A stretch of DNA of 64,000 bases from Prosthecobacter sp. (GTDB lineage Bacteria; Verrucomicrobiota; Verrucomicrobiia; Verrucomicrobiales; Verrucomicrobiaceae): NCBI RefSeq assembly GCF_014879935.1, contig NZ_JACSRD010000169.1, forward strand, positions 62,001 through 126,000, written 5' to 3'. The notes under the pieces are model-generated. The model searched no databases. It saw only the letters and a list, made by a program, of their open reading frames with translations, and was not told the origin of the DNA. Position numbers and translations under genes: made by a program. Below are positions 1 through 64,000 of the stretch, one piece after another (within the stretch, counting starts at the first letter, position 1; each line of letters begins with the position of its first letter).

Positions 1-3000
1 CCCTGCATAAGTGGTGTTTCCTCCCAAATGATTGATCGTGAGATTGTTCCCGCCGAGGGCCACGACGCCAAAGTCACCATCGGTCCCCCTCTGCCCGCCT
101 TGGAGGCGGCCGATCGTCTCGTCAGCCAGTAATTGGAGGGTGGAACCCTTTAACGTGGCAAGAGAGACCAGCGAAGTGTCTCCGATGGCATTGCCACCGG
201 AAACCTGGAGAATGCCTTCCAACAGTTCCGTGCCGCCCGTGTAGCTGTTGTAGCCAGCCAGCAACATGGTCCCGGTGCCAGCCTTGGTCAGCGTCTGGCT
301 GCCGGAAATGGCTGATCGGAGCTCAAAGGTTCCTGAGCTGTCCTGGATCACGATGATTTCGCCGATTCCGCTTCCAATGTAAGCGGAGGCAATGCTTCCG
401 CCGGTGATGCGTGAGTTTCCAGTGACGTTGTTTGTCACCAGAATGGCACCACTGCCGAGGCTGAGAGTGCCTGCCGCGCTGACATTCAAGGTGGACCCGG
501 CGACCGCGTCGAAACGCAGGGTGTTGATGAAGTTGTTGGTCACCGTGCCTGTGAATCCAGTGCCTGCGTCCGTGATGTTGTCGCCGGCAACCCAGGTGGA
601 GACGTCATTCTTGGTGGTTGAGACAAGGCCCGTGACGTTGTCGCCGGTCTTGGTGGCAAACCAAGTCCCGCTGGAATCCTTCACCGTGGCAAAACCGCCC
701 AGAATGCCATTGGTGAGGCTGGCCGTGGTGGTAATCCCGTTCGTGCTGCTCTGGGAGCCGACGGGAAGGTTGAAGCGGACCACGCCCGCACGCGCGGCGG
801 CAACACGAGTGATCGAGCCCATGTTCAGCACCGCCTCGCGACCGACGCCCGGATTGACGGTGATGGTGCTGGAACCGCTGCTGGCCAGGGTGAGAGTGCC
901 GATGCTCTGGGCGATGTTCAAGCCCGCGTTTCCAGTGATGAGGAGGGTGCCGCCACGCAGGTCCAAAGTGGTCGCGGTGCGCAGCTTGGTGGCGGTGTTG
1001 GCGGTGTAGTCGAGTTCCAGCGTACCTTCGTAGATGATCGTGGAGCCGGTGGCGTTCAGGCCGCTGTTGTCCCCTTTCAGGGTCACCGTTTCGACCCCGA
1101 ACTTTTCGAACGTGTTGCTGCCGCTGCTGGCGAGGCTGGCGTTGATGGTGCCCTCATACACATCGAGATTGCCGGTCACCGTCAGCACGCCCACACCATT
1201 CACGATACCTTCACGGTCCAAATTGCGATTGCCCAGAATGAACTCGCTGACCGAAAGGCTGAAGGCCCCCATGTTCAGCACACCCGAGGCGCCGCCTGCG
1301 TCCACACCGATGCGCAGACCGTCGAAATCGGTGGCGAGCACCGCTGCATTGGCACCAAGATTGATCACGCCACCTGCCGTGGCACGCAAAGACGCATCAG
1401 CACTCAGAGTGGCCGTGCTGAACGACAAGGCACCGGTGCCATTCAGGTTCAGCGTGGCCCCTGCGGTCACGGTGAAGTCGTCACGCACCCGGAACACACC
1501 GCTGTTCAGATTTAGAATCGTGGTGGCACCGGTCAGGCTCAGGTCGTCGCCGATGCGGGTCGTGCCGGTGGCATGAGTCCAGGTGCCGCCGTTGACAGTC
1601 AGGTCGGCCGCGTCACCCACCTGGGTGATGCCGCCTGTGATCACGCCAAGGCTGCCAGCGGTGCCGGTCAGCGTGAGTCCGTTGTCCGTCGCCTGCGTGA
1701 TGGCGCCACTGTAGGTGATGCTGGCCCCGCCGGTTCCGTCGGCCGAGAGAGTCGATGAAGCCGTTGTGGAGATGGCACGATTGGTGGACTGGCTGGTGGA
1801 GCCAGTGAACCGCAGAATGCCCCCCGCCAGGGAAATGGTGCTGCCCTGACCGAGGCTGCTGGCGGCGCCCCCGGCATTGGTCACGGTGTTGAATTCGACG
1901 ATGCCCTCACCCAAGGCGAAAGCGCCGGTGAAAGTGTTCAGCCCGGCGAGGCGGACTGTGCCGTTGGTTTGAGCCCACGCACCCGCGTCGTCATTGATGG
2001 CCAGTGAATAGCCGCTGCCGCCGTCGCTGATGACGCTGTTGATCGTGAGCACGCGGGCGGCGTTATTGGAAAGCGAGATGCTGCTGTTCCCTCCGAGCAG
2101 CACTCCACCAGTCAGGTTCAGTTTCGCCAATGTGTCCACGAGGGCCACCCGGAGACTTGCTCCCGTGCCACCAGCGCCGAGGGTGACAAGGCCGTTCTGA
2201 TTCACCGTGAAATCGGTGACCTGCGTGGTGGTCGTATTATCCACCTGGAATTCTCCAACGGCACCGGCGGCTAGGTTCAGGGTGCCTGCACGGTCGATCG
2301 TCCGGGCGTCCACCCCCTGGACGATGTACCGTCCGAAGCTGTTGAAAGTGATGTCATCTGGAAGCACTCCCGCGCTGGCCGCCGCAGCGATGGTGACCGT
2401 GCCCTCATTGAAGAACAAGTCCCCGTCCCAAGTGCCGCCGGCATTGTTGATGGTGAGTGTGCCCCCGATTTGACTGCCGCTGGAGACGGTGTTGTTGCTG
2501 TCAATGGTCAGGCTGCCATTGCCAGTCAATGCACCGGAGAGCGTGATGTTGCGGGCTGTGTTTGCAGCCGGACCGTTGTTTTCAGCCATGTTGATGAAGG
2601 AATCACCGCTGACGTTCACCGCGCCGCTGTAGGTCTGGTTGCCCGTTCCGGCCGAAAGCGTGCCACCACCGAGAGTCAGGTCGTTGGCGACTGTCCCGGC
2701 CGTTCCATTGTAATAAAACGCACCGCCAGAATTCACCGTCACAGGGGCGAGGTTCCCGACGGCAAGAGTTCCCAAGGCACCGACATTGGTGATCTCCAGA
2801 TTGCCACCGTTGACGGTGAAATTGGCCCCTCCGGATCCGTTGAACGTAGGATCAGAGGCAGCGGAGAGGATGACTTTGCCCGAGCCGGTCTTGACGACTT
2901 GTTTGTCGCCCAGGAGCGCTCCCGAGATGGTCAAAACGGATGCGGAATCCGCCACCGTCCAGGTTTGATCCGTGCCAAGCCGGAATGGAGCGGAGATCGT

Positions 3001-6000
3001 GACGGAGGCAGGCCCTCCCGCAGTGATCGCGACCCCGTCCGTGTTGTTCTGCGGCGCCACTTCGAGGCGATTGGTGCTGACCGCTCCAGACCCGATGGTG
3101 ACGGACGCAGGAGTGGAAGTTCCGGCTTCAAAAGTGAGCGAGTTGATCTTGAAGTTCTGCTCCAGCGTGGTGGCTACCGCGCCGGATGCTGAATCAATGG
3201 CGAAAATCACATCGGTGCCCTGTCCGGGAATGGTGGTGGCGAGTGTGGTGTTGCCCTTGTCCTGGGACCAGTTGTTCAAACTGGCATTCCAAGTGCTGTC
3301 CGTGCCCCCGCCAGCCAGGCCACGCCAGAAGAGGTCACCTGTGATGAGATCACCTGTGGTGATGATGATCTGGTTGGTGGTGGAGTTGGTGGTGAGATTG
3401 ATCGAGGTGAAGCCGCCCGGGGTCCCGCCGAGAACGTAGTCGCCAATGCTGAGCGGTCCGCCAAGGAACCCGCCTCCGATGGCGGAGGCATCCAGAAGGA
3501 CATACTCCTGGTTGGGGTTCAGCCCCGCATCCGTGAGGTTGAAGGAGATTTTGTTGCCTGCGAACAAAGAAAGAGTGCCGCCGCCAATGAGAGAAAGAAG
3601 ATCCGTGTTGAGATTGTCACCAGGGGTCGTGCTGTCGCCCACGTTGAGATTCAAAGTGGTCAGAGTGCCGCCAGTGGAGCCGAGTTGAAGGTTGATCAGG
3701 CCGTTCAACCGGTTGCCAGCACCGTCCAGGAGGCTCAGCGTGCCGCCATTTTCAACCACGACGTTCGTGATGACGCCCGGAGATGCAATGCCGCCAGTGA
3801 GGGCGAGGACACTGCCGCTGTTGACCGCTGCAAGGGAAGTGGTGCCGTTGACCGGCGATGCCAGGGTCAGAGTGCCGCCTTCAACGCGAGTCGCACCCTG
3901 GTAACCGAGACTGAGGCCGGCGGCGAAGGTCGCGCTGGTGTTTCCCAGTTTGACGATCGACAGAGCACCCGTGCCGCTGTTGGCAATCGAGTAAGCGCCC
4001 GAACCAGAGCCAAAGTTCACTGCGGTGTCATTGGCCCCGAACCGCAATGTGGCGGCCAGGTCCGAGGTGTTGTCGATGACAACCGTTCCATCCGTGGTGG
4101 CGGTAAGCGTGGTGATGGTCTGAGTGGTGCCATTCAAATCCACGGTGGCCGTGTCGAAGGTCGCAAGCTCAGGACTGAGGGTGAGGCCGGTGTTCGCGGC
4201 AGTCGCCGACGGAATGGCGTTGTCTGCAGTGAATCTCAGAGTGCCGCGGTCCAGGTCCAACGCGCTGCCCGCCTGATTCCAGTTGGAGGTGGCACCATTG
4301 GTGCCCAGCGTCAAAATGCCATTGCCTGAGAAGGTGATGTTGACGCCGAACGCGGTGCTGGTGGTGAAGTCACCATTGATGATGGTTTCGCCATTTCCGC
4401 CCATGGTCCACGCGCGAGTCGCGGTCAGGGAATTGGCCAGAAGACCATTGAAGGTGACGGCTTTCCCCGCCGCAACGCTGTTGCTGAGGATCACGTTGTT
4501 GGCGCCCGCGGCAAGGTTGTTCGTCCCGTTGAAAGTCAGGCTGTAGTTGCCGATGAAAGCGCTCGTCGCGTTGTTGCCAAGGTTGAGCGTGTTGGCAAGG
4601 GTGCGATCTCCGCCGTAGGCGAAGACATTGCCGTTGGAGATGGTGAGCGTCGCACCGATGGCGGTGTCACTTCCAATCCCCAGCGCACCAGCACCCACCG
4701 TGGTCGTGCCAGTGTAAGTGTTGCTGCTGTTCGTGAGGATCCAGGTGGCGCTGCCATCCACCGTCACGCTGAGAACGCCCGCGCCGTTGTCCGTCAGCGC
4801 ACTCGTGATCATGTTGTCAGCCGTGTTGGATCCACGAAGGGAAAGCGTTTTGTTGCCAGTCTCCGTCGTGTCATGAGCCACATTGGTGAGAATGAGGGGG
4901 CCCGAGCCGTCGGCGTGGATCTGATTCCCTGCCGTGGTGCCACGAAGGCGGATTTTGCGGTCGCTGGTTTCACCGGAGCCGACATACTGGAGGATGCCGC
5001 CAGTGGTGGTGGCGTTGCCAAGGACAATGGCGTTGCTGTTGTCCATGGTCACCCCGTCAGCCCCGACGCCGCTGGACCCGCTTCCAGTGCTGCTGCCGAG
5101 TGAGGTGACCACCACCGTGCCCGCCTGCACCTCCGTGGTACCAGTGTAAATGCTGGCACCGGTCAGGCGCAGAACCCCGGTGCCGTTTTTCAGGATACCC
5201 CCGCCCGCACCTGAGAGCACGCCGCTGAGGGTGGCAAAGTCGCCTCCGGTGTTGGTGTTGCTGTTCACGGTGATCGTGCGAACGGCGGCACCGAGATCGA
5301 TGGCATTCGTGAAGATCACTTCCGACATGGCACTGGCAGAACCGAAAACAAGGGCCTGCGTGCCACCCGTGCCGACGAAACCACCGCTGCCCCAACTAAG
5401 GCCCGCACCGCTGTTCAAGGTGACCGTGAGCGGCGTGCTATGAGCGGCAAATCCGCCACCACCAGTCGTGCCGCCCCATGTAATGGTGCCAACGCCCGCC
5501 GTGGCACTGACCGCCAAATCACGGGCCAAGGTGCCCGACATTTGAAGGATGCCGGAAGTTGTGGTGCTCCCCAGCACAAGCGGACTGTTCGCAGGCAGCG
5601 CCCCATTGGCATTAAGTCCCAGGATGCCGTTGGCGACGGTGGTCGCTCCAGTGTAGGTGTTGTTGCTGTTGCCCAAATTCCACTGGCCAGCTTCTTGTTT
5701 CGTGAGGCTGGTGGCAAAGCCTGTGCTGTCCGTCAGTTGCGGATTGAATGTGTTGTCGCCGGTCGAGGTCCCCGCGAGGAAAAGCGTCCGGTTCGCGTTC
5801 GTCCCATGGACGATGGTGCCAGTGTTGCCCCAGATGATGGCATTGTTGTTGGAAACGGTCGATGACAGCGTGGCACCGGTACCTGAGAGTGTGAACAGAC
5901 GGTCGGTGGTCGCGGATCGGGAGCCCAAGGTGAGGGCTCCTTCGATGATGCTGCCACGATAAATGATGCCCCCGGTGGTGCCGCTGAACACCAAGTTGGA

Positions 6001-9000
6001 CGCGGCGTTGCTGGAGGCGCCGATGGCGCTGTTCTGACCGCCGTTCGCCAGGTAGTCCACTGTCACCGAGCCTGTGGTGCCTCCGATTGTGGTGACGCCA
6101 GTGTAGTTGCTGATCCCGCTCCAAGTCGGCGCTCCCGTGGTTCCGAGTTTGCTCACATTCAACTTGCCGCTTCCCGTTTCATTAAAGCTGCCGGCCCAGG
6201 TTCCAGCACCGGTCTGCACGACAGTGACATCCGCCGACCCGATGTTTTGAATCGTCCCGGCCCCGTCGAGCGCAGCCACGGTCGGATTGGCCGCAAATGC
6301 CACGCCAGTGTTGAAGTCCAGTGATGCATTCTGCCTGATCACCGTGGCAACGCCTGCGGCGGCGGCCAGACGGGCATTGAGCCCGTTCAGTTCAATCGTC
6401 CCTTCGTTGATGTTGACGGTGCCCGTCTGGGCATTCGCGGCAAAGAAAACAAGCGTTCCAGCTCCATTTTTGGTCAGCCCACCTGTCTGGGCCGAACCAA
6501 TGTTGATGGGATTCGTCGCAGAGCCGATGTTCAGCACATCCGAGGCACCATCCACCCGGATGGCGATGTTCGTGGCCGCCGCCGCCCCCAGGATGAGCCG
6601 GGAAGTTCCGCTATCGCTCACGATGGACGCCGCGCCGCCAGATTGCAGAATGCCCCCGGTCGAGACGGTCAGATTGCCGCTCATGGTGAGGGTCTTGCTG
6701 TTGGTGACGAGAGAGGACACCGTGATCGCGGCGCTCGAAAAGCTGTCCGTGAGCTTGTTGTGCACCGCACTTGTCAAAGCGGTGGCGGCCTCGCGGAAGT
6801 TCCCGGATGCTCCGTAAGTTGGGGCCACCACCTGCGCCGAGCCGTTGATGACGGCGAAGTCAGCGCCATTGAGATACAAATGCCCCAGGAAGTTGGCCGT
6901 CCCAGGCAGGTTGGTGGCGCTGGTCGCCGCCTGTCCTGTGAGGGTGATGATGCCTCCACTCGCCCCCGAGGTGTCAAAGTTCACGCTCGATGCAGCAGCA
7001 GTCGCCCCCAGGCTCGTGAAAGTCAGGCTGGCTGCGGCATCATTGCCCAGAAGGCGGATCGTGGCGGCCCCTGCCGTGGGAGTAAGGGCACCCAAGGTTT
7101 CCGTCGTTGCCGCACCTGAGAATCCACGAAACTCCAGGGTGCCGCCGGCTGTTCCCGTGGTGGTGTTGCCACTGAACACGATGGTGTTGGATGCCGCTTC
7201 CTTGATGACGTCGGAAGCAGCAGCCGTGGCGCGGAGTTTGATGGTGCCGTTCTGAATCGTTGTGGCACCCGCATAGGTGTTTGCTGCGTTCAACACCCAC
7301 GTTCCGGATCCGATCTTCGTCACGCCGCCAGTGCTCGGGGTGGTTTCCACCGGAATCACCACGTTGATGATGTTGTCGGCGGCGTTCGTGCCACCCAGAA
7401 TCAAGGCACCCGTGGTCGCGGCAGCGATCTTGGTGATTGCCCCGTTGAGAACCACCGGATTCGAACCCGTCTGATTGGCGTAGATTGAGTTGGACCCGGA
7501 GGTTGTGTTTAGAGTGATGGTTTTGCTGGTTGTAAGGCCTGCGGCAGTTGGTGTGACGCCAGTGCCACCGATGATCAGGTTGCCGCCAGTCGTCGTGGCG
7601 TTGCCCAGCGAAATCGCCGAGGTGTTGTTGTTGATGGAACGGAAATCCGTGATCTGGACGGCGCCGGCGGTGATGTTGGTGTTCCCGGTGTAGGTCGATG
7701 CAGTGCCGATGATCGTCAGGTTCCCGCTGCCGGACTTGGCGAGAACATGGGCAGCTCCGCTGGCAGTGATGCTGCCGGTGATCACCGTGTTGCCATTGCC
7801 CCCGATGGTCAGAGTGCGGGCGGTGGTGTCGCTGTTGCCCCAGGCACCTGCGGTGAAAAGCAGGGTGCCACCCATGTTGTTCGTGATGGTGTTGGGGTTG
7901 GTGCTGGACTCCTGAGTCCATGCCTGAAAGGTGAACCCGTAGCCATTTCGGCTGTTGAACGTGCCGGTGGTGTTTGCGGCGACGCGATAGGTGCCCAGCG
8001 TGATTGTGCTGTTGATGCCCTGCCCACCCAGGCCAGGACCCGCATACACGGTGGAGGAGGCTCGCTGATAGACGTTTTTGCCGGAAGTGAGGCTGTTGAA
8101 GTTCAGGCTGTTCTCGCTGTGGAACTCCAGAATGCCGCCGTTCAGATCGATGGCGCTGGGATCATCCCCAGAAACCGTGTTGGTCCCAAAGATGCTGGTG
8201 CTTCCGGCTGTGAGCTGGGTGACGAGGACCGAACTTTCCTGTCCGGTGCCTGACGCACTGATCCGCAGGGTACCGCTGAAGCCGGAAGTGCTGGACGGAT
8301 TCCAAAGAATCGTGCCACCACCCGCTTTTTCGATGGAACCGGTCCCGGCAAGCACGCCGGTGAGGTTGAAATTGCCGCTGCCCGCACTGTTGATGCCGCC
8401 GAGGGACAGAAAGGTGGTGGCGGAGGTGCCGCCGGTGTTGACCGTGCCGGAAAGGGAAAGGGTGCCGTTGACGCTGTTGATGGCGCTGTTTCGGAGCGTC
8501 ACGGGAGCCAGCGGGCTGATGGCAGTGCTGATCGTCCCGGACAGCGTGTTGTTGCCGAGGCTGATGATGGCGGCGCTTCTCTGGCCGATCGGACCGCGAC
8601 CTTCCATATTGACATTACGGGAGAAATCGAATCCCGCCGATGTGCCGTCGAGAACCAGGGAACCCCCGCCGAAACCGTAAAGCGTGGTGTTCTGCGGAGT
8701 CGCGTTCGTGGTCAGGATTGAGATGGCGGAAACGTCCGCTCCCAAAACCCCTGTGTCACTGATGATAAGCGTGCCATTGCTGATCGTGGTCACCCCCGTG
8801 TAGGTGTTGCCTGCATTCCCCAGGCGGAGGGAGCCGCCTCCGGTCACTGTCAGGCCATCAGTGCCTGCGATCAGGCTGTTGATGATGGCAGAGTCGCCGA
8901 GCGACGTGAAAATACCTGCATTGGCACCCGCCAGCGTGAGGGACGTGCCGCCTGTCAGCGTGTAGCCGGAACGCCAGAACTGCAGTTGATTGGCCGTCAG

Positions 9001-9315
9001 CGCCCCGGTCAGCGTCACCGTGTTCAACGTGGGAGGGAACGAGAGCGGCCCCGTGAAAATCGCGATATCTGAGCTGGTGTCACCCCAGGTGGTCAGCGCT
9101 CCGGCGGGTTCCGGCCACCAATTGGCAGTAGTCGTGTCCCACGCTCCGCCACCTCCCAGGCCGTCGCCGTTCACCGAATTGCCAGCGTCACTCGCGTCAC
9201 CGCCGTCCCAGTAAAACGTCGCTGCTTGCAGCGGCTGGCCTACCTGCCAGGCAAACAACAAAACGGTCATCAGGAAGCCGACTGACTGCTTTCGAGAGCG
9301 CAATTGGTTGATCAT
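1..9315 (-). CDS. Giant autotransporter-associated beta-strand repeat protein (C-terminus outside window)
   Basis: The start codon is at 9315-9313 and the frame stays open to position 1, giving at least 3105 residues with no stop. I checked the frame at the N-terminus, near 7500, near 4800 and at the left edge. Residues 1-30 look like a Sec signal peptide (MINQLRSRKQ, then a hydrophobic stretch ending QPLQAA). The rest is low-complexity Gly/Thr/Asn/Ser sequence built from imperfect copies of a unit like NTYTGTTTIxxGTL, the signature of autotransporter-associated (PATR) beta-strand repeats, which fold as a beta-helix. The family is exported to the cell surface or outside the cell, usually as an adhesin-like or stalk protein of unknown ligand. 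An autotransporter barrel or PEP-CTERM tail, if present, lies beyond the left edge. Open frames on the plus strand here are shadows of the repeats. Confidence 0.88.
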   Translation of the reverse strand, partial: MINQLRSRKQSVGFLMTVLLFAWQVGQPLQAATFYWDGGDASDAGNSVNGDGLGGGGAWDTTTANWWPEPAGALTTWGDTSSDIAIFTGPLSFPPTLNTVTLTGALTANQLQFWRSGYTLTGGTSLTLAGANAGIFTSLGDSAIINSLIAGTDGLTVTGGGSLRLGNAGNTYTGVTTISNGTLIISDTGVLGADVSAISILTTNATPQNTTLYGFGGGSLVLDGTSAGFDFSRNVNMEGRGPIGQRSAAIISLGNNTLSGTISTAISPLAPVTLRNSAINSVNGTLSLSGTVNTGGTSATTFLSLGGINSAGSGNFNLTGVLAGTGSIEKAGGGTILWNPSSTSGFSGTLRISASGTGQESSVLVTQLTAGSTSIFGTNTVSGDDPSAIDLNGGILEFHSENSLNFNSLTSGKNVYQRASSTVYAGPGLGGQGINSTITLGTYRVAANTTGTFNSRNGYGFTFQAWTQESSTNPNTITNNMGGTLLFTAGAWGNSDTTARTLTIGGNGNTVITGSITASGAAHVLAKSGSGNLTIIGTASTYTGNTNITAGAVQITDFRSINNNTSAISLGNATTTGGNLIIGGTGVTPTAAGLTTSKTITLNTTSGSNSIYANQTGSNPVVLNGAITKIAAATTGALILGGTNAADNIINVVIPVETTPSTGGVTKIGSGTWVLNAANTYAGATTIQNGTIKLRATAAASDVIKEAASNTIVFSGNTTTGTAGGTLEFRGFSGAATTETLGALTPTAGAATIRLLGNDAAASLTFTSLGATAAASSVNFDTSGASGGIITLTGQAATSATNLPGTANFLGHLYLNGADFAVINGSAQVVAPTYGASGNFREAATALTSAVHNKLTDSFSSAAITVSSLVTNSKTLTMSGNLTVSTGGILQSGGAASIVSDSGTSRLILGAAAATNIAIRVDGASDVLNIGSATNPINIGSAQTGGLTKNGAGTLVFFAANAQTGTVNINEGTIELNGLNARLAAAAGVATVIRQNASLDFNTGVAFAANPTVAALDGAGTIQNIGSADVTVVQTGAGTWAGSFNETGSGKLNVSKLGTTGAPTWSGISNYTGVTTIGGTTGSVTVDYLANGGQNSAIGASSNAASNLVFSGTTGGIIYRGSIIEGALTLGSRSATTDRLFTLSGTGATLSSTVSNNNAIIWGNTGTIVHGTNANRTLFLAGTSTGDNTFNPQLTDSTGFATSLTKQEAGQWNLGNSNNTYTGATTVANGILGLNANGALPANSPLVLGSTTTSGILQMSGTLARDLAVSATAGVGTITWGGTTGGGGFAAHSTPLTVTLNSGAGLSWGSGGFVGTGGTQALVFGSASAMSEVIFTNAIDLGAAVRTITVNSNTNTGGDFATLSGVLSGAGGGILKNGTGVLRLTGASIYTGTTEVQAGTVVVTSLGSSTGSGSSGVGADGVTMDNSNAIVLGNATTTGGILQYVGSGETSDRKIRLRGTTAGNQIHADGSGPLILTNVAHDTTETGNKTLSLRGSNTADNMITSALTDNGAGVLSVTVDGSATWILTNSSNTYTGTTTVGAGALGIGSDTAIGATLTISNGNVFAYGGDRTLANTLNLGNNATSAFIGNYSLTFNGTNNLAAGANNVILSNSVAAGKAVTFNGLLANSLTATRAWTMGGNGETIINGDFTTSTAFGVNITFSGNGILTLGTNGATSNWNQAGSALDLDRGTLRFTADNAIPSATAANTGLTLSPELATFDTATVDLNGTTQTITTLTATTDGTVVIDNTSDLAATLRFGANDTAVNFGSGSGAYSIANSGTGALSIVKLGNTSATFAAGLSLGYQGATRVEGGTLTLASPVNGTTSLAAVNSGSVLALTGGIASPGVITNVVVENGGTLSLLDGAGNRLNGLINLQLGSTGGTLTTLNLNVGDSTTPGDNLNTDLLSLIGGGTLSLFAGNKISFNLTDAGLNPNQEYVLLDASAIGGGFLGGPLSIGDYVLGGTPGGFTSINLTTNSTTNQIIITTGDLITGDLFWRGLAGGGTDSTWNASLNNWSQDKGNTTLATTIPGQGTDVIFAIDSASGAVATTLEQNFKINSLTFEAGTSTPASVTIGSGAVSTNRLEVAPQNNTDGVAITAGGPASVTISAPFRLGTDQTWTVADSASVLTISGALLGDKQVVKTGSGKVILSAASDPTFNGSGGANFTVNGGNLEITNVGALGTLAVGNLAPVTVNSGGAFYYNGTAGTVANDLTLGGGTLSAGTGNQTYSGAVNVSGDSFINMAENNGPAANTARNITLSGALTGNGSLTIDSNNTVSSGSQIGGTLTINNAGGTWDGDLFFNEGTVTIAAAASAGVLPDDITFNSFGRYIVQGVDARTIDRAGTLNLAAGAVGEFQVDNTTTTQVTDFTVNQNGLVTLGAGGTGASLRVALVDTLAKLNLTGGVLLGGNSSISLSNNAARVLTINSVISDGGSGYSLAINDDAGAWAQTNGTVRLAGLNTFTGAFALGEGIVEFNTVTNAGGAASSLGQGSTISLAGGILRFTGSTSQSTNRAISTTASSTLSADGTGGASITYSGAITQATDNGLTLTGTAGSLGVITGGITQVGDAADLTVNGGTWTHATGTTRIGDDLSLTGATTILNLNSGVFRVRDDFTVTAGATLNLNGTGALSFSTATLSADASLRATAGGVINLGANAAVLATDFDGLRIGVDAGGASGVLNMGAFSLSVSEFILGNRNLDREGIVNGVGVLTVTGNLDVYEGTINASLASSGSNTFEKFGVETVTLKGDNSGLNATGSTIIYEGTLELDYTANTATKLRTATTLDLRGGTLLITGNAGLNIAQSIGTLTLASSGSSTITVNPGVGREAVLNMGSITRVAAARAGVVRFNLPVGSQSSTNGITTTASLTNGILGGFATVKDSSGTWFATKTGDNVTGLVSTTKNDVSTWVAGDNITDAGTGFTGTVTNNFINTLRFDAVAGSTLNVSAAGTLSLGSGAILVTNNVTGNSRITGGSIASAYIGSGIGEIIVIQDSSGTFELRSAISGSQTLTKAGTGTMLLAGYNSYTGGTELLEGILQVSGGNAIGDTSLVSLATLKGSTLQLLADETIGRLQGGQRGTDGDFGVVALGGNNLTINHLGGNTTYAG

Positions 9316-9552
9316 AAATAATTTAAATTTTGGCGGACATGCAGTTTAAACCGACATGAGTGGTGAAAGGCAAGGTTTTGTTCGTTTGCGTATAAAGATT
9401 TTCTTTGCCTTTGAGGCTGCGGTGTCGGCCCGTCCGCTACCACTCAAGACTTCGCAAGATTGGATGGGACTTGCCGTTTTCCCGCCGTCAAAGCGTCAAA
9501 AATGCACAAAATGGCTGCGTTTGACGGATCCGCCCTCCCCCTAACCCTTTTC
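9316..9552. promoter_or_regulatory. Divergent intergenic region between beta-repeat protein and sulfatase
   Basis: This 237-bp gap separates the divergent starts at 9315 and 9553 and must hold promoters for both genes. It is AT-rich next to the giant gene (AATAATTTAAATTTTGG at about 9318-9334) and has a second AT-rich patch around 9389-9412. I could not assign -35/-10 boxes with confidence and see no operator palindrome. Confidence 0.4.
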
Positions 9553-11031
9553 ATGAGAATCCTTTCCAACCTATTGTCATGCCTGTTGACCGGCGTCACT
9601 GCCTTCGCAGCCCCGCCTCCGAACATTGTCCTGATCAACATCGACGACCTTGGCTATGCGGACATCAGCCCCTTTGGCGGGAAGGTGCCCACCCCACAGC
9701 TTGATCGCATGGCGAAGGAGGGCATGAAGCTGACCAGCCACTATGCGGCACCCGTTTGCTCCCCTTCACGGGCGGCCATGATGACCGGCTGCTACCCTAA
9801 ACGCGTCCTCCCCATCCCTGGCGTGCTGTTTCCATCGTCGGCCGTGGGTTTGAGCCCGGCCCAAACCACCGTGGCCGAAGTGTTGAAAGACGCGGGCTAT
9901 GCGACCGCCTGCGTTGGCAAGTGGCACCTCGGCGATCAGCCGGAGTTTCTCCCCACCAGTCAGGGCTTTGACCACTATTTCGGCATTCCCTACTCGAACG
10001 ACATGGGTCCCCGGCAGGAGGGCTCGAAAAGCAATCCCGACAAGCCGGTACCTCCGGAAAAGGACGTCGCATCCAAGGGCATCGATCCAAAGAACTACGG
10101 CGGCGATGAAACTGGCCTCAAAGGGGCCTCGCAACCGCCCCTCCCGCTCATTGACGACCAAAACGTCGTCGAACGCGTCAAAGCCGCCCAGCAGCACACC
10201 TTCACCCGCCGATACACCGAGCGGGCGGTGAAATTCATCCGCGAGCATCGATCCGGGCCTTTCTTCCTCTACCTCCCGCACAACGCCGTGCATTTCCCGC
10301 TCTACCCGCATCACGATTACATGGGCAAATCCGGCCTAGGCCTTCAAAAGGACTGGGTCCTGGAGGTCGATTGGTCCGTCGGAAGGGTGCTCGACACGCT
10401 GCGCGAGCTGAAGCTCGACTCCAACACGCTCGTCATTTTCACCAGCGACAACGGCGGGCCGCTCAACCAAAACGCGGACAACACCCCGCTCCGCGGCGGC
10501 AAAGGCAGCACACTGGAAGGCGGCATCCGCGTCTGCACCATCGCTTGGTGGCCCGGAAAGATCGCCGCCGGCTCCGAAACACAGGCCGTCACCGCTCACA
10601 TGGACTGGCTGCCCACGTTTGGTGCTCTGGCGGGCTCGAAGACTGCGGCCGGACTGAAACTCGACGGCAAGGACATCTCCCCCGTTCTCCTCGGCGAAAA
10701 AGGTGCCGTCGGTCACGACGTGTTCCACTACTACCGCGGGTTTGACCTCCAGGCGGTCCGCAGCGGCCCGTGGAAGCTCCACTTGGCGAAAAACGAGCTC
10801 TACAACCTCGATTCCGACATTGGTGAAGCTCAAAACGTTGCCGCTGATCATGCGGACATTGTCGCGCAGCTTCTGAAGCATGCGGAAGCCATGCAAGCCG
10901 ATCTCGGTGACAAAACGAAGGACGCCCCCGGCGTTCGTGCGCTTGGCCGCGTCGAAAACCCGCTGCCACTCATCAGCCACGACGGCACGGTCCGTGCGGG
11001 CTTCAACAAAATCGCCAAAACTCTCCCGTGA
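9553..11031 (+). CDS. Secreted sulfatase (formylglycine-dependent)
   Basis: This encodes 492 residues from ATG 9553, chosen because it opens directly with a signal peptide (MRILSNLLSCLLTG, Ala-rich cleavage region near residue 20); an upstream in-frame extension adds only non-signal sequence. The family hydrolyses sulfate esters, usually on polysaccharides, in the periplasm or outside the cell. Visible landmarks are the metal-binding IDDLGYAD (Asp31/32), the CSPSR motif at 69-73 whose Cys is converted to formylglycine, GKWHLG at 122-127 and the TSDNGGP metal site in the second half. Length fits an arylsulfatase/GalNAc-6-sulfatase-like enzyme. It overlaps the next gene by 4 bp (GTGA), so the two are probably translationally coupled. 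Substrate cannot be read from sequence; no maturase is in the window. Confidence 0.93.
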   Translation: MRILSNLLSCLLTGVTAFAAPPPNIVLINIDDLGYADISPFGGKVPTPQLDRMAKEGMKLTSHYAAPVCSPSRAAMMTGCYPKRVLPIPGVLFPSSAVGLSPAQTTVAEVLKDAGYATACVGKWHLGDQPEFLPTSQGFDHYFGIPYSNDMGPRQEGSKSNPDKPVPPEKDVASKGIDPKNYGGDETGLKGASQPPLPLIDDQNVVERVKAAQQHTFTRRYTERAVKFIREHRSGPFFLYLPHNAVHFPLYPHHDYMGKSGLGLQKDWVLEVDWSVGRVLDTLRELKLDSNTLVIFTSDNGGPLNQNADNTPLRGGKGSTLEGGIRVCTIAWWPGKIAAGSETQAVTAHMDWLPTFGALAGSKTAAGLKLDGKDISPVLLGEKGAVGHDVFHYYRGFDLQAVRSGPWKLHLAKNELYNLDSDIGEAQNVAADHADIVAQLLKHAEAMQADLGDKTKDAPGVRALGRVENPLPLISHDGTVRAGFNKIAKTLP

Positions 11032-11612
11032 AACACCTCCTGTTCCTCCTCGCCGTCACTTCCGCCTTCGCAGCCGACGCCCCGCTGCTCAAAGACGACT
11101 TCTCCGCGCCGAAGCTCGAGAATCGCCGCGCCTCACGTGGGGATTGGACATTCGCCGACAACACCGCCACCTGCACTCAGGACGACGAACTCTACAAAAA
11201 GAACAAGGATCACGGGCCGATCCTTTTCTACGATCTGGCTTACACCGACGCGGCGATTCGTTTCGCCATGAAGCCGGACGCGGCCACCAAGTCGATTGTC
11301 TTCACCGCCAATGGGGAGGACGGGCATGTCTTCCGCATCGTCTTCAGCCTGGCCGGTGCCGGTGTCCGGGCCTTCCCACCAGATGAAAAGGACCACAAGT
11401 CCATCGCGCTCGGGAATGAGCCCGCTCTCAAGCTCAAACCGGACGCCTGGACGCCGGTCAGCGTCGAACTGCGCGGCTCCAAGGCCACGCTCAAGATCGG
11501 CGACTTCACCAAAACCTACGAACACGCCTCCATCGCCCGCCCGAAGACCAATCTCAGCATCGGCTTCGCCTTCGGCACCGTCAGCGTGAAGGATTTGGTC
11601 GTGGAGAAATGA
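11028..11612 (+). CDS. Exported lectin-like beta-sandwich protein coupled to the sulfatase
   Basis: This encodes 194 residues starting at GTG 11028, inside the sulfatase stop (GTGA overlap). Residues 1-16 are a signal peptide (MKHLLFLLAVTSAFA). The body alternates short beta strands (DDFSAP, GDWTF, ILFYDL, AIRFAMK, FRIVFSL, WTPVSVELRG, ATLKIGDF, NLSIGFAFG, VSVKDLVVEK), as in concanavalin-A-like/DUF1080-type domains that bind or cleave carbohydrates. No catalytic motif is recognisable. The second sulfatase in this window (62269-64000) has a comparable domain fused at its C-terminus, which suggests that this protein is a detached accessory domain of the sulfatase. That relation is inferred from layout and strand pattern, not from an alignment. 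Confidence 0.7.
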   Translation: MKHLLFLLAVTSAFAADAPLLKDDFSAPKLENRRASRGDWTFADNTATCTQDDELYKKNKDHGPILFYDLAYTDAAIRFAMKPDAATKSIVFTANGEDGHVFRIVFSLAGAGVRAFPPDEKDHKSIALGNEPALKLKPDAWTPVSVELRGSKATLKIGDFTKTYEHASIARPKTNLSIGFAFGTVSVKDLVVEK

Positions 11613-11703
11613 TACGGAGTGCAGACGCCCTCATCCGCCTCCAGTCCTTCCAACACACCTGCCAAAGCACCGGGAAATTTCGTGTTCGCGCAGGCGCTTT
11701 TTT

Positions 11704-11965
11704 CAAACCCAACGGGTTTGCGTCATACAGCCCAAGGGTGCCGAGCCTCAGCGAGGCTCCCTTGGGATTCTCGCACCCATTTTCATTCCAACGTCATCGG
11801 ACCGCAACGCGGTCCCGTCAGACGTCGTCACGTCGCAGGCCCGTTCGAGTGACGGAACCTCGTTGAGGTTCATGAACAGACACGAGATTGCCCACACATC
11901 ACCCCAGGGAGCACTCGCCAAGGCTCGGCACCCTGGGGCTGACTTACGGAAGGCCGTTGGCCTTC
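11704..11965. repeat. Array of six hairpins with mirror-image layout (interspersed palindromic element)
   Basis: Six hairpins fill the gap after the lectin-like gene. Four are short: CAAACCC-AAC-GGGTTTG (11704-11720), GGACCGC-AAC-GCGGTCC (11799-11815), GAACCTC-GTT-GAGGTTC (11855-11871) and GAAGGCC-GTT-GGCCTTC (11949-11965). Two are long: CCCAAGGG...CCCTTGGG (11731-11766) and CCCCAGGG...CCCTGGGG (11902-11938). The two left short hairpins have AAC loops and the two right ones GTT loops, so the whole array is roughly a mirror image about position 11835. From memory, similar CCCAGGG-hairpin elements recur in planctomycete and verrucomicrobial genomes. No gene is supported between 11613 and 11980. 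Confidence 0.75.
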
Positions 11966-11980
11966 AATCCTGCATGCGAT

Positions 11981-12445
11981 TTAAATCCCACCCAGCTTGC
12001 AGATGCGCTCCCAGTGCTTCGGCTCCACGGGCGTGATGGAAAGCCGATTCCCACGACGCAGGATGAGCATGTCAGCCAGCTTTTCGTCCGCACGCAGCAT
12101 GTCCAGCGTGACGAAGGTCTTGAAGTCCGCCTCCCACTTCACATCCACCATCAGCCAGCGCGGTTCCTCCCGCTTGCTGCCTTTGTCGAAGTACTCCGAC
12201 GACGGATCGAACTGCGTCGGATCAGGATAGGCCTCCTTCACGATCTTGCACACGCCCGCGATGCCCGGCACCTCGCAACTGGAGTGATAGAAGAAACCGA
12301 GATCCCCCACGGCCATCTCATCCCGCATCATGTTGCGCACCTGATAATTCCGCACGCCGTTCCACGGCTCCGTCTTCTTCGGTCGCGACTTGAGATCGGC
12401 GAAGGAGAACACGTCAGGTTCGGATTTGAGCAGCCAGTGGTTCAT
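11981..12445 (-). CDS. EVE domain protein
   Basis: This encodes 154 residues. The N-terminus MNHWLLKSEPDVFSFADL and the later WNGVRNYQVRNMMRDEM and GDLGFFYHSS segments are hallmark sequence of the EVE (YTH-related, thymocyte-nuclear-protein-1-like) family, a small PUA-like fold thought to bind modified bases in DNA or RNA. The protein is a complete single domain ending RRGNRLSITPVEPKHWERI. It lies 21 bp downstream of the D-threonine-aldolase-like gene on the same strand, so the two are probably co-transcribed, although no functional link is obvious. Confidence 0.93.
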   Translation of the reverse strand: MNHWLLKSEPDVFSFADLKSRPKKTEPWNGVRNYQVRNMMRDEMAVGDLGFFYHSSCEVPGIAGVCKIVKEAYPDPTQFDPSSEYFDKGSKREEPRWLMVDVKWEADFKTFVTLDMLRADEKLADMLILRRGNRLSITPVEPKHWERICKLGGI

Positions 12446-12466
12446 GAAGCGCGTTTTGTGGGCGTT

Positions 12467-13579
12467 TTAGACCGTGATCAGCCGGTTCCGGGCCGTGATC
12501 GGCCAGCGTTCGGTCGTTTTGCCGCCGGAGATGACGTAGGCTTCGCCGTGCATCGAAACGGTCGGGCAGACGTGACGCGGGATGCCGTGCAGGGCCTGGC
12601 CGATGACAAATTCGTGCGCACGCTCGGTTTCGAGCACGAGATGCTCCTCGCTCTGCATCACGGCGGTGGCATCCGGCAGTTCGATGAAGCGGACGCGTGG
12701 GTGCGGATTCTCCGGCGCGACGGATTTGTGCCCGAGGTCGAGGGTGATCCGGTTTTTGCCCGGCTTGCTGATCACACGGGCCAGCAGGACAGCGGCGGGC
12801 TGGAAGGGCAGGTCGCCGGGATACTTGTCCCCGTAACCGAAATCCCACAGCACCGTGGTTCCCGGGCTGAGCGTGCGGTCGGCGTAACCGGCATGAATGC
12901 CGAAGGTGGGTGATCCGCCGGCGACGAGTTCCTTCACCACGATGCCTTCGCCCTGAAGGCGGCAGCGAAACTGCACCACGGCCTCGAATGCGGCATCGCA
13001 GCGCTCGCGACGCACGTCGAGGCTCTCATCGTGAATGTGGCCATCGTAGGCATGCAGCCCGCGGAATTGCAGCATCGGCGTGTCCTTCATGACATGCGCC
13101 AGGACGGCTGCCTCGTCTCCTGGCACGATGCCAGTGCGGCTCATCCCGCAGTCGAGCTCCAGGAAGACCCCCAGCGTGACCTGGTGCTGCTGGGCGGCGG
13201 AGGCTAGAAAGCGGATCGTCTCCTCCGCATCGGCGATGCTGGAGAACTGCGTTTCGGGAAACTTCTGCGCCAGCTCGGCCAGCCGGTGCGCATTGATGCC
13301 GACACAGGGCATCGCCAGCAGCACATCGGTGGCCCCGACGGCGGCGCACATCTCCGCCTCGGCGATGGTGGAGGCCTTGAACCGCGTGATTCCCATCTCG
13401 ATCTGCATCGCGATGATTTCGGCGCACTTGTGCGTCTTCACATGCGGGCGCAGGCGTTTCGCATCGCCTGCGATCTGGATCATGAGCCGCAGGTTGTGCT
13501 CGATACGGCTGCGATAGAACAGCAGCGCGGGGGACGGGATGTCAGCTTCGTTGTCGATGTGGAACCAGGCGGGATGCAT
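12467..13579 (-). CDS. D-threonine aldolase / D-serine dehydratase-like PLP enzyme
   Basis: This encodes 370 residues from ATG 13579; in-frame ATG 13600 and TTG 13612 would add 7-11 residues, and no clear Shine-Dalgarno sequence decides between them. The family is fold-type III (alanine-racemase-like) and acts on D-amino acids such as D-threonine or D-serine in the cytoplasm, using PLP and a divalent metal. The PLP lysine sits in RPHVKTHK (Lys48 in this numbering). The barrel continues with MPCVGINA, ELDCGMSRTG, GLHAYDGHIH and ELVAGGSPTF, and ends with the C-terminal beta-domain signature HVCPTVSMHGEAYVI that carries the metal-binding His and Cys. The exact substrate is not determined. Confidence 0.88.
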   Translation of the reverse strand: MHPAWFHIDNEADIPSPALLFYRSRIEHNLRLMIQIAGDAKRLRPHVKTHKCAEIIAMQIEMGITRFKASTIAEAEMCAAVGATDVLLAMPCVGINAHRLAELAQKFPETQFSSIADAEETIRFLASAAQQHQVTLGVFLELDCGMSRTGIVPGDEAAVLAHVMKDTPMLQFRGLHAYDGHIHDESLDVRRERCDAAFEAVVQFRCRLQGEGIVVKELVAGGSPTFGIHAGYADRTLSPGTTVLWDFGYGDKYPGDLPFQPAAVLLARVISKPGKNRITLDLGHKSVAPENPHPRVRFIELPDATAVMQSEEHLVLETERAHEFVIGQALHGIPRHVCPTVSMHGEAYVISGGKTTERWPITARNRLITV

Positions 13580-13651
13580 GTCGCATCGTGGCAAGAGCAT
13601 CGCCACGGTCAAATCCGCGCCTCAATCAGTCTGTATTTCAGCAAACCACGA

Positions 13652-13789
13652 TCAGCCGTTCTTCGGCTGCCAGTCGCCTTCGCGGTAGTCGAGCTGCTCT
13701 TTGTCATCGTGTTCCAGTCGCACCGGCTGGAAACCCGAACAACTGGACAGCAGGCAGGAGGCAGCCAGGAAGAGCAAGATCGTTTTCAT
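13652..13789 (-). CDS. Small lipoprotein (45 aa)
   Basis: This is a 45-residue minus-strand frame beginning MKTILLFLAASCLLSSCSGF. It has a charged n-region, a hydrophobic core and a lipobox LSSC, so the mature peptide would be only about 29 residues (acidic, ending REGDWQPKNG) attached to lipid. Earlier in-frame starts extend it to 68 residues but bury the signal sequence. Nothing homologous is recognised. It precedes the D-threonine-aldolase-like gene on the same strand and could share its transcript. Tiny lipoproteins with just a signal and a short tail are common in this phylum. Confidence 0.6.
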   Translation of the reverse strand: MKTILLFLAASCLLSSCSGFQPVRLEHDDKEQLDYREGDWQPKNG

Positions 13790-13934
13790 GAGCAGTGAAG
13801 GGCGGTTGACCGGCCGAAGATGACCCCTCCAGCCCTCGCGGCAAGCAGACAATCTCAACGCCAGGTAAATTCACCGCCCCCGCCGACGTCGGAGCCTTGA
13901 CCAACGCCCCGCCAACCTTCAGCATCGCCGCCTC

Positions 13935-15083
13935 ATGAACCGCTCCACGCTTTCATTCGTCTTCGCCGCCCTCACGACCACCGCCATCGCCGGGGAGAAC
14001 TTCCTGGTCTATTTCGGCACGAACACGAACGCCAAAAACGGCAGCAAGGGCATCTACGTCGCCCGTTTCAACTCCGCTTCCGGCGAACTGACGCAGCCCG
14101 AACTCGCCGCCGAGGCCGGCAATCCGGGCTTCCTCGCCATCCATCCGTCGAAGAAGTATCTCTACGCCATCGGTGACGTGAGCCTGCCGGACGGCAAGAA
14201 AGGCGGCGGCATCAGTTCCTTCGGCATCGACCTCAAATCCGGCAAGCTGACGCCGATCAATCAGGCCAGCGCCGTCGGTGCAGGTCCTTGCCACGTGAAC
14301 GTGGACAAAACCGGCCAGATGGCTGCCCTGGCGAACTACGGCAGCGGCAGCGTCGCCTCCTACGCCATCAAGGCCGACGGCTCGGTCTCTGAAGCGGCCA
14401 GTTTCATCCAGCATGAGGGCTCCAGCGTCGATCCGAAGCGCCAGACCGGCCCGCACGCGCATTCGGTCAATTTCAGCCCGGACAACCGCTTCGCCTTCGC
14501 CTGTGACCTCGGTTTGGACAAGGTGCTGATCTACAAGGTCGATCCGGCCACGGGCAAAATGACGCCAAACGAGCCTGCCTTTGCCAAAACACCCGCTGGC
14601 GGCGGCCCGCGTCACCTCGCCTTCCACCCGAGCGGCAAGTACGTCTTCGTGAACAATGAAATGGGCATGTCGGAGACCGTCTTCGCCTATGACGCGGAAA
14701 AAGGCGCCCTGACCGAGATCGAAACCGTCTCCACCTTGCCCGAGGCTGACCGCGGCAAGCCTGGCTTCAGCACCGCCGAAAGCCTCGCGCATCCCAACGG
14801 CCGCGTCGTCTATGTCTCCAACCGCACGCACGACACCATCGCCGTCTTCACCTGCGATCCTGCCACCGGAAAGCTGACGCTCATCCAGAACGTGCCGGTG
14901 GAAGGCCAGATCCCACGCAACATCTGCCTGGACCCGACCGGCAAATGGCTCATCGCCGCCCACCAGAACAGCGGCACCGCAGCCCTCTTCAAGGTCGATC
15001 AGGACAGCGGCAAGCTGACCTTCACCGGCACCAAGGTGAATGTCCCCGGCAGCATCTGCGTGCGGTTTTTGGCGTTGGATTGA
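13935..15083 (+). CDS. Exported lactonase, 6-phosphogluconolactonase-type beta-propeller
   Basis: This encodes 382 residues. Residues 1-19 are a signal peptide (MNRSTLSFVFAALTTTAIAG). The rest is a seven-bladed propeller of the Pgl/YbhE lactonase family, with blades marked by repeated DPATGKLT, FHPSGKYVFV, HPNGRVVYVSNR and LDPTGKWLIAA segments. Also characteristic are GPCHVNVDKTG, QTGPHAHSVNFSPD and PGSICVRFL at the end. Cytoplasmic family members hydrolyse 6-phosphogluconolactone. Here the signal peptide points to the periplasm, so the true substrate may be another sugar lactone. Transaldolase lies downstream on the same strand, separated by a repeat element. Confidence 0.88.
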   Translation: MNRSTLSFVFAALTTTAIAGENFLVYFGTNTNAKNGSKGIYVARFNSASGELTQPELAAEAGNPGFLAIHPSKKYLYAIGDVSLPDGKKGGGISSFGIDLKSGKLTPINQASAVGAGPCHVNVDKTGQMAALANYGSGSVASYAIKADGSVSEAASFIQHEGSSVDPKRQTGPHAHSVNFSPDNRFAFACDLGLDKVLIYKVDPATGKMTPNEPAFAKTPAGGGPRHLAFHPSGKYVFVNNEMGMSETVFAYDAEKGALTEIETVSTLPEADRGKPGFSTAESLAHPNGRVVYVSNRTHDTIAVFTCDPATGKLTLIQNVPVEGQIPRNICLDPTGKWLIAAHQNSGTAALFKVDQDSGKLTFTGTKVNVPGSICVRFLALD

Positions 15084-15129
15084 GATGGCGTAAGGCACCG
15101 CGGTTGCAGTCTTGATGACCCATGCGCCG

Positions 15130-15309
15130 CCCCTCACCCGACCTCCCCCCGAAGCAAACACTGAAGTATCCCCGATCAGCGGCGGGGAGAGGAGTTTCGC
15201 ATTCCAAACTCAATCTGGTCATCGGCAGCTCGAGAGCTGGCTCCCTCTCCTCGCCTCGGACAAGCTTTGCACCATGGTGACCTCCGGGGAGAGGGTCGGG
15301 GTGAGGGGT
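15130..15309. repeat. MITE-like element with nested inverted repeats
   Basis: This 180-bp element lies between the lactonase and transaldolase genes. The left end CCCCTCACCCGACCTCCCC (15130-15148) is the imperfect reverse complement of the right end GGGGAGAGGGTCGGGGTGAG (15287-15306). A second nested pair is GGCGGGGAGAGGAG (15181-15194) against CTCCCTCTCCTCGCC (15241-15255), and CAGCTC-GA-GAGCTG sits inside (15226-15239), so the whole can fold into one long hairpin. It carries no gene. The motif resembles the dispersed CCCTCACCCC/GGGGAGAGGG repeats seen in many bacterial genomes (recalled, not searched). The 331-bp gap 15084-15414 holds nothing else recognisable. Confidence 0.7.
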
Positions 15310-15414
15310 GTGAACCAAAACCACGAGGGCGAGTTTAGTTCTGGCGTGTGTCCGCATTCGCCATTGCACGCACCGCCTTTGCCCTTACTCTCCCGCCCCC
15401 AAAAAACCAAGACC

Positions 15415-16353
15415 ATGACCCAGCTCGATCAACTGAAGCAGCACACTGTGGTGGTCGCCGACACCGGCGACTTCGAAGCCATGAAGGCCTACAAGCCCCA
15501 GGACGCCACGACGAACCCCTCCCTCATCCTCCAGGCTGCCTCGAAGCCCGAGTACAAGGCCATTTTTGACAAAGCCGTGGCCGACGGCAAATCCGGCGGC
15601 GTGGACGCCGTGATGGATCAGCTCGTGGTCGCCTTTGGCCTCGAAATCCTCAAGATCGTGCCGGGTCGTGTTTCGACGGAAGTGGACGCCCGCCTCTCCT
15701 TTGACACGCAGGGCAACATCGAGAAGGCCCGCCACATCATCGCGATGTATGAAAAGGCCGGCATCTCTCGCGAGCGCATCCTGATCAAGATCGCCTCCAC
15801 CTGGGAAGGCATCAAGGCGGCGGAAGTCCTCCAGAAGGAAGGCATCAACTGCAATCTGACGCTCCTTTTCAGCCTCGCCCAGGCTGTGGCCTGCGCCGAA
15901 GGCGGCATCAAGCTCATCAGCCCCTTCGTCGGCCGCATTCTTGACTGGTTCAAGAAGAGCACCGGCAAGGACTACGCCCCCACCGAAGACCCGGGCGTGC
16001 AGTCCGTGACGCAGATCTACAACTACTACAAGCACTTCGGCTACAAGACCGAGGTCATGGGTGCCAGCTTCCGCAACAAAGGTGAGATCACCGAACTCTG
16101 CGGCTGCGACCTTCTGACCATCAGCCCCGCTTTGCTCGGCGAACTCGCCGGCAGCAGCGATCCGATCTCTCCGAAGCTGAACGCCGCCAACGCCGCCTCG
16201 CTGAAGATCGAGCGCATCGGCAGCGACGAGAAGACCTTCCGCTGGCTCTTCAACGAGGACGCCATGGCCGTGGACAAGACCGCCGAAGGCATCCGCAACT
16301 TCGCCAAGGACATCGTGAAGCTCGAAGCGCTGGTGAAGGCCGCGATCGGCTGA
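15415..16353 (+). CDS. tal: Transaldolase
   Basis: This encodes 312 residues from ATG 15415. Longer in-frame starts run back into the repeat element and are rejected. The enzyme moves a three-carbon dihydroxyacetone unit between sugar phosphates in the non-oxidative pentose phosphate pathway. The start [19 protein letters not shown], the [12 protein letters not shown] active-site loop (about 28-39), [12 protein letters not shown] (87-98) and the Schiff-base lysine in RILIKIAST (Lys125) match the TalB-type cytosolic class. [14 protein letters not shown] is the usual C-terminal signature. Length is typical (TalB about 317). Confidence 0.96.
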
Positions 16354-16362
16354 GCCGAAGCC

Positions 16363-16450
16363 GGATGAATGGATGGCTGGATGATTGGATGGATGCCTGA
16401 ACCAAGCTTCGCGGCTTCATCCATTCATCCAACAATCCACCCATCCATCA
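16363..16450. repeat. GGAT-rich inverted repeat
   Basis: The gap between tal and hisF is an inverted repeat of GGAT-type units. GGATGAATGGATG (16363-16375) is the exact reverse complement of CATCCATTCATCC (16418-16430), flanked by further GGATGGATG and CCACCCATCCATC copies. It forms a long imperfect hairpin around an AAGCTT-containing loop and could act as a terminator-like or dispersed simple repeat. It has no T-tract and no gene. Confidence 0.65.
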
Positions 16451-16462
16451 ATTCCCCCGCTC

Positions 16463-17227
16463 ATGCTCACCAAACGCATCATCCCCTGCCTCGACGTGAA
16501 GGAAGGACGTGTCGTCAAAGGCACGAAATTCCTGCAGCTGCGTGACGCGGGCGATCCGGTGGAGTGTGCGCAGGTTTACAATGCCCAGGGAGCCGATGAA
16601 CTCGTCTTCCTCGACATCACCGCGAGTCATGAGGAGCGCAAGACGATGGTCGATGTCGTGGAGCGCACCGCCGCGAGCTGCTTCATGCCCCTGACCGTCG
16701 GTGGCGGCATCCGCACCGTCGCCGACATGCGCGAAATGCTGCTCGCCGGAGCGGACAAGGTCGGCATCAACACTGCGGCGGTCAAAACGCCGCATGTCAT
16801 CGACGAAGCCGCCGAAGCCTTCGGTTGTCAGTGCCTTGTCGTCGCGATCGATGCGAAACGGAACGAAAAAGGCTCGTGGACGGTGTACACGCACGGCGGG
16901 CGCAATCCGACCGAGCTCGACGCCGTCGAATGGGCCGCCGAAGTCTGTAAACGCGGCGCGGGTGAGATCCTGCTGACCAGCATGGACGCCGATGGCACAA
17001 AAAATGGCTACGACATCGCTTTGACCCGTGCCGTGAGCGAAGCCGTGACGATCCCCGTCATCGCCAGTGGTGGCGCAGGCAAAGTGGACCACATGGTCGA
17101 TGTCCTGCGCGATGGCAAAGCCGACGCCGTGCTCGCGGCGAGCATCTTCCACTTCGGCGAATACACCGTGGGCGATGTGAAGCGCTTCCTCGGTGAGCAC
17201 GGCGTGCCCGTGCGCATGCTGGCTTGA
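16463..17227 (+). CDS. hisF: Imidazole glycerol phosphate synthase subunit HisF
   Basis: This encodes 254 residues from ATG 16463, placed by the canonical start [20 protein letters not shown]. HisF is the cyclase half of the HisFH enzyme: it uses ammonia from HisH to convert PRFAR into imidazole glycerol phosphate and AICAR in histidine synthesis. Catalytic Asp11 (PCLDV) and Asp130 (VVAIDAKR) are both present, as are the phosphate-binding GGGIR (80-84) and SGGAGK loops and [14 protein letters not shown]. Family length is about 253. No hisH or other his gene is adjacent, so the pathway genes are dispersed in this genome. Confidence 0.97.
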
Positions 17228-17306
17228 GGCAGCCGGGCGCCATCCGTGCTGCGAAGCTCCCTTGCAACCCCGGCCCATGTGCGGACGTTTGCCTTTTGAC
17301 ACCCTC

Positions 17307-19484
17307 ATGAGCGACACGACCGCCCAAGCCCCCAAGTTCACCAACGCCCTCGCGAAGGAGCGCTCGCCCTACCTGCTGCAGCATGCGCACAATCCCGTGA
17401 ACTGGCTGCCCTGGGGCGACGAGGCGTTTGCCAAGGCCAAGGCCGAGGACAAACCGATCTTCCTCTCCTCCGGCTACTCCACCTGCCACTGGTGCCACGT
17501 GATGGAGCGCGAGTCTTTTGAGGACGAGGAGATCGCCAAGCAGATCAATGAGAGCTTCATCCCGGTGAAGGTGGACCGCGAGGAGCGCCCCGACGTCGAT
17601 CTCACCTACATGACCTACGTCCAGGCTGCCAGCGGCCACGGCGGCTGGCCGATGAGCGTCTTCCTCACGCCCGAACTCAAGCCGTTCTACGGCGGCACCT
17701 ATTACCCGCCGGAGAGCATGCCGGGCCGCATCGGCTTCAAAGCCCTGCTCACTGAACTCACGAAGGTCTGGAAGGAAGACCGCAAAGGCATCGAGGAACG
17801 AGCCACGCGCTCCGTGGACAAGCTGCAGGAGCACCTCGACAACGAAAACTCGGCCGTCAGCGACCACAATCACGACGCCATCATCCAAAAGGCCTATGAC
17901 GACCTTTCCGGCAGCTTTGACTACCACGAAGGCGGCTTCGGCAGCGCGCCGAAATTCCCCCGGCCGTCCACCTTGAACCTGCTCATGCGCATTCATCGCA
18001 TCCTCGCCGAGAAAAAGGGCGAGGATCGCTCGTCCGAAAGCGATTGGGCCATGGAGATGACCGTGAAGACCCTTCGCGGCATGGCGAACGGCGGCATGCG
18101 CGACCACGTCGGCGGCGGCTTCCATCGCTACAGCGTCGATGGCTACTGGCACATCCCGCATTACGAAAAGATGCTCTACGATCAGGGCCAGCTCCTCAGT
18201 GGCTATGCCGAGGCCTGGAAGCTCACGGAGAATGCGATGTTTGAAACCATCATCCGCAGCACCGTCGAGTATGCGAAGCGCGATCTCCGCCACCAAGACG
18301 GCGGCTTTTTCTCCGCCGAGGATGCCGACAGCCTCGCCACCGCCGATGCCGCTCACAAGACAGAAGGCGCGTTTTATGTCTGGAAGGCCGCCGAGATCGA
18401 CGAAATCCTCGGCAAGGAGAACGGCAGCATCTTCCGCTATGCCTATGGCGCCCGTCGTGACGGCAACGCCCGCCCGGAAAGCGATCCGCAGGGCGAACTC
18501 AAAGGCCTGAACACCCTCTACCGTGCCGCCTCCTTCAAACGCACCGGTGAGTACTTCAAAAAGCCCGCCGACGAGGTCAAAGTGATCATCGATGACGGTT
18601 TCAAGAAGCTCTTCGAAGCCCGTGCCAAACGCCCACGTCCGCATCTCGATGACAAAATCATCGCCGCGTGGAACGGACTCATGATCGGCGGCCTCGCCCG
18701 TGCCGGTGCCGCATTGGCCGATGCCGAAATGATCGCCCTGGCCGCCGGTGCCGCGCAATTCCTCCACGACCAGCTCTGCACCACACCGGGCAAGGAACTG
18801 CATCGCTCCTGGCGTGAAGGCCAGCGCGGACCCAAAGCCTTCGCCATCGACTACGCCTGCCTCATTCACGGCCTGCTCGACCTCTACGAGGCCGGCTTCG
18901 ATGTGAAATGGCTCCAGTGGGCCGTTTCCTTGCAAGCTGAGATGGATGCGCTCTTTCTCGACACCAAAAACGGCGGCTACTACAGCGTCCACACCGACAT
19001 GCCGAACAGCGTCCTCCGCATCAAGGAGGACTACGACGGTGCCGAGCCTTCACCGAACTCGCTCGCTGCGCTGAACCTCGTGCGCCTCAGCGCCATGCTC
19101 GCCAAGGACACCTGGAAGCAGCAGGCGGAGAAAATCTTCTCACTCTTCGGCTCCACGCTCAAAGACAGCCCCTCCGCCGTCCCCGTGATGACCATGGCCT
19201 TCGACCTCGATCAACGCGGGAAGCAGCAAATCGTCCTCGCGGGTGATTCGAGCACGCCCGAGTTCAAAGCGCTCGCGAATTTCATCCGTCGCAAATTTCT
19301 CCCCGCCGCCGTGCTCCTGCATGCCGATGGCGGCGAAGGCCAGTCCTGGCTCGCCCAGCACAACGAAGCCGTCGCCGGCATGAAGCCCGTTTCCAGCAAA
19401 CCCGCCGCCTACGTCTGCCAGAACTTCACCTGCCAGGCTCCCGTGACGACGGTGGAGGAATTGGAGAAACTCGTGCGCCCATAA
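17307..19484 (+). CDS. Thioredoxin-domain protein, DUF255/YyaL (SPATA20) family
   Basis: This encodes 725 residues from ATG 17307; a longer frame upstream overlaps hisF and lacks family sequence. The N-terminal thioredoxin-like domain begins with [20 protein letters not shown] and holds the redox-type motif [14 protein letters not shown] (Cys60, Cys63), then [13 protein letters not shown] and [11 protein letters not shown]. The C-terminal two-thirds is an (alpha/alpha)6 barrel like that of N-acylglucosamine epimerases ([30 protein letters not shown]) and ends with a small [14 protein letters not shown] motif. The family is cytoplasmic, highly conserved and without a firm biochemical role. The reading frame is intact. 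Confidence 0.93.
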
Positions 19485-19553
19485 AAGCCTGATCGGCGGA
19501 TTCGTGCTGCGCCCGATTGCTACGCGAGAACGTATCTCTATCCTCGCGTTCCC

Positions 19554-26102
<6,549 letters not shown>

Positions 26103-26137
26103 TTGCTGAATCGACGGCGATCCGAAATCATGAGTGT

Positions 26138-26848
26138 ATGAGCAGTCTTGAAGCAGTTCCACCACCTCGGTGGTATGAGAAGGTGTGGCCGGGTTTCGTG
26201 TTCACGTTTCTCGTCTGCATTGCGCACACGGCTGTCCCTGCATTCCTGCACTCCTCACTTTTAGAGTCTTTTTCAGATCGAATCGCTCATGCCTTGGTCA
26301 TGGGCCTTGTCTTCAGCGGTATGGCCTTTGCGTTTGTGATTGCTCCTGCTTATGTGGCACTACTTCTGTTGCTGCGCTGGCTGAAGGTTGCTGCCCGTTG
26401 GCGAGTCTGGACTCTACCCTTGCTATTAATGGCTTTCCTTCTCTTGTCGATTCGTTCAACCCTGAACAAACTGACTCCCGAAGGTGAGCGAAGAATGTTT
26501 CAGAGTAGTGTCGGAGTGCCCATCCCAAAGAATGCGAGGCTCGTGTTGGCTCAACACACATTTGCTCTCGCCGATCACCGGCAACTTTGGCTCTTGGAGG
26601 GAAGCCCGGGTGATTTCGAGCGATTGGTTCAATCTCGGGGGTGGGCACCCGCTGATAGAAGCCTACTCCCGATTGCAGGTGTGGCGATTCAACGTGCCGA
26701 AACCTATTTCAGCCCAAAAGCATCCTGGCAGGCAGATGTCATTTACTGGTGGTCCGCCGATGAACACAGCACGCCCATAGTTCACCGTGAGGTTTGCTTG
26801 TTGGCTGACTCGGAGCGTCGTCGATGGATCGTTTGGATCGTAGATTGA
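26138..26848 (+). CDS. Membrane protein of unknown function
   Basis: This encodes 236 residues from ATG 26138; a GTG at 26099 overlapping the uvrA stop would add 13 residues. Three hydrophobic segments are clear in the first half (FVFTFLVCIAHTAVPAFL, a second around ALVMGLVFSGMAFAFVIAPA running into YVALLLLLRWL, and VWTLPLLLMAFLLLS). These are followed by a soluble domain of about 130 residues ending RRRWIVWIVD. The family is not recognised. GC is a little lower than in uvrA. Spacing to uvrA (36 bp) allows co-transcription. Confidence 0.7.
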   Translation: MSSLEAVPPPRWYEKVWPGFVFTFLVCIAHTAVPAFLHSSLLESFSDRIAHALVMGLVFSGMAFAFVIAPAYVALLLLLRWLKVAARWRVWTLPLLLMAFLLLSIRSTLNKLTPEGERRMFQSSVGVPIPKNARLVLAQHTFALADHRQLWLLEGSPGDFERLVQSRGWAPADRSLLPIAGVAIQRAETYFSPKASWQADVIYWWSADEHSTPIVHREVCLLADSERRRWIVWIVD

Positions 26849-26861
26849 AAGCTTTTGCCAT

Positions 26862-27027
26862 TCGCGACAGCGTCGTGGAGTGCGGTGGCAAGCCTGGGCG
26901 CAACACCGCTGTCGTGTGCCGGACGGATCGCTGAGGTCGAAGGACGATCTTCCTGCGCTCGACAGCGGTGTCGCCGATGCAAGGTGCCCTTGCATCTCTG
27001 CCACCGCACTCCACGACGCTGTCGCGA
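26862..27027. repeat. 166-bp element with perfect 29-bp terminal inverted repeats
   Basis: Positions 26862-26890 (starting TCGCGACAGCGTCGTGGAG) are the exact reverse complement of 26999-27027. Inside, ACACCGCTGTCG (26903-26914) pairs with CGACAGCGGTGT (26960-26971), and GATGCAAGG-tgc-CCTTGCATC (26976-26996) forms another hairpin. There is no coding capacity of its own, so it is MITE-like. It shares the AGCGTCnTGGAGTGC core with the element in uvrA. It fills the gap between the membrane protein and the CYTH gene and could double as a bidirectional terminator. Confidence 0.85.
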
Positions 27028-27033
27028 TTAAAG

Positions 27034-27501
27034 TCACCCCCACTCGCTAAACGGCCTCTCCGACAGGCTCGCATTCGAGTAGCGGAAGTCGTGCGACACC
27101 TCGTCACCGAGCCACTCAGGACGAGCGAAGACCGTTTCTTCGGATGGAAGCTCAATTTCGGCGACGATGAGGCCGGCGTTGGCGCCGTTGAACTCGTCGA
27201 TTTCCCAGCGGGAGCCTTCGTGGAGGACGATGTGGCGGGTTTTGTCGATCAGCGGCTGGAAACAGAGTGGGATGAGTTCGCGGGCGGTTTCCAGCGGTAG
27301 TGGGAACTCGATCTCGGATCGCGAAATGCCCTCGGTTTTGCCTTTGATGGTCATCCAGGCCTGTTCGCCGCTGATTCGCACCCGCACGGTGCGTTCCGGA
27401 TCACGCGACAGATAGCCCTGAGTGATGCGCAGGCTTTGGGTGATCGCGTTGCGCCAGCTCTCGGAGGCGAGGAGGAATTTGCGTTCGATTTCGGCGGGCA
27501 T
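27034..27501 (-). CDS. CYTH-domain triphosphatase-like protein
   Basis: This encodes 155 residues from ATG 27501; an upstream in-frame start adds a non-conserved leader. The N-terminal MPAEIERKFLL is the ExExK motif of the CYTH/triphosphate-tunnel-metalloenzyme superfamily, which hydrolyses inorganic triphosphate or related phosphoanhydrides. Further tunnel residues appear in ERTVRVRIS, WMTIKGK, SRSEIEFPLP, KTRHIV and WEIDEFNG...LIVAEIELPSE. The length suits the short bacterial CYTH type (YgiF/NeuTTM-like, no CHAD domain). It is divergent from the YebC-like gene. Confidence 0.92.
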   Translation of the reverse strand: MPAEIERKFLLASESWRNAITQSLRITQGYLSRDPERTVRVRISGEQAWMTIKGKTEGISRSEIEFPLPLETARELIPLCFQPLIDKTRHIVLHEGSRWEIDEFNGANAGLIVAEIELPSEETVFARPEWLGDEVSHDFRYSNASLSERPFSEWG

Positions 27502-27625
27502 GGTTGTGATTAACAGCAAGGACAGCGTCCGCCAGTCCAATTGCCGCGGGCCGAACCCTCACTCTTGCATTTCCCCCGGCCTGCTCTTCCATGGCGTCCA
27601 ATCCTCAACGCAAGACACACACATC

Positions 27626-28342
27626 ATGGGCGCACAATGGAAACAGAAATGGCGGGAACTGGCGGCGGACCAGAAGGGCAAGATCACGGGCAAGCTGGTG
27701 CGTGAAATCCAGGTGGCGGCGAAGCTGGGCGGGCCGCATCCGGAGTTCAATGCGCGTCTGGCTGCGGCGGTGGCGAATGCGAAGAAGCAGAGCGTGACGC
27801 GTGATACGATCGAGCGTGCGATTGCGAAGGGCTCAGGGACGGGCCCGGACGCGGTGCAGTATGAGACTGTGATTTACGAAGGATTCACGCCGCACCGGGT
27901 GCCGGTGATCGTGGAATGCCTCACGGACAACAACAACCGCACGTCATCGGAGGTGAAGGTGTTGTTCCGTGCGGGAAGCATGGGCAAGGTGGCGTGGATG
28001 TTCGACCACTGCGGCCTGATCGAGGCGCATCATGCGGACAAGTCACTCGACATCGAAGTGGCGGCGCTCGAAACCGAGGCGGAGAATGTGGAACCGATGG
28101 AAGTCGAGGATGAAGAGGCCGCTGGCCACATCGGCGCGCGGTTTTTCACGCAGACGACGACGCTGGACGCGGTGACGAAGGCGCTGAAGGCGGCCGGATG
28201 GGTGATCACGAGTTCGGAGCTGGGCTATCACCCGAAGGAGTATCCTGAGATCAGCGATGCGCAGCGGGAGGAGGTGACGAACTTCCTCCAGGCGCTCGAC
28301 GGACACGATGATGTGCACCGGGTGTATGCGGCGCTGAAGTAA
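27626..28342 (+). CDS. YebC/PmpR-family protein
   Basis: This encodes 238 residues from ATG 27626. The family comprises cytoplasmic DNA- or ribosome-associated factors described as transcriptional regulators and, more recently, as translation factors for proline stretches. Conserved YebC segments are GKLVREIQVAAKLGG, NARLAAAVANAKKQSV, TIERAIAKGSG, YEGFTPHRVPVIVECLTDNNNRT, GSMGKVAWMFD and the C-terminal LDGHDDVHRVYAAL. The N-terminus is unusual: MGAQWKQKWRELAADQKG replaces the usual MAGHSKWANIKHRK, so this may belong to a divergent subfamily. Its stop codon overlaps the next start by one base (TAATG). Confidence 0.9.
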   Translation: MGAQWKQKWRELAADQKGKITGKLVREIQVAAKLGGPHPEFNARLAAAVANAKKQSVTRDTIERAIAKGSGTGPDAVQYETVIYEGFTPHRVPVIVECLTDNNNRTSSEVKVLFRAGSMGKVAWMFDHCGLIEAHHADKSLDIEVAALETEAENVEPMEVEDEEAAGHIGARFFTQTTTLDAVTKALKAAGWVITSSELGYHPKEYPEISDAQREEVTNFLQALDGHDDVHRVYAALK

Positions 28343-28456
28343 TGACGAATGAGGAATTCCGAATGACGAACGAAGTTCGAAGCTCGAATGACGAGGCAAG
28401 GCTTCGTCGATCATCGGGTGTTCGTTCGGGTCTGGTCATTCATTCGTCGTTCACCA
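28342..28456. repeat. GAATGACGAA-type repeat forming the start of the next CDS
   Basis: The first ~115 bp after yebC-like consists of ATGACGAATGA, CGAATGACGAACGAAG and CTCGAATGACGAGG copies on the left, with the opposed TCATTCATTCGTCGTTCA on the right (about 28435-28452), making an imperfect inverted repeat. Such GAATGACGAATGACGAA strings are dispersed in verrucomicrobial intergenic DNA (recalled). Here the repeat supplies the in-frame ATG codons of the following gene. Confidence 0.6.
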
Positions 28457-30528
28457 TTGTGGTTTTGTCATTTTTGCTGCTGCTTTGCGGCTGCAAAAAG
28501 GCCAGGCTGCCATCGAAGGCGAAGGCGGAACCGCAGGTGGTGGTGAAGCCGACGTTGATCACCGAAGCCGCGCGACTCGGGCTGGCGGGACGGGTTCCGG
28601 CGGATGTGGCGTTCTGCGTGAGCAGCGTGCAGGGGAGGAAGCACTTTGAGGCATTGAAAGCCTCGAACTGGTGGAAGCAGATGGCGACGTTTGTGGAGGA
28701 TCAGTTGCCGGCGGACGAAACTGCGGGCGGAGTCACGGTGGACGATGCGTTTGTGGCCTTCGGAAAGGACAGCGTGAAGGGGATCGTGATGCTGAGGCAG
28801 TTGAACGATCTCTACAACGAGACGGCGTATCGTGGCATGATGAGCGGCGGGATGTTGAAGGGCCTGGGCACGCAGTTTGACGCGGCGAAGATGGTCGAGG
28901 CGGCGCTGGGCGACGCGCAGGTGATGGAGGCGCTGATTCTGTGGCTGGAACGGTTTGAAATGCCATCCGTGATGATCGGCGTGGCGTCGCCGGAGCCGGA
29001 GAAGGTGCTGCAAAGGTTCAGCAGTGTGCTGCGGCTGGCGGAATGGCTGGGTGAGGCGCCACAATCGCGGATCGTGACGACGCAGGGCGAGCAGATCACG
29101 GTGAACGTGGTCGCGATGAGCCAGATTTTGACGACGGAGCAGCGGCGGGCGTGGATGGAGGCGCTGCCGCCGATGGCAGCGGAGATGAAGGACCGCATCG
29201 CACGCGGAATCGAGGTGCTGGCGCAGAAGAAGTGGGTGCTGGCGATGGGTCTGGGGAAGGAACGGGCCTATCTGGCCGTGGCGCCGACGATTGAGCAGGT
29301 GCGGCTGGCGAACGCGGCGGAGGATTCCATGCTGTCGCGGGCGGAGATGCGGCCGCTGGATGGAAATGTGATGAAGAACCTGGGCGTGATCGCCTGCTGG
29401 GACGGGGAGTTTTTGAGTGCCTTGCAGTCGGACGAACCGTTCCAGCCGATGGTGCGTGGATTGCTGGCGGGATTGCAGCAGGAGCGGACGTTTGCGGGCG
29501 TGGCGCGTGCGCTGGAGCCGTTGGTGGTGGAACTGGCAGCAGCAGAGCGTGCCTGCTATCGCGGGGATTACGCCACAGGCGCCCTGTCGGCGTGGTGGGA
29601 AGGCGGTTTGCAGGCAGAATGGACGGGTGGCGTGAGCAAGGCGAGCACGAAGGTGCTTTCCCAGACTTCGGCGCTTCATTCACTGCTGGATGAGCCGTCA
29701 GTAGTGTTCGGCATGAGCGGCCAGAGCACCTCGGCAGGAGCAGGACGTGCGTATTTCGAGGCGTGGATGACGACGGCGCATGCCGCTGCGGTGGAACTGG
29801 TCAAAGCAGGCGTCGGCGGGGAGCAGGCAGCAGGCCTGCTGAAGCTGGTGGATGAGGGGATTCTGCCAGAAGTGGTGGAGGTGTATGATGGCACGAAGTC
29901 GATCTGGCAGAAGGGGCTGGGCGGCGATGGCGCGTTCGTGGCCGATGTGGGCGGGAAGATGCCTGCGCTGCCAGGATTGCCGCCCGGAGGGCGGGAAGTG
30001 CCGCTGGCACGACTGGTGATGGTGCAGGAGATGAAGAACCGCGAGCTGATCGGCGTGTCCTGGGAGAACATCGAGACGGCGGCGCAGAAACTGGCGAACC
30101 AACTGCCGCTGCCGCAACCTTTTGAACTGCCGAAACCGTTGAGGCGGCAGGACGATGGCGTGACGAGTTACACGTATGCGCTGCCGTTTGAATCGGACGA
30201 TCTGGTGCCGTGCGTGTCGCTGACGGAGCGCTGGTTCATGATAGGAACGTCCCGGGAGCAGCAGATTCGAATCGAGAAGAACCTGCGGCAGCCGGGTTCT
30301 GCCTTGATGCCGGGTCTGCGGGTGAAGGCCGGGTTCGCGAAGCTGCGGGAGTTTCTGAAGGCGTTCGCAACGGCACGCGGCAGCGCTGGTGGCGAGGTGG
30401 ATGGATTGAAAAGCGCTGTGAAATGGCTGGAGCCGCTGGATGCGATGGATCTGCGCGTGTGGGGCGAGGGCGACGTGGGGCGGGGTGCGATGTCGTGGAA
30501 GATGCACGACGTTTTGCGGTATGACTGA
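28342..30528 (+). CDS. Predicted lipoprotein of unknown function
   Basis: This encodes up to 728 residues; ATG 28342 and ATG 28363 both lie in a repeat, and GTG 28459 is the only alternative before the lipobox. A hydrophobic stretch followed by LLLLCGCKKA indicates lipid attachment at Cys of the LCGC lipobox (about residue 48-50). The rest is a mainly helical, Ala/Leu/Glu-rich soluble domain with ADVAFCVSSVQGRKHFEAL near the start and SLTERWFMIGTSREQQ near the end, reminiscent of DUF3352-like proteins, though I do not claim the family. No catalytic motif is visible. It is probably transcribed with the YebC-like gene (1-bp overlap). Confidence 0.7.
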   Translation: MTNEEFRMTNEVRSSNDEARLRRSSGVRSGLVIHSSFTIVVLSFLLLLCGCKKARLPSKAKAEPQVVVKPTLITEAARLGLAGRVPADVAFCVSSVQGRKHFEALKASNWWKQMATFVEDQLPADETAGGVTVDDAFVAFGKDSVKGIVMLRQLNDLYNETAYRGMMSGGMLKGLGTQFDAAKMVEAALGDAQVMEALILWLERFEMPSVMIGVASPEPEKVLQRFSSVLRLAEWLGEAPQSRIVTTQGEQITVNVVAMSQILTTEQRRAWMEALPPMAAEMKDRIARGIEVLAQKKWVLAMGLGKERAYLAVAPTIEQVRLANAAEDSMLSRAEMRPLDGNVMKNLGVIACWDGEFLSALQSDEPFQPMVRGLLAGLQQERTFAGVARALEPLVVELAAAERACYRGDYATGALSAWWEGGLQAEWTGGVSKASTKVLSQTSALHSLLDEPSVVFGMSGQSTSAGAGRAYFEAWMTTAHAAAVELVKAGVGGEQAAGLLKLVDEGILPEVVEVYDGTKSIWQKGLGGDGAFVADVGGKMPALPGLPPGGREVPLARLVMVQEMKNRELIGVSWENIETAAQKLANQLPLPQPFELPKPLRRQDDGVTSYTYALPFESDDLVPCVSLTERWFMIGTSREQQIRIEKNLRQPGSALMPGLRVKAGFAKLREFLKAFATARGSAGGEVDGLKSAVKWLEPLDAMDLRVWGEGDVGRGAMSWKMHDVLRYD

Positions 30529-30755
30529 TCAGAGGCCGCTCGCGGCTTGAGTGCCCGCGTTTGGCCGCAGCAGAGCGCTGTTGTCCCGCATTTCTGACAC
30601 TCTCTTCATGGGAAGCCACACGATGCGAGGCCGCGTTTTGCCGCTCGGTATTCTCTTCGCGACTTCGTAGCCGATACTGAGTCGGTGCCTTCGCGGAATC
30701 GGAATTCCGCGCTACATCGCCGCTGCGCAAGCACCTCCAGGTGTGACAAATGCGG
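30529..30755. repeat. Gap with small hairpins, no gene
   Basis: This 227-bp gap lies between convergent genes. It contains GCCGCTCGCGGC (30535-30546), GCGGAAT-cgga-ATTCCGC (30693-30710) and an adjacent CCGATACTGAGTCGG. The last two together resemble a decayed dispersed repeat, and the first may help terminate transcription. No coding region is supported. Confidence 0.45.
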
Positions 30756-32837
30756 CTACTTCGCAGGTGCCGCAGCTTCAGCCTGGGGCTGCCAGGTGAG
30801 TGTGCCGTTTTCGCCTTTGAGATAGGTGACGGGAACGGATTTGCCAGCTGGGCCATCGGGTTGGAAGCGACCTTCGGCATCAAAATTGGCCAGACGGCCT
30901 TTGGCGTATCGAATCCAGCCGATCAGCCGGCCGGAATCGTCGTCGTAACGATACACGTCACGCCATTGCTTCGGGGTGGTGAGACGTGGGCTGACGTAGG
31001 CGGGCTCGGTGGAGCGTTCCAGGACGTCGGGGAAGAGAACCTGGCTGAGAAGGGTGAGATTGAGGCCGCGGAGCATGTGGCGCTCGCCAAGCGACAGCCG
31101 CTCTGGCGGAGACATGGTGTCGATCTGGCCGGATGCATGCTCGATCAGCACGCCCTGCATGATGAGGCGGTGAAGGTCTGCGCGGACATCGGCCACGGCG
31201 GACGATTTGGTTGATTGGGCGGCGAGCGCATCGAGCTCACGCTGGAGGCCAAAGTAGAGCGTGTCGAAGCCGGCGATGGAGTGCAGGACACGCTCAAGGG
31301 TCTGGCGGACGGTGAGGCCGGCAGGATCGAGGAGATGCTTTTTCAAAGTGGCGCTGATGTCCGTGCCGAGCTGGGAGCGCAGCTTCGCGGCCTCGTCTTT
31401 GCGTTTGTCATCCCCAGCGATGGCTTCGAGCGCATCCGACTGCGGTTTGAGTGTGAGGTAGAGCTTCTGGAGGGCTTCGCGCTCCGCAGGTTTCAGCGTC
31501 TGGTCGAGGAGACGGCTGCGGAGATTGGTGTCCTTGAGACTGAAGGCGAGGAGCACTCTGACCCAGCGCGGATCGGTGTCGGTGACAGGCAGGCCAAAGT
31601 CGGGATTGTGCGTCTGATAGTGGATCTCGGAGACACGGCCCTGCACGTCGTAGAAGTGCATCTCGTTCGGCAGCATGTAGAAGCTGATGATGGCAGGAGC
31701 GCTGATGTTGACGCCGTTGTCAGCGAAGATGCCGATGTCGATGCGATGACTGCGGATTCCGGTGGCATTGATGACGGGCGGCTGCCAACGGACACGGAGG
31801 CGCATGACGCCCTTTCCTTCCGAATTGTCGATGCGGACGAAGCGTGGGTCGCCCTGAAGCACCTGCGCGCGCATGGCGAGGGGCTTTTTGGTGAGATTGA
31901 GCGTCTTTTCGAAGCTGAGGAGCATGCCGTGCTCCGCCTCGTTGCCACGCAGGATGCGGGCGATGGAGAACGGCGTGTCGGAGAGCTGCCACGGATAGTT
32001 GCCGGGCAGTTCGAAGTAGTTTTTGCCGGACTCGATCTTGGTCTCTTCCAGCACCTGAATGACCACGACGGGCGGAACGGTCTCCGGCGTCATGTCGTGG
32101 GCGATCTGGATCATCTTGGCCTCATCGATCTGCGAACCGTCGAAGACCACGGGATGCGCTTTTCCAGTGAAGTAATCCTCGGGCGTGCGGACCATTTGGT
32201 TCGAGCGACGGAAGATGGACTGGAGCGTGGGGCAGAGCAGACGCTTTTCGATGAGGATCTTCTGCGTCTCCGGGCGTAATGCGGCGGTGGCGGAGAGCAA
32301 CGCCCGCAGGAAGGGCTGGTCGGTGAAGGAGGAGCCTTGCGAAATGACCAAGCAAGGCGTGTTCAGAGGAAGGAGATCGCCATAACCGCCGATGCCGTTG
32401 GCCCCGATGTCGTGGTCGAGGTGCTCGGGATAGATGAAGAGGTTGTTCGAGAGATACTGCTGGGCCAGGAAGCGGTTGCCGCCGGGATCCATCATGTACA
32501 TGCGCGGCAGGCAGCCGAGCTGGGTGGCGGCCGAGGCCATGGAGCAGTTGCCGAGCGTCGGCGTGGCGCGGATCTGGGTGGCGGCGCCTTTGTCGTTCGC
32601 CGTGCTTTTGAAGACCTGGAGCTGGGGATATTCGGCGGTGTTCAGCGGCGAGTGCTGGCCGTCGCGGTTTTCATAGGTGATGGCCTTCAGGCCTGCAGCG
32701 GTACCATTGACGAACCATTCATTGAGCTTTTTGGCCACCTCATCCGTGCGGGTGGTGACAGGCTCGGCGGAGATACCCCCAAATCCCAGCGCCAGAAACG
32801 CAAGGACGCGCGGAGCTGCCGTGGGCGCGAAGAACAC
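30756..32837 (-). CDS. Large exported protein of unknown function
   Basis: This encodes 693 residues starting at GTG 32837, giving a signal-peptide-like N-terminus (FFAPTAAPRVLAFLALGFGG, then ISAEP). The mature protein opens with TDEVAKKLNEWFVNGTAAGLKAITYENRDGQHS and later shows GNCSMASAATQLGCLPRMYM, a long beta-rich middle (VMRLRVRWQPPVINATG) and a helical segment rich in Leu/Glu. The C-terminal segments WRDVYRYDDDSGRLIGWIRYAKG and FDAEGRFQPDG look like a small beta domain. The family is not recognised; I suspect it is restricted to this phylum. It lies 56 bp downstream of the sensor kinase on the same strand and may share its transcript. Confidence 0.75.
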   Translation of the reverse strand: MFFAPTAAPRVLAFLALGFGGISAEPVTTRTDEVAKKLNEWFVNGTAAGLKAITYENRDGQHSPLNTAEYPQLQVFKSTANDKGAATQIRATPTLGNCSMASAATQLGCLPRMYMMDPGGNRFLAQQYLSNNLFIYPEHLDHDIGANGIGGYGDLLPLNTPCLVISQGSSFTDQPFLRALLSATAALRPETQKILIEKRLLCPTLQSIFRRSNQMVRTPEDYFTGKAHPVVFDGSQIDEAKMIQIAHDMTPETVPPVVVIQVLEETKIESGKNYFELPGNYPWQLSDTPFSIARILRGNEAEHGMLLSFEKTLNLTKKPLAMRAQVLQGDPRFVRIDNSEGKGVMRLRVRWQPPVINATGIRSHRIDIGIFADNGVNISAPAIISFYMLPNEMHFYDVQGRVSEIHYQTHNPDFGLPVTDTDPRWVRVLLAFSLKDTNLRSRLLDQTLKPAEREALQKLYLTLKPQSDALEAIAGDDKRKDEAAKLRSQLGTDISATLKKHLLDPAGLTVRQTLERVLHSIAGFDTLYFGLQRELDALAAQSTKSSAVADVRADLHRLIMQGVLIEHASGQIDTMSPPERLSLGERHMLRGLNLTLLSQVLFPDVLERSTEPAYVSPRLTTPKQWRDVYRYDDDSGRLIGWIRYAKGRLANFDAEGRFQPDGPAGKSVPVTYLKGENGTLTWQPQAEAAAPAK

Positions 32838-32893
32838 GCGCCACTGTCACGAAGGGCCACACATTCGCAAAAGGAATATGCCGGGAGAAAGGT

Positions 32894-35869
32894 TTATCCC
32901 GCCATCGTGGCGAGCGGGAAGCGCAGCTTGATCTCAGTGCCGAGATCGGGATTCCCCTGCACGAAGAGCTGGCCGCGCATCTGGTCGGCGAAGACGGCGA
33001 GGATCTTGAGCCCGAGGCCGTTGCCTTCGCCAGGATGAAAACCGGGCGGCAGACCGATGCCATCGTCGCTGATGATGAGTTCGCCGCTGGCCTGGGCATA
33101 GCGCAGCGTGGCAGTGATCTGCCCCTGGCGGCCGTGCGGGAAGGCGTGCTCGAAGGCGTTTGAAAGCGCTTCATTGAGAGTCAAAGCCAGCGGCATGAGC
33201 CACTCCGGCTGCACCGGGCCGTCCTGGATCTCCAGGCGCACATTGACCTGCTCGACAGGTGTTTCGTAACACTGGCGAAGATGAGCGACAAGATCGTGGG
33301 CGAAGTGGCTGAAAGTGTCGCCTTTTCCAAGGGCGATCTGATAGAGATGCTGATGCAGCGCGGCGATGGCACGCACGCGATTCTGGCTGGAGCGAAGGGC
33401 GTTGCGGGCGTCCTGATCGCTGACGCCATTGATCTGCATGTTCAGCAGACTGGAGATGATCTGCAGATGGTTTTTGATGCGGTGGTGCGTCTCGGTGAGC
33501 AGGAGCTTCTCGCGCTCGAGATCAACGACGGGCCACCGGTGGCTGGAAGGCGAAACGACCTGAAATGCGAGGGGCGTGGCGGCTTTCAGTGCCTGTGTCG
33601 GCGAGACGGGGGCAGGTACGGCAGATTCAGCAGGCGCACCGTCGGCGGCGGATTTCGAAGTGAGCTCAAAGCCGCCGTGATCGAGCCTGCGGGCGCTGAT
33701 TTTCGCCTCGCCCCGCCTGCCGTTGCCGCCGAAGAATGAATAAGCGACGAAGCGGTCGGGATCGGCCGTTTGTTGAACGAGGTCCGCGAAGAAGCCCGTG
33801 GCATCCGAGGGACGGAAGAACTGATGCAGCGGGCGGCCGATGGCGGCGGAGGCATCCAGATCGAAAAGGCGCTGGGCATGCGCTGTCCAGGTGCGGACAC
33901 GGCCGTTTGCGTCGGTGGTCAGGAGGATGCCGCCAGGCGCGGCGGCCATGGGAGACGCCGCCGGCGGCATGACGGGCGCCGGAACGGGTGAGGCCGGGGC
34001 ATCGCTGTGCGGAGCGGTGACTTCCTGAAGGTAATGGATGGTGCAGTGAGCGTCGCCTTGCGCATCCAGGACGGCGGCGAGGTGCAGAATGGCGTTCGAG
34101 AGGCTGCCATCGGCACGCCTGACGCGAACGCCGAGCGCCTCGACCTGCCTGCCGCCGGCATGCAGCGCACGCAGGGCGTCACGACGTGCCGTGGCGCTGT
34201 CAGGATCCAGCCAGGCGTCGAGCGGATAGCGGCGGAGCTCGGATTTCGCCTGGCCGAGCAGCGTTTCAGCATGCTGGTTGACCTCGAAGATGACCCCCGC
34301 CTTGTCGGTAAGCACGATGGCGACGGGGCTGCCCTGTAGAAGCGTGCGCAGCTTTGCCTCCATGCTGCGGAGCTGCTCCTCATGACGCGTGTGCTCGGTG
34401 ATGTCCTGGATGCTGACGAGCATGCCGCCGCCAGGCAGTGACATGGGATGGAATTCGAGCTCCTTGAGCAGTCCATCCGCCGTGGCGAGAGAGACGGTGC
34501 GTGTGAGCTGGCGACGCCAGACGCTTTCACGCCAGGCGAGAGTGACCTGCTCGCGATGTTCTTCCGTGGGGCAGGCGTGGGCGAGCCAGCTTTCCACCGT
34601 CTGGTCTTTTTCGAGGGGACGGCCCAGGAGACGGGCAAGACGCTCGTTTTGAAACACCGGAGCGCCGCGTTCATCCAGGACGAAAACGCCACAGGGAATG
34701 CCTTCGAGGTAGCTGCGCAATCGCGCTTCCCGCCGGCCGAACGCGTATTGCGCCTCAGTCAACGTGCGCAGTTCCTGCCGCGCACGCAGAAGCTCGTTTT
34801 CCATGCGCTGGAGCGCTCCGTCATCCGCAGGTGGAGGTGGCGGCGGCACCGGCTGTGGTGGAGGTGGGGCGGCGGGAGCTGAAGCCGGCATCTGAAACGT
34901 GACACGAGTCACCGTTTCGGCGGCAGCCTGGGGCGGCAGGCCCATCAACATGAAGAGGTTGGAGGAACCTTCGGCCGTTCGCCCTTTCAGCACGGACACC
35001 AGCCAACGGGCGGGCTTCGGCGCATCCGCTGCCACCCCGGGCAGTGAGATGATGGTGCTGGAGACGGCGGCGTTGGTGTCTGCCGCCTTTGCGAGGGATT
35101 CGAGCGTGTGGTGACGCAAGGCGGTGAAATCCCGCCCTTCCCCGAAGACTTCCCAGAAGAAGGTGACACCTTCCTGGATGCCTTTGTCCAAGGTCAGATG
35201 CGCCGCAGCGACATTGGAGCGGAGAATGACGCCCAGATCGTTCACCACGACCATTGGCAGCGCACAATCGACCGGGTCGGGAGTTCTATCGACTGGCGGA
35301 GCGGGGTGGCCGTGATCGGATGAGGACCGGGTTTCGTCCTCTTCCGACGAAGGTGCCTGCGATGAGCTGAATTTCTCACAGGTGACCATCAGGCCGCCCA
35401 CGGAGGCATCACGCTTTTTGCGCCAGGGACGCACCTCCCAGCGATAAATCAGGTGGCGGCCGTCAGGACCGTTGTGCGCATCATGCTCGCTGCGGACGAT
35501 GTGTCCTTGCAACGCACGGTCATACACCTGCCGCCAGCCGGGATGAAGGCCGGGAAAAATCTCATACTGGCTGCGGCCGACCAGGGGCTGCACCTGCTGC
35601 AGACCGAATTCCTGAATCCACTGCCGGTTTGCCAGCATGTAGCGCATGGCGCGGTCAAACATGGCCATGGCCACGGGCGCATTTTCAACCAGCACTCCGA
35701 GCACACTCTCCATGTCTTCTGTCTCACGCTTTTGGTCCTGCGGGGTTGCGGAACTGACAGAGAGGCCTGCGCCAGAAGGACGCGACTCATGAGACTCCTC
35801 ACGCACCTTCTCCAAAGGCGCTGTCTGCGACTTTGGATGGATGACGTTCTGAAGGACCGACCGGGACAC
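32894..35869 (-). CDS. Multi-PAS sensor histidine kinase, HWE/HisKA_2 type
   Basis: This encodes 991 residues from GTG 35869, and no membrane segment is visible, so it is probably cytoplasmic. PAS-like domains occur near residues 55-170 (LGVLVENAPVAMAMFDRAMR), 370-480 (YLEGIPCGVFVLDERGAPVF), 490-620 (LLQGSPVAIVLTDKAGVIFEVN) and 650-740 (GILLTTDANGRVRTW). A Pro-rich linker lies around 320-340. The phosphoacceptor is in ETHHRIKNHLQ (His795/796), the signature of HisKA_2/HWE-like kinases, followed by an ATPase domain with NEALSNAFEHAF, SDDGIGLP and GNGLGLKI. No response regulator lies next to it. Genes of this class often signal to general-stress or sigma-factor pathways; the partner is unknown here. 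Confidence 0.92.
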   Translation of the reverse strand: MSRSVLQNVIHPKSQTAPLEKVREESHESRPSGAGLSVSSATPQDQKRETEDMESVLGVLVENAPVAMAMFDRAMRYMLANRQWIQEFGLQQVQPLVGRSQYEIFPGLHPGWRQVYDRALQGHIVRSEHDAHNGPDGRHLIYRWEVRPWRKKRDASVGGLMVTCEKFSSSQAPSSEEDETRSSSDHGHPAPPVDRTPDPVDCALPMVVVNDLGVILRSNVAAAHLTLDKGIQEGVTFFWEVFGEGRDFTALRHHTLESLAKAADTNAAVSSTIISLPGVAADAPKPARWLVSVLKGRTAEGSSNLFMLMGLPPQAAAETVTRVTFQMPASAPAAPPPPQPVPPPPPPADDGALQRMENELLRARQELRTLTEAQYAFGRREARLRSYLEGIPCGVFVLDERGAPVFQNERLARLLGRPLEKDQTVESWLAHACPTEEHREQVTLAWRESVWRRQLTRTVSLATADGLLKELEFHPMSLPGGGMLVSIQDITEHTRHEEQLRSMEAKLRTLLQGSPVAIVLTDKAGVIFEVNQHAETLLGQAKSELRRYPLDAWLDPDSATARRDALRALHAGGRQVEALGVRVRRADGSLSNAILHLAAVLDAQGDAHCTIHYLQEVTAPHSDAPASPVPAPVMPPAASPMAAAPGGILLTTDANGRVRTWTAHAQRLFDLDASAAIGRPLHQFFRPSDATGFFADLVQQTADPDRFVAYSFFGGNGRRGEAKISARRLDHGGFELTSKSAADGAPAESAVPAPVSPTQALKAATPLAFQVVSPSSHRWPVVDLEREKLLLTETHHRIKNHLQIISSLLNMQINGVSDQDARNALRSSQNRVRAIAALHQHLYQIALGKGDTFSHFAHDLVAHLRQCYETPVEQVNVRLEIQDGPVQPEWLMPLALTLNEALSNAFEHAFPHGRQGQITATLRYAQASGELIISDDGIGLPPGFHPGEGNGLGLKILAVFADQMRGQLFVQGNPDLGTEIKLRFPLATMAG

Positions 35870-36005
35870 GTGTATTTGTTTGGGAATTTTTAAAATTTAA
35901 CCTTTCCCAACCTATCGACAATGGGAAAAATCAAAGATCTGCGACTCACTTCAGCAATAAACAGACCTTCAGGCCATTTCCTTCGTGGTTGTTGGGGTTC
36001 GAGGT
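35870..36005. promoter_or_regulatory. Upstream region of the sensor kinase
   Basis: This 136-bp gap between rlmH and the kinase start is AT-rich near the kinase (TTTTTAAAATTTAAC at about 35887-35901), suggesting a promoter reading leftward. No defined boxes or operator could be assigned. Confidence 0.35.
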
Positions 36006-36446
36006 TCACTCGCGATGGTAAGGCTCGCCCCGCATGATGGTGTAAGCACGATAGACCTGCTCCATCAACACAATCAGAGCGATGTCGTGTTGCAGGGTTA
36101 GATTGGACAGGGACCAGGACACGGCTGCTTTCGCCCGAAACTCTGGCGAATGACCGTCAGCGCCGCCGATCACCAGACAAACTCGCTTCCGGCCGGTGAT
36201 TTCCTCATTTTCGATCCACCGCGCCATGTCCACACTGCGCAATTGTCTGCCACGCTCGTCAAGAACGACACAGAGGCCGTCTTCACATGCATTGCTGATC
36301 TGCTGCTCCACACGATCACGTGGCCCTTCCTTGATCATTACATGTTCGAGTCGGGCGTAGTGCTGGAGCCGCTTGGAGTACAGGACCAACGCTCCTTTGA
36401 CCCAGTCGTGTCCGGGTTTGCCCACAGAAATGATTCGCCATTGCAT
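36006..36446 (-). CDS. rlmH: 23S rRNA (pseudouridine1915-N3)-methyltransferase RlmH
   Basis: This encodes 146 residues. RlmH is a small SPOUT methyltransferase that methylates pseudouridine 1915 in helix 69 of 23S rRNA on the assembled ribosome, using SAM. Diagnostic segments are MQWRIISVGKP at the start, CVVLDERGRQLRS, the SAM-knot VCLVIGGADGHSPEFRAKA, LSNLTLQHDIALIVLMEQ, and the C-terminal RAYTIMRGEPYHRE. Slightly shorter than the E. coli enzyme (155). The frame is complete. Confidence 0.96.
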   Translation of the reverse strand: MQWRIISVGKPGHDWVKGALVLYSKRLQHYARLEHVMIKEGPRDRVEQQISNACEDGLCVVLDERGRQLRSVDMARWIENEEITGRKRVCLVIGGADGHSPEFRAKAAVSWSLSNLTLQHDIALIVLMEQVYRAYTIMRGEPYHRE

Positions 36447-36614
36447 GGAAGAGCCTAAAACCGCGATTCAGCCAGCCACAACCCGGCAATTGATTCTATA
36501 AATTACGGATTTGTTTAGTAATACTGTCTGCCATTACCATCCTGATTGTTGCATAATTTAAAAACATCGATAAAATGAGAATGCTAATTCAAAAATTAAC
36601 CCGAACTCCAAGCT
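36447..36614. promoter_or_regulatory. AT-rich divergent promoter region
   Basis: This 168-bp region between divergent rlmH and the following lipoprotein gene is strikingly AT-rich for this genome. Candidate -10-like strings are TATAAAT (about 36498) and GATAAAAT (36568-36575) upstream of the lipoprotein. I see no operator palindrome, and these boxes are suggestions only. Confidence 0.4.
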
Positions 36615-37382
36615 ATGTCTCAAGCCCTTCCTTCAATGGTTCGCCTTACCACAGCCAGCTTCGCGGCCGTCCTGATGGCCTCGTGTGCCGTGCCACCCCG
36701 CCAGGCATGGCAGCAGATTCAGACACGTGGTTTGATCAGCTACCTCGCTGATGGCAGTCATTCCGCAGGGGGCTCCAGCCATGCGCCCATGCTTACCCAG
36801 CGCAACAGTGTTTCGTCGCCGACGGCACCCACGACGGCTGCCGTGGTGGGACCTGAGCGCCCCTCGACTCCACCTCCATCAATGCTGAATGCCTCCACGA
36901 TGCCGGTGGCCCAAAGCGTGGCCGACCTTCCTGGCTACGTGCGCACGCCGTTCACCAATCCTCCGCGCCTCGTCGATGTCCGCGGCATGGCCGCCGGTTC
37001 CAAAGTGGTGTGCCCCTACACCCAGCGTCCGTTTCTGGTGCCTGGAGGTGTTTCCTCCTCGTCAAATGTCGCTGCTTCCGCTCCTGAACGTCCGAAAGCC
37101 CCAGCCACACCGGAACGCCCGCGCAGCACGCCGAAAGCGGACGACAAAGTCGCCGCGATGAACAAGCCGACGACGCCAGCCACCACTCCGAGTGTCACGC
37201 CGGCACCGACAGCCGAAGCTTCAACGGACCTCCCTTATGGATCGCCGATCTCGGGACGTCCGGGTTTCGTGAACAGCCCTTACGCGGCCAAGCATCAGCT
37301 TGTGGATGTCACCGGGCTGCCTGTCGGCATGGAAGTAAAGTGCCCTTACACGGGAAAACTCTTCCGCGTGCCACCGCAGTAA
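36615..37382 (+). CDS. Lipoprotein with two CPYT repeats
   Basis: This encodes 255 residues. The signal sequence ends in the lipobox LMASC (Cys24). Two copies of a ~38-residue unit lie at about 106-143 and 216-253. Both follow the pattern PG(Y/F)V..P(F/Y)....LVDV.G...G..V.CPYT..(P/L)F.VP, with [18 protein letters not shown] in the first and [18 protein letters not shown] in the second. They are separated by a Pro/Thr/Ser/Ala-rich linker that would span the periplasm or cell wall. The second unit ends the protein. No family is recognised; the lone conserved Cys per unit could pair or bind a metal. The gene is followed by a strong terminator, so it is probably monocistronic. Confidence 0.75.
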
Positions 37383-37409
37383 GCGGGTTGTGACCGTTCG
37401 TTCTCCAAG

Positions 37410-37440
37410 CCCCGTCTGGCCTTCGTCAGACGGGGTTTTT
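37410..37440 (+). terminator. Rho-independent terminator
   Basis: CCCCGTCTG (37410-37418) and CAGACGGGG (37427-37435) form a perfect 9-bp stem with an 8-nt loop, followed directly by a run of five T and more T-rich sequence. It lies 27 bp after the lipoprotein stop, in the right place to end that transcript. Confidence 0.92.
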
Positions 37441-37495
37441 CATTTTTGGGTGACGGTTCCATGATTTGCCATCGCCCCACAACATGCCATGATGG

Positions 37496-38305
37496 ATGGT
37501 GATGGATTCCCCCGCCGCCTTGCTGGCTTTTCCAGGCCGCATCTTCCTACATTTTCTGGTCTATTTGGGGCAGATCACCAAACTGATCGGTGATCTGGCC
37601 ATCGCGGTGCGTTCGCGCGTCTGGCGGCTCCGGCTTGTGGCCCAGCAGATCGTGGCCATCGGCTACGGATCGCAGGGGGTCGTCATTGTGACCGGTGCAT
37701 TCACCGGGGCGGTGTTCACCTTCCAAAGTTACGCCAAGTTCAAGGAGTTCGGCTTCGAGACGACGGTCGGGGCGGTGGTTTCCGTGGCCTTGTGCCGGGA
37801 GTTGGGGCCGGTGCTGGCGGGACTGATGGTGGCGGGACGTGTGGGGGCCGCGATGGCTGCGGATATCGGCACCATGAAAGTCACTGAGCAGGTCGATGCG
37901 CTCCGCGTCATGGGCGTGCATCCGGTCGATTACCTGGTCCTGCCCCGTTTCGTGGCGATGATGATTTCGATGCCGTTTCTCGTCGCCGAGAGCATCTCCT
38001 TCGGCCTGTTCGCCTCCTACATGGTCACCAGCTTTGGCTATGACATGCCGGCGGCCTGGTATCTCAACCACATGCTCGAACACACAAACATGGAGGACCT
38101 CTCGATCGGGATGATCAAAGGCTTCGTCTTCGGCATGTTGATCACCGTCATTTCATGCCACCAGGGCCTGGCGGCGGAGAATGGCGCGGTCGGCGTGGGC
38201 GCGGGAACCACTCGCGCGGTGGTGATCTCCTCCCTCGTCATTCTCATCGTCAATTTCTTCCTCTCCATCCTGCTCAACTACGTCTTTCCCATCGGAACTG
38301 TCTAG
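37496..38305 (+). CDS. mlaE: MlaE-type ABC transporter permease
   Basis: This encodes 269 residues from ATG 37496 (ATG 37502 is an alternative). MlaE is the inner-membrane permease of the Mla phospholipid-transport system that keeps the outer-membrane outer leaflet free of phospholipid. The permease signature is clear: GAFTGAVFTFQSYAKFKEFG, LCRELGPVLAGLMVAGRVGA, AADIGTMKVTEQVDALRVMG and PVDYLVLPR, with about five hydrophobic segments, and GAGTTRAVVISS before the last. The mlaF and mlaD genes follow within 3 and 45 bp, forming an operon. No mlaB, mlaC or mlaA lies alongside. Confidence 0.94.
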   Translation: MVMDSPAALLAFPGRIFLHFLVYLGQITKLIGDLAIAVRSRVWRLRLVAQQIVAIGYGSQGVVIVTGAFTGAVFTFQSYAKFKEFGFETTVGAVVSVALCRELGPVLAGLMVAGRVGAAMAADIGTMKVTEQVDALRVMGVHPVDYLVLPRFVAMMISMPFLVAESISFGLFASYMVTSFGYDMPAAWYLNHMLEHTNMEDLSIGMIKGFVFGMLITVISCHQGLAAENGAVGVGAGTTRAVVISSLVILIVNFFLSILLNYVFPIGTV

Positions 38306-38308
38306 CTC

Positions 38309-39106
38309 ATGGCCGCAGCCCCCTCCAGCACGACCTCAGGCACGCAGGCACCTCCGAAAGACGGGGTGTTCATCGAGCTGCGTGATGTCCACAAGCGCTT
38401 CGGGTCACAGGAAATCCTGCGCGGCATCGATCTGCAGCTCAAGCATGGCGAAACGCTGTGCGTCATCGGTCCCAGCGGTGAAGGCAAGACGGTGATGATG
38501 AAACACATCATCGGCCTGATCCGCCCGGACCAGGGTGATGTCTTCGTCGAGGGCATGAACGTGAACCTGCTCAATGAACGCCAGATGGCACCGATCCGTG
38601 AGAAGGTCAGCATGCTGTTCCAAGGGGCCGCGCTGTTTGACCGCATGACCGTGGAGGAAAACGTGGCCTTCCCGCTGTGGGAAAGCGGCCTGCGAGATCG
38701 CGTGGAGATCAAGCGACGCGTCACCGAGGCGCTCGAGGCCGTCGATCTGGCCGAGCATCTGCACAAATACCCCACCAGCCTCTCCGGCGGCATGCGCAAG
38801 CGCACCGGCATCGCCCGCGCCATCATCACCCGCAGCGAGTGCATCCTCTATGACGAGCCGAATTCCGGCCTCGATCCCATCGGCTCCGACATCATCGACC
38901 AGATGATCCTGCGCATGCAGCGGCGCTACGGAGTCACCTCCATCATCGTCACACACGACATGCGCAGCATCTTCAAGATCGCCGACCGCGTCGCGATGCT
39001 TTACCGGGGGAAAATCCATTTCCTCGGCACACCTGAAGAACTGCGCAACAGCCCCGACCCTGAGGTGCAGAATTTCATCAACGGCCGCTCCGACGTCACC
39101 GGCTAG
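38309..39106 (+). CDS. mlaF: MlaF-type ABC transporter ATP-binding protein
   Basis: This encodes 265 residues, starting 3 bp after mlaE. It is the cytoplasmic ATPase of the Mla lipid transporter. Motifs are Walker A GPSGEGKT (usually GPSGSGKS/T), Q-loop MLFQGAALF, signature LSGGMRKR, Walker B CILYDEPNSGLDPI and switch His in VTHDM. A 20-residue Ala/Ser/Thr/Pro-rich N-terminal extension precedes the core domain. FQGAALFDRMTVEENVAFPL is typical of the MlaF branch. Confidence 0.95.
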   Translation: MAAAPSSTTSGTQAPPKDGVFIELRDVHKRFGSQEILRGIDLQLKHGETLCVIGPSGEGKTVMMKHIIGLIRPDQGDVFVEGMNVNLLNERQMAPIREKVSMLFQGAALFDRMTVEENVAFPLWESGLRDRVEIKRRVTEALEAVDLAEHLHKYPTSLSGGMRKRTGIARAIITRSECILYDEPNSGLDPIGSDIIDQMILRMQRRYGVTSIIVTHDMRSIFKIADRVAMLYRGKIHFLGTPEELRNSPDPEVQNFINGRSDVTG

Positions 39107-39151
39107 CCATGCCGCCCCTCCTCGTTCAAACCATCCCCTTCCCTTCTTTCC

Positions 39152-40180
39152 ATGATCGACAGCGATAGAAAAACCGAAATGCTCGTCGGATTGTTCCTGT
39201 TCGTCGGGCTTCTTCTGCTCGGCGGCCTCATTCTTCAATTCGGCCGGGTGCGTGAAGTCTTCAAAGACACCTACCACCTCCGGGTGGCGTTCTCCAACGC
39301 AGCGGGCATCAAGGAGGGCTCCCCCATCTTCCTCGGCGGCTCCCGGGTGGGCCGCGTCGCCAAGAAACCGGAGCTCAACGAGACCTTCACCGGCGTCGTC
39401 ATTGATCTCGAGCTCTTCAAAGACGTGATGATCCCGGCCGACGCCAGCTTCGCCATCGGTTCCGCCGGCCTGATGGGCGACGCTCTGGTCGAAATCAAAC
39501 CGACCGGCCGTGAAACAGACGTCTTCCTGCCACACGACTACGACAAGATCATCGAGGGCGAGAAAGCAGGCGGCCTGAACGACTTGCAATCCACCGCCAA
39601 GGCCGTCGGCGAGAAGGTCGATGTCGTGCTCGATGATGTCCGCGTGGCCCTCAAAGACATCCAGGACGCCATGGGCAAGGTGAACAAGGACGCCCTCTCC
39701 GACACCACGATCCAGAACTTCAAGGAAAGCATGGAGTTCCTCCACAGCACCCTCAAACGCGTCGATGACAAGGTCCTCGGCGACGAAAACGCCCAAAACC
39801 TGAAGACCGCCATCGCCGAGCTGAAAGACGCCGCATCGAGCTTCAAGAGCGCCTCCCGCAACATCGAGGAAGCCAGCCGGAAACTCGACCCGGTGATCGC
39901 CAAATCAGACAAGGTCATGACCTCGGCCGATGAGTCGCTTCAATCGATCAAAAAAGCCGCCGACAGCTTCGCCGTGGCTGCCGCCAGTGTGTCTGACAGC
40001 AAAGGCCTGCTCGGCGCACTGCTCAATGATCAGCAGATGAAGAACGACTTCCGCGATCTCATTTACAACCTCAAGGTCAACGGTGCCGTGTGGTACAAGG
40101 ACACGGCGGAACGTCTGCGGGCGGAGGAAATGAAACGGCAGCAGGAAGAACAGCCACAAAAACGCGGCCTCTTCCGCTAA
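39152..40180 (+). CDS. mlaD: MlaD-type MCE-domain protein
   Basis: This encodes 342 residues. An N-terminal membrane anchor (VGLFLFVGLLLLGGLILQFG, about 12-31) is followed by one MCE domain (about 40-125: YHLRVAFSNAAGIKEGSPIF, GVVIDLELF, FAIGSAGLMGDALVEIKP). A long helical tail with heptad-like Lys/Ala/Asp/Ser pattern follows (about 145-300), ending KRQQEEQPQKRGLFR. MCE proteins form hexameric rings that carry phospholipids across the periplasm. The tail is longer than in E. coli MlaD (183 residues) and could form a barrel- or needle-like extension toward the outer membrane. Confidence 0.92.
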   Translation: MIDSDRKTEMLVGLFLFVGLLLLGGLILQFGRVREVFKDTYHLRVAFSNAAGIKEGSPIFLGGSRVGRVAKKPELNETFTGVVIDLELFKDVMIPADASFAIGSAGLMGDALVEIKPTGRETDVFLPHDYDKIIEGEKAGGLNDLQSTAKAVGEKVDVVLDDVRVALKDIQDAMGKVNKDALSDTTIQNFKESMEFLHSTLKRVDDKVLGDENAQNLKTAIAELKDAASSFKSASRNIEEASRKLDPVIAKSDKVMTSADESLQSIKKAADSFAVAAASVSDSKGLLGALLNDQQMKNDFRDLIYNLKVNGAVWYKDTAERLRAEEMKRQQEEQPQKRGLFR

Positions 40181-40210
40181 GCCGATCTTCCAGGGCGGCA
40201 CGAGATCCCG

Positions 40211-43200
40211 TCATGGGACCGGCGTCACCACCAATCGCATGAAGCGACGGGCGGGATTGCCAGTGCTGAGCGAATCGCGGGCCCGGACGGTCTGGACCGG
40301 GCCATCGACGATCACTTCGAGTGTCACAGGGCTCCAAGAACCAAAACTGTCGGTCGATTCGGCCGAATAGGTCACCCCTGGCAGGTTTCTCGGCCGTGTG
40401 AACTCCAGCGTGAGGCCATTCCCATCACGAACGGGCACCAAAGCGGCGTCACGAGCGCGTGGATCTCTGCCAAGAGCATATTCGAAGAGGTTTTTGATGC
40501 CGTCGCCATCCGCGTCTGCGTCATCATCGGCCAAGCCGGCACCGATCTCCCCGGTGCTGAAATGCTGCGTGCGCCAACTGGCCACCGACTGGGGACCAAT
40601 CACCAGGGTTCCGCTTTGCGTGCCCAGGTAATTCGCATCATCGACGCTGGCCTCCACCAGATAGCTGCCATAGGCGCTGGGAGCGGTGCTGGAGCCATCG
40701 TAAGTGACGTTCACCGTGAGTCCGGCTGGAGTGGTGGTGACAGAAACGGGCTTCGGATTGCCGTCGTAGTCCGCCGCCAGACCGTTCAACGAGATGCCCG
40801 CTGTCGCCTTCGCCACCACGAGCGTGCCACTTGCGCTGCCCTGGTAGTTCGGGTCGTTGATCGTCCCGATGACCGCGTAGCTGCCTGCATTCGTGGGTAC
40901 GGTGTCCGAGCCATCGTAGGTGAAGGTCACCGCCAGACCGGCGGGAACCGTGGTCGCCGTGGCCGCCCTGGCCGTTCCATTGTAAGTCTGCGCCAGGCTT
41001 TCAAGCGTCACAGTGCCCGCCAGCTTTGGAACGATGATGTTCACGGTCTGCGCGGTGGTGTTGCCATCGACATCCGTGGCGGTGACCTGAACGGAGGTGT
41101 TTCCAGGTGCCACGGCACTGATCTGCAGGCTCGTGCCCACCAGATTTGCCGTGGCGATGGCACCGTCCGGCGCGGCGGTGATCGCATAGGTCAGCACCGG
41201 AATGCTGGTCATGGAGTCCACTTTCAGCAGCTTCGTCTGGTCAATCGTGGTCGGAGCCGTGGCCGCATCGATCGGAAGGTCCGAGAACACCATGTTGGCC
41301 GATGAAGGCGTGACGCCATCCTGCCGCAGCTTCACGGCGTAGTCGCCGGTGGCGACACTCGTCAGGGCATTCACCACTGCGGTGGATGCCGAGGAGATGC
41401 GGCCGAACACGGTGAAACCGCCGTTCTGGTTGTCGAGGTTCGAGCTGTTGTTGCCGAGGCTGATGAAAAACTCGCTCGTGGCGCTGTCTGCATCGTCCCC
41501 GACCTTCGCCATCGCGACGGTGCCGAAGACGTTCGAGATGCCGGGCTCGTTGGCCACCGGTGACTGCCGCGAGACGGATTCGAACACGTCTGGAGACTCG
41601 TAAATCGTGTAACCGCCGCCCTGGAGCACGAAACCGGCAGGACTCCGATGGAAAATGGTCCCGCTGTAATTGTAGGACTGGAAATTGGCGACCGTTCCCG
41701 GCGTCAGCGATGAATAGAGCACCATGTCCACATCGCCTTTCGTGGTTGTCATGCGCACGGCGGCCTCCGTGTCCAGGTCCGAGAATTTCGTGCCCAGATC
41801 AATGCTGGTGCTGCCCGATGGAGCGATGGTTTGATCCGCGATCACCTCCGCCACGGGTGCCAGCGTCGGACGCAGGATTCGCAGGGCCAGATTCAGCACA
41901 TGAGACCCGCCGCCGCTGAAATTGGCCGTCATCGGCACGTCGAACAGGCCCGCCACCGCCGGCGTTCCGGAGATGATGCCGGTGACGCTGTCAAAAGTCA
42001 GCCCGTCCGGCAGAGTGCCCACACTCCAGCCCGTGCGTGTCTGCTGGCTGATCGTGGCCAGTTGGTAGGAGAACGACACACCCATTTTGATCGGCGCATA
42101 CGGCTTGCTGCTGAAGCCGTCCTTGGTCGTGGTCGTGGCGGTCGATGAAAACGCCGACGTCGAAATCACTGTGCCGTCAGACGCGGAGTAACGTGCCCTA
42201 ATTTGAAACTCGTAGATGCTGCCAGGATCAAACTCCGGCAGATTGGACAAAGTCATGCTATTGGGCGTGGCGCCGCTGCTGCCAGCCACCACTTTGCGTG
42301 TGGAATAACTGCTGGCACCCTGCTTGCGATACTGCAGTTCGTATTCCGTCTCCACGTTCGAGTTATCCGTCCAGGCAAAGCTGATGCGATAGGGATCGGT
42401 GGTCGAAGCGGTGGCCACGAGGTTCGTGGGGGCGTTGAACGCCGGGCTGATCGTCGCCATGTTGGAAAAGGCCGAGGTCGTCGTCGCTTCAGGGCCGTAA
42501 GTGGCACGCACCTGGAACTCCAGCGTCTTTCCCGGAGCGATGAGTTGATTCGTGAGGGTGGTGGTGTTGGCTGCCAGATACTGGTAGGTCTGCCATTGCG
42601 TGTCCCCTTGCAGGCGCACCTGCACCTCGTAGTTGCCTTCGGAGGACGAATTGTCCGTCCACGTCAGGCTTACCCGCCCTTCACTGCTGGAGGTGGCCTG
42701 AAGGTTGGTCGGAGCGTTGAAGTTGGTCGAGGCTGAGGCGGCGCTCGAAAAAGCCGTGTACAGGATCGGGGCGTCGGAGGCCGTGTTGGTGCCGCGGATG
42801 TAGGCCCTGGCCTGAAACTCGAACAGCGTCCCCGGCGGCATCGCCCCAGTGTTGATGATGGTGAAGTAAGGGTTGTCGATCGAGCCCAGATCCAGCCAGG
42901 TGCTCGAGCCTTGGACGCGATACTGGAAGTGGTAGCCGGACTCAGCCGTCGAGTTGTTGCTAAAGCTGAGGTCAAACGTGTTTTCCCCCACCCGGGTGGC
43001 CGTCAATCCGGTGGGAGCCTTGAAGGCCTGGGTGCTCGCGGTCACGACGCTGGTGAAGGCGCTGACACTGCTGCCGAAGTCCACCGCACGTATCTTGAAG
43101 TCATAGGACGTTCCAGGAAGGAAGTTCGGCAGAAACATGTCCGCCTCCGCCGTGCGTGACTTGTACCCTCCCACATCCTGGCTCGTCAGATTAAAATCAA

Positions 43201-43828
43201 CACCCGTGGCCAGCCACGTGCTGTCAGTGGTCTTCTTGTAGTCCACCTCGAAGTAGTACTCACTGTTGGAATTGTCATTCCAGGTGAGATGGAAGTGGCC
43301 ATCCCCGCCCGCAGTGACCCCCAGATTGGTCGGAGCACCAAGCGTCGGCGTCTGCGCGCCCGGGGAAGATGAATACTGAGGGCCATTGGCCGGAGCGCTG
43401 GGTTCCGTCGGGTTTGCCGCAGTGCCTTTGAAGGCAGTCACAAAGAACTGGAGGCCTGGATAAGGAAACCAGCTTCCATTTTGCGGATTTTGATACCATC
43501 CAAATCGCGAACTCAGATCGACGTTGATCGACAACGGGCCGGTGGAGTCCTTGGTGGCTGCATTCACGTCAAAACTACCAAGTGTCCCTTGGTCCCAAGA
43601 CGCACCGTTGAAGATGCGATATCCGATGGTGAATCCTCCTTCATCGGTGGAATTGTCTGTCCATTCGAAGCGCCAGTAGAGAGTACTGCCGTCCGCTTGG
43701 GTATAAGTGCTCGTCATGTTGGTCGGGGCCGCTGGCGCGACCGCCAGTGTGTCCGTGGCGAGCGCCAGCGTGACGAGCGCCATGGCGAGGTAAACCTTTG
43801 TCAATGAGTGTGATAGAGAGCAGGCCAT
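40211..43828 (-). CDS. Secreted FN3 / cyclophilin / MBG multidomain protein
   Basis: This encodes 1205 residues from ATG 43828, chosen because it opens with a signal peptide (MACSLSHSLTKVYLAMALVT). About six fibronectin-III-like repeats follow (each with APTNLxAT and LTWTDNSSSExxYEVQ cores), then a putative Ig-like domain (FDSVTGIISGTPAVAG). A cyclophilin-type peptidyl-prolyl isomerase domain lies at about 685-850 (MTTTKGDVDMVLY, FHRSPAGFVLQGG, SEFFISLGNNS, FGRISS), then an Ig-like spacer, two MBG-type repeats (about 938-1075) and a tail with DADGDGIKNLFEYALGRDP. The FHRxxxxFxxQGG motif suggests an active isomerase. It is probably extracellular. An ECF-like sigma factor gene sits directly upstream on the same strand. 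Confidence 0.88.
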   Translation of the reverse strand: MACSLSHSLTKVYLAMALVTLALATDTLAVAPAAPTNMTSTYTQADGSTLYWRFEWTDNSTDEGGFTIGYRIFNGASWDQGTLGSFDVNAATKDSTGPLSINVDLSSRFGWYQNPQNGSWFPYPGLQFFVTAFKGTAANPTEPSAPANGPQYSSSPGAQTPTLGAPTNLGVTAGGDGHFHLTWNDNSNSEYYFEVDYKKTTDSTWLATGVDFNLTSQDVGGYKSRTAEADMFLPNFLPGTSYDFKIRAVDFGSSVSAFTSVVTASTQAFKAPTGLTATRVGENTFDLSFSNNSTAESGYHFQYRVQGSSTWLDLGSIDNPYFTIINTGAMPPGTLFEFQARAYIRGTNTASDAPILYTAFSSAASASTNFNAPTNLQATSSSEGRVSLTWTDNSSSEGNYEVQVRLQGDTQWQTYQYLAANTTTLTNQLIAPGKTLEFQVRATYGPEATTTSAFSNMATISPAFNAPTNLVATASTTDPYRISFAWTDNSNVETEYELQYRKQGASSYSTRKVVAGSSGATPNSMTLSNLPEFDPGSIYEFQIRARYSASDGTVISTSAFSSTATTTTKDGFSSKPYAPIKMGVSFSYQLATISQQTRTGWSVGTLPDGLTFDSVTGIISGTPAVAGLFDVPMTANFSGGGSHVLNLALRILRPTLAPVAEVIADQTIAPSGSTSIDLGTKFSDLDTEAAVRMTTTKGDVDMVLYSSLTPGTVANFQSYNYSGTIFHRSPAGFVLQGGGYTIYESPDVFESVSRQSPVANEPGISNVFGTVAMAKVGDDADSATSEFFISLGNNSSNLDNQNGGFTVFGRISSASTAVVNALTSVATGDYAVKLRQDGVTPSSANMVFSDLPIDAATAPTTIDQTKLLKVDSMTSIPVLTYAITAAPDGAIATANLVGTSLQISAVAPGNTSVQVTATDVDGNTTAQTVNIIVPKLAGTVTLESLAQTYNGTARAATATTVPAGLAVTFTYDGSDTVPTNAGSYAVIGTINDPNYQGSASGTLVVAKATAGISLNGLAADYDGNPKPVSVTTTPAGLTVNVTYDGSSTAPSAYGSYLVEASVDDANYLGTQSGTLVIGPQSVASWRTQHFSTGEIGAGLADDDADADGDGIKNLFEYALGRDPRARDAALVPVRDGNGLTLEFTRPRNLPGVTYSAESTDSFGSWSPVTLEVIVDGPVQTVRARDSLSTGNPARRFMRLVVTPVP

Positions 43829-43996
43829 GAGGTCGGCAGCGAGAGGCTGGGGGAAAGGGTCGGCAGGATAAGGGGGCTCGTGAACACGCGTCAACCTTGG
43901 AAGTAGCGCGCATTGTGACGAGGGCCTAGGGACGCGCTCAGACACTCCGGCTGCGGGCGGTGTTCAACCACTGTGATGCAACTCCCAGCCTGAAGT

Positions 43997-44650
43997 TCAG
44001 GCGAACAAGGCCTGGAGTTTCCCGGGTGATCCGCAGCCTTCATGCATGGCCTGGAGTTCCTCGGAAATGAAGTGGCGCAGGCGCTTCCGTGCCCGATGCA
44101 AGGCCGTGCGCAAAGCACCGCTCTGCGGCAGCGCACCCCGGTTTCCCTCGATCATGTTTGCCTCCAGGCAGCTCCAGACCTCGGCACGGCCCTGGCATTT
44201 GAGCTCGACGCTGATGTGGTCCAGAGCACGGTCGATCACACCGCGGGCCCAGCATCGGTCGATCTCGCGGTCCGGCGTCGCGTGATCATCCGGCACATCG
44301 ATGTTCTTGCCGTCCTCATCGCACAGGGAGAGGCAGCCGGCGCCGCCGCCCCGCCGCTGGCGGGTGCGATACTGCCAGCGCTTGATCAAATGGGTGCGCA
44401 TCCGCGCAAACAGGAATGCCGCCTGCTCGCCGTGATCACTGATGGCCGCAGCACGTTCATGCTGCCCCCGGGCGACGAGTTTGGCAAAGAGCTCCTGCAC
44501 GGCGTCCTCCGCATCGTGCGCCTCGCAGCCCCGGGCACGGGCAAAGGCGCACAGGGCGCCCCAGTGGCGGCGGTACAGCGCGGCGGCGTCCGCCTGCGTG
44601 GATGAATCGATGGTGTGGCTGGCATGGGCGTAGTCTTCTCCGAGGTGCAT
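43997..44650 (-). CDS. ECF-like RNA polymerase sigma factor
   Basis: This encodes 217 residues from ATG 44650 (MHLGEDYAHA); longer in-frame starts have no family sequence. Region 2 is visible as LYRRHWGALCAFARARGCEAHDAEDAVQELFAKL and continues to AFLFARMRTHLIKRWQYRTRQRR. The acidic linker includes CDEDGKNIDVPDDHATPD, and region 4-like sequence is SGALRTALHRARKRLRHFISEEL. The type is common in verrucomicrobia and planctomycetes. A 15-bp palindrome GCCTGAAGTTCAGGC (43988-44002) spans its stop codon. No anti-sigma gene is adjacent; the next gene downstream is the FN3/cyclophilin protein, 168 bp away, a possible target or co-transcript. Confidence 0.85.
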   Translation of the reverse strand: MHLGEDYAHASHTIDSSTQADAAALYRRHWGALCAFARARGCEAHDAEDAVQELFAKLVARGQHERAAAISDHGEQAAFLFARMRTHLIKRWQYRTRQRRGGGAGCLSLCDEDGKNIDVPDDHATPDREIDRCWARGVIDRALDHISVELKCQGRAEVWSCLEANMIEGNRGALPQSGALRTALHRARKRLRHFISEELQAMHEGCGSPGKLQALFA

Positions 44651-44782
44651 GGCTTTGAGTGGGTTGTTACCCCGTATTGGAGACGCGCCGCATGACACCA
44701 GCCCCCGCCCGATCATTAAAACCGATTTATCTTCGTGCGTGCCGCCGGTCTCCGCGTGAGAATCGCCCCGCGTCACCCCGGC

Positions 44783-46366
44783 ATGAGCATCCCGGCCAAC
44801 ACCCGCAGCTTTCGCATCCGCCTGGCCTTGCAGACAATTCTGGTCTCCGGGGCGCTGGTGGCGGCGTTTGGCATCGCCGCCTGGTGGTATGCCAGCCAGA
44901 CGCTGGAACGCAGTGTCGATGACCGCATCATCGCTCCGGCCCAACGCGTCTGGAGCCGCATCGATCCCTACACGACCGACGAGGAGTTCAAAACGATCGC
45001 CGATCTCGTCTTCGGCACCTCACCCGCCCACGACGCCACCAATGCCGTGCTCGTGGTGCAGGAACACACCCAGGGCGAGACCCTTTTTGCCACGCCAAAC
45101 GCCCCGAAAGACCTGGATGTCTATTTCCGCGCCTGTTTTCCCACCTTGGAGGAGATCAATCGCGTCCCGCCGGAGGGAGCGCCGGGAATGCCCGGCGGCC
45201 GCCGCCGTCTCGGACGACCTCCGGGCGCGGAATTCGACGATCTCCTCGGACTGCCGCCCGCCCCGGGGCCTTCGCCACCCGAAGGCCAAGAACTGCCTTT
45301 CCGGCCGCAAATGCCCATGGTGAGGGAGCCAACCACGTTCACCGCACGTTCGGGCGGCATCGACTGGCGTTTCGGTGCCTTCGGCAGCCCCAGCTACACG
45401 ATTTTCATCGGTCTCTCGCTCACCGACTACTACGCAGAGGTGAATCGCATGGCCCGCTGGTATGCGGGTGCAGGTGCCCTGGGCCTCATGTGCGCCGGAC
45501 TGGCCGCCTTGTGGACATCCAAACGCGCCATGCGCCCGCTGGAGCGCGTCGTCTCCACCGCCCAGCGCCTCACCGCCAGCGATCTGGCCGAACGCATCCA
45601 TTTGAGCCAGGACGACGACCGCGAATTCGCCCAGCTCATCGACGTGCTCAACGGCATGATGGAACGCCTGCAGGCCAGCTTCCAGCAAGCCGTGCGCTTC
45701 ACCGCCGATGCCTCCCACGAGCTCAAAACACCGCTCGCCATCATGCTCGCCACGTTGGATGACGCCGTGCGCCACAGCCAGCCTGGCAGCGCCGAGCATG
45801 ATCACTTCGTCTCCCTCTTCGACGAGGCGAACCGGCTCAAAAAGATCACCCAGTGCCTGCTGTTGCTCTCCCAGGCCGATGCCGGCCGCCTGCCGACCCA
45901 TCCTGAAACCTACGATCTCAGCGCCGATCTCGGCCGTTTGGTCGAGGATGGCGAAATCCTCTGCGAACAGGCCGGATTGACGCTCGAAACGCAGATTCAA
46001 CCCGGAATCGAGGTGCATGCCGATCGTGCGCTGCTGCGGCAGGTGTTTCAAAACCTGCTCAGCAACGCCATCAAATACAATCGTCCCAACGGTAAAGTCA
46101 CCTTGCGTCTGGCCAGGGGAGAGAACTGCGTCTTGTTCGCCCTCACCAACAATGGCCCGGCCATTCCTGCCGAAAACCAGGCCCGTCTCTTCGAGCGCTT
46201 CTTCCGCGGCGACTCCGCCCACACGCGCAAAACCGATGGCTTCGGCCTCGGCCTCAACATCGCCACCGAACTCGCCCGCGCGAATGGGGCCGAGCTCCGC
46301 CTCGTACGTTCAGACGGGGACGAGACCACCTTTGAAGTCCGGTTGAACTGTCCGCCAACGCTTTGA
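44783..46366 (+). CDS. HAMP-type membrane sensor histidine kinase
   Basis: This encodes 527 residues from ATG 44783. Two membrane segments (LQTILVSGALVAAFGIAAWW near 20-38 and YAGAGALGLMCAGLAAL near 228-246) enclose a periplasmic sensor domain with a Pro/Gly-rich stretch (GGRRRLGRPPGAEF, GLPPAPGPSPPEGQ). A HAMP domain follows (RAMRPLERVVSTAQRLTASD). The phosphoacceptor is His312 in DASHELKTPLAIM, and the ATPase domain shows NLLSNAIKYN and GFGLGLNIATELA. It belongs to the classical HisKA/OmpR-partner class, yet no response regulator is adjacent. It is divergent from the sigma factor gene across a 132-bp gap that must hold both promoters. Confidence 0.93.
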   Translation: MSIPANTRSFRIRLALQTILVSGALVAAFGIAAWWYASQTLERSVDDRIIAPAQRVWSRIDPYTTDEEFKTIADLVFGTSPAHDATNAVLVVQEHTQGETLFATPNAPKDLDVYFRACFPTLEEINRVPPEGAPGMPGGRRRLGRPPGAEFDDLLGLPPAPGPSPPEGQELPFRPQMPMVREPTTFTARSGGIDWRFGAFGSPSYTIFIGLSLTDYYAEVNRMARWYAGAGALGLMCAGLAALWTSKRAMRPLERVVSTAQRLTASDLAERIHLSQDDDREFAQLIDVLNGMMERLQASFQQAVRFTADASHELKTPLAIMLATLDDAVRHSQPGSAEHDHFVSLFDEANRLKKITQCLLLLSQADAGRLPTHPETYDLSADLGRLVEDGEILCEQAGLTLETQIQPGIEVHADRALLRQVFQNLLSNAIKYNRPNGKVTLRLARGENCVLFALTNNGPAIPAENQARLFERFFRGDSAHTRKTDGFGLGLNIATELARANGAELRLVRSDGDETTFEVRLNCPPTL

Positions 46367-46422
46367 TCCGCGTTCAAGTTGCCAGCTTGACGCTGGAACG
46401 TTGTTTCTCGTAGCCTCTGGCC

Positions 46423-46866
46423 ATGAACGCCGAGTCCCCCTTCCCCAACGCTCCTCCGCCGTTGCCACCAAAAAAGACTGGAGCTGCAAAATGGGTCCTT
46501 GTCGGCTGTGGCGGCTGTTTGGGACTGATCGTCCTCGGCGCCGTGCTGAGTGCCGTTATTTTCTTCTTCGCCACCGGCATCATCCGGGAGACGGACGTCT
46601 ACAGCCATGCCTTCAAGCGCGTGCAGGAGTCTGCTGAGGTCAAGGAAGCCCTGGGGACACCCATCAAAGCGGGCTGGACCTTCTCAGGCTCCGTGAACTA
46701 CAACAACGGCGCCGGCTCGGCCGATTTCACGCTGCCCGTCACCGGCCCGAAGGGCGAAGGAACTCTGAATGTGAAGGCAAACAAGGCTTCCGGGAGCCCG
46801 TGGAAGTATGAGGTCCTGGAAGTTCAGCTCCCCGGCGACAGGAAAGTGGACCTGCGTGAGCCATAA
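46423..46866 (+). CDS. Coa1-like membrane-anchored protein
   Basis: This encodes 147 residues. A Pro-rich N-terminus (NAPPPLPPKKTG) precedes one membrane segment (GCLGLIVLGAVLSAVIFFFA). The exposed domain has SHAFKRVQESAEVKEALGTPIKAGWTFSG in sections, GSADFTLPVTGPKGEGTLNV and WKYEVLEVQL. This pattern is that of the cytochrome-oxidase assembly factor Coa1/Tim21-like family found in many bacteria as a single-domain exported protein; a cytochrome-oxidase role is not shown here. No oxidase genes are nearby. Confidence 0.78.
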   Translation: MNAESPFPNAPPPLPPKKTGAAKWVLVGCGGCLGLIVLGAVLSAVIFFFATGIIRETDVYSHAFKRVQESAEVKEALGTPIKAGWTFSGSVNYNNGAGSADFTLPVTGPKGEGTLNVKANKASGSPWKYEVLEVQLPGDRKVDLREP

Positions 46867-47061
46867 CGGGCAGAAAATCGCCCCGGGGCGGCCCCTTGAT
46901 TCCGTCCATCTTCCTCCTTGCCAAAGGGCGATTCTCCCCGACTATCCCGGCCCTCTTGTCCGGGTGCCCTCTGGTGCCGCAGGACGAAAGCCCGCCGTGC
47001 GCCTCCGGAGCGGAAGTGCCCGTGCGGTTTTTACCCCAACGCTCCCAACCCGTTAAGTTAA

Positions 47062-48741
47062 ATGAACGCATCCGCTACGCTCGCCGACCTGATCGCAGGT
47101 TCTTTCCGCGAGCTCTCCGAAGGATCCATTGTCAAAGGCAAGATCCTCGAAATCAAACCGCAGGTCGTCCTCGTGGACATCGGCTACAAGTCCGAAGGGG
47201 CCATCCCCTCCAACGAGTTCGAAGATGAAGACATTCAGGTCGGCGACGAAGTCGAAGTCCTCCTCGAACGTCTCGAAAACGACGAAGGCATGGTCGTGCT
47301 CTCCAAGGAGAAGGCCGCCCATCGTCAGAACTGGGAGAAAATCTACGCCGTGTTCAAGGACGGCGGCCTCGTCAAGGGCAAGGTCAAGAGCGTCGTCAAA
47401 GGCGGCCTCATGGTCAATGTCGGCGTCGAAGCCTTCCTCCCCGGCAGCCAGATCGACATCATTCCGCCGAAGGATCTCAACGAGTACGTCGGCAAGGTGT
47501 TCGAGTTCAAGATCGTCAAGATCAACGACGAGCGCAAAAACATCGTCCTCTCCCGCCGCGAAGTCATCGAGGCCGAGCGTGCCGAGCAGCGCCAGAAGTT
47601 CCTCGAAGGCGTCACTCCCGGCGACAAGGTCATCGGCATCGTCAAGAACATCACCGACTTCGGTGCGTTCGTCGATCTCAACGGCATGGACGGCCTCCTC
47701 CACATCACCGACATGTCCTGGGGCCGCCTCAACCATCCTTCCGAGATGCTCGGCATCGGTCAGAAGATCGAAGTCCAGATCCTCGAGGTCAACCGCGAGA
47801 AGGAGCGTGTCTCCCTCGGCCTCAAGCAGCTTCAGAACAACCCGTGGGAAAACATCGAAGGCCGCTATCCTGTCGGTCACAAGGTGCGCGGCAAGGTCAC
47901 GAAGCTCGTCGCTTACGGTGCGTTCGTGGAAGTGGAAGAAGGCGTCGAAGGCCTCATCCACGTCTCCGAGCTCTCCTGGACGAAGCGCATCGCCCGTCCG
48001 TCCGATGTTCTCACCGTCGGCCAGGTCATCGACGCCGTCGTTCTTGGCATCAACAAGGACGAGCGCAAGATCAGCCTCGGCGTGCGTCAGCTCGAGCCGA
48101 ATCCGTGGGACGACATCGACGTCCGTTACCCGATCGGCACGCAGCTCAAGCGTCCGGTGCGCAACCTCACCGCTTACGGCGCCTTTGTGGAGCTGGAAGA
48201 AGGCATCGATGGCATGATCCACGTGTCCGACCTCAGCTGGACCCGCAAGATCAACCATCCGTCCGAACTGCTCAAGAAGGGCCAGGAAGTGGACGCCGTC
48301 GTTCTCGGCATCGACAAGGCCAACCAGCGCATCAGCCTGGGCATGAAGCAGCTCGACACCGATCCGTGGTCCATCATCGACACCCGCTTCAAGGTGGGCG
48401 ACATCGTCAAGGGCCGCGTCGCGAAGATCGCCAGCTTCGGCGCCTTTGTGGAGCTCGAAGACGACATCGACGGCCTCGTGCACATCTCGCAGATCAGCGA
48501 GGAGCGCATCGAGAAGGTCAAGGACAAGCTCAATGTGGGCGACGAAGTCGAAGCCCGCGTCATCAAGGTGGACAAGGTGGAGCGCCGCATCGGCCTCTCC
48601 ATCAAGGCCATGGCTTACAGCGACGCCGAGATCCAGAAGGAAAGCGCCGCTTTCGAAGCCCTCCGCCCCAGCACCGACCTCGTCGGCCTGGAGCAGGCCT
48701 TCAAGTTCGCCACCGAAGAATGGCGTCCGGGCGGTCAGTAA
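47062..48741 (+). CDS. rpsA: 30S ribosomal protein S1
   Basis: This encodes 559 residues, matching E. coli S1 (557). S1 binds mRNA on the small ribosomal subunit and helps initiation, especially where Shine-Dalgarno pairing is weak. Six S1 (OB-fold) repeats are visible. The later ones carry the motif GxVxxxxxFGAFVELxxGxxGLxHxS, for example [36 protein letters not shown] and [19 protein letters not shown]. The first two lack the motif's canonical form, as in other S1 proteins. It probably has its own promoter in the 195-bp upstream gap (46867-47061), which contains only a CGCCCCGGGGCG palindrome and no other gene. A terminator follows. Confidence 0.97.
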
Positions 48742-48776
48742 TCCGCGATCCACGACTCACATCACGATCAACCCAC

Positions 48777-48808
48777 GAAGGGACGCCGCGAGGCGTCCCT
48801 TCTTTTTT
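48777..48808 (+). terminator. Rho-independent terminator of rpsA
   Basis: GAAGGGACGCC (48777-48787) and GGCGTCCCTTC (48792-48802) form an 11-bp perfect stem with a GCGA tetraloop, followed by a run of six T. It lies 36 bp past the rpsA stop. Confidence 0.93.
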
Positions 48809-48915
48809 CTTCCCGCGTTTGAGCGGCAATTGGCGGACAAGGTAAACCATCCCTCAGACGGCTTTGAAGCCTCATTCACCTGCCGGAAACACGCCTGACT
48901 CTAGCTTTCCGGCCG

Positions 48916-49494
48916 ATGGAAGAAGAGCAGGAGCTGGACATCCCCGATTCACTGGCCGACACGCCGGAGGCCGCCTGCACGCGGCAGTTGCAGACCCGTC
49001 GGCAGTGGATTCGGCGGCTGGGATTGTGGAGCACCGTCGGCATGGCGGGCGCCGCCGCCTGGTATTGGACCTCACCACCCGTCGCGCCGCTCTACTTCAA
49101 CGGCATCCACGCCTTCGCCCACGTCAGCCATCCAGAGGTCGTGCACCGCATCGTCGCAGCAGCCAATCAGATCGTGGACAAGCCCTACAAGTGGGGCGGC
49201 GGGCACCAGGTGCTCTTCGATAACGGCTTTGACTGCTCCGGCTCCATCTCGCACGTGCTTTATCGTTCCGGCCTGCTCCAGCACGCCTCCACCTCCGCTG
49301 CCTTTCTGCGTTATGGGCTCCCGGGACCGGGAAACTACGTCACCATTTATGTGAACCCCGGCCACCACGTGTTCATGGAGGTCTGCGGCCTGCGTTTTGA
49401 CACCTCCGGCCAGCGTGCGGGTGAAGGCCCCCGCTGGCGCGTGCCCGGCCGCGACAAACAGGGATTCCACCCCCGCCACCCGGCCTGGCTCTGA
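48916..49494 (+). CDS. NlpC/P60-like cysteine peptidase, membrane-anchored
   Basis: This encodes 192 residues. An N-terminal Arg-rich region and hydrophobic segment (LGLWSTVGMAGAAAWYW, about 35-51) anchor or export the protein. The domain then shows PYKWGGGHQVLFDNGFDCSGS in sections, with the nucleophile Cys107 in FDCSGSISHVLY and a candidate His in NPGHHVFMEV (His150/151). This is the core of NlpC/P60 enzymes, which cut peptide bonds in peptidoglycan stem peptides. The third catalytic residue is not certain. The serine-hydrolase lipoprotein gene begins 61 bp later on the same strand, so the two probably form a cell-wall pair. Confidence 0.8.
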   Translation: MEEEQELDIPDSLADTPEAACTRQLQTRRQWIRRLGLWSTVGMAGAAAWYWTSPPVAPLYFNGIHAFAHVSHPEVVHRIVAAANQIVDKPYKWGGGHQVLFDNGFDCSGSISHVLYRSGLLQHASTSAAFLRYGLPGPGNYVTIYVNPGHHVFMEVCGLRFDTSGQRAGEGPRWRVPGRDKQGFHPRHPAWL

Positions 49495-49555
49495 AGGCCG
49501 AACAGACCCCCCGAGGCACAATCTTCTCACATTTTCCGGGTGGCAACGGCACGGC

Positions 49556-50440
49556 ATGCGCTCATTTTCCGGCACGATGTTCGAAGCTGAGCCTTCATCG
49601 CCGGAAGAAACACGCCGCACGTGGTTGCGTCGTGCGATCGGTGCTTTGCCTCTCGCTTTCACAGGCTGCGCGGCTTCCACGACCTCGATGCTCGGCTTTA
49701 GCGCACGCAAAACGCGGGCGCAGTGGGAGTATCACAATCGCTTCCTCGCCTCCGGAGCCCGTTTGCGCTTCCGGCCGCACGCTGCGCATGGCCGGCCATG
49801 GACTTCCGGCATGGAGGCCGTGTATCGTTCGCATCGCCGTGATCCGCGTGTGGGTTACGCCGTGAAGAACCTCGCCACCGGCCGTTACCTCGCCGAATTC
49901 CAGGCCGACAAAACCTTCTTCGGCTGCTCCATGCCGAAACCCGCCGTCTCGGCCGTGCTGCTGGAGAAGCGCCAGGGCAACCTCACCCGCGAGGAGTTCC
50001 AGAACGTTGTTTACGCCTGTGACCGCAGCATCAACGCGGCCTGGTTCTACCTCATGGCCCGCCTCAACTCGGCGGATGAGCAGTACTTTGAGCGGAAGTA
50101 CAACCTCCCTGATGTGCAGATCCTCCAGAACTGGCAGTCACCGCGGTTCTACGCCGAGTTCTACGAGCGCTGCGTGAACTACCGCCTCGACCACGGCTGC
50201 GAGTTGCTGCTGGAAGCCATGCGTCGCGATCAATACGGCCTCGGCCGCTGGGTCATGCCCGCCAGCATCACCTACATCGGCGGCAAGACCGGCAATTACG
50301 GTGAATGGGATCACGAATCGCTGTTCTTCTACCATCGCGGCACGCCCTACGCGATCGTGCTCTACACGCGTGGCAACTTCGCCCCGGGAAACCAGCTCGG
50401 CTGCATGATGGGCGGCCTGTTTCGCGACTATTGCGCGTGA
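49556..50440 (+). CDS. Serine beta-lactamase-fold lipoprotein (class A / D-Ala-D-Ala peptidase-like)
   Basis: This encodes 294 residues from ATG 49556; ATG 49577 is an alternative, and a longer frame overlapping the upstream gene is rejected. A twin-Arg-containing n-region (TRRTWLRRAIG) and the lipobox FTGC (Cys38) suggest a lipoprotein. Penicillin-recognising motifs are present in order: SMPK at 125-128 (SxxK), SIN at 158-160 (SxN) and KTG at 244-246. The protein may be a beta-lactamase or a cell-wall carboxypeptidase/endopeptidase; the class-A Glu166 region is not obvious. It follows the NlpC/P60-like gene. Confidence 0.82.
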   Translation: MRSFSGTMFEAEPSSPEETRRTWLRRAIGALPLAFTGCAASTTSMLGFSARKTRAQWEYHNRFLASGARLRFRPHAAHGRPWTSGMEAVYRSHRRDPRVGYAVKNLATGRYLAEFQADKTFFGCSMPKPAVSAVLLEKRQGNLTREEFQNVVYACDRSINAAWFYLMARLNSADEQYFERKYNLPDVQILQNWQSPRFYAEFYERCVNYRLDHGCELLLEAMRRDQYGLGRWVMPASITYIGGKTGNYGEWDHESLFFYHRGTPYAIVLYTRGNFAPGNQLGCMMGGLFRDYCA

Positions 50441-50449
50441 GCTGACACC

Positions 50450-50737
50450 TCAGTCGTCCTTTTTCGGCAGCACCTCGAATTCGATCTCACGAACTTCATG
50501 CGAGACCTGCGTCACCGGCACATCTTCCACATGCCACGCCGGTTTCGGCCCTGCAGGTGCCAGTTTGCGTCGAACCGCATAAAACAAGGCCGCTCCTGCT
50601 GACAAGGCGAGTCCAACCACCGCCACCGCCGCGCCCACCATCAACAACAGGGCGATGATGCCCACCGCCACAACCGCGAACAAACCCACCATCAGCACGG
50701 CTGGCAGCCCGCGGATTTCAAACGTCCTCGATTTCAT
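50450..50737 (-). CDS. Small membrane protein
   Basis: This encodes 95 residues. The N-terminus is basic (MKSRTFEIRG), then a long hydrophobic block (AVLMVGLFAVVAVGIIALLL, then MVGAAVAVVGLALSAGAALFYAV) forms two membrane segments. A short soluble tail ends VREIEFEVLPKKDD. No family is recognised. It converges with the serine-hydrolase gene, leaving a 9-bp gap. Confidence 0.65.
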   Translation of the reverse strand: MKSRTFEIRGLPAVLMVGLFAVVAVGIIALLLMVGAAVAVVGLALSAGAALFYAVRRKLAPAGPKPAWHVEDVPVTQVSHEVREIEFEVLPKKDD

Positions 50738-50835
50738 GGCAACAACATGCGGTCCTTCGCATACGACACAACCGCGATCTCGGACGCCGCTTCAACCGGC
50801 TTGCCAGTCCCGGCACAGGATGAAAGGGTTGGGCC

Positions 50836-51438
50836 ATGAACAACGGTCACGGCATTTTCTGTCTGGAGGGCGACTGGAGGAATGACTTCAACCGCACCTC
50901 GTCGGTGAAACCGGTGCTGAAGCTGCTCGCCCAGGCGCAGAACCGCCCGATCCCCTTTGTGCATCGCGATGTCGGCACGCGCGAGGAACTGGAATACTAC
51001 TGCCGTCGCTGGACGCGCAAAGGCTCCGCGCATTATCCGATGCTTTACCTCGCCTTCCACGGCACACCCGGAGGCATCCATGTCGGCGACCGCAGGCAGA
51101 AAGCACGCAGCAAAGTCACGCTCGATGATCTGGCCACCATCCTTGGCACGAATCTCAACCGGCGTGTGATTCACCTGGGCTCATGCAGCACGCTGAACAC
51201 CAGCCGCCGCAGCCTCCAGGCCTTCCTGCAGAAGACCGGTGCCAATGCCATCAGCGGCTTCAAGATGGAGGTGGACTGGCTGCTGTCCTCCTGTTTCGAA
51301 GTGCTGCTGTTCTCCGAGTTGCTGCGCAACAACCTCACACTTCAAGGTGTGCGACAGGTCGAAGAAGGCCTGCGGCAGGAATACGGTGCGCTCTGCCGCA
51401 AGCTCGATTTCCAAATGGTCATTCGGGAGAGGCCGTGA
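50836..51438 (+). CDS. Caspase-like-fold protein (DUF6642-like)
   Basis: This encodes 200 residues with no signal peptide. It begins with IFCLEGDW, has REELEYYCRRW near 49-59, then YLAFHGTPGGIHVG (His75) and VIHLGSCSTL (Cys117). A His in an HG motif after a hydrophobic strand and a Cys after the next strand is the catalytic dyad arrangement of the caspase/CHAT superfamily. ANAISGFKMEVDW follows, as expected for the next strand. From memory the family is DUF6642, which has no known role. No partner such as a STAND NTPase or gasdermin is adjacent, so an immune role is only a possibility. Confidence 0.65.
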   Translation: MNNGHGIFCLEGDWRNDFNRTSSVKPVLKLLAQAQNRPIPFVHRDVGTREELEYYCRRWTRKGSAHYPMLYLAFHGTPGGIHVGDRRQKARSKVTLDDLATILGTNLNRRVIHLGSCSTLNTSRRSLQAFLQKTGANAISGFKMEVDWLLSSCFEVLLFSELLRNNLTLQGVRQVEEGLRQEYGALCRKLDFQMVIRERP

Positions 51439-51521
51439 CACGCGGCTGCCAGCAACAGCGTCGGCCATCCCCGGAATTAGAACGTTATCGTCCCATGCCG
51501 CAATCACGCGACCGTTTCACG

Positions 51522-51899
51522 TCAGGCATTGTATTTGATCACGGTTATCTGTGCAGCGTCTTCAAGGATGGTATCGAGCTCCTTTTCGGTGGGCGTCTCC
51601 TTCGAGATAAAACCGGTGGCCCGGCCATTTTTCATCTGGGTGACCTTTAGGCTCCACCAACCCAATTCTGATCCTCCTCCTGGATTGGGGAGCATTGGCG
51701 TCATCGTCAGCAACTGCCGCACCGTCGTTCCGCGTGGCAAATGATGCGTGCCGGGATTTCTAAACCCTTTGCCCAAAGTCACAGAGATCGTGTTCTCTGC
51801 AGCCTTCCCATAAACTCCTTCAGGCCGTGGAAGATTCGAATCGAACATGTAACAGCCCGACACAAAGGCAGTGAGGATCACCAATAGTCTCAAGTTCAT
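51522..51899 (-). CDS. Small lipoprotein, possible SLBB-like domain
   Basis: This encodes 125 residues. The signal sequence ends VSGC (Cys16). The mature part has ISVTLGKGFRNPGTHHLPRG then TTVRQLLTMTP, the kind of strand-loop-helix seen in SLBB-type beta-grasp domains of polysaccharide export proteins, but it is too short for me to assign the family firmly. It ends DAAQITVIKYNA. It lies 65 bp upstream of the glycoside-hydrolase-like gene on the same strand. Confidence 0.6.
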   Translation of the reverse strand: MNLRLLVILTAFVSGCYMFDSNLPRPEGVYGKAAENTISVTLGKGFRNPGTHHLPRGTTVRQLLTMTPMLPNPGGGSELGWWSLKVTQMKNGRATGFISKETPTEKELDTILEDAAQITVIKYNA

Positions 51900-51964
51900 G
51901 AGCCAGATCTATCAACAGTGATCCAGACTGCCAATCTCGATGTTTGATCTGTCTTGGAGAAGGC

Positions 51965-53443
51965 TCACTTCATCACCACGCCCGCTTCACCGGTCTCCCA
52001 GCCGAGTCCTCCAGCCCTCACAGCCACTGCCGCGGCGTTTTCAGGCCACTCCGTGCTGAGCTGGTCTTTGAAGAATGACTTCCACGTCACCCACTTGCCA
52101 TTGATCAGCGCCTGCACCACCCACCAGCGTGTCGCACTCATCCAGCGCACATCGCTGTGCTGCCAGGCCACGGTCAGCTTGCCTCCCGGCATGATTTTGC
52201 CGACAACCGGCGCTGGGAGCGGTGTCTGGCTGAGCCACGGAGAGGCTGGCGGGATCGCATGCGTGGTGTAAGCCCGCTGCTTCGTGTAAGTGCCGATCTT
52301 GCCCAGGTCCTTGTGCAACGCCCCGAAGTTCCAGTGGAAGTGCCCCGGCGTCATTTTCAGCCCGCGTTCACGCAGCACGCTCATCTGATGCAGGATTTCG
52401 CCCGCGTTGCGATCATCGCCGATCTTCGAGGTGTTCATGCCCGGCCAGATGTGGCGGCCCTGCGTGTTCTGCTCCAGCCACCAGTCGTAGTAGGTGATGA
52501 ATCCGAGCTTCGGGCGGTTGATCGTCCAGTAGAGCTGCGGCGTGAAGTAATCCACCCAGCCGTTCTGCAGCCACTTTTTCGAATCCGCGCCCAGATCCTC
52601 ATAAGGGTCGAGCCCGCCACCCGTGCCTTCCGGATAATTTGGCCGCCACAACCCAAACGGGCTGATGCCGAACTTCACATGCCGTTTGATGCCTTTGATG
52701 CCCTCGTAGATCGCCTGCACCGTTTCATCCACGTTCTGCCTGCGCCACGCGGTCAGCTCCAGCGTGCCTCCTGCGGCTTTGTAGCGCGCAAAGGTCTCGC
52801 TGTCAGGGAACTCGATCTTCTGCTTCTTCGCGTCGGTGATGGGATACGGATAAAAATAATCGTCGATGTGGATGCCATCCACGTCGTAGCGCCGCGTCAC
52901 ATCCAGCATCACCGCCACCGCCTGCTGCCGCACCTCCGGCACGCCGGGGTCCATCCACCAGTCGATGCTGTACTTCATCGTCCATTCCGGATGTCTGCGG
53001 CGGATGTGATCCGCGCTCGGCGCATGCTTCTCTCCTGCCAGCGCCCGGTAGGGGTTGAACCACGCGTGCAGCTCCATGCCGCGCTTGTGCGCCTCCGTCA
53101 CCGCAAACTCCAGCGGGTCCCACATCGGCGATGGTGCCACGCCCATCTGCCCGGTCAAAAACGGCGACCACGGTTCGATCTGCGAGGCATACATCGCATC
53201 GCCCGCCGGCCTCACTTGGAAAATGAGCGCGTTCAATCCCAAGTTCGCCGCCGATTCGATCAGCGTGAGCAATTGCTGCTGCTGCTTCGCCACCGGCAGC
53301 CCCGGCTCCGAGGGCCAGTTGATGTTCCGCACCGTCGCGATCCATGATCCACGCAGCTCACGCGCCGGCGGCGGCACAGCGGCGTTCTGTGCGGAAACCG
53401 CGGCGGTCAAGGAGGCAAGGAGAAGCAGGATTCGCGTGAGCAT
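51965..53443 (-). CDS. GHL10-type (DUF187) glycoside hydrolase family 10-like protein
   Basis: This encodes 492 residues from ATG 53443, which follows a GGGGGAG ribosome-binding-like sequence and opens a signal peptide (MLTRILLLLASLTAAVSAQ). The domain begins ELRGSWIATVRNINWPSEPG and contains NALIFQVRPAGDAMYAS, GMELHAWFNPYRA, the catalytic-region motif DGIHIDDYFYPYP, and VKFGISPFGLW. This is the GHL10 family of predicted glycan hydrolases (E. coli YddW-like). A C-terminal beta domain (about 400-490) looks FN3-like. It is periplasmic or secreted. Upstream, 46 bp away on the same strand, is the Fic gene. Confidence 0.9.
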   Translation of the reverse strand: MLTRILLLLASLTAAVSAQNAAVPPPARELRGSWIATVRNINWPSEPGLPVAKQQQQLLTLIESAANLGLNALIFQVRPAGDAMYASQIEPWSPFLTGQMGVAPSPMWDPLEFAVTEAHKRGMELHAWFNPYRALAGEKHAPSADHIRRRHPEWTMKYSIDWWMDPGVPEVRQQAVAVMLDVTRRYDVDGIHIDDYFYPYPITDAKKQKIEFPDSETFARYKAAGGTLELTAWRRQNVDETVQAIYEGIKGIKRHVKFGISPFGLWRPNYPEGTGGGLDPYEDLGADSKKWLQNGWVDYFTPQLYWTINRPKLGFITYYDWWLEQNTQGRHIWPGMNTSKIGDDRNAGEILHQMSVLRERGLKMTPGHFHWNFGALHKDLGKIGTYTKQRAYTTHAIPPASPWLSQTPLPAPVVGKIMPGGKLTVAWQHSDVRWMSATRWWVVQALINGKWVTWKSFFKDQLSTEWPENAAAVAVRAGGLGWETGEAGVVMK

Positions 53444-53489
53444 TGCTCCCCCAACTAAGTTCCCTGCCTCCCGACTGCAAGCCGCACGG

Positions 53490-54902
53490 TCATTTCGTGC
53501 TCTGACCGCTCCACACCGGCCACCACGCGTCGAACTCGCTCGGGCGCACTTTGATGCGCACGAGGTTGTTCGCATGAAGCGAGAGCAGCCGCTCCTCGAT
53601 GAGCTCGAGGAAGTGCTCGCGGTCGCTGGCGGTGATGTTTTTCGCCGTCCAGCGACGGAGGAAGTCCGCCGCCTGCGGCTTGGTCATGCGTTTCACGACC
53701 ACCTCGCGGGCGAGGTCCTTCAGCTCCATGCGGTAGCCGATGGCGATGCGGTCCGGGGAGCCCATCTCGCCGCGGATGACGCCATAGCGGATGCACGACT
53801 CCTCGTAGGCATGCACAAAGACCTCCCGCAGCACCTCCACGCGGTTCAGCTCATACACGGCGAGGATGCCCGTCGTGTAATCCCGCACCGGCACGCCGGT
53901 GAAGGACAGCGGGCACATGTTTCCGCGGATGAGCGGGATGTTTGCCGCGAGACGCGAGGTGCGCTTGTTCCCATCGAGGAAGGGCTGCAGATAAGGCATC
54001 TGCACCATGAGGAAGAAGCAGCACTCCAGCGGATCGTGGATGGCCGCGGCCTTTTGCAGGATGAGGTCAAAGCACTCCTCGATGAGCGCGGGGTTGTTCG
54101 TCGGATGAAAAACACTCCCGCCGATGCCCACCGGCTTCGTGCGCAGGGCTCCCTCCACCTTCCGGCTCTCCAGCAGGTATTCCGTGAGGATCGCGTGCAG
54201 GTTGAGGAAGGTGTAGCGGTTGTAGCCGAGCTGTTCCGGCTCCTCGACGAGGAATTCGATGGCCGCCTTGTGATTCAGAATCATGAGCGCCTCCTGCTGC
54301 CGCGCGGGGTCATCGCTGCGGCCTTGCTGGAGGAGGAAATCCGTCTCCAGCAGGGAGAAGGTGCTGCCCTCGAGGCGGCTGGAGTTCCACACGAGGTCGA
54401 TCACGAGCCGGTCCATCACCTGCCGGGCGTAAGTGCCCGGCGGCATGCCTTCCATGTCCGGCGGCAAGCCGCGGACCCGCAGGTGCGCCCGCAGATTCTC
54501 CGGCAGCCAAGCCGTTTCATTCGGCACATAGCCGTCGAGGAACTCGCGACGGTAGCCCACGGGCTTCCGCAGGCTGTGGTGCTCGCGGAAGTAGTCCTTC
54601 AGCTCCCGGAGCGGATCGCCCGCGTCGGCAGGTTGGTCCTCGCGGAGGAGATTCGACTCGGAAAGCGGGATGGAAACCGGCGCGGGAGCAGGCTGCGTCG
54701 GCGGCTGGGCCGTCCGATACTTCGTCGCCCGTGCTTTGCCGACCCGCTCAAGCTGCCCGGCACGCACCATCTCGTCCAAACGACGTTGCAGCGTGCGGCG
54801 GGAGGCTTCCTCGCCGAATCGTGCCACGATCTCGTCAATGCCGAGGCCATTGCTGACCTCGGATATGGCGCGATTCAGGGCTTCTGGCGTGATTTCTGGC
54901 AT
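53490..54902 (-). CDS. Fic family protein with N-terminal winged helix
   Basis: This encodes 470 residues. Residues 1-65 look like a winged helix-turn-helix (ALNRAISEVSNGLGIDEIVA, then RRTLQRRLDEMVRAGQLERVG). The inhibitory-helix motif is visible as SSRLEG (Ser174...Glu178-Gly179), fitting [S/T]xxxE[G/N]. The Fic core reads LQPFLDGNKRTSRL, with Gln306 where most active Fic enzymes have the catalytic His of HPFxxGNxR; this variant also occurs in related wHTH-Fic proteins as far as I recall. Fic proteins transfer AMP or other groups to target proteins, and the Gln may reduce or change activity. Eight AATCRYGCCA sites overlap its start, so it probably regulates its own promoter. Confidence 0.9.
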   Translation of the reverse strand: MPEITPEALNRAISEVSNGLGIDEIVARFGEEASRRTLQRRLDEMVRAGQLERVGKARATKYRTAQPPTQPAPAPVSIPLSESNLLREDQPADAGDPLRELKDYFREHHSLRKPVGYRREFLDGYVPNETAWLPENLRAHLRVRGLPPDMEGMPPGTYARQVMDRLVIDLVWNSSRLEGSTFSLLETDFLLQQGRSDDPARQQEALMILNHKAAIEFLVEEPEQLGYNRYTFLNLHAILTEYLLESRKVEGALRTKPVGIGGSVFHPTNNPALIEECFDLILQKAAAIHDPLECCFFLMVQMPYLQPFLDGNKRTSRLAANIPLIRGNMCPLSFTGVPVRDYTTGILAVYELNRVEVLREVFVHAYEESCIRYGVIRGEMGSPDRIAIGYRMELKDLAREVVVKRMTKPQAADFLRRWTAKNITASDREHFLELIEERLLSLHANNLVRIKVRPSEFDAWWPVWSGQSTK

Positions 54903-54973
54903 GATTGGCGCGATTTTGGCGTGATAATGGCACGATTCAAGAGCCTTTTGGCATGATTTTCAAAATCGTGCCA
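54866..54973. promoter_or_regulatory. Iteron array (TGGCRYGATT x7 plus one inverted copy)
   Basis: Direct copies of TGGC[GA][CT]GATT (one ends ATA) start at 54866, 54885, 54897, 54906, 54917, 54928 and 54949. An inverted copy, AATCGTGCCA, lies at 54964-54973. The last two form the palindrome TGGCATGATT...AATCGTGCCA. Several spacings are 9-12 bp, near one helical turn. The array runs from within the first codons of the Fic gene (start 54902) across the divergent gap toward the SMP-30 gene (55026), as expected for a multi-site operator, possibly bound by the Fic protein's own winged helix. Confidence 0.8.
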
Positions 54974-55025
54974 AAGCAACGACGGGCTTGCTCTTTGGCC
55001 TCCGATCTACTGCAATCGCCCAGCC

Positions 55026-56111
55026 ATGTCCCTTCGACCCATCCTGCTGCTCCTTCCGGGCCTCCTCCTCACTTCCTGCTCGTCCATGCGATCGCCCATC
55101 GTGCCCGGAGCGGTGCCCAAAGACCACGGAGCCATCGGAGCGACCGAAGGCCCGGCGTGGAAGGACGGCTCGCTCTACTTCACCGATGGCAAGCACATCA
55201 ACCGCCTCGGCCCGGACGGCAAAACAACCGTCTTCCGCCACAACGCCTCCAACGGCCTGCTCTTCGACCGTGAAGGCCGCCTCGTCGCCTGCGAGTCCGG
55301 CCTGCGCCGAGTGACACGAACTGAGAAGGACGGAAGCATCACCGTGCTGGCGGATCGCTTCGAAGGAAAACGTTTCAACACACCCAACGACCTCTGCATG
55401 GACTCGAAGGGCCGGATTTACTTCACCGATCCACGCTATGGCTCGCGTGCGGGGATGGAGATTCGCCAAAAGTGTCTCGTTTCATTTCCCTTTCCCGTTC
55501 AGCCACAGTTCTTCACGGGTCCAGGTCTTACAGCAGGTTTGCGTGGTGCAGCCAGATTAAAGGTGATCGAGAACAACATCGACAATCTATTAAAAGACAC
55601 ATTCCACCCGCACACCCACGGAGAGGGAGTGTATCGCATTGATGGCCCTAAAAATGTAAAGCTGATACTTGATGGGGGAGGCGTTGCGATTCTCGAGCGT
55701 CCCAACGGCATCCTCATCTCTCCAGACGACCGTTTTCTCTACATCGCCGACAACAATAACAACACGCACGGCGGCTCGCGGAAGTTGCTGCGCTACACGC
55801 TCGATCCAAACGGCGATGTGAAGCCCGGCACGCGGAAAGTGATCTTCGACTGGAAGGACGGTCGCGGCCCCGATGGCATGAAAATGGATGCCGAGGGCCG
55901 CATTTACGTCGCCGCCGGCACGAACAAGGCCACGGACTACGAAACGACACGCTTCAAAGCCGGCTGCTACATCCTTTCGCCCTCCGGCAGGCTCATCGAC
56001 TTCATCCCGACCTCTCCCGACGAGTGCTGCAACTGCGCCTTTGGCGGCAAAGATGGCAAAACACTCTTCATTACCTCCGGCGGCCATCTGTGGAGCGTTC
56101 CTCTGAAATGA
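55026..56111 (+). CDS. SMP-30/gluconolactonase-family lipoprotein with internal insertion
   Basis: This encodes 361 residues. The lipobox LLTSC (Cys18) follows MSLRPILLLLPGLL. The beta-propeller of the SMP-30/gluconolactonase/LRE family is marked by ATEGPAWKDGSLYFTD, NDLCMDSKGRIYFTDPRYG, RPNGILISPDDRFLYIAD and DGMKMDAEGRIYVAA; the propeller binds a metal and opens sugar lactones. About 50 residues (roughly 148-197) between FTDPRYGSRAGMEI and HGEGVYRIDG have no counterpart in the usual family pattern, and the DNA there (about 55467-55617) is visibly more AT-rich. The frame is intact. It is divergent from the Fic gene, and its stop overlaps the next start (ATGA). Confidence 0.85.
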   Translation: MSLRPILLLLPGLLLTSCSSMRSPIVPGAVPKDHGAIGATEGPAWKDGSLYFTDGKHINRLGPDGKTTVFRHNASNGLLFDREGRLVACESGLRRVTRTEKDGSITVLADRFEGKRFNTPNDLCMDSKGRIYFTDPRYGSRAGMEIRQKCLVSFPFPVQPQFFTGPGLTAGLRGAARLKVIENNIDNLLKDTFHPHTHGEGVYRIDGPKNVKLILDGGGVAILERPNGILISPDDRFLYIADNNNNTHGGSRKLLRYTLDPNGDVKPGTRKVIFDWKDGRGPDGMKMDAEGRIYVAAGTNKATDYETTRFKAGCYILSPSGRLIDFIPTSPDECCNCAFGGKDGKTLFITSGGHLWSVPLK

Positions 56112-56953
56112 AAACGCTGCTCTTCGCACTCCTGCTGCTCCCGTCGCTGCTCGTCGCCGCCGAGCTGCCGGACATCCAAACCGTGCCGCCGGATCTCGTC
56201 GTGCCCGCTTTGAGCGAAGGCACGCCCGCCGCAGGCAAACGCGTCCGTCTCGGGCTCAACGTCCTCTACCTGCCCACCGATTGGAAGGCTGACACGAAGT
56301 GGCCCGTCATCGTCGAACTGGCCGGAAATGGCGGTTACAAGAACAAGTATGGCGATGTCAGCACCGGCCTGCCGGAAGGCAGCAACCTCGGCTACGGCCT
56401 CTCCGGCGGAAAAGGCTTCATCTGGCTCTGCGTGCCCTATTTGAATGCCAAAGGCGATCAAATCGCCATCACCTGGTGGGGCGACAAACCATCCTACGAC
56501 CCTCAGCCGACGCTCAAACACCTCCGCGAAAGCGTGCAAAGCCTCTGCCGCGATTTCAGCGGCGATGAAACCAAAGTCGTGCTCGCCGGCTTCTCCCGCG
56601 GAGCCATTGCCTGCAGCTACCTCGGCCTCCACGACGACGAAACCGCGAAGCTCTGGTGCGCCTTCTTTGCCTACAGCCACTACGATGGTGTCCACAAGTG
56701 GCCCTATCCCGCCTCCGATCGCGAATCCGCCCTCACCCGCCTCCAACGCCTCGGCAACCGCCCGCAATTCATCTGCGGCGAAGGCGCGAACGCTAAGCAA
56801 ACCGAGGCCTACCTGCGCCCTCTCGCGCCACAAGCCGATCTCACCTTCCTCGGCACCGGCTTCCGCAATCACAACGACGCTTGGACGCTGCGCCCGAGCT
56901 CTGCCCGTGACAAAGCCCGCGAGTGGCTGAAGCGAGTTACTTCTTCGCGCTGA
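56108..56953 (+). CDS. Exported alpha/beta hydrolase
   Basis: This encodes 281 residues from ATG 56108, which overlaps the SMP-30 stop (ATGA) and opens a signal peptide (MKTLLFALLLLPSLLVAAE). WPVIVELAGNGGYKN and KGFIWLCVPYL are the first strands; the nucleophile elbow is GFSRG in VVLAGFSRGAIACSYLGL. The final His candidate is in FRNHNDAWTLRP. It is a serine esterase/peptidase-like hydrolase of unknown substrate, translationally coupled to the lactonase-like gene. Its 3' end overlaps the convergent coaC-like gene by 17 bp. Confidence 0.82.
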   Translation: MKTLLFALLLLPSLLVAAELPDIQTVPPDLVVPALSEGTPAAGKRVRLGLNVLYLPTDWKADTKWPVIVELAGNGGYKNKYGDVSTGLPEGSNLGYGLSGGKGFIWLCVPYLNAKGDQIAITWWGDKPSYDPQPTLKHLRESVQSLCRDFSGDETKVVLAGFSRGAIACSYLGLHDDETAKLWCAFFAYSHYDGVHKWPYPASDRESALTRLQRLGNRPQFICGEGANAKQTEAYLRPLAPQADLTFLGTGFRNHNDAWTLRPSSARDKAREWLKRVTSSR

Positions 56954-57479
56954 GCAACGATTCGACCGCAGTCAGGATCGTTTCGACCTCAGCGAGCCTG
57001 CCCACGCCCTCGTAACCGCAGGCGAGCATGCCTTCGGCGGGTTCGACGAATTGAGCGCCGTAGCCGCGGAGGGTTTCGACGTTCTTCAGCGTCGCCGGAT
57101 GCTGCCACATATTGCCGTTCATGGCCGGGGCGATCAAAATGGGGGCGCGGGTGGCGAGGGCGATGGCGGTCAGGGCATCGTTGGCGAAGCCGTGTGCCAT
57201 GCTGGCTAGCACGTTGGCACTCGCGGGTGCGATGAGGAGCAAATCCGCCTCGTCGGCGAGCTGGATGTGACCGGGCTGCCAGCCTTCTTTTTCGGCGAAG
57301 AGATCGGTGATGACGGGATTCTTGCTCAGCGTGCTCAGGGTGAGCGGCGTGACGAATTCGAGCGCGGACTTCGTCAGCACGCATGTCACGCGATGGCCGG
57401 CCTTGGTGAGCTGGCTGGCGAGGTCCGCCGCCTTGTAGGCTGCGATGGAACCGGTGATGCCGAGGATGATGCGGGACAT
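56937..57479 (-). CDS. coaC: Phosphopantothenoylcysteine decarboxylase-like flavoprotein
   Basis: This encodes 180 residues from ATG 57479. The CoaC half of CoaBC decarboxylates 4'-phosphopantothenoylcysteine with FMN in coenzyme A synthesis. Landmarks are RIILGITGSIAAYKAADLAS, HIQLADEADLLLIAPASANV (the catalytic His followed by the flavin-binding segment), APAMNGNMW and ACGYEGVGRL, with the Cys expected to donate a proton. The CoaB synthetase domain is absent, so the two halves must be separate genes, or this is another member of the HFCD flavoprotein family. Confidence 0.88.
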   Translation of the reverse strand: MSRIILGITGSIAAYKAADLASQLTKAGHRVTCVLTKSALEFVTPLTLSTLSKNPVITDLFAEKEGWQPGHIQLADEADLLLIAPASANVLASMAHGFANDALTAIALATRAPILIAPAMNGNMWQHPATLKNVETLRGYGAQFVEPAEGMLACGYEGVGRLAEVETILTAVESLLSAKK

Positions 57480-57575
57480 GGGGCACGAATACCCTGGAAA
57501 CGGGCCGCTTAAAGCCCGACGACGAAGGAACTTGCCTTGCTGCCTGCGAGACCGCACATTTCCGACCCCCACACC

Positions 57576-58064
57576 ATGCGTTGCCCCAAATGCGGCAGTT
57601 CCCAGGACAAAGTGATCGACTCTCGCGAGGCGCGGGAGGGGCACGCCATCCGCCGCCGCCGGGAGTGCATGAAGTGCGACTTCCGCTTCACGACCTATGA
57701 GATCGTCGAACGTGAGGAGCTGCGGGTGGTGAAGCGCAACGGCGCACGGGAGAACTTCAACCGCGACAAGCTCATGGGCGGCGTCACCAAGGCCTGCGAA
57801 AAGCGCCCGGTGAAGATGGAGCAGCTCGAACAACTCGTGGACGACATCGCGAACGAGCTTGAGGAGGAAGGCTACCGCGAAATTCCCTCGACCGTGATCG
57901 GCGCGAAGGTCATGCGCCGCCTGGAAGCCATCGATCACGTGGCCTACGTGCGCTACGCCTCGGTTTACCGTCAGTTTGAAGACGTGGGCGAGTTCATCGA
58001 CGAGATCAAGAGTCTCGGCGAACGCCGCCCGCGTGATGGACGCCAGCCCGAGCTGTTCAGATAG
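57576..58064 (+). CDS. nrdR: Transcriptional repressor NrdR
   Basis: This encodes 162 residues from ATG 57576, placed by the canonical MRCPKCGSSQDKVIDSR start. NrdR is the ATP/dATP-sensing repressor of ribonucleotide reductase genes. The zinc ribbon uses Cys3, Cys6, Cys31 and Cys34 (CPKC, CMKC). The ATP-cone domain begins RVVKRNGARENFNRDKL and runs to about residue 136 (HVAYVRYASVYRQFEDVGEF). Length is typical. The start is 97 bp from the divergent coaC-like start. Confidence 0.97.
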   Translation: MRCPKCGSSQDKVIDSREAREGHAIRRRRECMKCDFRFTTYEIVEREELRVVKRNGARENFNRDKLMGGVTKACEKRPVKMEQLEQLVDDIANELEEEGYREIPSTVIGAKVMRRLEAIDHVAYVRYASVYRQFEDVGEFIDEIKSLGERRPRDGRQPELFR

Positions 58065-58165
58065 AGCAAAGAGATGTCGCAACGCTTGCGTAGGCCATTC
58101 CGTGACTCTGCGCCCTCTGCTCTTTGCCCTTTGCGCCGCCTTCGAGGCTGACTACCATCGGCGCC

Positions 58166-58519
58166 ATGTCTGAGAAGACCATTTTCCAAAAAATCATCGA
58201 CCGCGAAATCCCGGCCCCGCTCGTTTACGAGGACGATCTGGTGGCGGCATTCAATGACATCAACCCCCAGGCGCCGACGCATGTGCTGATCGTGCCGAAA
58301 AAGCTTATTCCGCGTGTGGGCGAGGCTGGGGCCGAGGATCAGGCCACCCTGGGCGCCTTGCTGCTCGCGGCGGGAAAGATCGCCGAGAAGCTTGGCATCA
58401 AGGACACCAGCAAGGGTTTCCGGCTCGTGATCAACCATGGCAGGGACGCGGGAGAGTCCGTTCCGCACCTGCATGTGCATCTGCTGGCCGGACGCAGCCT
58501 GGAATGGCCTCCAGGCTGA
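58166..58519 (+). CDS. HIT-family protein (histidine triad, Hint-like)
   Basis: This encodes 117 residues from ATG 58166. The family hydrolyses nucleoside phosphoramidates or related nucleotides in the cytoplasm. MSEKTIFQKIIDREIPAPLV and FNDINPQAPTHVLIVPK are the typical start; the catalytic triad is HLHVHLLAGR (His101, His103, His105), preceded by GESVPHLH. This is the short Hint/PKCI-1 type. Confidence 0.95.
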   Translation: MSEKTIFQKIIDREIPAPLVYEDDLVAAFNDINPQAPTHVLIVPKKLIPRVGEAGAEDQATLGALLLAAGKIAEKLGIKDTSKGFRLVINHGRDAGESVPHLHVHLLAGRSLEWPPG

Positions 58520-58563
58520 AATTTTTTGCAACTTCCGGCCTGTCCGCCGGTTTTTTTGACATC

Positions 58564-59028
58564 ATGGAACCGTTTTCTCCCGAAGATCCTCTCACTCAAT
58601 TGCTGGCCCAGGCCCGCAGGATCGAGGCGCGTTCCAATTTCACGCAGAATGTCGTCCGCGCCGCCCGCCAAACTCCGCAAGACCGCGGTTGGTTCGCGGG
58701 AGTTCGTGCCTGGTGGTCCGAGACGGTGAGTCCGGGAAGCGCCTGGGCCTTTGCCGCCGGCGCGACCGCTGCGGTGGCTTTGACGGTGGCGGTATTGCAA
58801 ATGCAGCCGGAAGCCGCGTCTCCCCAGATGGTGAATCACCCGCCTGCCGTCCCGGTGGCGGTTCCTGCCGTGAAAGCCGTTCCAGAGCCCGTTCTGGCCG
58901 AGTCTGTGATGCCGGATCTTCCCGCGGCGGAAACCGCCTGGGAAGCCGCCTACCAGACCGAAGCGCTGCTGGCCGTCGAAGACACCACCAAGTTCACGGA
59001 CAGCGAGATCAGCTTCCTGCTGTATTGA
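58564..59028 (+). CDS. Single-membrane-span protein of unknown function, anti-sigma-like architecture
   Basis: This encodes 154 residues from ATG 58564. A cytoplasmic N-terminal part (DPLTQLLAQARRIEARSNFT, then QNVVRAARQTPQ) precedes one membrane segment (AWAFAAGATAAVALTVAVLQ, about 59-78) and a Pro/Val/Ala-rich outer part that ends SEISFLLY. The layout recalls the anti-sigma proteins next to verrucomicrobial ECF sigma factors, but no sigma gene is adjacent; the only one in the window is 14 kb away. The assignment is therefore tentative. Confidence 0.6.
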   Translation: MEPFSPEDPLTQLLAQARRIEARSNFTQNVVRAARQTPQDRGWFAGVRAWWSETVSPGSAWAFAAGATAAVALTVAVLQMQPEAASPQMVNHPPAVPVAVPAVKAVPEPVLAESVMPDLPAAETAWEAAYQTEALLAVEDTTKFTDSEISFLLY

Positions 59029-59130
59029 GGATCGGCACCGTCAGGCGTGCGAGGGCCGCGCTCTTCCCGCGCCAAACCCCGCCCATGTGACGAAACAGGT
59101 GCAATGCGGCAGTCGCGGAATCGGTGGCGC

Positions 59131-60345
59131 ATGGAACACGTCCCGCGCATGCCCAAGCTGCTCGACTCCCCGCGACGCAAACCGACTCCCCTGCTGAAAT
59201 CGGCCCATGACATGGTCTTCCGCCATGTCCACAACTCCAACCTCATCTACAACGCCGCCTGGGAGGACCCGAGGCTGGACCGGCAGCTGATGAAGCTGAA
59301 CGGCAGCAGCCGCGTGGTCATGATCACCAGCGCTGGATGCAACGCGCTCGACTACCTGCTCGATGGACCGGCGGAAATCCACGCGGTGGACATGAACTAC
59401 CGCCAGAACGCCCTGCTGGAGCTCAAACAGGCACTCATCCGCAAAGGCGATTTCGACGAGCTCTTTGAAATGTTCGGACTGGGCGCCCACCCACGCTACG
59501 AGGCCGTTTACCGCAGGGTGCGCGGCACCTTGAGCCTGCCGGCGAGGAAGTTCTGGGACCGGCGCATCGGCTTTTTCAATCCGGCCAGCCTGAAGAAGTC
59601 CTTCTACTACCACGGCACCTCCGGCATCGCCGCCTGGGTCATGGGCAATGCGCTCTTCAAATTGCGGCCGAACATCAAGAACTTCGCCGCCTGCCTGCTT
59701 GATGCCCGCTCCCTCCAAGAGCAACGCGAGGCCTACGCGATGTTTGAGCGCGAGGTGTGGGGCCCGTTCAGCCACTGGCTGCTGCGCCAGCCCACGCTCA
59801 TGACCCTGCTCGGCGTGCCGCGTCCGCAGATCAAGCTCATCCAGGATTCCTACCCGGGCGGCCTCACGGATTACGTGAAGGACAAGCTGCGCCACGTCTT
59901 CACGGAGCTGCCGATGGCCGAAAACTACTTCTGGCGCGTGTACATGACCGGCTCCTACACGCTGGGGTGCTGCCCGAATTACTTGAAGCAGGAGAATCTC
60001 CTCACCCTCCAGGATCGGGTGGACCGCCTGACGCCGCACACGACCACGGTGTCCAATTTCCTGCGGGAGCATCCCGGCCTCTACACGCATTTTGTGCTGC
60101 TGGACCATCAAGACTGGCTGGCCGCGCACGACACCGCCGCGCTGCTAGACGAATGGGAGCTGATCCTCGCCAACAGCGCCCCGGGAGCGAAGGTGCTCAT
60201 GCGCTCCGCCGGTCTGGATCTGAGTTTTGTGCCGGAGCCGGTGCGTTCGCGGCTGCGGTTCTTCCCGCAGCGCACGGAGGCGCTGCATCAGCTCGACCGC
60301 GTCGGCACCTATGGCAGCCTGCATTTCGCAGAAGTCATCGCATGA
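59131..60345 (+). CDS. btaA: BtaA-like (DUF3419): diacylglycerol 3-amino-3-carboxypropyl transferase
   Basis: This encodes 404 residues from ATG 59131 (ATG 59149 is equally possible; no clear Shine-Dalgarno sequence). BtaA transfers the 3-amino-3-carboxypropyl group of SAM to diacylglycerol, making diacylglyceryl-homoserine, the first step of betaine-lipid (DGTS) synthesis. NLIYNAAWEDPRLDRQLMKL, VVMITSAGCNALDYLLDGP, IHAVDMNYRQNALLELK and the C-terminal KVLMRSAGLDLSF are family signatures of DUF3419/BtaA. The stop overlaps the next start (ATGA), and the next gene fits BtaB, so the pair forms the pathway. Confidence 0.9.
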   Translation: MEHVPRMPKLLDSPRRKPTPLLKSAHDMVFRHVHNSNLIYNAAWEDPRLDRQLMKLNGSSRVVMITSAGCNALDYLLDGPAEIHAVDMNYRQNALLELKQALIRKGDFDELFEMFGLGAHPRYEAVYRRVRGTLSLPARKFWDRRIGFFNPASLKKSFYYHGTSGIAAWVMGNALFKLRPNIKNFAACLLDARSLQEQREAYAMFEREVWGPFSHWLLRQPTLMTLLGVPRPQIKLIQDSYPGGLTDYVKDKLRHVFTELPMAENYFWRVYMTGSYTLGCCPNYLKQENLLTLQDRVDRLTPHTTTVSNFLREHPGLYTHFVLLDHQDWLAAHDTAALLDEWELILANSAPGAKVLMRSAGLDLSFVPEPVRSRLRFFPQRTEALHQLDRVGTYGSLHFAEVIA

Positions 60346-60962
60346 GCTCCACGACCGCTCAAAACACCGCGCTGGAGCGCTATTACCGGCTTCACTCCCG
60401 CATCTACGACGGCACGCGCTGGAGCTTCCTCTTCGGCCGTGAGGAGGTGCTGCGGCGTGTTCTCCGCGTGGCAAATCCGCGCCGCATCCTCGAAGTCGGC
60501 TGCGGCACCGGGCGGAATCTCGTGTCACTGCGGCGGTTGTTTCCTGAGGCGCATGTCACGGGTGTCGATCTGTCGGAGCAGATGCTCGCCATCGCCGCGG
60601 GCAAGGCTGACGGGCAGGTCACGCTGCTGCGCCGCTCCTACTCGCTGCCGGTGCATGCGGAAGGCGGGCCCTTCGACCTCGTGCTGTTCTCCTACGCGCT
60701 CTCGATGTTCAATCCCGGCTGGGAGCAGGCCATCGACGCCGCCTGGGGCGATCTGGAAGACGGCGGCGTCATCGCCGTCGTGGATTTTTCGCACAGCCGT
60801 TTCTCCTGGTTCCGCCGATGGATGGGAGTGAACCATGTCCGCATGGAGAATCATCTCTGGCCGCGCCTGGGCCAGAAATTTGTGCCGCTGCTCAACGACC
60901 GCTTCTCCGCTTACGGCGGCCTGTGGAGCTACGGCATCTTCATCGGACGAAAGCAGCTTTGA
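60342..60962 (+). CDS. btaB: BtaB-like SAM methyltransferase
   Basis: This encodes 206 residues and overlaps btaA by 4 bp (ATGA). The class-I methyltransferase core reads ILEVGCGTGRNLVSLRRLFP, then VTGVDLSEQMLAIA and FDLVLFSYALSMF, with VIAVVDFSHS. In betaine-lipid bacteria BtaB methylates diacylglyceryl-homoserine three times to give DGTS. The identity rests mostly on coupling to btaA; the fold alone fits many methyltransferases. DGTS replaces phospholipids under phosphate shortage in other bacteria. I found no clear Pho box upstream of btaA. Confidence 0.87.
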   Translation: MSSTTAQNTALERYYRLHSRIYDGTRWSFLFGREEVLRRVLRVANPRRILEVGCGTGRNLVSLRRLFPEAHVTGVDLSEQMLAIAAGKADGQVTLLRRSYSLPVHAEGGPFDLVLFSYALSMFNPGWEQAIDAAWGDLEDGGVIAVVDFSHSRFSWFRRWMGVNHVRMENHLWPRLGQKFVPLLNDRFSAYGGLWSYGIFIGRKQL

Positions 60963-60965
60963 ACC

Positions 60966-62327
60966 ATGAATGCGACGCCGTTGAATCCCGCGACATGGTT
61001 TCACGGCCGCGAAGAAGGGCGTGCATGGTCCCTCGGTGGCGCGCAGGGCCTCCTGGCGAAAGCCGCCATCGCCGGCTACCTCGCAGGATTCTCCGTGTTG
61101 CCGAATGAATGGCTGCACCTCGGCTGGCTGGCCTGCGCAGGCTGCTTCGCCTTCGGATGGTCGGAACGCTCGTCCATGCTGCAGCGCAGGCCGATGGACG
61201 CCGGCACCTGGCTCATCACCGCGTTTCTGCTGTGGATGACGCTGCGCTCGTGTCTGGGTGACACCGTCAGGCAAGGCCATGCCGTCACCGAGGTCATGCG
61301 TGGGCTGTGCGGCACGGCGCTGCTCGCGTTGTTCTGCGCCGTGCTCTGGCCCCTGGCCCGGGATCGCCGTCTATTGCGTCACATGGCCTGGATCAACGCC
61401 TGCGCGGCCGGAGCCGCCGCCTTCATCAGCCTGAGCCTCTGTACCTTCATCCTGCCAGAGCACCAGCCGGGTGAACGCCTGCAGAATCTGCTCGTCCATG
61501 GCGGCCTGAATCCGGTCTGCACGGGACTCATCTTTGGCTTTGCGGCGTTATGGCTGGCAGCAGAGGTGGAAAACACACCCTCCGTCAGCCGCCGTCGTGT
61601 GATGTGGGGATTCGTCGCATTCCTACACCTGGCGGCGTTCCTTTCCGGCAGTCGCGGAGCCATGCTGGCCCTCACCGCAGGCCATGTGGCGTTGTTCGCG
61701 GCGCGTGGCTGGCGTCGTGGCATCGCAGCGCTGGCTGTTTTTGTCCTGAGCGGTGCGATCTACTTCTCCAGTGCTCCAGTCTTCTCGCACATCGCTTCAT
61801 GGCACGCGGAGAAAGGCGCCGCACCAGTGCCAACGGTCGTGCATCCGTTGCAGCAGGCCATCGAACGCGGCGACAGCCGGCGGATCGACATCTACCACGC
61901 CGGGTGGACAGCCATCGACGATGTCTGGTCCGGCACCGGCCAGTGGGGGATCCGCGAAGTGTGGCAATGCGAGCTGCAACCCGGCGCTGACAGCGCAATC
62001 ATGTGCCACCTGCACAGCGCCTTCTTCGCCACCTTCGTCCATGGCGGCATCATCGGTGCGCTGCTGCTGCTCGCCCTCCTCGTGCTGGCCTTCCGCCGCG
62101 CATGGCGTGTTTCAGCGGAAGGCGATGCCGTGTGGCTGGCCTTGCTCGCCTTCGGCTGCGGCGGCCTGCTGTTCGATGGCGAGTCCCTCACCTCCCTCGC
62201 CACCGCCCCACGCTTTGAAGGGTTGCTGTTCTGGCTGCCGCTGACCGTCGCGCTGGCACGCGGCGGCCTCAATTCACGATCCGCAGGTTCCGGAAACCAG
62301 CTTCTCCATCGAACACGATCAAATTGA
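60966..62327 (+). CDS. O-antigen ligase-like membrane protein
   Basis: This encodes 453 residues, starting 3 bp after btaB, so probably in one operon with btaAB. About ten hydrophobic segments run through the protein (for example LFCAVLWPLA, LIFGFAALWLAA, VAFLHLAAFLS, IGALLLLALLVLAF). GSRGAMLALTAG is the typical motif after a membrane segment in WaaL/O-antigen polymerase (Wzy_C) proteins, followed by a large loop with DIYHAGWTAIDDVWSGTGQWG and CHLHSAFFATFVHGG. The role would be joining or polymerising a surface glycan; other glycan genes are not in view. The 3' end overlaps the convergent sulfatase gene by 59 bp. Confidence 0.8.
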   Translation: MNATPLNPATWFHGREEGRAWSLGGAQGLLAKAAIAGYLAGFSVLPNEWLHLGWLACAGCFAFGWSERSSMLQRRPMDAGTWLITAFLLWMTLRSCLGDTVRQGHAVTEVMRGLCGTALLALFCAVLWPLARDRRLLRHMAWINACAAGAAAFISLSLCTFILPEHQPGERLQNLLVHGGLNPVCTGLIFGFAALWLAAEVENTPSVSRRRVMWGFVAFLHLAAFLSGSRGAMLALTAGHVALFAARGWRRGIAALAVFVLSGAIYFSSAPVFSHIASWHAEKGAAPVPTVVHPLQQAIERGDSRRIDIYHAGWTAIDDVWSGTGQWGIREVWQCELQPGADSAIMCHLHSAFFATFVHGGIIGALLLLALLVLAFRRAWRVSAEGDAVWLALLAFGCGGLLFDGESLTSLATAPRFEGLLFWLPLTVALARGGLNSRSAGSGNQLLHRTRSN

Positions 62328-64000
62328 GCTGCTGTTTTGGCTCGGCGATGACCGGGTGGGAGGCTTTGACCGTGGCGCCGGCGATTTGCGCCGTGATCTG
62401 ACTCCCGGCCAAGGTCACACGCAAGGTCTGCCACTCCTCGGCCGGCAGTTTGATTTTCTCCCGAGCCAGCGGCTCCGTCTGGTCCTTGCCCTGACCAGGA
62501 TCGGGGTTCTTGGTGATCTCGATCTGCGTGCTGCTCACCACCACGCGGAAGGAATGCTTGTTTCCCACCGTGTGGATGCGCAGCGAATGCCGGCCTGCTG
62601 TGTGCAGCTTCAAATCATACTGCAACACACCGTCGGTGATCGGCAGCGGCCCGCTCAGCGTCACCCCTTGGTCAGCTGCTTTGGGTCGGGTGTTCCAAAT
62701 CGCACCGTCTTCGCTCTTCCACGCGCCACGGGGGCTCGTCCACGGCTTCTCCGGCATCGATTTGAAGTCCACCTCGGTCACCGTCTTGCCCGTCAGCGGC
62801 GGAAGCTCAGCTGGTTTGGGTTTCGCCACGATTGGCGGCAGTTCGCGGCTGTAACCACCGTCGCGATAACGATTCACGAGCGCGCTCAATTCCTTCACCA
62901 CCTCCGGATGCCGGGCGCTGACGTCGGTCGTTTCGGCCGGGTCGTCCTTCACGTTGTAAAGCTGCGGCTTGAATTGATCCGCACGCGACTTGCGCACGCC
63001 GGGTTTGATCTCACTGACCGGTTCGCCCTCGATCCACTTCCACGGTCCCTTGCGGATGGCGAAGACGCCGTCGGCGCTGTGGATGAACATGTGGTCGCGT
63101 GTCGGAGCCGCGTCCTTCGCGCCGGTGAAGGCCGCCAGCGCGTTGTGGCTGTCCTCAGCCGCCACGGCGGCTGCGGGCAGTTTTTCGCCGACGATCGCGG
63201 CCGTCGTCGCCAGGATGTCGGCCACGCTGATCATGTCATCACACACGGAGCCTGCCGGAGCGCGGCCCGGCCAGCGCACGAGGAAGGGCACCTTGAAGCC
63301 GCCCTCCCACACGTCGTGTTTGCTGCCGCGCAGGCTGCCGTTCACCTTCAGCCCGGCCTTGTAGGCGGTGGTCTGCGGCATTTCGCGTTCGGGATGAAAC
63401 ACGCCGCCGTTGTCGCTGCTGAAAATGACCAGCGTGTTCTCGGCGAAGCCGCCGTCATCCAGCGCCTTCAGGACACCGCCCACACTGCGATCCAGCTCGT
63501 GAATCCAGTCGCCATACGGACCTGCGGCACTCTTTCCGGCGATGTCCTTGTCCGGCGTGACCGGGTTGTGAACGGCCACCGGCGTGTAGTAGAGGAAGAA
63601 CGGTGTGCCTTTTTTCTGCTGCGCGATCCAGTCGCCCGCCTTCGAGGTCAGCAGCGGCATCACGCGCTCGTTGACCCGTCGCGGCGCATCCAGTTCCAGG
63701 ATGGTAGCCTTGCCATTTTCCATGTCTTCCGGGCCGTAGTTCTTCTTGAAGTTCGGATCGTCGGAGTCGGGCGCATGCAGCTTCATGCCGGCCGGGAATT
63801 TGCCGCTGCGCAAACCGTACACGAAGCGGTTCTCCACATACACGCCGGTGAGGTCGCCGTGATTGGCCGGCACGGCGAAGTGGTAGTCGAAGCCGATGTC
63901 CAGCGGCCCGGGTGAAAGCTCCGCCGTGTAATCCGTGCGCCACTTCGGCGATCCATCGCTCGTGCCATAGCCGAGATGCCACTTCCCGACCGCCGCGGTG
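62269..64000 (-). CDS. Sulfatase with C-terminal lectin-like domain (5' end outside window)
   Basis: At least 576 residues are visible; the start and the CxPxR formylglycine motif lie beyond the right edge. The visible part begins with VGKWHLGYG, contains PVAVHNPVTPDKD, FSSDNGGVFHPE and VPFLVRWPGRAPAG, and a catalytic-domain end with KPQLYNVKDDPAETTDV. From about 63000-62800 downward a separate beta-rich domain starts (VTEVDFKSMPEKPW, GVTLSGPLPITDG, LRIHTVGNKHSFRVVVS, LRVTLAGSQITAQIAG, NLIVFDGEAGFRNLRIVN), like the small exported protein coupled to the first sulfatase (11028-11612). It is likely secreted and acts on sulfated polysaccharide. Confidence 0.92.
   Translation of the reverse strand, partial: TAAVGKWHLGYGTSDGSPKWRTDYTAELSPGPLDIGFDYHFAVPANHGDLTGVYVENRFVYGLRSGKFPAGMKLHAPDSDDPNFKKNYGPEDMENGKATILELDAPRRVNERVMPLLTSKAGDWIAQQKKGTPFFLYYTPVAVHNPVTPDKDIAGKSAAGPYGDWIHELDRSVGGVLKALDDGGFAENTLVIFSSDNGGVFHPEREMPQTTAYKAGLKVNGSLRGSKHDVWEGGFKVPFLVRWPGRAPAGSVCDDMISVADILATTAAIVGEKLPAAAVAAEDSHNALAAFTGAKDAAPTRDHMFIHSADGVFAIRKGPWKWIEGEPVSEIKPGVRKSRADQFKPQLYNVKDDPAETTDVSARHPEVVKELSALVNRYRDGGYSRELPPIVAKPKPAELPPLTGKTVTEVDFKSMPEKPWTSPRGAWKSEDGAIWNTRPKAADQGVTLSGPLPITDGVLQYDLKLHTAGRHSLRIHTVGNKHSFRVVVSSTQIEITKNPDPGQGKDQTEPLAREKIKLPAEEWQTLRVTLAGSQITAQIAGATVKASHPVIAEPKQQLNLIVFDGEAGFRNLRIVN

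What the first reader, a model, noticed from the sequence alone, without database searches (positions are those of the whole stretch)
54866..54973. Eight-site iteron operator shared by a wHTH-Fic gene and an SMP-30 gene
Seven direct TGGCRYGATT copies and one inverted copy, several spaced near one helical turn, overlap the Fic start codon and fill the divergent promoter. The Fic protein has its own N-terminal winged helix, so self-binding is an obvious hypothesis. Multi-site iterons are unusual for a Fic gene and would give a steep, dose-sensitive switch.
Basis: partly seen in the sequence, partly recalled or inferred. Interest (0 to 1): 0.62.

Follow-up and report, generated by a model that had tools for sequence, protein, structure and literature searches.

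The report
Fic-family regulator with own operator array
A bacterial gene for a DNA-binding protein, whose enzyme part lacks its usual catalytic residue, carries over its own start a row of short repeats that its protein very probably binds; relatives in several bacterial phyla have the same arrangement, with repeat sequences that change in step with the protein's DNA-reading helix.

Summary
The array is real: six exact and one near-exact direct TGGCRYGATT copies plus one inverted copy at 54866-54973; the Fic start codon lies inside one copy. It is not a shared Fic/SMP-30 operator: in two relatives DNA similarity covers just the Fic gene plus the array (53502-54975), and SMP-30 adjoins in 2 of 7 close relatives. 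The protein belongs to a sporadic family of N-terminal winged-helix Fic proteins with Gln instead of the catalytic His in 204 of 204 aligned members. Upstream arrays exceed shuffles in 137 of 174 members and in 27 of 28 added later (controls 4 of 80). The repeat sequence differs between subfamilies and tracks residues at the start of the predicted recognition helix; a rule noted beforehand predicted the repeat class in 13 of 16 later members. Direct repeats are spaced by whole helical turns. Best reading: each protein binds its own array cooperatively and represses its own gene, with the Fic domain as a non-catalytic, perhaps nucleotide-binding, sensor. Binding, repression and ligand are inferred, not shown. 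Yersinia CccR is the closest studied case; ten literature searches listed no description of this family.

The parts
53490..54902 (-). gene of the winged-helix Fic protein, 470 aa, ATG at 54902
   Evidence: open frame; Pfam Fic 39.8 bits, cut-off 24; structure model pLDDT 88.3
54705..54902 (-). N-terminal winged helix, residues 1-66
   Evidence: model: helices 6-14, 22-29, 35-47, strands 51-54 and 61-64
54762..54800 (-). predicted recognition helix, residues 35-47; residues 34-40 read SRRTLQR
   Evidence: model; covariation with the repeat sequence
53952..53987 (-). degenerate Fic motif QPFLDGNKRTSR, residues 306-317, Gln in place of the catalytic His
   Evidence: Gln in 204 of 204 aligned members
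54366..54383 (-). inhibitory-helix motif SSRLEG, residues 174-179
   Evidence: Ser 204, Glu 203, Gly 204 of 204
54866..54973 (.). whole iteron array (eight sites)
54866..54875 (+). site 1, TGGCGCGATT, inside the Fic coding sequence
54885..54894 (+). site 2, TGGCGTGATT, inside the Fic coding sequence
54897..54906 (+). site 3, TGGCATGATT, contains the Fic start codon
54906..54915 (+). site 4, TGGCGCGATT
54917..54926 (+). site 5, TGGCGTGATA (one mismatch)
54928..54937 (+). site 6, TGGCACGATT
54949..54958 (+). site 7, TGGCATGATT
54964..54973 (-). site 8, inverted, TGGCACGATT
53502..54975 (-). stretch of DNA similarity to L008 and L010, whose flanks are unrelated: gene plus array
   Evidence: blastn 96.5% and 87.9%
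55026..56111 (+). SMP-30/gluconolactonase-like gene, a neighbour and not judged part of the system
   Evidence: Pfam SGL; adjacent in 2 of 7 close relatives

Best explanation
The gene encodes a transcription regulator of a family in which an N-terminal winged helix is joined to a Fic fold that has lost its catalytic histidine. The protein binds its own iteron array, probably as several molecules on one face of the DNA, and so covers the promoter and start codon of its own gene and represses it. Gene and array are inherited as one unit, and the array sequence changes together with the recognition helix, so that each member is wired mainly to itself. The Fic pocket, whose phosphate-binding residues and inhibitory Glu are kept, probably binds a nucleotide or another ligand that sets DNA affinity. 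Shown by sequence: the array, its recurrence in the family, covariation, helical spacing, Gln for His, the gene-plus-array unit. Inferred: binding, cooperativity, repression rather than activation, ligand sensing.
For: Arrays: 61 of 78 loci at p<0.05 against 4 of 80 upstream regions of other ORFs in the same loci; 137 of 174 in the enlarged set; 27 of 28 later members. Covariation in 133 members: partial correlation of repeat similarity with winged-helix identity given identity of residues 112-460 is 0.25; for the nine residues 32-40 it is 0.42, against at most 0.18 for 114 nine-residue windows of residues 112-460, each corrected for the rest; residues 36, 39, 40 and 35 are among the top five of 384 variable columns. 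Residue 40 is Tyr/His in 21 of 21 TTGC-type members and Arg in 93 of 95 TGGC/TGTC-type members. A rule noted beforehand held in 13 of 16 later members callable on both sides. Spacing: 255 neighbouring same-orientation sites peak at 11, 20, 30-31 and 40-41 bp. Unit. Gln in 204 of 204. Precedent: CccR represses its own promoter through two 10-bp inverted repeats (PMC9755527, passages).
Against: No binding or expression data. 37 of 174 members did not pass the array test. A Fic-domain column (residue 194) ranks second in the covariation scan, so shared ancestry contributes. Phylogenetically independent contrasts are few: 6 well-supported pairs for TGTC against TGGC (4.9 the expected way, 0 opposite, median p 0.06, predictor chosen after seeing the data) and 1 pair for TTGC; single-column coding of residues 34 or 35 does not stand out in that test. 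The rule missed L256, L257 and L260, and several later members are close to each other or to a training member. No sigma-70-like promoter was found near the array, so promoter overlap is assumed. Ligand sensing rests only on kept residues.
Confidence: 0.8

Rival explanations
1. The protein binds its array but activates its own gene (positive feedback) instead of repressing it.
For: Binding evidence does not tell the sign; some arrays reach more than 150 bp upstream of the start, as upstream activator sites can.
Against: In the window and many relatives sites also cover the start codon or the stretch just before it, where a bound protein would hinder transcription or its start; CccR represses.
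Confidence: 0.12
2. A shared operator that couples the Fic gene and the divergent SMP-30 gene.
For: The two genes are divergent with the array between them in the window, and SMP-30 is also adjacent in L009 and L011.
Against: 5 of 7 close relatives with upstream flank show no SMP-30 match in the fetched flank; L008 and L010 keep array and gene with unrelated flanks.
Confidence: 0.04
3. Another host factor binds the repeats, and the Fic protein's winged helix serves elsewhere.
For: No direct binding data; the winged helix could have other targets.
Against: Repeat sequence changes with residues 32-40 of the protein itself, repeats travel with the gene across phyla, and paralogs in one genome have different repeats.
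Confidence: 0.06
4. The Fic domain is still an active modifying enzyme that uses Gln or another residue, and self-regulation limits a toxic activity.
For: Phe, Asp, Asn, Lys and both Arg of the motif and the inhibitory Glu are kept in nearly all of 204 members, which fits a pocket still under selection.
Against: The catalytic His is Gln in 204 of 204 and the motif Gly is Val in 168 of 204; mutation of this His abolished the growth inhibition by CccR.
Confidence: 0.15

Closest known systems
CccR of Yersinia pseudotuberculosis (PMC9755527; passages seen)
   Same: Fic fold joined to a helix-turn-helix domain; binds short repeats in its own promoter and represses its own gene.
   Different: CccR has its HTH at the C-terminus, two 10-bp inverted repeats, the catalytic His and AMPylation of FtsZ; here the winged helix is N-terminal, the repeats are many and mostly direct, and the His is Gln.
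SoFic (3eqx, 3zcn) and CbFic2 of Coxiella (PMC10628234; passages seen)
   Same: Fic fold with a winged helix; CbFic2 binds DNA.
   Different: C-terminal winged helix; CbFic2 has the motif HPFDDGNGRIGR and bound random DNA sequences.
FICD/HYPE (4u0u, 6i7l)
   Same: Best structural and PDB sequence matches of the Fic part.
   Different: AMPylase and deAMPylase with the catalytic His and TPR repeats (recalled and abstracts); about 19% identity over the aligned part.
RptR, repressor of a restriction-modification island (PMC12255303; abstract and passages seen)
   Same: Represses its own promoter through three short direct repeats; linked to phage defence.
   Different: A small dimeric regulator; the word Fic does not occur in its main text.
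HTH-Fic fusions in the Fido paper (PMC2686095; passages seen)
   Same: That paper suggested that HTH domains fused to Fic may regulate expression of fic.
   Different: The passages seen describe no arrays, covariation or loss of the catalytic His in such fusions.

Membership tests
Fic/Fido fold family (PF02661) | Fic profile and fold | tested here: met
   Pfam Fic 39.8 bits, cut-off 24; model against FICD 4u0u Z 25.0, rmsd 2.6 A over 237 residues
Catalytic Fic AMPylases | HxFx(D/E)GN(G/K)RxxR with the catalytic His | tested here: not met
   Gln in 204 of 204, Val for the Gly in 168 of 204; F 202, D 200, N 203, K 201, R 202 and R 202 kept
Class II Fic proteins (class name recalled) | (S/T)xxxE(G/N) inhibitory motif before the Fic core | tested here: met
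   Ser174 204, Glu178 203, Gly179 204 of 204
HTH-Fic proteins of the CccR/SoFic/CbFic2 layout | winged helix C-terminal to the Fic fold | tested here: inconclusive
   the winged helix is N-terminal; residues 385-465 are helical without strands in the model, but that part was not folded or searched alone
HTH-Fic proteins of the CccR/SoFic/CbFic2 layout | catalytic His present | tested here: not met
Self-binding autoregulators | several candidate sites over the gene's own 5' region | tested here: met
   137 of 174 and 27 of 28 members
Self-binding autoregulators | the protein binds these sites and changes transcription | not testable with these tools
   only indirect covariation
Fic/Doc toxin-antitoxin modules | antitoxin gene inherited together with the Fic gene | tested here: not met
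   the stretch shared with L008 and L010 is one gene plus array; no Pfam family in more than 2 of 63 downstream genes scanned
Plasmid replication iterons | array at an origin beside a replication initiator gene | not tested
   the array overlaps the Fic start on a contig of at least 126 kb; no search for a replication gene was made

The most novel reading that the evidence does not exclude
A widespread, horizontally spreading family of transcription factors has been made from a Fic fold that lost its catalytic His. Each member carries a private, co-evolving multi-site operator, so that paralogs in one cell are insulated from each other, and the Fic pocket acts as a ligand sensor which, in some plasmid-borne members, sits next to anti-phage systems (SIR2 with a short Argonaute) and may time their expression.
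Probability: 0.4. Interest if true: 0.8.

Novelty: new variant of a known kind. Interest (0 to 1): 0.66.

Why it matters
If right, the Fic fold, known mainly as an enzyme, has been turned into part of a self-wired transcription switch found in named records of Verrucomicrobiota, Chlamydiae, Proteobacteria, Desulfobacterota, Acidobacteria and a Myxococcales MAG, and on plasmids. Because each member carries its candidate binding sites beside its own gene, the family is a natural table of DNA-reading helix against DNA site from which a winged-helix recognition code can be read and tested, and a source of one-gene regulators that may not cross-talk. It also makes directly testable what a Fic pocket does without its catalytic residue.

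Tried and rejected
Shared SMP-30 operator: rejected on synteny. RNA element: no Rfam match at gathering score in 54500-55300 and no terminator-like site in 54780-55120. A wider regulon in the window's assembly: no second place with two exact same-strand sites within 30 bp; single, inverted or imperfect sites elsewhere were not surveyed. A named family: no NCBIfam model matched three members at E<=1; PADLOC matched the Fic part of the same three only with PDC-S04 and SoFic models (E down to 1e-13). A constant partner gene: 63 of the 70 co-directional ORFs starting within 400 bp downstream were scanned (left out: L145, L127, L103, L102, L241, L247, L251); no Pfam family occurs in more than 2, and PADLOC (25 of 93 families shown) lists SIR2-Argonaute type models in 3, DrmD in 2, and type I methyltransferase, SngA, BrxH and HmaA models in 1 each. 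ORF calling was crude and some ORFs are spurious. Phage records: one match, 58% of the query, 27.7% identity. First version of the window control conditioned windows on a region that contained them; it was redone, where 47-residue windows of residues 112-460 reach 0.179 at most against 0.25-0.26 for windows starting at residues 20 and 30. Single-column independent-pair tests did not single out residues 34 or 35; only the combined post hoc rule did. Within-genome paralogs are not more different than random pairs by much (15 of 21 pairs below 0.6, against 65% of all pairs), and one of them (L125) has an A-rich, doubtful consensus.

Literature: ten searches of open-licence PubMed Central papers (listings of 1 to 20 papers each, abstracts only in part) showed no paper that I recognised as describing this family; subscription papers were not searched and no bioRxiv set was held. 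Khater 2015 (PMC4454073, passages) says that Fic and Doc clades lacking conserved residues may be inactive; whether this family is among them was not settled. A Waddlia toxin-antitoxin paper has Fic only in its reference list (PMC10880633).

Full report
Observation. The window, whose nearest named relatives are Verrucomicrobiaceae MAGs, carries at 54866-54973 six exact and one near-exact direct copies and one inverted copy of TGGCRYGATT. Seven exact sites within 110 bp compare with at most one in 2000 dinucleotide shuffles of the 2-kb neighbourhood. The Fic start codon lies inside the site 54897-54906 and two sites lie inside the coding sequence. In the 7.74 Mb assembly no other place has two exact same-strand copies within 30 bp.

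The protein. In the AlphaFold2 model (pLDDT 88.3, pTM 0.70) residues 1-66 form a winged helix with recognition helix 35-47 and wing 51-64, followed by a low-confidence linker (68-88) and a Fic fold (FICD 4u0u Z 25.0, rmsd 2.6 A over 237 residues). The Fic motif reads QPFLDGNKRTSR. Across 204 aligned members Gln stands at the catalytic His position in 204 and Val at the motif Gly in 168, while Phe (202), Asp (200), Asn (203), Lys (201), both Arg (202 each) and the inhibitory Glu (203) are kept. The first 80 relatives were found with peptide patterns that do not contain this position; the viral scan pattern did contain it, and the profile used later was built from Gln-bearing members. The window's assembly has nine Fic-domain matches. 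Of the other eight, seven motifs could be read and all have His; L275 could not be read. None of the six whose upstream region was tested has an array at the first start (p 0.10 to 0.98).

Arrays in the family. Of 155 relatives found the best 80 were kept; 77 of them plus the window were tested (L011, L014 and L053 left out). 61 of 78 had more near-identical 9-mers at -180 to +20 than shuffles at p<0.05 and 51 of 78 at the floor, against 4 and 2 of 80 randomly drawn upstream regions of other ORFs in the same loci. In a set enlarged to 176 non-redundant members, 174 were testable and 137 passed at p<0.05 with 60 shuffles each: 99 of 128 with HMM score above 600, 18 of 23 at 470-600, 16 of 19 at 300-470, and 4 of 4 distant ones below 300. 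Of 28 non-redundant members gathered later, 27 passed. L060, which lacks the winged helix in its frame, failed (p 0.485), but so did members with it such as L051 (p 0.554) and L066 (p 0.485).

Repeat and protein change together. Units include TGGCGCGATT, TGTCGCGA, TTGCGCAA, CTCGCCATT, TGGCCGTA, TGTCCTA and TAGTGACAAAA. For 133 members the similarity of repeats correlates with winged-helix identity after correction for identity of residues 112-460 (partial r 0.25; 0 of 300 permutations reach it, but permutations ignore ancestry). With each window corrected for the rest of residues 112-460, 47-residue windows of that region reach at most 0.179, and for nine-residue windows residues 32-40 give 0.42 against at most 0.18 in 114 windows of residues 112-460. 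Among 384 variable columns the best are residues 36, 194, 39, 40 and 35; residue 194 lies in the Fic part and shows that ancestry contributes.

Recognition rule. Of 151 members with score at least 470 and enough upstream DNA, 116 could be classed: TTGC type 21, with Tyr/His at residue 40 in 21; TGGC and TGTC types 95, with Arg there in 93; TGGC type 61, with Ser/Pro/Ala at 34 in 60 and Arg/Lys/Gln at 35 in 60; TGTC type 34, with Asn/Thr/His at 34 in 20. On a tree of the Fic part the class changes at least 19 times, but only 6 well-supported independent TGTC/TGGC pairs exist (4.9 as expected, 0 opposite, median p 0.06, predictor post hoc) and 1 TTGC pair. A rule was then written down before further members were examined; L225-L230 had been fetched before, but only their annotation had been seen. 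Of 28 later members, 5 had no rule call and 10 no callable repeat; of the 16 callable on both sides 13 agreed, and L256, L257 and L260 did not. Relabelling reaches 13 in 19 of 100000 trials. Without L241, L248, L257 (close to other later members) and L242 (97% identical to a training member), 10 of 12 agree, reached in 60 of 100000 trials.

Geometry and insulation. Between 255 neighbouring same-orientation sites in 133 members the distance peaks at 11, 20, 30-31 and 40-41 bp (mean resultant 0.76 at a period of 10.0 bp), as expected for proteins on one face of DNA. The window's own start spacings are 19, 12, 9, 11, 11 and 21 between direct sites and 15 to the inverted one. Paralogs in one genome, for example four in G870 and four in G931, show different consensus units; 15 of 21 within-genome pairs have similarity below 0.6, against 65% of all pairs, so paralogs do not share a common repeat more than random members do.

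Unit of inheritance and neighbourhood. DNA similarity to L008 (96.5%) and L010 (87.9%) runs from 53502 to 54975 and stops on both sides. SMP-30 adjoins in L009 and L011 of seven close relatives with upstream flank of up to 3 kb. The family is sporadic: 18 of 387 genomes of the window's phylum at E<=1e-40, with no match listed for three genomes of the same genus; and at E<=1e-100, 12 of 398 in the phylum of a Variovorax, 71 of 232 in the phylum of a Simkania MAG, 4 of 247 in the phylum of Desulfogranum marinum, 11 of 247 in the phylum of a Pyrinomonadaceae MAG, 5 of 289 in the class of a Hyphomicrobiaceae MAG and 12 of 175 in the phylum of a Myxococcales MAG. Plasmid records with a match number 35, in 25 of which one place covers at least 80% of the query; IMG/VR gave 11 loci. 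No constant partner gene was found. On plasmid pLA6_011 the gene lies 74 bp before a SIR2-domain gene followed by a gene with a sub-threshold Piwi match, and PADLOC finds SIR2-Argonaute type models in 3 of 63 downstream genes. Integrase or recombinase genes lie close by in seven of the plasmid records looked at.

Mechanism. The most economical account is an autorepressor that fills a multi-site operator over its own promoter and start codon, with a Fic pocket that probably no longer catalyses but may bind a nucleotide. Binding, repression and sensing are inferred. CccR is the closest studied precedent for self-repression by a Fic protein and differs in domain order, repeat layout and active site. 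The Fido paper (passages) already suggested that HTH domains fused to Fic may regulate fic; ten searches of open-licence papers listed nothing that I recognised as this family, its missing His together with co-evolving arrays.

Noticed in passing
window 55463-55693: The SMP-30 gene holds a segment that does not align at DNA level with the orthologs in L009 and L011, while both sides do; the reading frame stays open.
   Followed up: partly
window 53502 and downstream; L008, L009 and L010 after the Fic stop: Three relatives share a hairpin followed by a T run, terminator-like by eye, after the Fic stop; the window lacks it, its similarity ending at 53502.
   Followed up: no
L126 5980-10552 (plasmid pLA6_011): A family member directly precedes a SIR2-domain gene and a gene with a weak Piwi match, like a short-Argonaute defence operon; Sagittula plasmid L242 also has a SIR2 gene next.
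   Followed up: partly
L101, L102, L103, L105: More distant, shorter Fic proteins (about 345 aa) of the window's phylum also have Gln for His, and repeats upstream at p<0.05 in 4 of 4, so the kind may be wider than the family described.
   Followed up: no
loci (phylum of a Simkania MAG): Genomes of this phylum often hold several paralogs (up to 4), including a second subfamily with ERSVRRWL helices and TGGCCGTA-type repeats.
   Followed up: partly
window 54817-54826: A further exact copy of the site on the - strand inside the winged-helix coding region; chance or a ninth site.
   Followed up: no
window's own assembly: Nine Fic-domain matches in one 7.7 Mb assembly.
   Followed up: partly
L228 1836-4460 (Undibacterium plasmid pUYM01): Multiubiquitin, ThiF-family and DUF6527 genes lie just upstream of a family member, with a WYL gene before them.
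   Followed up: no
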